Shown: in pieces, positions 1-34,434 of the stretch | How the letters are laid out: every line of letters starts with the position of its first letter | Numbering within the stretch: position 1 is the first letter of the stretch | Assembly: GCA_016872925.1 (NCBI GenBank) | Contig: VGYR01000008.1 | Location: forward strand, 1 to 34,434 | From: Planctomycetota bacterium | Lineage (GTDB): Bacteria; Planctomycetota; Planctomycetia; Pirellulales; UBA1268 | Direction of reading: 5' to 3' | DNA length: 34,434 nucleotides | Program-made: the position numbers and the translations under genes | The notes under the pieces: generated by a model | Told to the model about the DNA's origin: nothing | The model's database searches: none | Seen by the model: the letters and a program-made list of their open reading frames with translations, nothing else

Positions 1-958
<958 letters not shown>

Positions 959-1500
959 TTGTTGGATCATGACCGCACAACTCGCCGGGAAACCCGGTGG
1001 GATGCGCGGAAAAGCCTGAGCCCCCGAGGGGGCATTGAAAGGCTCATCTGTCTTCGATCTTGCCGATCCAGAATGTGGCGAACCAAATGGCTCGCCGCGC
1101 TCGGATCAGCGCCGGTCACGATCGCGTGCCGGCCGAAACCGAAAGAGATCAAACTGCCGAATTGTCAATGAACGACCGGCGACAGGTCCCGAGGGATCGT
1201 CGTCCGGGTGATCCGAGGGTAGCAGGGATTCGGTTCGAGTCAACGGGCGATTTTCCCAATTCCCGCCAAACCGTCACCTTTCACGTTGTTTTCCCAGTCA
1301 ATTCCCGGAAGAACGGCTCGATCGCGCATGTTTGCCAAGGCGGAACGATCCCTCACGGAGGGCCCGTGGCGGCGCTCGATGGTGATCGATGTCGGCTACG
1401 AAGACGTTTCTCCAGTGGACCGCGGAGCGAGAATCGCGTCTGTCCAAGCCTCGGCGTCGGTCGGCATCCGTCCGTGAAAACAGAGCATTTCCCGGGAGAT

Positions 1501-2652
1501 TCAGCGCTCTGCTTCCAGGCTGACGGGAATCTCGAGGCGGCGGCCTTCGCGCTCGACCGCGATCAGCACGGACTCCCCCATCTTGTGGGTCTCGATGGCG
1601 GCGAGAAAATCGTCGGCAGTCTGCACCGCAGCACCGTCCACGGCGACGATGAGATCGGCGCCCTGGCGGTCGACCCGCTCGAACTCGGCCACGAAAGGGC
1701 CTTGGCGGCGCCGCTCCCGGATCACCTTGAAGCCCCGCAAACCCGCCCGTTCGGCCGGCCCGTCGGGAGTCAGGGCGGCGACCAGCAGCCCGCGATCGGT
1801 TTGGTAGACCCGGGCGATCCCCGCCTCCGGTCGGACCACCTTTCCATGCTCGATGAGCGGGGGAACCACCCGGGCCAGCGTCCCGACCGGAATTGCGAAA
1901 CCGACGCCGGAATGCTGCCCCGTGCGGCTGGCGATCGCCGTGTTCATCCCGATCAGTCGGCTCGAGCTGTCGACCAAGGGGCCACCCGAGTTGCCCGGAT
2001 TGATCGCGGCGTCTGTCTGGATGATCGACTTGATCGTCCGGCCGCTTCGGGTCGGGAGGGAGCGGTTGAGGCTCGAAATGATCCCCGTGGTCAGCGTCCG
2101 CTCCAGGCCGAACGGATTGCCGATCGCGAACACGCGCTGCCCGACGAGCAGGTCGGCGGAGCTGCCGAACACGACCGGCACGAGGGCTTCCGGAGGGGCG
2201 TCGATCTTCAGCACGGCGACGTCCGTCGCCGGGTCATGCCCCACGAGCGTCGCCTGATGGTCGCGGCCATCGACCAGAGTGACGCGGATTTCCCGGGCAT
2301 TCTCGACGACGTGGAAATTGGTGAGCACGTGCCCGCGGGTGTCGAGCACGACCCCGGAACCGGCCCCTTCGGACGGCAGATCGAGGAAAAACAGGCCGCC
2401 CTGGGCCGTCGAGCGGGTGGTGATGTTGATGACGCTGCGGTTGACGGCTTCGTAGACCGCGATGTTGGTTCGCTCGTCCGGCGTCAGGACCCGAGGTGGC
2501 GCGCCGCCGCCCGGCGGCATCCCCTGGGCCGCGAGCCTCTTCGCCGGCGTTCCGGCCAACGCTGCCGCGACCAGCGTCATGACGGCCATTCCGACGATGC
2601 CGCGCCGCATTCCCCCTCTCGTGCCGCAGTGCGTCGTGACGATCATGCCCAT
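1501..2652 (-). CDS. Trypsin-like serine protease with PDZ domain (HtrA/Do family)
   Basis: Catalytic contexts LTNFHVVENA (His), DPATDVAVLKID (Asp), INPGNSGGPLVD (Ser), plus a C-terminal PDZ-like segment. Start placed at internal MGMIVTTHCG (2652) rather than the ORF-track start 2961. Confidence 0.9.
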   Translation of the reverse strand: MGMIVTTHCGTRGGMRRGIVGMAVMTLVAAALAGTPAKRLAAQGMPPGGGAPPRVLTPDERTNIAVYEAVNRSVINITTRSTAQGGLFFLDLPSEGAGSGVVLDTRGHVLTNFHVVENAREIRVTLVDGRDHQATLVGHDPATDVAVLKIDAPPEALVPVVFGSSADLLVGQRVFAIGNPFGLERTLTTGIISSLNRSLPTRSGRTIKSIIQTDAAINPGNSGGPLVDSSSRLIGMNTAIASRTGQHSGVGFAIPVGTLARVVPPLIEHGKVVRPEAGIARVYQTDRGLLVAALTPDGPAERAGLRGFKVIRERRRQGPFVAEFERVDRQGADLIVAVDGAAVQTADDFLAAIETHKMGESVLIAVEREGRRLEIPVSLEAER

Positions 2653-2925
2653 TGCGTCCTCGTCGCGGTCGCCGGTCGGGCCGTGACGGCATCGGCGCGC
2701 CCCGGTCTCCGCCTGGCAGGGGCTCAGCACAGCCGTTCCCGAAGTCCGCAGTATTGCCGGCTCCGCCGGGAGGGCCAACAGCTTTTCCGCACTGCTCCAG
2801 CGGCGAAAACTCCCTGAACCCCGCAAAACTCGGCCATAACGACGTTGGCTTGAACAGACCGACGAAATATGCTTAAGGCCGTTCCCGCTTCCGTAGCCAT
2901 ATCGATTTCGCCGCCCGGAGGGACC

Positions 2926-5900
2926 ATGGCGTACCTTCACCCGATCGGACCGATGCCGCACGACGCGGCCCCTGCCGGCACCGTTCGCACGCGACGTGAC
3001 GGCGCCCGCCGCCGGACGGTCGTCGGGGCCGCGATCGCGCTAGTCGGCCTCGGCGCCGCCACGGCAGTGCGGGCGGCCGACGCGCCGGCGACCGTGACGT
3101 TCGTGGAGCGCTTCCAGCGTGACGAACTGTCGCCCCAGGTGACGGCGGTGGGAATCCGTGGCCCGGCAACGCCGCGGGAGGCCGAAGCGACGCAGATCGT
3201 CGTCCTGGTCGACACGTCGGCCAGCCAGTCGGGACCGCACCGCCGGCGGGCGTTGGAGGCCGTCGAGGCGTTCCTCGGAAAGTGCCGCCCCGCCGACCGC
3301 GTGTTCCTCGCCGCCGTCGATCTGTCGTGCACGCCACTGTCGAAGCGGTTCGATGGCCCCACCGGAGGCGACATCAAAGGCGCCCTGGCGGCTCTCGGCA
3401 ATCGCACGCCGCTCGGTTCGACGGACCTCGTCACCGGCATCGACGAGGCAGCGCAGTTGTTCGCCCCGGGCTCGGCACAGCGGACGATGGTGTATGTCGG
3501 CGATGGCCCGGGGCTGACGGGCCTGGAGGCCGCCGAGTACCGGCGGATGCTCGACGGGCTGCGCGGCCGTCGGATCTCGTTCTCCGCCCTCGGCATCGGG
3601 GCCGACGTCAACTGGACCTGCCTGGCAGCGATCGCCAATGCGACCGGCGGGATGCTCCTCGTGCCCGAGGGCGCCACGTCGCCGGCCGATGCCGGGGCGC
3701 GGATGGCGGGGCTGGCAGCCGCTCCGGTGACCTGGCCGGAGGACACGCTCCTGTCCACCAACGCGGCGGATGCCCGCGTGAAACTCCTCCCCGGCGACGC
3801 TCCCCCACTCCGCGGAGACCGGGATTCGGTGCTGATCGCCGTCGGCCCGCTCACCGACGCGCGGCTCGAATTCGCCGTCGAGGTTCCCTCCGGCAAGGGG
3901 CTGGTGCAGAAGCAGGTGACGCTTGCGCTCCCCGACGCCGAGTCGCGTTCCGACAATGCCTTTCTGGAGGAACTCGCCCGCAATGCCTTCGACTCCGCCG
4001 GCATTTTCCTTCCCACGCTCGGCCGTGAAGGTCTCGATGTGGCCCGCGGCGTGATCCGCGGCGAGGCGGCGACGCTGGCGACGATGTCGCGCCAGGCGGA
4101 GAGTTCCGGTGCCCACGGATCGGCGCTGCGCCTGGCTTTCGCCGCGCTGCGACGCGATCCCGACAACGCCGAAGCCGCCGTCGTTTTCACCGCCGCGCAG
4201 AAGAGCATCGCCGACGGGATGCGCCTCGCACAGGCCGGGCAGCCTCCGGCGGGCGACGACCCGTTCGCGCCGGTCGATCCTCCGGCACCCGCGGAGCGGG
4301 CCGGTGACGCTCCCCCCCGCCCCGCCGCCGACCCGCTGCGCATCGAGGAGCCGCGGCAGCCGCTCGGCCGGGACACGGTCGAACTCGAACCGGAGGATCG
4401 CCCGGTCGCCGAACCGCTCCCCCCGGCGGGGATCACGGCCGAGCCGGCCGAGCCCTGGATCGAGGATGCCGATCCGGGGGTCGAGGCGCTCCGGCGCCCC
4501 ACCGCGGCGGCCGGCGAGGACCTCGCCGCCATCACCCGGATGCGGAAGGTTCGCGCCCAACGCCTCGAACAGGAGACAGCCGTCCGGCTGCGCACCGCGC
4601 GCCAGACCTGCGCGATCGATCCCGATCGTGCCCGACTCGATCTCAAGGAACTGCAGCGCGTCGTGCTGTCGTCGGACGATCTCGATCCGGCGGTCCGTGA
4701 CCGGCTCAACCGCCAGATCGAGATCGGGATCCGCGATGCGATCGTCCGCGCCCGGTCGAAGGCCGAGCACGACCTGGCCGCCGATCGCAACCGGGCGATC
4801 GCCCTGGAACGCGCCCGGCTCGACGGGGAGCTGCGGCGCCGCGAAGAACGCTTCAAGCAGCTCACCGAGCGCTACCACGCGCTGGTGGAGGAGGGGATCC
4901 GGGTCGGCTTCCAACGGCCCACCGACGCCTTCACCGAGGCCGAGCGGGTCGTCGGCAAGGAGATGGGCGAGGAGGCCTCGTGGCTGTACGCCAACCGCGG
5001 CATGCCGATGGCGGCCCGCGAGGTGGCGGTGACTGCGCCGCTGGTGGCACGGATCCTTGATTACCACGCTGAAAACACGCGCGTCCGGCGCGACCAGCAG
5101 CGTGGGTTCATGGACTCGCTCCACCTCGCCGACGTGGCGGCAATCCCTTATCCCGACGAGCCGCCGGTGATCTACCCCAGCGCCGCGCGCTGGCAGGAGA
5201 TCACCCGGCTGCGCGAGAAGTACAAGTCGGTCGATCTCGCCAATCCGGGCACCGCCGAGCAGACGATCTACGACGCGCTCGACAAGCCGGTCGAGAGCTT
5301 GGATTTTTCCGAGACGCCGCTGCGCGACGTGATCTCGCAGCTCCAGGATTCCCAGGGGATCCCGATCCAAGTCGACAACAAGGCCCTTGAGGAACAAGGT
5401 TTCGACCTCGACGCCCCCGTGACGCGCAGACTCTCCGGGGTGTCGCTGCGCTCGGCGCTGCGGCTGATTCTCGGTGACCTCGACATGACGTATCTCGTGA
5501 AGGACGAGGTCCTCAAGATCACCACCAAGGAAAAGGCGGCCGAGGAACTGATCGTGAAGGTCTACCCTGTCGCCGACTTGGTGATGCCGCTGAACGCCGC
5601 CGGCGGCGTCAACCCGTTTCAGGGTGGCGGTGGCATGGGGGGGGGCATGGGCGGCGGCATGGGCGGCATGGGCGGTGGCATGGGTGGCATGGGTGGCGGC
5701 ATGTTCCAGGTCTCCGATGCCAAGTCGCGCATCGGCATGCGTGAGAAGAAACCCGACACCACCGGAACGCCTGCTCCCCGGAAACCCGCCGCGCCGGCTC
5801 CCGCTGCCGGAACCGAAGCCGACTCCGCGACCTCGGGCGCCGGCGTCGACAGCCTCGGGCTTCCCGAGCGCATCGTCGAAGCGGCCGACATCACCGCCGC

Positions 5901-7503
5901 GGTCGCCGGCTACCTCCACGACGGCGATCGCGCCGACCTCGGTGGCCGGCTGGCGCGGCTGCGGATTTCCGCGGCGGAGCTGGGACGCAAGGGGCGTTTC
6001 GACCGGGCGGCCGACCTGATCGCCGCCGCGATCGCCGCCGGCTCCCCCGAGCCGTGGATGTACGAGTCGCTCGCCCTGGCGCTCGAGGCTGCGGGCAAAC
6101 CGACCGCCGACGTCGAGCGGGCGCTCCTCTCGAGTGCCGACTTCGCCCGATCGCCGACCGAGTTGCTGGCTCTCGCCAACTATCTGGCACGGTTCGGATC
6201 GAATCGCCAGGCCCTCCGGCTGTGCCGCCAGGTGGTGCGCGTCGACCGGGCCAACCGCGAGGCCTACGCCCTGGCGATGGCGCTGGCCGCCAAGGACAAG
6301 GACGATGCAGCGCTCCGCTGGGCCTGTGCCGGGGTGCTGGCCCACGAGTGGCCCGCCGCCCAGCAGGAGGTGCCGACGCGGGCGGCCCGGCTGGCGAAGG
6401 CGGCGATCGAGCGGCAGCGGAAGGAGGGACGCGGCGACGAGGCTGATGCGTTCGCCGCCGATATCGATGCGGCGCTGGTCCGCGACGTGGAACTCGAGTT
6501 CTCCTGGAACGGCGATGCCGACATCGACGTCGTCGTCGAGGAACCGGCCGGGACGATCTGCTCGGTCGCCAGCCCGCGGAGCATTTCCGGCGGCACGCTG
6601 CTCGCCGACCTCGACGCCGGCCCGGATCGCGACAACGGCACGCACCGCGAGCGCTACATCGCCGCCGAGGCGTTCCCAGGCCGTTACCACGTGCTCGTCC
6701 ACCGCACCTACGGGAAGGTGGCGGCCGACACCGTGACGGCCGAGTTGATCCTGCACCGCGGCACGGACCGCGAACAGCGGTTGCGCCGGCAAGTTCCACT
6801 GGGTGCGGACGACACGGTGTTCTCGATCGACGTCCCCGACGGCCGCAGACGCGAGCCGCTGCTGGAGGCGCAGATCGCCCAGGACTTCGCCGCCCAGCAG
6901 GACATCAGCCGCGCGGTCCTCGCACAGCAGCTGGCGGGGATCAACGATCCGGCGCTGGCGGGCTCGATGTCGCAGGGGCGCGGCTCGGCGCCCGGCGGTG
7001 AATCGTCACCGTTGCTGCCGTTCACCCGCGGTGGCGCGGCCGGGTATCAGCCCATCATCTCGACGCTTCCCGAAGGCACCAACCTTCAGGCGACGGCGGT
7101 GGTGTCGGCCGACCGGCGCTACGTTCGCGTCTCGGTGACGCCGCTGTTCTCCGGTGTCGGACAGGTGACCACGTTCAACTTCGCCGGCGGCGGTGCGATG
7201 GGCACCGGCGGGATGGGTGGCGGTGGCATGGGCGGCATGGGTGGCGGTGGCATGGGCGGCATGGGCGGCGGCGGCATGGGCGGCGGCTTCTGCTGGGTCG
7301 CCCGCGAGGTGTACGGTGCCGACGACCCGCGCTGGCTGCTGTTCCGCGAGTGGCTCCGCAGCGATGCCCCGCGCTGGCTCCACGACTTGTACGGCCGCGA
7401 AGGTGAGCGTTTCGCCGCCTGGATCAGCGACAAGCCGGCCGCCAAGGCGGTGGTGCGGTCGCTGATGGACGCGGCGATCGCCCCCCGGCTCGAACGGCCG
7501 TAG
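2926..7503 (+). CDS. Large VWA-domain protein with STN/secretin-like segment, TPR-like region and two Gly-Met-rich tracts
   Basis: VWA motif TQIVVLVDTSASQSG; STN-like segment LDFSETPLRDVISQLQDSQGIPIQVDNKALEEQGFD...LRSALRLILGDLDMTYLVKDEVLKITT; GGMGG tracts at ~5623-5703 and ~7186-7288. GGAGGGACC RBS-like sequence just before ATG 2926. Confidence 0.85.
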   Translation: MAYLHPIGPMPHDAAPAGTVRTRRDGARRRTVVGAAIALVGLGAATAVRAADAPATVTFVERFQRDELSPQVTAVGIRGPATPREAEATQIVVLVDTSASQSGPHRRRALEAVEAFLGKCRPADRVFLAAVDLSCTPLSKRFDGPTGGDIKGALAALGNRTPLGSTDLVTGIDEAAQLFAPGSAQRTMVYVGDGPGLTGLEAAEYRRMLDGLRGRRISFSALGIGADVNWTCLAAIANATGGMLLVPEGATSPADAGARMAGLAAAPVTWPEDTLLSTNAADARVKLLPGDAPPLRGDRDSVLIAVGPLTDARLEFAVEVPSGKGLVQKQVTLALPDAESRSDNAFLEELARNAFDSAGIFLPTLGREGLDVARGVIRGEAATLATMSRQAESSGAHGSALRLAFAALRRDPDNAEAAVVFTAAQKSIADGMRLAQAGQPPAGDDPFAPVDPPAPAERAGDAPPRPAADPLRIEEPRQPLGRDTVELEPEDRPVAEPLPPAGITAEPAEPWIEDADPGVEALRRPTAAAGEDLAAITRMRKVRAQRLEQETAVRLRTARQTCAIDPDRARLDLKELQRVVLSSDDLDPAVRDRLNRQIEIGIRDAIVRARSKAEHDLAADRNRAIALERARLDGELRRREERFKQLTERYHALVEEGIRVGFQRPTDAFTEAERVVGKEMGEEASWLYANRGMPMAAREVAVTAPLVARILDYHAENTRVRRDQQRGFMDSLHLADVAAIPYPDEPPVIYPSAARWQEITRLREKYKSVDLANPGTAEQTIYDALDKPVESLDFSETPLRDVISQLQDSQGIPIQVDNKALEEQGFDLDAPVTRRLSGVSLRSALRLILGDLDMTYLVKDEVLKITTKEKAAEELIVKVYPVADLVMPLNAAGGVNPFQGGGGMGGGMGGGMGGMGGGMGGMGGGMFQVSDAKSRIGMREKKPDTTGTPAPRKPAAPAPAAGTEADSATSGAGVDSLGLPERIVEAADITAAVAGYLHDGDRADLGGRLARLRISAAELGRKGRFDRAADLIAAAIAAGSPEPWMYESLALALEAAGKPTADVERALLSSADFARSPTELLALANYLARFGSNRQALRLCRQVVRVDRANREAYALAMALAAKDKDDAALRWACAGVLAHEWPAAQQEVPTRAARLAKAAIERQRKEGRGDEADAFAADIDAALVRDVELEFSWNGDADIDVVVEEPAGTICSVASPRSISGGTLLADLDAGPDRDNGTHRERYIAAEAFPGRYHVLVHRTYGKVAADTVTAELILHRGTDREQRLRRQVPLGADDTVFSIDVPDGRRREPLLEAQIAQDFAAQQDISRAVLAQQLAGINDPALAGSMSQGRGSAPGGESSPLLPFTRGGAAGYQPIISTLPEGTNLQATAVVSADRRYVRVSVTPLFSGVGQVTTFNFAGGGAMGTGGMGGGGMGGMGGGGMGGMGGGGMGGGFCWVAREVYGADDPRWLLFREWLRSDAPRWLHDLYGREGERFAAWISDKPAAKAVVRSLMDAAIAPRLERP

Positions 7504-7547
7504 CAGCCGGTGGCCGCGTCGACGCCGCACCCACACCAGGACCAGCG

Positions 7548-8288
7548 ATGGCCACCTTCGGCGTGATCCTGGCAGCGGCCGGAAAGAGCAGCCGCTTCCA
7601 GGACGCCAATTACAAGAAACCGTTCGCCCCGCTGGCGGGTCGGCCCGTGTGGCTGCATTCGGCCGAACGGTTCACCGACCGTCCCGACGTCAAGCAGGTG
7701 GTGATCGTCGTCGCCCCCGACGATCGTGTGGCGTTCGTCGAGAAGTTCGGCGCCAACCTGGCGTTCATGGGAATCACGCTCGCCGAGGGGGGAGCCCAGC
7801 GCGCCGATTCCGTCCGCCGCGGCCTGGAAAAACTCTCCCCCGAGATCGACGTCGTCGCGATCCACGACGCCGCCCGCCCCTGCCTGGCAGCGGCGTGGAT
7901 CGACAAGGTGTTCGCGGCCGGTGCCCGCACGGGGGCGGCGATCCTCGCCACCCCGGTCGTCGCCACGCTGAAGCGCGTCGCCGCCGACCAGACGATTTCG
8001 GGCACGGTCGATCGCACCGGGCTGTGGGAGGCGCAGACCCCGCAGGTGTTCTCGCGGGCGCTGCTCGAGAAGGCGTTCGCCACCGCACCCGGCAGCCAGG
8101 CGACCGACGAATCGTCGCTGATCGAGGCGCTCGGCCACCCCGTGATCGTCGTGCCGGGATCGCCCCTCAACATCAAGATCACGTCGCGCGAGGACCTGCG
8201 GATGGCGGAGAAGTGCCTCGAGGCGCTTCCCAAGCCGAAGCTCACCGGCCCCCACCACCCCTTCGGCGACGACGACCGATGGCGTTGA
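7548..8288 (+). CDS. ispD: 2-C-methyl-D-erythritol 4-phosphate cytidylyltransferase
   Basis: N-terminal FGVILAAAGKSSRFQ nucleotidyltransferase motif; VAIHDAARPC; ATPVVATLKR; LWEAQTPQVF; C-terminal NIKITSREDLRMAE. Confidence 0.95.
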   Translation: MATFGVILAAAGKSSRFQDANYKKPFAPLAGRPVWLHSAERFTDRPDVKQVVIVVAPDDRVAFVEKFGANLAFMGITLAEGGAQRADSVRRGLEKLSPEIDVVAIHDAARPCLAAAWIDKVFAAGARTGAAILATPVVATLKRVAADQTISGTVDRTGLWEAQTPQVFSRALLEKAFATAPGSQATDESSLIEALGHPVIVVPGSPLNIKITSREDLRMAEKCLEALPKPKLTGPHHPFGDDDRWR

Positions 8289-9595
8289 ACCACACGGATC
8301 TCCTCGCCGATCTGGCGGCCCGCGGCCTGGTCCACCAGTCGACCGATCTGGCCGGGCTGGGATCGTGGCTCGCCACGGCCGGGCGACGGATCTACTGCGG
8401 ATTCGATCCGACGTCCGACAGCCTCCATGTCGGGAGCCTGCTGCCGCTGGTGCTCCTGCGGCGCGTGGCGGCGGCCGGTCACGAACCGATCGCCCTGCTC
8501 GGTGGTGCCACCGGGATGATCGGCGACCCGAGTGGCAGGAGCGAGGAGCGCAACCTGCTCGCCCCGGAGCAACTCGCCGCCAATCTCGCGGGGATCGGCC
8601 ACCAGATCCGCACCCTGTTGGCGGCACCGGGGCCCGACGGCCGCGTCACCTCCGGTCCCGTCCACGTCGTCGACAACGCCGATTGGATGCGCGGTGTCGG
8701 CTATCTCGCCTTCCTCCGCGACGTCGGCAAGCACGTGCCGCTGTCGCAGATGCTCGCCAAGGATTCGGTGCAGTCGCGTCTCGATCGCGACGGCGGGCTG
8801 TCGTACACCGAATTCAGCTACATGCTCCTCCAGGCCTGGGACTTCGTCCATCTGTCCGACGCCTTCGACTGCCGGGTCCAGTTGGGCGGCAGCGACCAGT
8901 GGGGCAACATCACCGCCGGGATCGAGCTCGGGCGCCGGCTCCGCGGTCGCGAGCTCCACGCCGTCACCTGCCCGCTGCTGGTGAAGTCGGACGGCACGAA
9001 GATGGGGAAGACCGCGTCGGGAGCGATCTGGCTCGACGCGAAACGCACCAGCCCGTTCCGGTTCTACCAGTACTGGATCAACCTCGACGACGCCGACGCC
9101 GGCCGCTGCCTGCTGCGGCTCACCGAGCTCCCACTCGACGAGATCCGCGCGCTCGACGCCCAGCGCGCCAGCGACCCGGCCGCGCGGACGAGCCAGAAGC
9201 GCCTCGCCGAGGAGCTCACCCGCCTCGTCCACGGCCCCGACGGCCTGGCCCACGCCCGGCAGGCGACGGAGGTGTTTTTCGGCGCCGAGGTGGCGAGCCT
9301 CGACCCGACGGCGCTCGACGACGTGTTCGCCGACGTCGCCAGCCACGAGTTTTCCAGGACGGCTCTCGACGGCGAGGGCTTGGCGGTCGTCGAGGCGTTC
9401 GAGCGGACCGGCCTGGCGCCGAGCCGGTCGGCGGCGCGGCGGACGATCGAGCAGGGTGGCGGCTACGTCAACAACCGCCGGGTCTCGGATCCCACGCGGC
9501 GGCTGACCTCCGCCGACCTGGTCGGCGGAACGTCGATCGTGCTCCGGTCGGGAAAGAAGTCGTACGCGCTGGCGCGGTTCGCCGATCGGCCTTGA
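8279..9595 (+). CDS. tyrS: Tyrosyl-tRNA synthetase
   Basis: YCGFDPTSDSLHVGSLLPL (HIGH-like), QLGGSDQWGNITAGIEL, KSDGTKMGKTASGAIWL (KMSKS-like), C-terminal S4-like region. ATG 8279 overlaps the ispD stop by 10 bp. Confidence 0.97.
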   Translation: MALNHTDLLADLAARGLVHQSTDLAGLGSWLATAGRRIYCGFDPTSDSLHVGSLLPLVLLRRVAAAGHEPIALLGGATGMIGDPSGRSEERNLLAPEQLAANLAGIGHQIRTLLAAPGPDGRVTSGPVHVVDNADWMRGVGYLAFLRDVGKHVPLSQMLAKDSVQSRLDRDGGLSYTEFSYMLLQAWDFVHLSDAFDCRVQLGGSDQWGNITAGIELGRRLRGRELHAVTCPLLVKSDGTKMGKTASGAIWLDAKRTSPFRFYQYWINLDDADAGRCLLRLTELPLDEIRALDAQRASDPAARTSQKRLAEELTRLVHGPDGLAHARQATEVFFGAEVASLDPTALDDVFADVASHEFSRTALDGEGLAVVEAFERTGLAPSRSAARRTIEQGGGYVNNRRVSDPTRRLTSADLVGGTSIVLRSGKKSYALARFADRP

Positions 9596-9645
9596 CCCGG
9601 GCCGGCGCGGGGGCGTACTGCTGCGGCCCCTCCGAGGAGCCCGCC

Positions 9646-9960
9646 ATGCGTTCCCTCCGCCTCGCCCTCGCGTCCCTGCTCCTGGGCGCGACGGCCTTCG
9701 CCGCCCCCCCAGAAGGCCGCGACGGCCCCGGCACCACCGGCCTCGAGGATCGGCTCGTCGCCGGGCTCCAGGTGAGGCGCCCCGCCGATCGCGACTACAT
9801 CGGCCGCGTCGTCGGATTGGTGGAGGAGGGCCGGTTGCCGCCGAAGCTCGTCGACGCGACGTTCCTGTGGGCCGTGCGCCGCCGCCAGCGGCACCCGCTC
9901 CCGGCGTTCCGCGAGGCGCTCCGCCTCCAGGCCGACCGGCTCGGCATCGCCGTTGAGTGA
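9646..9960 (+). CDS. Small secreted protein of unknown function (104 aa)
   Basis: In-frame ATG 9646 preceded by GGAG; N-terminal signal-like MRSLRLALASLLLGATAFAAPP; ends TGA at 9960. Confidence 0.65.
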   Translation: MRSLRLALASLLLGATAFAAPPEGRDGPGTTGLEDRLVAGLQVRRPADRDYIGRVVGLVEEGRLPPKLVDATFLWAVRRRQRHPLPAFREALRLQADRLGIAVE

Positions 9961-9967
9961 CGCGGCG

Positions 9968-10642
9968 TCAGCCGAGCCCCAGCAGGCCGTGGAGCCGGGG
10001 ATCGGCGAGCGAGTCCGCCACCAGCCTGACGCCGCTGAAATCGTGACTCCGGCTGTGTTCGCCCGGCACGGCGACGACGACCGCGCCGGCTGCCACGCCC
10101 GCCCGGCATCCGACGTGCGAATCCTCGAGCACGACGAGCTGCCCGGGGACCACGCCGAGCCGCTCGGCGGCGAGCCGGTAGATCGCCGGGTCGGGCTTGC
10201 CCCGTTCCACGTCGTGGGCGGTGAGCACGCAGGCGAAGCGGTCGGCCAGCGCCAGCCGCGCGAGGATGTCGTGGGCGTAGTCCGGCGCACTGCTGGTGGC
10301 GACGCAGCGCGGCACGCCGGCCGCGGCGAGCCGGTCGAGCAGCGCCACCGCCCCGGGAAGCGCCGCCAGCCGCGCGTCGAGGAAGCCGACGAAGATCTCG
10401 CGCGTCTCGCGCGACAGGGTCTCGATCGTGTCCGACAGCCCGTGCCATTCGATCATCGTCTTCAGGGCCACCGCCTGCGGCCTCCCCACCATCGCGTCGA
10501 GGAGGTCCGGGCCGAGGCTGCGGCCGCGGCGCCGGAGCAGTTCGGCGCCGACGTCGGGATAGATGTCCTCGGTGTTGACCAGGAGGCCGTCGAGGTCGAA
10601 GGCCACGGCGAGGCGCGGTGCGGGATCGGCAGAGGTCGTCAT
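9968..10642 (-). CDS. HAD-superfamily phosphatase (beta-phosphoglucomutase/phosphoglycolate phosphatase-like)
   Basis: VAFDLDGLLVNTEDIY (DxDGxLxxT), CVATSSAPDYA, ERGKPDPAIYRLAAERLG, VVLEDSHVGCRAGVAAG. Confidence 0.93.
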   Translation of the reverse strand: MTTSADPAPRLAVAFDLDGLLVNTEDIYPDVGAELLRRRGRSLGPDLLDAMVGRPQAVALKTMIEWHGLSDTIETLSRETREIFVGFLDARLAALPGAVALLDRLAAAGVPRCVATSSAPDYAHDILARLALADRFACVLTAHDVERGKPDPAIYRLAAERLGVVPGQLVVLEDSHVGCRAGVAAGAVVVAVPGEHSRSHDFSGVRLVADSLADPRLHGLLGLG

Positions 10643-12240
10643 CGGTCGGCGGGGGCGTCGTGCGGGGAAGGGGCTCGGTCACCGGCGGGGATCCGGTACA
10701 CGGCGTAGACGCCGGCGCGGTGGAGGAGATCCCAACCGAAGTCATCGATGCCGGGCACGTCGACCGGCACGATCGCGTGGGTGGCGCCATAGCGGGCGGC
10801 GGCGGCGGCGGCGCGCTGCCGGCCCAGTTCGGCCGTGCTGTTGACCATCCCGCGGAGCGAGCCGTCGCGTGAGTAGCAGTCGATCATCCGGCGGCGCCAT
10901 TCGAGCAGCGAGGGGACGTCCTGGGGGCTGTTCTTCCAGCCGACCACCTCGGCACGGCCGGTGAACCAGGTGAAGCTCGCCGCGCCGCGCGGCGTGAGAA
11001 ACCGGGCACCGGCGGGGACGTTCGCGGCGACCCAGCGGCAGGCGTCGCGCCAGGCCGGGGCGTCGACTCGGGCATCGGCGCGTGGCGCGGGGGTGGAGCG
11101 TCCCGGGAGTGGCCAGTGGGCCGACTGTCCGGCGAGATCGGCTGCCAGCAGCAGGGCCGCGAGCGCTCGGGTCGCCGGGACGGGAAGGGGCACGATTCGG
11201 GCGAGCACGGCGCGGTCGGCCAGAACCGCGGCCACCGTCGCCGCGAGCGACAGGGGCACGAGCACGTCGGCGAGCCGGAAAAAGTAGTAGCGGAGCAGCC
11301 CGTAGACGGCGGCCGGTGCGAGGGGCTCCGCCAGCGACACGACCACCCCGGCGGCCGAGATCACCAGCGCCGCCAGCGTGAGCCGGTCGCTGCGGCGCCA
11401 GGCGGGGGTCGAGGGCAGCCGGCCGCGGAGGAGGAGCCACACGCACACCGCGAGGACGTGGCGCGCCCACAGCCCGTCGGCGAACGAACGGAGCAGGAGA
11501 TGATGGGGGAGGCGCTCGACGACGTAGATCCGCGTCGCCGCGATCCGCTCGGCGGCCTCGGCCCCGGCAGTCAGCCCCAGTGCCGGCACGACACCGACCG
11601 CCGCGGCGGCAACGCCGGCTCCGAGCCAGGCCACGTCGCTGGCTTTCCACGGAGGCAGTTCCCCCCGGCTCCACCATGCCGCCAGCACCAGCGCCACCTG
11701 CGCCCAGCCGCCGACGAGCGGATGCAGCGCGGTGCCCGCGCCGGCCAGCGCCCAGGCGAGCGAAAACCGGCCGCGGGCCCAGACGCCTGCCGCCGCCAGG
11801 ACGAATCCCCACGCAAAAACCTTCGCCTCGCAGCCGCCGAGCACCCACTCGCCGGCCGCCGTCGTCTGCCGCAGCGCCAGCGCGAACAGCGCCCCGGCGG
11901 CGATCCGCGCCGCCGCCGACGGGAGCAGCGGCCGCAGCGCCCACCAGGCTCCCACGGCCACGGCCAGCCAGCCGGCCCAGCGGCCCACCCAGGCCGCCGA
12001 CTCGAGGGGCATTTCCGCCGCGATCGCGCCGAAGAGACGGAAAAACAGCCCGTGGCCGTCGGGTGTCTCGAGAAAGAAATCGCCGCGGCCAAAGTCGGGA
12101 TCGGCCGCGTGGCGGGCCTTGGTGAGGTAGACCGTCTCGTTGACGTCGGGCACCGGCCAGGCCCCGGTCGCCGCGCAGAGAAGCGTGAGCACTGCCAGCT
12201 CCCCGATCACCGCCGCCGTCGACTGGACCGGTCGCTGCAT
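10639..12240 (-). CDS. Polytopic membrane protein (possibly DUF6798-like)
   Basis: 533 aa from internal Met MQRPVQSTAAVIGELAVLTLL (12240); many hydrophobic segments; conserved-looking C-terminus RMIDCYSRDGSLRGMVNSTAELGRQRA...YGATHAIVPVD. Overlaps the HAD gene start by 4 bp. Confidence 0.75.
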   Translation of the reverse strand: MQRPVQSTAAVIGELAVLTLLCAATGAWPVPDVNETVYLTKARHAADPDFGRGDFFLETPDGHGLFFRLFGAIAAEMPLESAAWVGRWAGWLAVAVGAWWALRPLLPSAAARIAAGALFALALRQTTAAGEWVLGGCEAKVFAWGFVLAAAGVWARGRFSLAWALAGAGTALHPLVGGWAQVALVLAAWWSRGELPPWKASDVAWLGAGVAAAAVGVVPALGLTAGAEAAERIAATRIYVVERLPHHLLLRSFADGLWARHVLAVCVWLLLRGRLPSTPAWRRSDRLTLAALVISAAGVVVSLAEPLAPAAVYGLLRYYFFRLADVLVPLSLAATVAAVLADRAVLARIVPLPVPATRALAALLLAADLAGQSAHWPLPGRSTPAPRADARVDAPAWRDACRWVAANVPAGARFLTPRGAASFTWFTGRAEVVGWKNSPQDVPSLLEWRRRMIDCYSRDGSLRGMVNSTAELGRQRAAAAAARYGATHAIVPVDVPGIDDFGWDLLHRAGVYAVYRIPAGDRAPSPHDAPADR

Positions 12241-12302
12241 GAAACGGCCTTGGTTTCCCGGACGATCTCGCACGGGCGACGGCAACCCTCCGGCAGGATA
12301 CA

Positions 12303-13268
12303 GTGAGCGGCATGCAACCCGAAGCCGTCCCTCCCGCCCCGGCAGGCCCCGCCACGGCCGCCGGCGGCGCCGCGCTCCGTTCCGCAGTGGCTGCCGGGCA
12401 GATCGCGATCGTCGGAGCGCCACTGGCGATCGCCGCGAAACTCGTCGAACGCTCCGGCTTCGACGCCGTCTACCTGTCGGGCGCCGCGCTGTCGGCCGGT
12501 GGCCTCGCCGTGCCCGACGTCGGACTGTTCTCCCGCGCGCAGCTGGTCGAGCAGACCCGGATCCTCGCCCGGGCGGTGACGATTCCGCTCGTCGTCGATG
12601 CCGACACCGGGTTCGGCGGTCCCGACGAGGTGGCCCGCACCGTCCGGCTCCTCGAGGAAGCCGGGGCGGCGGCGATCCAGATCGAAGACCAGGTCGCCGT
12701 CGGCAAGCGCTGCGGCCACCTCGCCGGCAAGCAGGTGATCGCCGCCGCCGAGATGGCCGAAAAGGTGGCCGCCGCGGCCGAGGCCCGGCGCGACCGCGAT
12801 CTGGTGATCATCGCCCGGTCCGACGCGCGGGGCGTCGCCGGCCTCGACGACTGCCTCCGCCGGCTCGAGGCCTACCGCGACGCCGGCGCCGACTGGCTGT
12901 TTCCCGAGGCGCTGGCCACGCGCGATGAGTTCACCACGGTCGGCGGCGTTTTCCGCGGCCGGCTGCCGCTGGTTGCCAACATGACCGAGTTCGGCGCCGG
13001 GCCGCTCCTCGACCGCGACGACCTGGAGTCGGCCGGATTCGCCGCGGTCCTCTACCCGATGACACTCCTCCGCCTGGCGATGACGGCGATGGAGGCGGGG
13101 CTGGCGATCCTCGCCGAAGAGGGCTCGCAGGAGGAGCTCGTCGACAGCATGCAGTCGCGGGAGGAGCTGTACGAACTGCTCGACTACGATCCCGCCCACC
13201 CGGAGCGCTGGCTCGAGGCCAACGGCCTCGGAGGCGCGACGGGAGCCGATGGAGCCTCGCCGCGATGA
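12303..13268 (+). CDS. prpB: Isocitrate lyase/PEP mutase family protein, methylisocitrate lyase-like
   Basis: DADTGFGG, AAIQIEDQVAVGKRCGHLAGKQVI (KRCGH catalytic signature), IIARSDARGV. GTG 12303 or ATG 12312 start. Confidence 0.88.
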   Translation: MSGMQPEAVPPAPAGPATAAGGAALRSAVAAGQIAIVGAPLAIAAKLVERSGFDAVYLSGAALSAGGLAVPDVGLFSRAQLVEQTRILARAVTIPLVVDADTGFGGPDEVARTVRLLEEAGAAAIQIEDQVAVGKRCGHLAGKQVIAAAEMAEKVAAAAEARRDRDLVIIARSDARGVAGLDDCLRRLEAYRDAGADWLFPEALATRDEFTTVGGVFRGRLPLVANMTEFGAGPLLDRDDLESAGFAAVLYPMTLLRLAMTAMEAGLAILAEEGSQEELVDSMQSREELYELLDYDPAHPERWLEANGLGGATGADGASPR

Positions 13269-14428
13269 CCGCTCCCAATTCCGACGCCGGCACCGCGGCC
13301 GGCGGACCCCCGCCTGTCGCCCGCGGTCTGGCCGGCGTGATCGCCGGTGAGACGGCGATCTCGTCGCTCGACAGCGGCCTCCGCTACCGGGGCTACGGGA
13401 TCGAGCCGCTCGCCCGGGCGGCCGACTTCGAGGATGTCGCCTACCTGCTTCTCCACGGCGAGTTACCCGACCGCGCCGAACACGGCCGGTTCACGGCGCG
13501 CGTCCAAGCGGCCGCGGCAACGCCCGACCGGACCGTGATCGATGCCCTGGCCCTGCTCGCCGCCCGCGAGCCGGAGGCGGCGCCGATGGACGCCCTCCGG
13601 ACCGGCGTCAGCATCCTCGGCCAGATCACGCGCGACGAGGCCCCGGGACCCCATGCCGCCCTCGTCGCCGCGGCCGAGCGGCTCATCGGCCAAGTGCCGG
13701 CGATTCTCGCCGCCTGGCTCGACCTCGTCGCCGGGCGCCCCGTGGCCCGCTGGCCCGATGCGGCGCTGGCCCCGGCGCTCCTCGAGCGACTCACTGGCGC
13801 CGCCCCCACCGCGGCCGCTGTCGCGGCCTTCGGGGCGACCCTCGTCCTCTACGCCGAGCACGAGTTCAACGCCTCGACGTTCGCCGCCCGGACGGTGGTT
13901 TCGACAGGCTCCGACATGCATTCGGCGATCGTGGCGGCGATCGGCACCCTCAAGGGCCCGCTCCACGGCGGTGCCAATGAGAAGGTCCTCGAGGTCCTCG
14001 CCGCGATCGGCGCGGCCGATCGGGCCGCCCCCTGGCTCGAGGAGCAGTTCGCCGGCAAACGCGTCGTGATGGGGTTCGGCCACCGTGTCTACAAGCACGG
14101 CGACGTCCGGGCGAAGCTCCTCGGCGAGCTGTGCGCCGCGATGGTCCGCGGCACGCCCGGCGAGGACCTGGAGACGCTGGCGCGGCGCGTCGAGGAGATC
14201 ATGCTCGAGCGCAAGGGGCTGCGGCCGAACCTCGACTGGCCGGCAGCCCGCGTCTACCACGCCCTCGGCCTGCCGGTGAAGGTGTTCACGCCGATCTTCG
14301 TCGTCGCCCGGATGAGCGGCTGGACGGCCCACGTCATCGAACAGGCGGGGGACAATCGGCTCATCCGCCCCCTGTCGCTCTACGCCGGCCCTGCCCCGCG
14401 CGACTACCGGCCCCTCGGGAGCCGGTAG
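13265..14428 (+). CDS. Citrate synthase / 2-methylcitrate synthase family
   Basis: GLAGVIAGETAISSLDSGLRYRGYGIEPLA, YAEHEFNASTFAARTVVSTGSDMHSAIVAAIGTLKGPLHGGANEKV, MGFGHRVYKHGDVRA. 4-bp overlap with the upstream prpB-like gene. Confidence 0.93.
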   Translation: MTAPNSDAGTAAGGPPPVARGLAGVIAGETAISSLDSGLRYRGYGIEPLARAADFEDVAYLLLHGELPDRAEHGRFTARVQAAAATPDRTVIDALALLAAREPEAAPMDALRTGVSILGQITRDEAPGPHAALVAAAERLIGQVPAILAAWLDLVAGRPVARWPDAALAPALLERLTGAAPTAAAVAAFGATLVLYAEHEFNASTFAARTVVSTGSDMHSAIVAAIGTLKGPLHGGANEKVLEVLAAIGAADRAAPWLEEQFAGKRVVMGFGHRVYKHGDVRAKLLGELCAAMVRGTPGEDLETLARRVEEIMLERKGLRPNLDWPAARVYHALGLPVKVFTPIFVVARMSGWTAHVIEQAGDNRLIRPLSLYAGPAPRDYRPLGSR

Positions 14429-14536
14429 ATCGGCCTGGCCCGACGTCGCCGCGGCCAGCACCGGAAAGCGAGCGGGGCGTGGCGGCCCGGGTGAGCCACC
14501 ACGCCCGCGCCTGCGTGCCGAAAAGCGCCGGGCGGT

Positions 14537-15586
14537 TCACAACGCCGCGGCGGCGGATGTCGCCGGCCCCGCGCCGTTGGCCGGCGGGGCCTCGGCAGCC
14601 GGCTCGACCGTGGCCTGCACCAACACGCTCGGGACGACGTTCTCGCCCAGGTCGGTGGCGATCTTCAGCTCGCGCTCGATCTTGCCGGTCGCGTCGCCGG
14701 CCTTGAACGTCACCGGCAGGATGTGGACCAGGGCCGGCTCGGGCTTCGCCGGGCAGGTGATGCAGTCGTCGCCGCAATCGATGCCCGTCACCTTGAACGG
14801 CCGGTCGGCCTTGACGACGACGTTCTTCGTCACCGTCCCGCCACAGGGGACGGCGCCCATCGCCAGCAGCTGCGGGCTGACGGTGACCGGGGCCACGATC
14901 AAACCCTCGACGTCCATCGGGATCTGCGTCGCCCGCGGGTCGTTGGTGACGAGGATCAACTGGCCCTTGAGGAACCCCGCCGGAGCCCCGGGCTTGAGCC
15001 GGAAGGTGAGGTCGTACGACGACTGGCCGCCGCTCCGCTGCGGCTTCGAGAGCATGACTTCGAAATTGGAATTGACGCTCCGGACATCCTGGATCACCCA
15101 GGGGAAATCACCCGACCGAGAGACGCGGACCTTCTGCTCGGCGCCGCTCCCGAAGGGCACCTTGCCGAGGTCGACGAACGCGGGGGTGAAGGCGACGTCG
15201 CCGCGGATGTTGCCGCTGACCCGGAGCTGGACCTCGGCATAGAACGGCTTGTCGAACGTCACCGTCAGCGTGGCGCCGCGCTGGCCGACGAACGAGTGGG
15301 TGTTGAACGTGGCGATGATCTCGGCACTCTCCCCGGTCTTCAGGTCGTGGCGGGAGACCTTGGGGGAGGTGCACCCGCAACTCGACCGCACGGAGACGAC
15401 GTGGACGTCTTCCTTGTAGGTGTTGGCGAAGACGAACCGGTGCTCCGTCTTCGCGCCCCGGGCGACGGTGCCGAAGTTGTGGGAGGTTTCGGTGAACATC
15501 TTCTTCGCCCAGTCCTGGGCCACGGCGGGCGCGGCCGAGACGACGGCGAGACAGACAGCGACGAGGGTGGTGCGCGGGAGGTTCAT
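14537..15586 (-). CDS. DUF1573-type (ASH/HYDIN-like) secreted protein
   Basis: Signal-like MNLPRTTLVAVCLAVVSAAPAVAQD; KKMFTETSHNFGTVARGAKTEHRFVFANTYKEDVHVVSVRSSCGCTSPKVS is a typical DUF1573 core. Confidence 0.88.
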   Translation of the reverse strand: MNLPRTTLVAVCLAVVSAAPAVAQDWAKKMFTETSHNFGTVARGAKTEHRFVFANTYKEDVHVVSVRSSCGCTSPKVSRHDLKTGESAEIIATFNTHSFVGQRGATLTVTFDKPFYAEVQLRVSGNIRGDVAFTPAFVDLGKVPFGSGAEQKVRVSRSGDFPWVIQDVRSVNSNFEVMLSKPQRSGGQSSYDLTFRLKPGAPAGFLKGQLILVTNDPRATQIPMDVEGLIVAPVTVSPQLLAMGAVPCGGTVTKNVVVKADRPFKVTGIDCGDDCITCPAKPEPALVHILPVTFKAGDATGKIERELKIATDLGENVVPSVLVQATVEPAAEAPPANGAGPATSAAAAL

Positions 15587-15936
15587 TGTTAGGGGGTGGA
15601 CGGTCCAGTGAGGGGGGTGTGTCGGGGCCCTGCTCCATCCAACAACCAGAGGGTACGGATGCCGTCGATCGGGAGTCAACTCGACCGCGGGCCCGGGTGA
15701 GGCGCACGAAGGCCTCGTGGGGAGTATCCCGCGCGCCCCAAGTGTCGGCGGCTGCCGATCCGACGTTTTCGCGGCCGGGTGGTGCGGCCCGTCCAGTCCG
15801 ACCGATACCACCGCGGAGGTTTGCTAGGATGGCAAGGTCGGTGTCCGGCTCCGCCCGTGCGAGAACTGCCGGAGCCGAGGTCGTCGGTGGGACCGGTTCC
15901 CCACGGCGGCCGAGCGAATGGGGACCGGACACCCTC

Positions 15937-16291
15937 GGGGGCGTACTGGTTTCGACCGGATCGTCGGAGGTCCGGACCGCGTGCCGTGGTTGGTCGGCTG
16001 GCCACGTTAAAAGTCGACCAAGCTTCAATTGCCGAAGCTCAGTTTTCTCTGGCTGCTTAATTAAGTAGCCCCGAGCGATGGCCCCAGTCGGAAGGGCCTC
16101 CCAATCGGTCGCCAAATCCGACTCGCCCCGGTTCACCGCCTGGTACGGCCGGGGTCAAAAACGTTCCGGGCTGGTCAGCGAGGCACCCTGCCGGCCGGGG
16201 GCCCGCCGACGAGATCCAAATCGACCGGATACGCACGTAGACGTTCGTACTGAAGCATCACGGGACGCGGGTTCGACTCCCGCCGCCTCCA
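15937..16291 (+). ncRNA. ssrA: Transfer-messenger RNA (tmRNA)
   Basis: 5' GGGGGCGTACTGGTTTCGACCGG; tag ORF ending ...FSLAATAATTAA (stop 16058-16060); 3' GGGACGCGGGTTCGACTCCCGCCGCCTCCA. The 5' GGGGGCG pairs with 3' CGCCTCC (one G-U). CCA is not encoded beyond the discriminator A. Confidence 0.96.
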
Positions 16292-17603
16292 TGCCCCGGT
16301 TGTGCAGGGGATCGCAGGATGCTGCGAGACCCCGCACAGCCGGGGCGTTTTCATGCGCGGACGATTCGGCCTGCGAGTCAAAGCACCCACTCGCGGGAAC
16401 TTGCTGCGCCGCTTTGTGCGCCTGTTTGCTGCCGGCGACCGCGGCACGCTCGAAGTCGGCGTCGGTGACATCGACGTAGTGCCTCATCGCCACGGCGACT
16501 GTGTTGCCCAGCCACTTGGCGACCACGGCGAGCGGGTACTCGCGGGCCAGGTCGGTTTCGCAGCTCGCCCGCATCGAATGCCAGAGCCGCGTCCACTGCG
16601 GCACCTTGGCCCGCTTGATGATCTTTTCGAGCGTCGAACGGAGGTTGCAGCCGGCCCACCCGTGCTTGCCGTGGGCGCGACGACGGTACTCCTCGGCGAA
16701 GACGTACTCCGCACCCTCCGGCGCTTGATCCCACGCTTCCTCGAGATACGGCCGCACGTCGGCGAACAGCGGGATCACGCGGTAGCCCCGGCCGGCCAGG
16801 TGCTCGAGTTTCGGGCAGGGAACCGTGATTCGGCCGCGATCCCAGTCGATGTCCTGCCACCGCAGGCTCATGGCCTCGCTCGGCACGCGTAAGCCCGCGA
16901 AACGCGAGAGGGCGATCAAAAGCCGCCAGTCTTGATTCGGGGCGTGGTCGATCACCTGGCGCACGTCCGCTGCCTCGACGTAGGCCCGGCGCTCGGAGGC
17001 GTCCCCGGGGCGATGGCGGACGTACTCAAAGGGATTCTCGGCCAGGAGTTTCTTCCGCTTGGCGTGGTCAAACATCAGCCTCGCGTGCTGGAGCCGCTTG
17101 TGGATCGTCGTGGGGCGAAGCCCGTCGGAGATCATGCGCTGCCGAAACTCCTCGGCCTTTTCGGGAGTCACCTCGGCGATCGGAAAGGCGGACCCAAGAA
17201 ACTCCGTCAGTCCGTCAACGACCTGCTGCCAGGCCCGGACGCTCGCCACCTTGTATTCCGGTTTCCTCGCTTCGAGCCACGCCGCCAGGAACGGCCCCAT
17301 CGTCACGGTTGCGGTTGCCGCGCGGCGGTCTGCGAGACCGGCCTTCACCAGCCGCTCGTGGAGCTTGAGGGGGAGTTCTGCCAGCCAGGAAGCCAGGTCA
17401 CGGCCGTGAGGTTCCCCGGCCGCGAGATCGCTCACCAGGGCCTCGACGCGGCGGTGCCACGATTCGGCGGTCTTCACCGGCAGCTTGCCGAGCCGGATGC
17501 GTTTGCGGCTGCCGTCGGGGACTACGACTTCGATGCGGAAGAAGCCGTTGGGGTCTTTGATGAGTGATGCCATGCGTGTGTCCTCGCGGGTTTGATTCGC
17601 CAC
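16155..17603 (-). CDS. Tyrosine recombinase/integrase, C-terminus reading through att core into antisense tmRNA
   Basis: Tyrosine recombinase catalytic pattern LSRFAGLRVPSEAMSLRWQDIDW...RLWHSMRASCETDLA...VAKWLGNTVAVAMRHYVDVTDADFE; SAM-like N-terminal domain. Residues from ~438 (MEAAGVEPASRDAS...) are encoded by the att core and tmRNA antisense. Start may be 17573 (MASLIKDPNGFF). Confidence 0.92.
   Translation of the reverse strand: MANQTREDTRMASLIKDPNGFFRIEVVVPDGSRKRIRLGKLPVKTAESWHRRVEALVSDLAAGEPHGRDLASWLAELPLKLHERLVKAGLADRRAATATVTMGPFLAAWLEARKPEYKVASVRAWQQVVDGLTEFLGSAFPIAEVTPEKAEEFRQRMISDGLRPTTIHKRLQHARLMFDHAKRKKLLAENPFEYVRHRPGDASERRAYVEAADVRQVIDHAPNQDWRLLIALSRFAGLRVPSEAMSLRWQDIDWDRGRITVPCPKLEHLAGRGYRVIPLFADVRPYLEEAWDQAPEGAEYVFAEEYRRRAHGKHGWAGCNLRSTLEKIIKRAKVPQWTRLWHSMRASCETDLAREYPLAVVAKWLGNTVAVAMRHYVDVTDADFERAAVAGSKQAHKAAQQVPASGCFDSQAESSAHENAPAVRGLAASCDPLHNRGMEAAGVEPASRDASVRTSTCVSGRFGSRRRAPGRQGASLTSPERF
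16272..16291 (+). repeat. attL core (20-bp direct repeat, tmRNA T-arm/acceptor)
   Basis: TTCGACTCCCGCCGCCTCCA identical to 28998-29017. Confidence 0.95.
16293..16351 (+). terminator. Intrinsic-terminator-like hairpin immediately after tmRNA, carried by the element
   Basis: GCCCCGG-TTGTGC-(A)-GGGG-A-TCGCAG-[GATG]-CTGCGA-GA-CCCC-GCACAG-CCGGGGC then GTTTTC; about 23 paired positions with small internal asymmetries. Confidence 0.8.
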
Positions 17604-17663
17604 TCTACCGGGGGAGCGGCCATTGCAGGTGGCCGGGTTTCAGGAACGTGGTCATGTGGGGGC

Positions 17664-18833
17664 TCAGGATTCGGGAAACGCGTACAACCCCGGAGTTTTG
17701 CCCAGGAAGTCCAGAGGGCCGTGTTCCGTTGCTCCCGGCTGGGTGGGCTCCTGAATCTCAGGCGGGTCGCCTTCGGGCGGCAGCTTCCACCACCACGGGC
17801 CTGGGTTGTCGGGGCGATACGCCTCGACCCCGAGGCTCTGCTTCGCACGCACCAGCGTTGTCTTGGAGCCGCCCTCGCCGTTCGTCCACGATTCGATGAG
17901 GTCGGCGGCCGGCCGGGGACCGGCAGCAAGAATGCCGGCCAGCCAGTCCGCGGCCTCGTCGCGTCTCTCGGGCGCTGGGCCGGGCTTCGAGCGAGAAGCC
18001 TTTCCGCCGGCGCGGTGCTCGCCGGCCAAGGCATCGTCGGCCGTCATCGCCACGGGCTCCCGCTCCCAGGAAAGTCGCGCGGGCTCGCCTTGAATCGTGA
18101 ACGCCAGGCCTGTCGGCTCACACGCCAGATTTTGACCACCGGGCAGGAGGAGTCGTCGCGACTTTTTCTCGCGATCCCGACTCATGTGCCACACGGCGCG
18201 GGCGATGCCCACAAACCCGCGCGAGCCAAGAGTCTGCTCATCGGCATTCGTACCCGGCGCTTTCCGGGTGTGACACACGACCAGGACGGCCGTGTCGTAT
18301 TTCTCGGCCAGCCGCGCCACAGGAGCCAGTAGCGCCCGGACCTCGTTGTCTCGATGGGCATCCGTCCGGCCGCCGAGGAAGCTGCCGACAGGGTCGATCA
18401 CCACGAGCCTGCAATCCGGGACCGCAGTGATTGCCGCCTCCAGGGCGGCGGCATCCGCGAGCGTAAACATCACTTCCTCGGGCTTGCCTTTGTCATTGAC
18501 GTGCCTGACGGCGCTCAGCAGGTGGACTCGCGAGGCATCTGCATAGTGCGCGTCGAGCCGCGGGCGAATCGTGTCGGCGGGGTCGTCTTCTGCGGAGATG
18601 AAGATCACAGCCCCCTTCGTGCAGGGAGTGCCGTCTGGCCACGGCGTGCCGGTCGTTACCCGCGAGGCCATGTCGGTGGTCAAGAACGACTTGCCTTCCT
18701 TCGGCCGGCCCACGAGCAGCGTCAGCCGCCCCAGCGGCACGCGGCCGGCATGCTGCCGTCGCTCGTCGAGCTCGCCACCACGGCCGGCGGCCACAGCCAG
18801 CGAACCTCCCGCGGCTGGACCGATGCCATGCAC
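17664..18833 (-). CDS. RepA-like AAA ATPase/helicase
   Basis: GRVPLGRLTLLVGRPKEGKSFLTTDMASRVTTGTPWPDG (Walker A), GAVIFISAEDDPADTIRPRLDA, RLVVIDPVGSFLGGRTDAH (Walker B). Confidence 0.85.
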   Translation of the reverse strand: MHGIGPAAGGSLAVAAGRGGELDERRQHAGRVPLGRLTLLVGRPKEGKSFLTTDMASRVTTGTPWPDGTPCTKGAVIFISAEDDPADTIRPRLDAHYADASRVHLLSAVRHVNDKGKPEEVMFTLADAAALEAAITAVPDCRLVVIDPVGSFLGGRTDAHRDNEVRALLAPVARLAEKYDTAVLVVCHTRKAPGTNADEQTLGSRGFVGIARAVWHMSRDREKKSRRLLLPGGQNLACEPTGLAFTIQGEPARLSWEREPVAMTADDALAGEHRAGGKASRSKPGPAPERRDEAADWLAGILAAGPRPAADLIESWTNGEGGSKTTLVRAKQSLGVEAYRPDNPGPWWWKLPPEGDPPEIQEPTQPGATEHGPLDFLGKTPGLYAFPES

Positions 18834-19741
18834 ACGAGCACCGGTCCTTCTCTCGGCGCGTCGTGGCGGGCTTCGGCGGCGAGCTGTTCGAGCGTCGAGA
18901 CGAGATCCGCTGGGTCGGTGGCGTCGTGGGCCTCGATCCAGTCGTACGCGTCGTCGGCCGGCTCGATCCCGTGCCAGATGCCGGCGAGCCGCACGATCAC
19001 CACGCTCTTGGCACCGGCATCGGTGGCGAGGCGGCGCACGTCGGCTGCATAGGCTGCGCCCTCGTCGTCGTGGTCAGGGACGATCACGACGCTCTTGCCG
19101 GCCAGCGCCGCCCAGTCCGTCTTGCGGGCGCTCTTCGCACCGAAGCTGCTGGTGGTCGCCGTGAGCCCCAGGCTGCGGAGTGCGTCCGCAGCCTTCTCGC
19201 CTTCGCAGACGTAGACCGTTTCGGCGCGGGCGAGTTCAGGGAGCCGATAGAGCGGGCGGGGCTCCTGCATGCCCACAGCCGCCCAGGTGCCGTCCGGCTG
19301 GCGCGACACGGGCCGAATGTCCTTCTTTCCGTCCGGAAGGTTCCAGCGGCACACGATGGCCACCACGGCGTCGTGGGCGTCTCGGTATTCCCACGTCATC
19401 GCCGGCCGGCCCCGGCCCTGGGAAATCGACTCGGCGGCCGCCTCCCAGGTGGGAAACGCTCGCGGCGGTCTTCGGGTTTTCTGGCGCGGCGCGGGTGCGC
19501 TCGCACCGTCGGCGAACAACTCTCTCTTTTCGAGCCGCAGGGCGGCCACGATGGAGCCGAGGTCGCAGCCGGCATGGCAGTGGACCACCGCGTTGCCGTT
19601 GTCGCCGACGCCGACCGACAGGGACGGGCTGGTGTCATTGTGGGCAGGGCATGTCGAGGTCCAGCCGCTGCCGGTCTGGCGGGGCTCGTGGCGCCGCTCC
19701 CGAAGGCGAGCCAGCACGAGGTTGACGGGGTCGTGGCTCAT
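18722..19741 (-). CDS. CHC2 zinc-finger/TOPRIM primase-like protein
   Basis: Zn-finger-like CPAHNDTSPSLSV...VHCHAGCD; TOPRIM-like ETVYVCEGEKAADALRSLGL and VVIVPDHDDEGAAYA. Overlaps the RepA-like ORF by 112 bp in another frame. Confidence 0.83.
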   Translation of the reverse strand: MSHDPVNLVLARLRERRHEPRQTGSGWTSTCPAHNDTSPSLSVGVGDNGNAVVHCHAGCDLGSIVAALRLEKRELFADGASAPAPRQKTRRPPRAFPTWEAAAESISQGRGRPAMTWEYRDAHDAVVAIVCRWNLPDGKKDIRPVSRQPDGTWAAVGMQEPRPLYRLPELARAETVYVCEGEKAADALRSLGLTATTSSFGAKSARKTDWAALAGKSVVIVPDHDDEGAAYAADVRRLATDAGAKSVVIVRLAGIWHGIEPADDAYDWIEAHDATDPADLVSTLEQLAAEARHDAPREGPVLVCMASVQPREVRWLWPPAVVASSTSDGSMPAACRWGG

Positions 19742-19938
19742 GACCGCTCACCGCCTTCCTGCTGCCGGGCCGCGCGGCTGCGGAGCCACTCCTCGAGCAT
19801 GGCGACCGGGTAGAGCGTGCACCGGCCTGCCTTCAGGCACGGGATCTCCCCTGTCTTCGTCTTTTCCCAAAGCCACCGCTCGGAGACCCCGAGGGCGCGG
19901 GCCGCTTCACGCGGCCGAAGAGCCATTGGCGCTGTCAT
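19738..19938 (-). CDS. Small helix-turn-helix protein (excisionase/MerR-like)
   Basis: 66 aa: LRPREAARALGVSERWLWEKTKTGEIPCLKAGRCTLYPVAMLEEWLRSRA; ATGA overlap with the primase start. Confidence 0.85.
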   Translation of the reverse strand: MTAPMALRPREAARALGVSERWLWEKTKTGEIPCLKAGRCTLYPVAMLEEWLRSRAARQQEGGERS

Positions 19939-20014
19939 GGTTGAAACCTCTGCGTGGTCGCGGCCCGCGATGTGCGGCCCGCACGCGTGGAGGTTTCGCC
20001 GATCTGGGAGAGGT

Positions 20015-20057
20015 CAAAAAACCAAATGACGGTGGCGGGACAAATGTCCCGCCGTCA
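20015..20057 (-). terminator. Intrinsic-terminator-like hairpin on minus strand
   Basis: Minus strand reads TGACGGCGGGACATTTGTCCCGCCACCGTCA followed by TTTGGTTTTTT; GGCGGGACA/TGTCCCGCC stem at 20034-20053. Confidence 0.65.
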
Positions 20058-20130
20058 CGGCTGGCACCCCGTAGCTACGTGTCGCAGGAAATTGCGCAGC
20101 CGGGACATCCGAGTGACGGAAGCACGGGGG

Positions 20131-21162
20131 CTACTGGACGTAGTCCGCCATGATCTTCCGTACTTCCTCGTGTCCGGCGTCGTAGAGAAACTTTGGTTTG
20201 TGCGACCTCGGCTCTCGCAACTCCCGGACGGCATCTGCATAGAGCCGCGATCGCTCACGCTGAAGCCGCTTCTTGAGCGCATCTACGTTCTCTTTCGGGA
20301 TTCCAAATGCCTGCACGAGCTCAGCGACGCTCTTCAGCCCCGTAGGCTGGTCGGGCGCGGGATTGCCCATTTTTGATTCGCTCACCGCTGGTTCTGCCGC
20401 CTTGGGTGCGGCTGGGGCCGGGGCGTCCGCTGGCAGCGCTCCGCGTGAGAACACGCTGGCATCCTGTATCGCCTTCATGAGCGATGGCACGACGCTGTCC
20501 CACTCTCCCATCCCCCCGGTGACCGTATCAAGGGACCGAATGGTGCTCGCCAATCTGATCACCGCGGCGTGGGCCTGAGGCGCGAGGCTTGGATGGGCGA
20601 CCGCCTCTACGCCGGCTAAATATGCAAGCGTCTCGATGTCCAACAGCCGTCGCCGATACGCAACGATCGCGGCGTACCACTCGATAGCTTTTGGCGCAAG
20701 ATCACAGTCGGGGCCGTGCTGCTTGCCATGATCGGCAGCCTCATCAAGCGTGATGGCAGCGGCGGCGACCGCTGCGGGGTCGCTCTCCCATTCGTAGAGC
20801 CGCTCACGGCCGGCGCGATACGGCGACTTGTCGCGGAGAAACCCGGCTTGGACGGCCGCCGCCAGGGCGTGCATCCCGTCTGAATCACGATCCCCCCCTT
20901 TTTTCGGGCCGAACACGTGATTGAAGAACTTGGCTACTTTGATCGCTCTGCGGACAAAGTCCGCAATTGCGCCAGCGGCTTGCTCGTCTTTGTCGAGCGG
21001 CGCATCGATTCGATACGCACCGGGGCAGGTCTGCCAGAGCGCGATTTCTGCGATAGTGTTGCGGAGCTGGTCGTGGGTGGCGGCTACTCGCTCGAGAAAA
21101 GCGACTCGTCTCTCGCGCTTGGCAAGGTCGTCATCATTCGCTTCAGGCTCGCTGGAGGCCAT
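20131..21162 (-). CDS. Hypothetical protein (343 aa), function unknown
   Basis: ORF with internal Met MASSEPEANDDDLAKRERRVAFLERV as a more plausible start (21162); no domain recognised. Confidence 0.65.
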   Translation of the reverse strand: MASSEPEANDDDLAKRERRVAFLERVAATHDQLRNTIAEIALWQTCPGAYRIDAPLDKDEQAAGAIADFVRRAIKVAKFFNHVFGPKKGGDRDSDGMHALAAAVQAGFLRDKSPYRAGRERLYEWESDPAAVAAAAITLDEAADHGKQHGPDCDLAPKAIEWYAAIVAYRRRLLDIETLAYLAGVEAVAHPSLAPQAHAAVIRLASTIRSLDTVTGGMGEWDSVVPSLMKAIQDASVFSRGALPADAPAPAAPKAAEPAVSESKMGNPAPDQPTGLKSVAELVQAFGIPKENVDALKKRLQRERSRLYADAVRELREPRSHKPKFLYDAGHEEVRKIMADYVQ

Positions 21163-21389
21163 GATCAATCTCGCATGTCGTGAAAGCCTCTCGGTTGGCC
21201 CCAACGCATGGGAATAACCTGGACGGTCGATACCTGGAGCGGCAGCCTGTCGCGCCGAAAACACGAATTCAACTACTCAAGCCGGCGCAGCAGCGAGAGC
21301 CCCCTTTACGGGGGCCTACCCCAGTCGGTACACAAACTCTTTCCGTTGCTGGGTCGCCCGGCGGCACAAGCATTTTTCCAGGATCGCCC

Positions 21390-24300
21390 ATGTCGAATCG
21401 CACGCTTGCATCGGTGGTTGCGGACTACGGCCAATCGGCCAAGGGCAAGCTCTCGAATCCTGCGATTCAAGGGGAGCCGGAAGATCAGTTGCGGACTCCG
21501 CTCCACGACCTGTTCAAGGATTTGGCCGAGCTCTGTGGCTTCAAGCGTGATCAGATCGAGCCCGTAGGCGAGACATCGCTGGCGAGCCTCAAAACGCGGC
21601 CCGACTACGCCATCACGGTTCGCAAGGCACTCGTCGGCGTCGTCGAGGTCAAGCAGCCCGGCAAAGGAGCCGACCCCCGTTCCTACAAGGGCCACGACAA
21701 GGAGCAATGGCTGCGGCTCCAGTCCCTTCCCAATCTGCTTTACACCGACGGCAACGCCTTCAGCCTCTGGCGCAATGGCGACATTCAGGGGCAGGTCGTG
21801 GTGCTCAATGGAGACATCGCCACCGCCGGGAAATCGCTCTCGGCTCCTCAAGACTTGGTGGCCCTCTTTGATTCGTTTCTCCGCTGGGAACCGATTCCCC
21901 CCCGAACGGTGCCGGAACTGGCACGTACCACGGCCAGGCTGTGTCGCCTCCTGCGCGACGAGGTTACGGAGCAGCTGGAGGCGGGCAGTGAGGCGCTCAC
22001 GGGGCTCGCGAAGGACTGGCGCTTGCTGCTGTTTCCCGAGGCCAACAACGAGCAGTTTGCTGACGGCTATGCCCAGGCCGTGACGTTCGGATTGCTCATG
22101 GCACGGGCGCGAGGCATTACGCTTGGCAACGATCTCGATCGCGTGGGCCGTGAACTGAGCAAGTCGCAATCGCTCATCGGCGCGGCGCTCAAGGTGTTGA
22201 CGGACGACGCCTCAAACGAAAAGGCCCTCAAGACTTCGATCAACACGCTCACCCGTGTGCTCGATGTCGTGAACTGGTATGCGATCAGCAAGGGGCAGCC
22301 CGACGCCTGGCTCTACTTCTACGGAGACTTCCTGGAGGTCTACGACAACGCGCTGCGCAAGCAGACCGGCTCCTATTACACGCCGCCCGAGGTCGTCGGG
22401 CCGATGGTGCGGCTCGTCGATGAAGTCGTGCGGGAGCATTTCGGTCAGCAAGCCGGCCTGGCGGCCCCGACTGTCACCCTCAACGACCCGGCGGCGGGCA
22501 CCGGCACGTACATCCTCCAGATTCTTCGGCACATTGCTGCCAACGTGGCTGCGGAGCAAGGCGAGGGAGCCGTTGGGCCAGCGATCAAGGCGGCGATCGA
22601 TCGGCTGACCGCGTTCGAGATGCAGCTTGGCCCGTTCGCAGTGGCTCAGCTTCGCATCCACGCAGAGTTGATCGATCTCATTGGCGACGTGGCTCATCAG
22701 CCGATGCCGATGTATGTCGCCGACACGCTCTCGAATCCGTGGCATGACAGCGGCTACGCGCCGCAGATCGTCGCGGCCATCGCCGAACAGCGGAAGCTCG
22801 CCAACGAGCTCAAGCGGAAGCGGCGCATCAACGTGGTGGTCGGCAATCCGCCGTACAAGGAAAAGGCGATGGGCCGGGGCGGCTGGGTGGAGGACGTGTT
22901 GCAGGCGGGCGGCCTCACGCCGACGGCCGAAGACATCACCCGCACGAAGACGCGGGCCATCCTGGAAGACTGGATTCCGCCGAAGGATTGGGGCGCAGGC
23001 GCACACGCCAAGCACCTGCGAAACCTCTACATCTACTTCTGGCGCTGGGCGACCTGGAAGGTTTTGAGCAAGGGGAACAGGGCTCGAACGACAACGCCGG
23101 CGTCGTGTGCTTCATCACCGTTGCCGGGTTCTTGAGTGGCCCTGGATTCAAAAAGATGCGGGACTGGCTGCGGCGAACTGCCGACCACATCTGGGTCGTG
23201 AACTGCTCGCCCGAGGGGCATCAGCCCGAGGTGGCGACGCGGATTTTTCAGGGTGTGCAGCAACCAGTGTGTATCGTGATGGTGTCGCGGGCTCGGGCCC
23301 AGAAGGACGATGAGCCGGCGAAGGTGCGGTACGTTGCCCTGCCGGAAGGAAGACGGGATCAGAAGTTCGAGGCGCTGGCCGCGCTCACGATTGATAGCGT
23401 TGGCTGGCAAGACTGCCCGACCGAGTGGCGGGCGCCGTTCCTGCCGGCATCGACGGGCGACTGGACCACGTATCCGGCGCTCGATGAGCTGTTTGCGTAC
23501 AACGGATCTGGAACTCAAGCAAAACGCACTTGGGTAATTGCGCCAGACGACAGTTCTCTATGCTCGCGATGGGATGCGATGATTGCCGAACCGAATCTCG
23601 ACAAAAAGGAGGAGTTATTCCATCCCACCTTGAGAAAAGGAGTGCCTGCTGACCGCCACATTCGATCGGTCGTTCGCGAACCGATCCCTGGCTTTTCACC
23701 AACCCTCACCACGGTCGCGGATGAGACGGGGATTTGCATACGTCCCGTGAGATACGCGTTCCGATCTGTCGACAGGCAATGGATAATCCCCGACAGTCGG
23801 GTGATAACGCAGCCGAATGCCGAGATTTGGCAATCATGTTCGGCTTCGCAACTGTTTGCGACCGCTCCTCATGATCGAGCTCCAACGACCGGTCCCGCGC
23901 TTACGATCACGGCAAGTCCGCCCGACCTTCATCATTACAACGGGCGAGGTGGACGAGTACTGCCGCTTTGGCGGGATGCGACGGCCGCGTGCGCAAACAT
24001 GCCGCCGAGGCTCATTGAGCGAATTCGGCGAACTCACGGCGACTCGTGCACCTGCGAGGACTTGTTCGCATACATCGCAGCAGTCGCCGCGCATCCGGGG
24101 TATACCGCGAGGTTCGCAGAGAACCTCGTTATCCCCGGCCTGCGGATTCCGCTCACTGCCGATCAGGCCCTTTGGAACCAGGCGGTGGACCAGGGCCGAC
24201 AGGTGATCTGGCTCCACACATTCGGTGAGCGCTGCGCGGACAAATCGGCGGGTCGTCCCGCGGGTTCGCCGCGGCCGCCGCAGGCCGACCTCGCGAAGAT

Positions 24301-24790
24301 CCCGAAGGGAGGCTCGATCCCAACCGACCCGGAAAACATGCCTGACGAGATGAAGTACGACGCCGGCAGTCGTACACTCCACGTCGGCAAGGGGCGCATT
24401 GAGAACGTTCCGCCGGCCGTCTGGGAATACGAGGTTTCGGGCAAGCGGGTGCTGACCCAATGGTTCAGCTACCGGAAGAAAACGCGAACCAAGCCGCAGA
24501 TGGGAGATAAGCGGCCGCCCTCCAAGCTGAGCGAGATTCAGCCTGACGGGTGGCTGGCCGAGTACACGACGGAACTCCTCAACGTGATCCACGTCCTCGG
24601 GCTGCTCGTGCAACTCGAGCCGCAGCAGAAAACCCTGCTGAATGAAATTTGCGATGGCCCGCTCATCTCTCGGGCGGACTTGGAAGCCGCCGGGGCGCTC
24701 GAGTGCCCTCCCAAATGGAAAAAGGCGATGCGGGCCGCGGCCGCCACGCTGTTTGACGAGCAGGACGACGAGTCTGCCGGGGATGAGTAA
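21390..24790 (+). pseudogene. Nuclease-N6-adenine methyltransferase-specificity protein (type ISP/IIG-like), split by a frameshift near 23062-23065
   Basis: N-terminal PD-(D/E)XK-like RPDYAITVRKALVGVVEVKQPG; SYYTPPEVVGPMVRLV; NDPAAGTGTYILQILR; VVGNPPYKEKA (NPPY). The product continues in the -1 frame as FEQGEQGSNDNAGVVCFITVAGFLSGPGFKKMRDWLRR... to 24790. Confidence 0.85.
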
Positions 24791-24820
24791 ATCCAGCTGG
24801 GTTATCGCCACGCCCGGCTG

Positions 24821-25369
24821 TCATCGCGCGAGCCGAACCGCATAGCGGTCGTAGGAGATCCCGGTGTGCGGCTCCTTATACGGTGCGCCGTAAGTAGCGA
24901 ATCCAAAACGCTGGTAGAGACGGATAGCCGCGACGTTTCGCGGGTCAACATAAAGGCTTACCGCCTGCATGTTCCCCTGCCATTGATGAGCGTTGTCAAG
25001 AAGGTGTCGCATGATCTGCGACGAATAGCGGCCGTCCGTATTTGGGTCAGACGTTCGTTCTGCTTTGGGTTCACCCTTGAACTCTTTCTTGAGCCCCAGC
25101 TCCGGGATGACGAGCACGGGCACTCTTGGTGACTTCGGCGTCGGGTACCGCAACAGCGACTTACTCACATCCAACGAACTGAAGCCGACGACAAGATCTT
25201 GCTGATTCATGTAGAGCCAGACCTTGGTGCCGAGGGCTATCGCCTCCAAGGCGTGCTCCTGAATCCAATAGGAAGGCTCTTGCTCCCATGGATCGGGGCC
25301 ACAGTCGAAGCCGGCCACGAACGGGAGCAGGTCGGCATCGAACGGCACAGGGAACAGAACGTCCGCCAT
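24821..25369 (-). CDS. GNAT family N-acetyltransferase
   Basis: MADVLFPVPFDADLLPFVAGF...VPVLVIPELG...YSSQIMRHLLDNA...AVSLYVDPRNVAAIRLYQRFGFATYGAPY typical GNAT C-terminal fold; start at 25369. Confidence 0.85.
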   Translation of the reverse strand: MADVLFPVPFDADLLPFVAGFDCGPDPWEQEPSYWIQEHALEAIALGTKVWLYMNQQDLVVGFSSLDVSKSLLRYPTPKSPRVPVLVIPELGLKKEFKGEPKAERTSDPNTDGRYSSQIMRHLLDNAHQWQGNMQAVSLYVDPRNVAAIRLYQRFGFATYGAPYKEPHTGISYDRYAVRLAR

Positions 25370-25379
25370 GCCGGCGCTA

Positions 25380-25934
25380 CTACCTCGCGCGCCGCTTGAA
25401 CTCCTCAGCCGACAGCTCTTGCACCGGCTGCTTTGGAGCGTAAGGGAGAGGTGTCGCACAATGGATAATGCGATCAAGCGCGGCAGCCGCATCTTCGGGC
25501 AACTGATGTTCGCGCAGGCCCACAGCCAGGGAAAGCCGGGGCGACTTCCAGTCACGTAAAGTGGCCTCGACTATCGGCAGTTCCTGACGCAGCTTTTCAA
25601 CGCCGGTCACTTCGTCGAACTGCTGTTCCAACCCATCGACAAGCTGTTCAAGAATCGCGCGAGTGGTCCGCACCCAAAGGTCATGCGCCCGGCGAAACTG
25701 TTGTTCCTGCTTTTCCGAAAACGCGACGGAACCACGAAAAACCTGCTCGCGCCATTGAGCCTCACGCGTCTTCAGAACGCCGTAAACGTCGAGGCCCGTC
25801 GCGACTAAGTTCTCGACCCACTCCTTGCGATCCCACCACTTCATCGCCAAGTCGTGGTCGCTCTTCCATTGTTCCTCGTACGCCTCCGCGAAAGTCATCC
25901 ACGGCGGGGCATGGCCTTCGTTGGTGCTAGACAT
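25380..25934 (-). CDS. Helical protein of unknown function preceding the GNAT gene
   Basis: 184 aa from MSSTNEGHAPPWMTFAEAYEEQW (25934); charged and helical; stop 10 bp before the GNAT start. Confidence 0.7.
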   Translation of the reverse strand: MSSTNEGHAPPWMTFAEAYEEQWKSDHDLAMKWWDRKEWVENLVATGLDVYGVLKTREAQWREQVFRGSVAFSEKQEQQFRRAHDLWVRTTRAILEQLVDGLEQQFDEVTGVEKLRQELPIVEATLRDWKSPRLSLAVGLREHQLPEDAAAALDRIIHCATPLPYAPKQPVQELSAEEFKRRAR

Positions 25935-26099
25935 GGGGGAACCTTTTGGTGCTGCTGGGTAAGGGAAAGATCGGCAAAAAGGATTACCAAACTCCACCTG
26001 CAAGCACTATAGCGGCGCTGGGTCGGATCTCAATTTTTCGGGAAAATCAGCGGCGAAACACGCTTTTTCGGTAGCGAAAAGCCGGCGACTTGGCGATTC

Positions 26100-26710
26100 G
26101 GGCGCAAGGGGCGAACGCCGGCTCGGCGGCGGCACGATGCCGCCGCCAACAGAGGCCGGATGCCGTGCCGCAGCCGGGAACCGGCTGCTCCGCTGAATAC
26201 GCTCGAGGGCGCTACGGGGGCTTGCAGCCTTGCTGATCGCAACAGGAGCGGACGCGGCACGCGGCGAACGGGGCTGAGGATGAGCCCCTGGGAGCCTCCG
26301 CCGCGGGAGCGAAGCCCTGCCAACCCAGGCGGCGATACGAAGCCGCCGCCGCGGGCCGCGATCTCAAAGCCGGCGGCCACAAGGGCGGCGGAGGCTCGGC
26401 GGCATGGATGCCGCCGTTGAGGCTGGCAGGATGCCTTCCGGCGGCCGCTTGCGGCCGCTCCGCTAGCGGCACGATGCCGCCTTCGCAGCGGCGGGGATGC
26501 CCTCGATTCCGCTATGGGGGAGATGGAAGCCGGGGGCGCGGCGAGTGCCGCATCGCGGGGGGCGGCGAGGGGGAGGGGGGCGAGACGATGCCGGATGCGG
26601 AGATGAGCTCCCCTCCCCCTGATGAGCCCCCCGCAGAAAACAGCATCGAGGGCTAGCCGCTGCCAGAAAACAGCGGGAGGGCAGGATGCCCGACCTCCGC
26701 TTTTTGTCTT
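26100..26710. repeat. Hairpin-dense noncoding mosaic
   Basis: Consecutive perfect or near-perfect hairpins: GGCGGCGGCA-CGA-TGCCGCCGCC (26125-26147), CAGCCGG-GAA-CCGGCTG (26171-26187), GGCGGC-GATACGAA-GCCGCC (26328-26347), CGGCGGCAT-GG-ATGCCGCCG (26397-26416), GCGGCA-CGA-TGCCGC (26466-26480), GGGCA-GGA-TGCCC (26679-26691). Confidence 0.75.
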
Positions 26711-26855
26711 CGCGGCACGACGGAAGCCGCCCCAAACGAGCTGGAGTCGTGCCGCCCGGGCCGGAGGCCACCGCCTCGTCACTTTGGGTTGATGATGCCT
26801 GGGCGAGCGTGGCAACCGCGACGTTCCGTCTTCTGCCGCGATAAGGCTACTGCCG

Positions 26856-28562
26856 CTATGCGTCGTCTGCGACAGCGTCAAACTCGCTGTCCTCTTCCAC
26901 CTCATCCGGATCACTGTCATCTCCGATGACGACGGGCTTGGCATCATCGCACGGCCGCAACGGAATCCAGTTCTGCAGTTCATCTGAAATCGCTTTGCAT
27001 CGGGCCGCGAAGAACGCGTCGTAATCGTCGTCCCAAACGCCCGTCTCGAGGTCGATGAGATGCGATGTCATGGTGTCCGCGAGGTTCGGGTTGTGCTGGC
27101 GGAACTCGGACATGTAATCGGAGGGCTTGCGGGTCTTGATTTTCCGCTTGTTCAAGAAGTCATCGACAATCGTGATATTGGCGATGTGATTGATCCGTCG
27201 CGGTTCCACACCGCGCCTGTTGAGCACCACCTTCGGGAAGAAATGGTGGTAGTTCTTGCTATTCGCTTGCTTGAGCCAGTCGTTCGCTATGCGAACGATC
27301 CCGTCGTCGTCAAACGAGCGTGGCTGTTGGTACGCAAGCAGGCACAGGATTGCCTTCACGAAACTGCGACTCGCTCGGAAGAACCCGAAGCGATCGATCG
27401 CGTCCGGGGACGTGTCGACGGCGAAGGCCGTGTCGTAGACCGGCTGCCTGCCTTCCGCGATCGCAAGAACCTTCTTCGCGTCTTGGGCGAGTTTGGTTTC
27501 GGTGGCGGACGTATAGCGGCCGGTCAGTGAGATGCGCCAAAACAACTCTCTCAGCAGCGGTATTTGCTCACCAGACGGCTTGTCAGGATGAGCGTCGAAG
27601 AAGACCGCGAAGGGAACGACGAGGGATGCGTATGGCAGAAGTTTGGACGCGGGCAGCCGATAGGCACCTCGAAAGTGTTCGCAGGCGGCTTTCACGGACT
27701 CCTCGACCCGCGGCCAGACGCTTCGGAACTCGGCAGTATCGAGTCGCAGGATGTCCTGCTTTCTTGCCTCGCCGACGAGAAGAAGGCTGGCGATCTGCAA
27801 GACCGCTGATTGGGGCAGCGTGTCGTAACCAATCGTCTCAAGCTGGCCGAGAAGCGCTTGGTATCGGTCGGTGAGATCAAAGTGGTTCACATGGTCGTAC
27901 GTCTTGGCGACCATCACTTCGAAGACACTGAGCGGCTTTCCGGTCACGTTGATTCGGGTGAAGACTTCGGTGGCAACGTCGATCGGAGCATCCTGGATCA
28001 GGATCACCGAGAATCGGTACTCTTTGACGCGCCGGCTGCATTCCCGCAGGCGCTCACGCCGCTCGGGCGTAAGCCGCGCGAGAAAATCAAAGTCCTCGGC
28101 CAGCACATCGACAAGTCGGACATGGCGGCCCGGCTTGTCGTCGGCCGGTGTCGAAGGAAGGACGACCGCGGTATCAGTGTCGGTGTCGGCGTCGAGGTCA
28201 ACGCATATCTGCGCGAAATCATCCTTGCGGCCGTCGAAGCGTTCGAGCAACAGCCCTTTGACCGCTGCGTACAGACTCGTCAGCCGTTGTTGTCCGTCCA
28301 GAACCTGCTCCGCGTAGTCGCCATGCGGAGTCGGTGGTAACTGAACGCCGCCGATGTCGCGAACGGCCCTGAGTTGCTCCCTCGTCTTCCAGAGAATGAA
28401 GGTACCGATCGGGTACCCCTTGAGGATGCTGTCGATCAGCTTTGCCGACTTTTCCCGGGACCAGACGAACTCCCGCTGGAACTGCGGGATTTTCATGGTC
28501 CCAAGTTCGATGCCGTTGATGACCTGGGTGTAGGAGCGGCTCTGTGGGTCTGGCTGGTGCAT
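26856..28562 (-). CDS. DUF262 plus HNH (DUF1524-like) single-chain protein, GmrSD/SspE-like
   Basis: SYTQVINGIELGTMKIPQFQREFVWSREKSAKLIDSILKGYPIGTFILWK and EQVLDGQQRLTSLYAAVKG (DUF262); C-terminal NYHHFFPKVVLNRRGV...INHIANITIVDDFLNKRKIKTRKPSDYM (HNH/DUF1524-like). Start placed at MHQPDPQSRSY. Confidence 0.88.
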   Translation of the reverse strand: MHQPDPQSRSYTQVINGIELGTMKIPQFQREFVWSREKSAKLIDSILKGYPIGTFILWKTREQLRAVRDIGGVQLPPTPHGDYAEQVLDGQQRLTSLYAAVKGLLLERFDGRKDDFAQICVDLDADTDTDTAVVLPSTPADDKPGRHVRLVDVLAEDFDFLARLTPERRERLRECSRRVKEYRFSVILIQDAPIDVATEVFTRINVTGKPLSVFEVMVAKTYDHVNHFDLTDRYQALLGQLETIGYDTLPQSAVLQIASLLLVGEARKQDILRLDTAEFRSVWPRVEESVKAACEHFRGAYRLPASKLLPYASLVVPFAVFFDAHPDKPSGEQIPLLRELFWRISLTGRYTSATETKLAQDAKKVLAIAEGRQPVYDTAFAVDTSPDAIDRFGFFRASRSFVKAILCLLAYQQPRSFDDDGIVRIANDWLKQANSKNYHHFFPKVVLNRRGVEPRRINHIANITIVDDFLNKRKIKTRKPSDYMSEFRQHNPNLADTMTSHLIDLETGVWDDDYDAFFAARCKAISDELQNWIPLRPCDDAKPVVIGDDSDPDEVEEDSEFDAVADDA

Positions 28563-28781
28563 GTCTTCAACGTCTCCGAAACGAATACCGATCGCGGCCG
28601 GATCGCCACAAAGTTCACGCCAGCGACGCCCAGTTCGCGGGCTAAAGGCGTTCACCGAACCTGCACGCCAACGGCGGGGGCAGGAACGCTAAACCCGTTG
28701 GCCCGACCTCACGGGAATCCTGATTGTGAGGGGCGAGCCCCTACGCCAAAGCGGCATCCTAGTCGGGGCCACGGCAAAAGC

Positions 28782-29018
28782 CTACGGTGCCGGGGATTGA
28801 CCGATTTCAGCGGTTGAGGCGGGGTTTGGGACTGCCGCCGGGCCGACGGCGGACTCCATGATCGCGCATCTTTGGACCGCCGTCAGCGAGGGCCACCGCT
28901 TCACGATGAAAGCCAAGAGCGGGTCCGACAGAAGTGCGCCGTTTTCTGCGCCTCCTTGATGCTGGACTGGAGTTTCAACCGGGGTATCCTGTGAAACTTC
29001 GACTCCCGCCGCCTCCAC
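28782..29018 (-). other. Orphan C-terminal coding segment, predicted to join the integrase ORF in the excised circle
   Basis: MEAAGVEVSQDTPVETPVQHQGG...SDPLLAFIVKRWPSLTAVQRCAIMESAV...; starts in the att core in the same frame as integrase codon M438. Confidence 0.7.
28998..29017 (+). repeat. attR core (20-bp direct repeat)
   Basis: TTCGACTCCCGCCGCCTCCA identical to 16272-16291; flanked by sequence unrelated to tmRNA on its left. Confidence 0.95.
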
Positions 29019-29053
29019 TCGCTGCCGCCGGCTCCCGGCGGCTCACGCCCACA

Positions 29054-29083
29054 CGACCCGCCGGAGTGTTTCCCGGCGGGTCG
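29054..29083 (+). terminator. Perfect 11-bp hairpin, candidate native ssrA terminator displaced by the insertion
   Basis: CGACCCGCCGG-agtgtttc-CCGGCGGGTCG, 36 nt after the attR core; no strong U-tract. Confidence 0.5.
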
Positions 29084-29151
29084 TCGCGGTTTCCGGTCGC
29101 CCGGTGCGACAGGCCAAAGCCACGGGGCGAGCCTGGCCCCCGCCGCGGCCG

Positions 29152-30078
29152 TCAGTCGGTCTCGACGACGGTGCGGAACGTGGCCTCGACTCGTTCCCCA
29201 GGAGCGACGACGATCACCCCGTGGTCGCGCTGGCCGGCGGCGAGCAGGTTGACGCCGTCGTTGGCGTTGGCGGCCGGTTCGATCGCCATCACGGGGCGGT
29301 CGGTCGGCGTGAAACAGACCAGATGGGTGACGTTGGGGGAGCATTCGTAGCGCAGCCGGACGCGGCTCTCCGGCCAAGCGATCGTCGCCCGCCCCCCGAA
29401 GCCGGCGAAGCAGGTGTCGAGGCGGCGGTCGCCGAGGAGCCGCGGAGTGGCGAAGTCGAGGTCGGCGGGCAGTGGCGCGACCGGGCCGTCGGGCAGGCCG
29501 TCGGCGTCGGCATCGGGGTGCACCCCCGTGGCGGAAAACGACAGTTCGACCGGCTCCCCGTCGCGCGACAGCCACTTGCGGTAATAGGGATGCCAGCCGA
29601 ATCCGGCCGGCATCGGCGTCGTTCCCCGATTCCGCAGCGCGAGCGACTGCACGAGGGCGTCGCCATCGAGCCGGATGTCGACGACGGCCTCGATCGGCCA
29701 AGGCCAATTGAAGTCGGCATGGGCTGCCGAATCGAAGCGCATCGTCAGGCGGTCGGGCCCGCGCTCGACCACCTCCCACGGGCGGCGGCGGACGTCGCCG
29801 TGAATCGCATGGTTCCCAGCATTGGACAGTTGGTAGGTCTGGCCCCCGAACATGAACCGGCCGTTCCGGATCCGGTTGGAATAGGGGAGCATCAGCCAGC
29901 TCGCCGGCCGCATGCCGTTTTCCGGACGGCGGGCGTCGGGCACCAGATCGACCCACTCGCCGCCGCGCTCGACGGCGAGGGCCAGCAAACTACCGCCGCG
30001 CTCCGGGTCGTACACCGCCTGCCAGCGCGCCGACGAGAGCACGACCGGCTCGGCGGCACGGGCGGGCACCGCCAGCAC
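29152..30078 (-). CDS. Aldose 1-epimerase family protein
   Basis: SWLMLPYSNRIRNGRFMFGGQTYQLSNAGNHAIHGDVRRRPWEV; MPAGFGWHPYYRKWL; signal-like N-terminus. Start codon uncertain (GTG 30078 or upstream). Confidence 0.88.
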   Translation of the reverse strand: MLAVPARAAEPVVLSSARWQAVYDPERGGSLLALAVERGGEWVDLVPDARRPENGMRPASWLMLPYSNRIRNGRFMFGGQTYQLSNAGNHAIHGDVRRRPWEVVERGPDRLTMRFDSAAHADFNWPWPIEAVVDIRLDGDALVQSLALRNRGTTPMPAGFGWHPYYRKWLSRDGEPVELSFSATGVHPDADADGLPDGPVAPLPADLDFATPRLLGDRRLDTCFAGFGGRATIAWPESRVRLRYECSPNVTHLVCFTPTDRPVMAIEPAANANDGVNLLAAGQRDHGVIVVAPGERVEATFRTVVETD

Positions 30079-30115
30079 GAGGAGCAGCAGGGCGCACCGC
30101 AGGCTGCCGGGAGCG

Positions 30116-30508
30116 CTAATCCAACGACTCCTTCGTCATGTCGAGGTTCCACTCCGACAGGCCCTTGTCGGTGATCGAGACCCGCCAGGGAGATTGCTGC
30201 CCGATCAGCTTCTGGTTCACCAAGCCGCCGCCGGGCGCGTCGAGCGGGATGCTGATCTGCACGCGGTAGGGGCCGGGCAAAACCCCCTTCTTGCCGTGGA
30301 ACGAATACATCTCGAACCGACCGTCGGCATTCGTCGAGCCGATGAACGACTGCCCCATCGGATCATCGGCGACGAGATTCACGCCGACGCCTTCGCAGGG
30401 CTTGTCGCCCGACGTGAGCCGACCGCTGACCGGCACGACACCTTTGCTCCCGGAACAGCCGGCCACGAGGGCGAGCGCCAGGCATCCACACACGAGCCGA
30501 CGGTTCAT
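30116..30508 (-). CDS. Small lipoprotein, carboxypeptidase-regulatory-like
   Basis: Lipobox-like MNRRLVCGCLALALVAGCSGSKG; VSGRLTSGDKPCEGVGVNLVADDP...STNADGRFEMYS. Confidence 0.8.
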   Translation of the reverse strand: MNRRLVCGCLALALVAGCSGSKGVVPVSGRLTSGDKPCEGVGVNLVADDPMGQSFIGSTNADGRFEMYSFHGKKGVLPGPYRVQISIPLDAPGGGLVNQKLIGQQSPWRVSITDKGLSEWNLDMTKESLD

Positions 30509-30681
30509 CGAGCTACCTCGGAGGGGAACACGGGATCCAGTCGCGGCACCACGCTTCGCCGCGCGGTGCGACTGGTCGGGAAGAGCGGGTCATCCGGCCG
30601 CGTCTGCGGTCCGAACCGGCGCCCGCGCCATCCCGGCGGCCCCGCGGAGGGGATCACGCCGGGATGGCGGGCGCGAGGGCG

Positions 30682-31827
30682 TCAGCGGTTGAGGACGCCG
30701 TCCGGGACGACGGTGCCGTCGACGGGGTCGACCAGCGCCGTGATCACGACGCCGACCTGCACGCTCGTCACCGATCCGTCGGCCATGCAGATCGTGGCAC
30801 CGCCCGCATGCGGCGTGCCCCACATGCCCCGGAACGTCGTCCAGCCGATCCCGTCGCACTTCTGATCGGCGTAGACATTTTGCGTGGCGCAGACGCCGTT
30901 GGTGTTGAGCGCCCGCGAGACCTCGACGCCCCCGGCGAAGAAGCCGTCGCGGTACGACAGGCATCCCGAGCGGTACATCCGCGTGTCCATCGAGATCTCG
31001 CCGAGCAGGAGCGTGTAGCTCGTGCCGTCGGTGATGTCGCTGATCCGCACGGGGCGGGAGAGGTCGTAGGTGCGGAACCTCTGGTAATTGTTGTTTCGCG
31101 GCCAGTTGTAGTCGATGTGAGACGGATTGGCCCTGTTGGCAAGGATACCGTTTTGATCGATCGTGCCTGTCAGTCCGTGGTCCGGGCAGATCGCCTGGTT
31201 TGCCGCATAGTCGGAGATCATCACGGCCGGCTTGCCCGCCGGCAGCGCGTACTTGGCGGCGAACCCGAGCGCCGTCGACAGGGTCCCGTCGCCGGGCTGC
31301 ATGTTGAAGATCCTGTCGTTGCCGTTGCCGTCACCGACCGCCTCCGGGCCGACGCCACCGCGGCTCGGGCAGGCACCGATCGGCATGTTCGCCCCGAAAG
31401 CCCTGTTGCTGTACTCGGACATCAGTTCCATGAACGGCGCGGCGGCTTAAAACTGGCTGCCGGTCTGCGTCTGGATGCCGCCGGTGGGAGCGCCGAACGA
31501 CCAGACCCGGTACCGCCCCGAGGCCTGCTCGAACGCCCCCATGCTGTCCACGGGACCGAGCGTTCCACCCGCCATCACGCTCGGCATGCCGCGGCTCGAC
31601 ACCGAGGAGCCGCCGCTGGGAAAGGCCTTGTTTGCATCGTGGAAATTCAGCAGTGCCAGCCCGAGATTCTTGGCGTTGTTGATGCACGCCGCCTTGCGGG
31701 CCGCTTCACGGGCGGCTTGGACCGCCGGCAGCAGCAAGCCGACGAGCGTGCCGATGATCGCGATCACGACGAGCAGTTCCACGAGCGTGAAACCGCCGCG
31801 CCGCGGACGACGTGACGAGATGGTCAT
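30682..31827 (-). pseudogene. DUF1559 prepilin-like protein interrupted by in-frame TAA
   Basis: N-terminal [59 protein letters not shown] at 31447-31449; the same frame continues AAAPFMELMSEYSNRAFG... to the C-terminal GGATICMADGSV. Confidence 0.85.
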
Positions 31828-32154
31828 GGATCCTCCTGGTAAGTTCGCCGGAGGCAGTTGAACGCCGCTGACGATTGGAAAAACGCGATGAAATGGAATC
31901 GATCACCGAGCCTGAGAAACGCCGGCCGGGAATGATGGTTGCGAGCCGAATCCCCGACTGATGGGTCGGGTACCGGGACAAGGGCCAACGTCGACACGTC
32001 GACCCCTGACGCGTGTCGCCACGCGGGATTTCCCAGTAACCCCCTCTTTCACGTTCGACGCTAACAGTTTCCTAGGAATTGACCAACCACTCGCTCCGGC
32101 CCCCTCCGACGGGGCACCATGACCCGCGCAATCGCTTTTTCCCGGAGGTTTCTC

Positions 32155-33654
32155 ATGACGAGCTGGTTGAGCCGTTGGCTGCCGTTGTTCGTGGTCGTGA
32201 CGACGCTGTCCGCATCTTCAGGAAGGGCCGCCGAGAAGCAGCCCAACGTCCTCCTGATCTGCGTCGACGACCTCAAGCCGGCGCTCGGCTGCTATGGCGA
32301 CGCCGCCGCGAAGACGCCGCACGTCGACCGGCTCGCGGCCCGCGGCGTGCGGTTTTCCCGCGCCTACTGCAACCAGGCGGTCTGTTCGCCGAGCCGCAAC
32401 GCGCTTTTGGTCGGCCTCCGCCCGCAGTCGCTGGGGATCTACGACCTGGCGACCAATTTCCGCGTCGCCGCCCCCGACGCGATCACGCTCCCGCAGCATT
32501 TCCGCGCCGCCGGTTACCGCACCTCGGCCCTCGGGAAGGTGTTTCACGTCGGCCATGGCAACCGCGAGGACGATGCCTCGTGGGACGTGCCCCACTTCAG
32601 GGCCAAGACGGTCCAGTACGTGCTGCCGGAAAACCAGGGCCCCTCGCGCGAGGCGGCCCGGTTCGACAACCAGAGCCCCGACAAGCTTCCCAAAGGAGCG
32701 CCGACGGAGGCTGCCGACGTGTCTCTCGACACCTACGCCGACGGCCAGCTCGCCGCCGAGGTGGTCCGCCGGCTCGAAGCGTTCGCCGGCGCCGCACCGG
32801 CGTCGCGCCAGCCGTTTTTCATGGCGGTCGGATTCGTCAAGCCGCACCTGCCGTTCGTGGCCCCGAAGCACTACTGGGATCTCCACGATCCGGCGCGGCT
32901 GCCGCAGCCGGCGGTGACCGAGCCCCCGGCCGGTGCTCCGGCCTACGCGCCGCAGTTCGGCGGCGAGTTGCGGCAATACGCGCGCGTCCCCGACGAGGGC
33001 CCGATCCCCGCCGACCTCACCCGCCACCTGATCCATGGCTACTACGCGGCGACGAGCTACATGGATGCCTGCCTCGGCCGGGTGCTCGACGCCCTCGACG
33101 CGACCGGCTTGGCCGACGAGACGATCGTCGTCCTCTGGGGCGACCATGGCTGGCACCTCGGCGACCATGGCATGTGGTGCAAACACACCAACTACGAGCA
33201 GGCGGCGCGGATCCCGCTGATCGTGGCCGTGCCGGGGGGCAGGCGCGGCGTCGCGACCGGGGCGCTCGTGGAGAGCGTCGACATCTACCCCACGCTGGCC
33301 GAGCTGGCGGGCCTGCCGCGGCCGTCGGGCATCGACGGCCGTAGCTTCGCCACGGTCCTCGCCGATCCGGGTCTCACCGATCCGGCCACGGCCACGCGCG
33401 ACCACGTGATCCACGTTTATCCGCGGCAGAAGCGCCTCGGCCGGGCGATCCGCACCGACACGCTGCGCCTGGTCGAGTGGCGCGCGCCGGGCGAGGGACC
33501 AGACACGGCCGAGCTCGAGCTCTACGACTACGCGACCGATCCCCTGGAGACGAAAAACCTCGCCGCCGACCGCCCGCACGACGTGGCGCGCCTCCGCGAG
33601 TTGCTCGACGGCCATCCGGCGCCCAAGAAGCAGGTCAAGGCGGCGAAGGGGTGA
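32155..33654 (+). CDS. Sulfatase (iduronate-2-sulfatase-like), secreted
   Basis: QPNVLLICVDDLKPALGCYGDAAAKTPHVDRLAARGVRFSRAYCNQAVCSPSRNALLVG (C-x-P-S-R formylglycine motif); WGDHGWHLGDHGMWCKHTNYE. GGAGG RBS before ATG 32155. Confidence 0.94.
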   Translation: MTSWLSRWLPLFVVVTTLSASSGRAAEKQPNVLLICVDDLKPALGCYGDAAAKTPHVDRLAARGVRFSRAYCNQAVCSPSRNALLVGLRPQSLGIYDLATNFRVAAPDAITLPQHFRAAGYRTSALGKVFHVGHGNREDDASWDVPHFRAKTVQYVLPENQGPSREAARFDNQSPDKLPKGAPTEAADVSLDTYADGQLAAEVVRRLEAFAGAAPASRQPFFMAVGFVKPHLPFVAPKHYWDLHDPARLPQPAVTEPPAGAPAYAPQFGGELRQYARVPDEGPIPADLTRHLIHGYYAATSYMDACLGRVLDALDATGLADETIVVLWGDHGWHLGDHGMWCKHTNYEQAARIPLIVAVPGGRRGVATGALVESVDIYPTLAELAGLPRPSGIDGRSFATVLADPGLTDPATATRDHVIHVYPRQKRLGRAIRTDTLRLVEWRAPGEGPDTAELELYDYATDPLETKNLAADRPHDVARLRELLDGHPAPKKQVKAAKG

Positions 33655-33707
33655 CTGGCCGGTCGGACGTGCCACGAGGATGTGGCGGCCTCGTGGCCAA
33701 AAAGGTG

Positions 33708-34388
33708 TCAGGAACCGTTTTTCTTCTTCGGGCGTCCTTGGGGGCGGATGGTACTCTCCAACTGGAGTTTGTTGACCATCTGGTTTGACCAGTGCTCGTC
33801 GCCAAAGGGGCAGCCGCGAGTCACACTGCGGCGGAGCGCTAAAAGTTCGGCTTCCGTCTGGGGTGCGTTGACGTGCTGCAGCCAATTGGATGAGCGCCGC
33901 ACCGGCCACGCAGACAAAAGGCGATTCTGTGCGGCGGTTCCCTGGTGCCAGCGCCAGAGACTGCTCCAGCGCCACTGTTCGGCCCGGGAGACGAGCCTCG
34001 CGCGCAGAGGGTTGCGTTCGACGTAGCGGCACACGGTGAGGAAGTGCTCCTCTTCCTGCACGGGAAACGACTTGAATCTGCCTTGATACAGGTGGCCGCT
34101 GCCCGGATTGTGGTAGTGGGCGTGCCAGCGCTGGGTGTGAGTCAGACTCAGCCAGCCGACAAACCGCGATAGTTCCCCATCCTCGTGCGGCTTGACGACC
34201 AGATGCCAGTGATTGGGCATCAGGCACCAAGCCAGAATCTCGGTCCCATAGTGGGCGACGGCCTGTTCGAGAATGCTTTCAAACGCTTCGTAGTCGCCAT
34301 CTTTCCCGAAGATGGTCATGCGGGCATTGCCGCGATTGAGCACGTGGTAAATCAAGCCACCATCAGCCGCACGTTTGGCTCTTCCCAT
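33708..34388 (-). CDS. REP-associated tyrosine transposase (Y1 family, RAYT)
   Basis: YHVLNRGNARMTIF, CLMPNHWHLVVKP (HUH), CRYVERNPLRARLV, WRWSSLWRW. Confidence 0.93.
   Translation of the reverse strand: MGRAKRAADGGLIYHVLNRGNARMTIFGKDGDYEAFESILEQAVAHYGTEILAWCLMPNHWHLVVKPHEDGELSRFVGWLSLTHTQRWHAHYHNPGSGHLYQGRFKSFPVQEEEHFLTVCRYVERNPLRARLVSRAEQWRWSSLWRWHQGTAAQNRLLSAWPVRRSSNWLQHVNAPQTEAELLALRRSVTRGCPFGDEHWSNQMVNKLQLESTIRPQGRPKKKNGS
33711..33720 (+). repeat. Terminal inverted repeat half flanking RAYT
   Basis: GGAACCGTTT, reverse complement AAACGGTTCC at 34425-34434. Confidence 0.65.
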
Positions 34389-34424
34389 GGACCCAAGGTA
34401 ATGAATTTCTCACCGAAATTCAAG

Positions 34425-34434
34425 AAACGGTTCC
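34425..34434 (+). repeat. Terminal inverted repeat half flanking RAYT, truncated by the window end
   Basis: AAACGGTTCC at the last 10 bases; matches GGAACCGTTT at 33711-33720. Confidence 0.65.

Follow-up and report, generated by a model that had tools for sequence, protein, structure and literature searches.

A planctomycete integrase gene that encloses its putative attachment site and would exchange its C-terminal end upon integration

In an element inserted at the tmRNA gene of a planctomycete genome, the integrase reading frame runs through the attachment core, and the core copy at the far end of the element opens, in the same frame, onto an orphan tail that contains a conserved hairpin. 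At the level of the sequence we showed the shared core, the common frame, the conservation of the tail, the paired DNA sites around the core and the existence of intact forms in viral contigs. We consider it probable that the element carries attP within int, and that the hairpin acts in the circular form and is lost upon integration, which would bias the element toward staying integrated.

Integrase frame and attachment core at the tmRNA locus

The features identified in the window, that is, the whole stretch of 34,434 nucleotides that was analysed, are listed in Table 1. The 3' end of the tmRNA gene is repeated directly at both ends of the element and int adjoins it, which meets the criterion for a tRNA/tmRNA-targeted genomic island. 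Identity between the two core copies stops at 20 bp, neither flank extending the match. The cargo of the 12.7-kb element comprises AAA_25 ATPase, Toprim/CHC2 primase-like, type IIG restriction-modification, GNAT and GmrSD-like genes. An empty site was sought across the genus by means of the right-flank gene, and no relative carries that gene.

Table 1. Features of the tmRNA locus and of the integrated element (window positions).
Feature	Position	Strand	Basis or remark
tmRNA gene (ssrA), insertion target	15937..16291	+	ARAGORN; Rfam RF00023 match 15937-16294
ssrA-encoded tag peptide			AEAQFSLAA
Integrase ORF, integrated state, 482 aa	16155..17603	-	Last 46 codons are antisense tmRNA
att core, attL (tmRNA 3' end)	16272..16291		20-bp exact direct repeat TTCGACTCCCGCCGCCTCCA
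Integrated element, 12.7 kb	16292..28997		Between the two core copies
Candidate arm-type site, integrase side	16405..16422	-	GGCGCACAAAGCGGCGCA; two GGYGCA half-sites 12 bp apart
HTH_17 protein, 66 aa, candidate excisionase/RDF	19738..19938	-	PF12728, 4.4e-11
Orphan integrase tail, 71 codons and stop	28782..28997	-	Predicted to be continuous with int in the circle only
Conserved two-helix hairpin DPLLAFIVKRWPSLTAVQRCAIMESAV	28845..28925	-	AlphaFold2 helices 33-44 and 47-57; under selection as protein across the family
Candidate arm-type site, tail side	28935..28952	-	GGCGCAGAAAACGGCGCA
att core, attR	28998..29017		20-bp exact direct repeat TTCGACTCCCGCCGCCTCCA

The integrase translation matches PF00589 (7.4e-12) and a SAM-like domain (4.1e-8), and it contains the motifs GLRVPSE, HSMRAS and MRHY, which satisfies the R, HxxR, Y criterion for tyrosine recombinases. 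The listed ORF opens with GTG at 17603; the true start is likely the ATG at about 17573 (MASLIKDPNG), because the homologues begin at MAS. About 45 codons past the catalytic tyrosine the frame crosses the core as HNRG-MEAAGVE and then proceeds through antisense tmRNA to the stop at 16155. At attR, the core in the identical codon phase opens the sequence VEAAGVEVSQDTPVETPVQHQGG...LAFIVKRWPSLTAVQRCAIMESAV...GQSPAP, which ends at the stop at 28782. When the two ends were rejoined in silico through the core we obtained a 515-aa frame, to be compared with 482 aa in the integrated state, whose final 71 residues come from the opposite end of the element. A search of the tail against Pfam, NCBIfam and PHROGs gave no match.

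The core repeat, the frame entry, the attR ORF and the two lengths (482 and about 515 aa) had been proposed in a preliminary description of this locus, and we reproduced their coordinates and peptides; for the attR ORF the phase, the peptide and the stop held, but the start codon is GTG and not ATG. Among the outcomes that would overturn it, that description had named a core shown to be a chance repeat, without a circular form. A chance match is refuted by tail homologues found elsewhere (86, 68 and 46% identity) and by the recurrence of the core-plus-frame relation across the family.

Tail relatives in Planctomycetota and uninterrupted frames

With the 71-aa tail alone as a query, relatives were found in 17 of 297 genomes of the order, most of them short ORFs opening within a tRNA- or tmRNA-like core. 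When 392 genomes sampled from the phylum were searched with a profile built from 15 tails (A1), 87 of them gave matches. A scan of bacteria and archaea with one genome per species yielded 51 tail loci, and all 51 belong to Planctomycetota.

We then compared the position of each tail with that of a family integrase lying at most 100 kb away on the same contig (n=33). Tail and integrase were on one strand in 32 pairs, and the tail was on the side required by the circular model in 31. Where a core of at least 11 nt adjoined both the tail and the integrase (n=35), it was in frame with both in 33 pairs, for a chance expectation of 1/3. Three loci (G401b, G648a and G648b) have apparent cores that could be chance matches, being short or not placed at the tRNA end; when they were left out, all clear cases fitted the frame rule except G012, whose integrase is degenerate. 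In G015 the longest repeat is out of frame, yet the peptide VGQAGLE is common to both ORFs in frame.

ARAGORN detected a tRNA or tmRNA antisense over the 3' end of 38 of 56 distinct family integrases, compared with 7 of 615 other long ORFs, and the family integrases therefore end in GFEPATSRL-like peptides. Eleven further integrases were taken from complete genomes: in three cases a second core leads in frame into a tail, four have only 7-26 codons past the core, and for the remaining four a second core was not found within the stretch fetched. As far as these sequences tell, either some elements can do without the tail or many of them may have decayed.

A scan of IMG/VR with an integrase alignment retrieved three contigs, two of them from one phage, in which integrase, core and tail form an intact ORF. 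In the first, L200 (IMGVR_UViG_3300009431_001185), the catalytic domain, the peptide LPPRGVEQ and the tail lie in one 524-codon frame. This peptide is the antisense reading of TTCGACTCCCCTTGGGGGTA, a tRNA-Glu-like core identical to that of element G104, and no tRNA was found near the L200 integrase ORF. The other two, L198 and L199, carry a 520-codon ORF next to phage-type exonuclease and methyltransferase genes, and are 99.9% identical over 12.3 kb. All three contigs are linear fragments, circularity itself not being seen. G680, an integrated relative from the IMG/VR collection, has int and tail apart. The claim that the circular and integrated forms encode integrases differing in their C-terminus is thus supported by the layout and frame of the pairs and by the intact viral ORFs, and the element of the window is one instance of a design common to the family. 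No match was obtained in an initial single-protein scan of IMG/VR, nor in plasmid and phage records queried with the full-length joined integrase, and of 58 pattern matches in a tail-only scan of IMG/VR none was confirmed. In four cases (L140-L143) a long ORF seemed to link the tail to a different protein; these were rejected as chance read-through of an open upstream frame and are not fusions with an integrase.

Candidate DNA sites and a protein hairpin within the tail

A comparison of 114 distinct tails pointed to a GGAESGAL segment that uses skewed codons (GCA, TCC) and encodes the DNA motif GGYGCA-N6-GGYGCA. The exact motif occurs twice in the window, for 0.04 expected, and in the circle the two copies would flank the core on either side. 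Since the tail of the window was among those from which the motif had been built, these matches are not a fully independent test; covariation between the two sides is one. Of 27 elements, 17 carried the exact motif on the integrase side and 13 carried it on the tail side (codon shuffles, about 0.02 and about 0.01, respectively). The copy on the integrase side is translated in either of two frames, which give GGAESGA and AQNAAQ. Variant half-sites such as GGCACA and GACGCA are common to both sides within an element: 11.70 of the 12 half-site letters match, as against 10.36 after shuffling, a value reached in 0 of 5000 permutations. These paired repeats look like arm-type sites for the N-terminal domain of the integrase. 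A complete putative attP (arm site, core, arm site) is thus embedded within int, binding to the arm sites being inferred.

The helical part of the same 114 tails, DPDLAxVVxAWPxLPxxIRxxI, uses all synonymous codons, and its conserved residues L, W, A, P and R are written in many different codons. Over 34 independent pairs the pN/pS of the hairpin was 0.29, compared with 1.24 in the +1 frame, and the substitutions were concentrated at third codon positions (158/111/419). The preliminary description would have been refuted by the absence of an open frame or of coding conservation beyond the core, and it withstood this test. Within the 71-aa tail the hairpin is conserved as protein; about a third of the tail is not, and encodes a DNA site. 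Two results speak against the main reading. Between the window element and that of G196, which form the nearest single pair, dN/dS was as high as 0.58 for the tail, compared with 0.16 for the integrase. Tail and integrase distances correlated only weakly once near-identical elements were left out (r=0.19; 293 of 5000 permutations).

AlphaFold2 predicted the two helices of Table 1 from the window tail alone (block pLDDT 84-96). For the intact L200 integrase the model is ordered up to residue 373 or so, of low confidence from 373 to 459, and again helical at 457-474 and 477-492. From these models we infer that the attachment DNA may encode a flexible linker, an arrangement in which the constraint on the DNA would spare the enzyme. 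The best solved structural matches of the integrase are XerA, Tn1549 Int and lambda Int, and a PDB fold search with the tail hairpin gave no match. We also considered a degradation tag. The C-termini of the tails (..QSPAP, ..RSVVG, ..AAGEA, ..EGNR) have no common ssrA-like end, and a simple tag is unlikely.

Proposed role of the hairpin and comparison with known systems

In the free circle, int would encode the full-length integrase, the embedded attP being translated into a disordered linker that connects the catalytic domain with the hairpin. After recombination at the core, the hairpin would lie at the opposite end of the element and int would continue into antisense tmRNA; the integrated element would then encode a catalytically complete integrase in which a host-encoded end replaces the hairpin. 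The hairpin is under selection as protein, yet only in the circle is it joined to the integrase. Its action should therefore fall in the circular phase, and we infer that the hairpin would most simply serve integration, through protomer contacts, stability or directionality. Its loss after integration may make the element tend to stay inserted; this too is inferred, and the direction of any effect is not known. Excision could rely on the tail-less integrase together with an excisionase, perhaps the HTH_17 protein. The switch of activity or stability suggested in the preliminary description is a hypothesis only, and some relatives lack a tail. A wider reading, that of a bacterial class of state-switching integrases in which the hairpin of the free form drives integration and recombination in planctomycete mobile elements takes its direction from this exchange of DNA, is offered tentatively, as a serious possibility that falls short of being probable.

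The architecture could also be real without any regulatory role of the exchange: the hairpin would be a general stability or oligomer part, its swap a by-product of packing attP into the gene, and the tail-less enzyme equally able. The relatives that stop a few codons past the core are in line with this, and the arm sites alone would account for the location of attP inside int. Yet the hairpin has been kept as protein throughout the phylum, its codons varying freely, although it lies outside the integrase of the integrated state, and we hold the lack of a regulatory role to be unlikely. In the window ORF, and in most of the orphan tails inspected visually, the first codon is GTG or ATG and lies at the core's CCA end, as would be the case for a separate small gene of the integrated state acting in trans, either as a directionality factor or by non-covalent re-joining. 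However, the DNA upstream of the tail at attR belongs to the host and differs among elements, so that a shared element-borne promoter or ribosome site is unlikely; continuity of frame with int would moreover be needless, and fused ORFs do exist in viral contigs, which leaves such a gene very improbable. That the tail is conserved only as attP-arm DNA, as the skewed codons of the GGAESGAL motif and its two reading frames on the integrase side might suggest, can scarcely be maintained, being largely refuted by the pN/pS of the hairpin, which lies outside the motif.

A putative attP enclosed in int recalls the archaeal suicidal (SSV-type) integrases, for instance those of SSV1, pTN3 and pT26-2, which a 2021 review states to be found in archaea only; there, the cut in the gene separates the N-terminal from the catalytic part, and the pieces are inactive in vitro (PMC8371274). 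Both systems have the recombination site inside the integrase ORF, a gene broken by integration, tRNA targets and a self-contained module. The planctomycete system differs in being bacterial and in that its cut falls past the catalytic domain, a complete catalytic protein gaining another end. Phage_integr_3 (PF16795) was absent among the Pfam matches of the window integrase at E<=1. Self-disrupting integrase genes would thus extend from archaea to a bacterial phylum, in a milder form where only the end of the protein is exchanged.

The integration-dependent immunity of mycobacteriophages, in which attP lies in the repressor gene (Broussard et al. 2013, via PMC8092301), likewise gives free and integrated products that differ in their C-terminus. 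What the repressor loses there is a short degradation tag, 20-35 residues long and often ssrA-like. Here attP is in int, the product concerned is the integrase, and the lost part is a folded hairpin with a linker; no conserved XXXAA-type end was seen among the planctomycete tails.

With the heterobivalent integrases of the Lambda/Tn916 type, the planctomycete enzymes share N-terminal arm-binding-like, SAM-like and catalytic domains; the paired, covarying repeats around their core are candidate arm sites, whose recognition by the N-terminal domain is inferred. They differ from them by candidate arm sites and a core that are translated within int, and by the additional C-terminal hairpin without a PDB match. 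In other bacteria, int genes that overlap attP by their last few codons are known; the planctomycete case stands apart by embedding the complete attP and by having a conserved domain past it. We found no earlier account of such an arrangement in Planctomycetes in the open-licence literature.

An exchange of this kind would be a simple way for the DNA itself to register whether the element is integrated or free, and to signal it. The arrangement would account for the frequent antisense-tRNA peptide ends of planctomycete integrases and for the abundant short orphan ORFs with a W-P-x-L hairpin in planctomycete genomes. Orphan tails could also serve as markers of the far ends of elements and be useful for delimiting them. 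Finally, on contig C13 of the source genome an integrase fragment, a core and a tail are joined, beside a second integrase and a tRNA-Glu; we read this as a putative tandem array in which the integrase of one element would be completed by the tail of its neighbour.

Gene content of the element

Following the integrase gene lies a set of three genes resembling a replication module, and such a module is likewise found in satellites and integrated plasmids. The two overlapping ORFs of the type IIG gene matched successive halves of a single PADLOC model, which suggests that a frameshift splits this gene. A GmrSD/DUF262-like gene lies beside the tail end of the element, and the presence of these last two genes suggests that the element carries defence cargo.

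Features of the window and of loci with family tails
Feature	Position	Strand	Remarks
16S rRNA gene	1-960	-	window start falls inside gene
AAA_25 ATPase, Toprim/CHC2 primase-like protein, HTH_17 protein	17664-19938		in this order
Type IIG restriction-modification gene	21180-24790	+	ORFs 21180-23135 and 22988-24790
GmrSD/DUF262-like gene	26856-28655		PF03235; PADLOC PDC-M55C and SspE-like matches
L057 (G000:C13:12400-32350)	7848-9208, 18983-19711		same genome as window
L070, orphan tails	9810-9944, 10155-10481		
L164, orphan tails	9584-10120, 10537-10962		

Tails in tandem

At L057, a tRNA-Glu locus that is probably a tandem array of elements, an integrase fragment runs through the core into a tail whose position assigns it to the adjoining element. 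On this reading the fragment is completed by its neighbour's tail, so that tails could be exchanged between elements. At each of two other loci, L070 and L164, a closely spaced tandem pair of orphan tails may have been left behind as scars when elements inserted one after another at a single tRNA.
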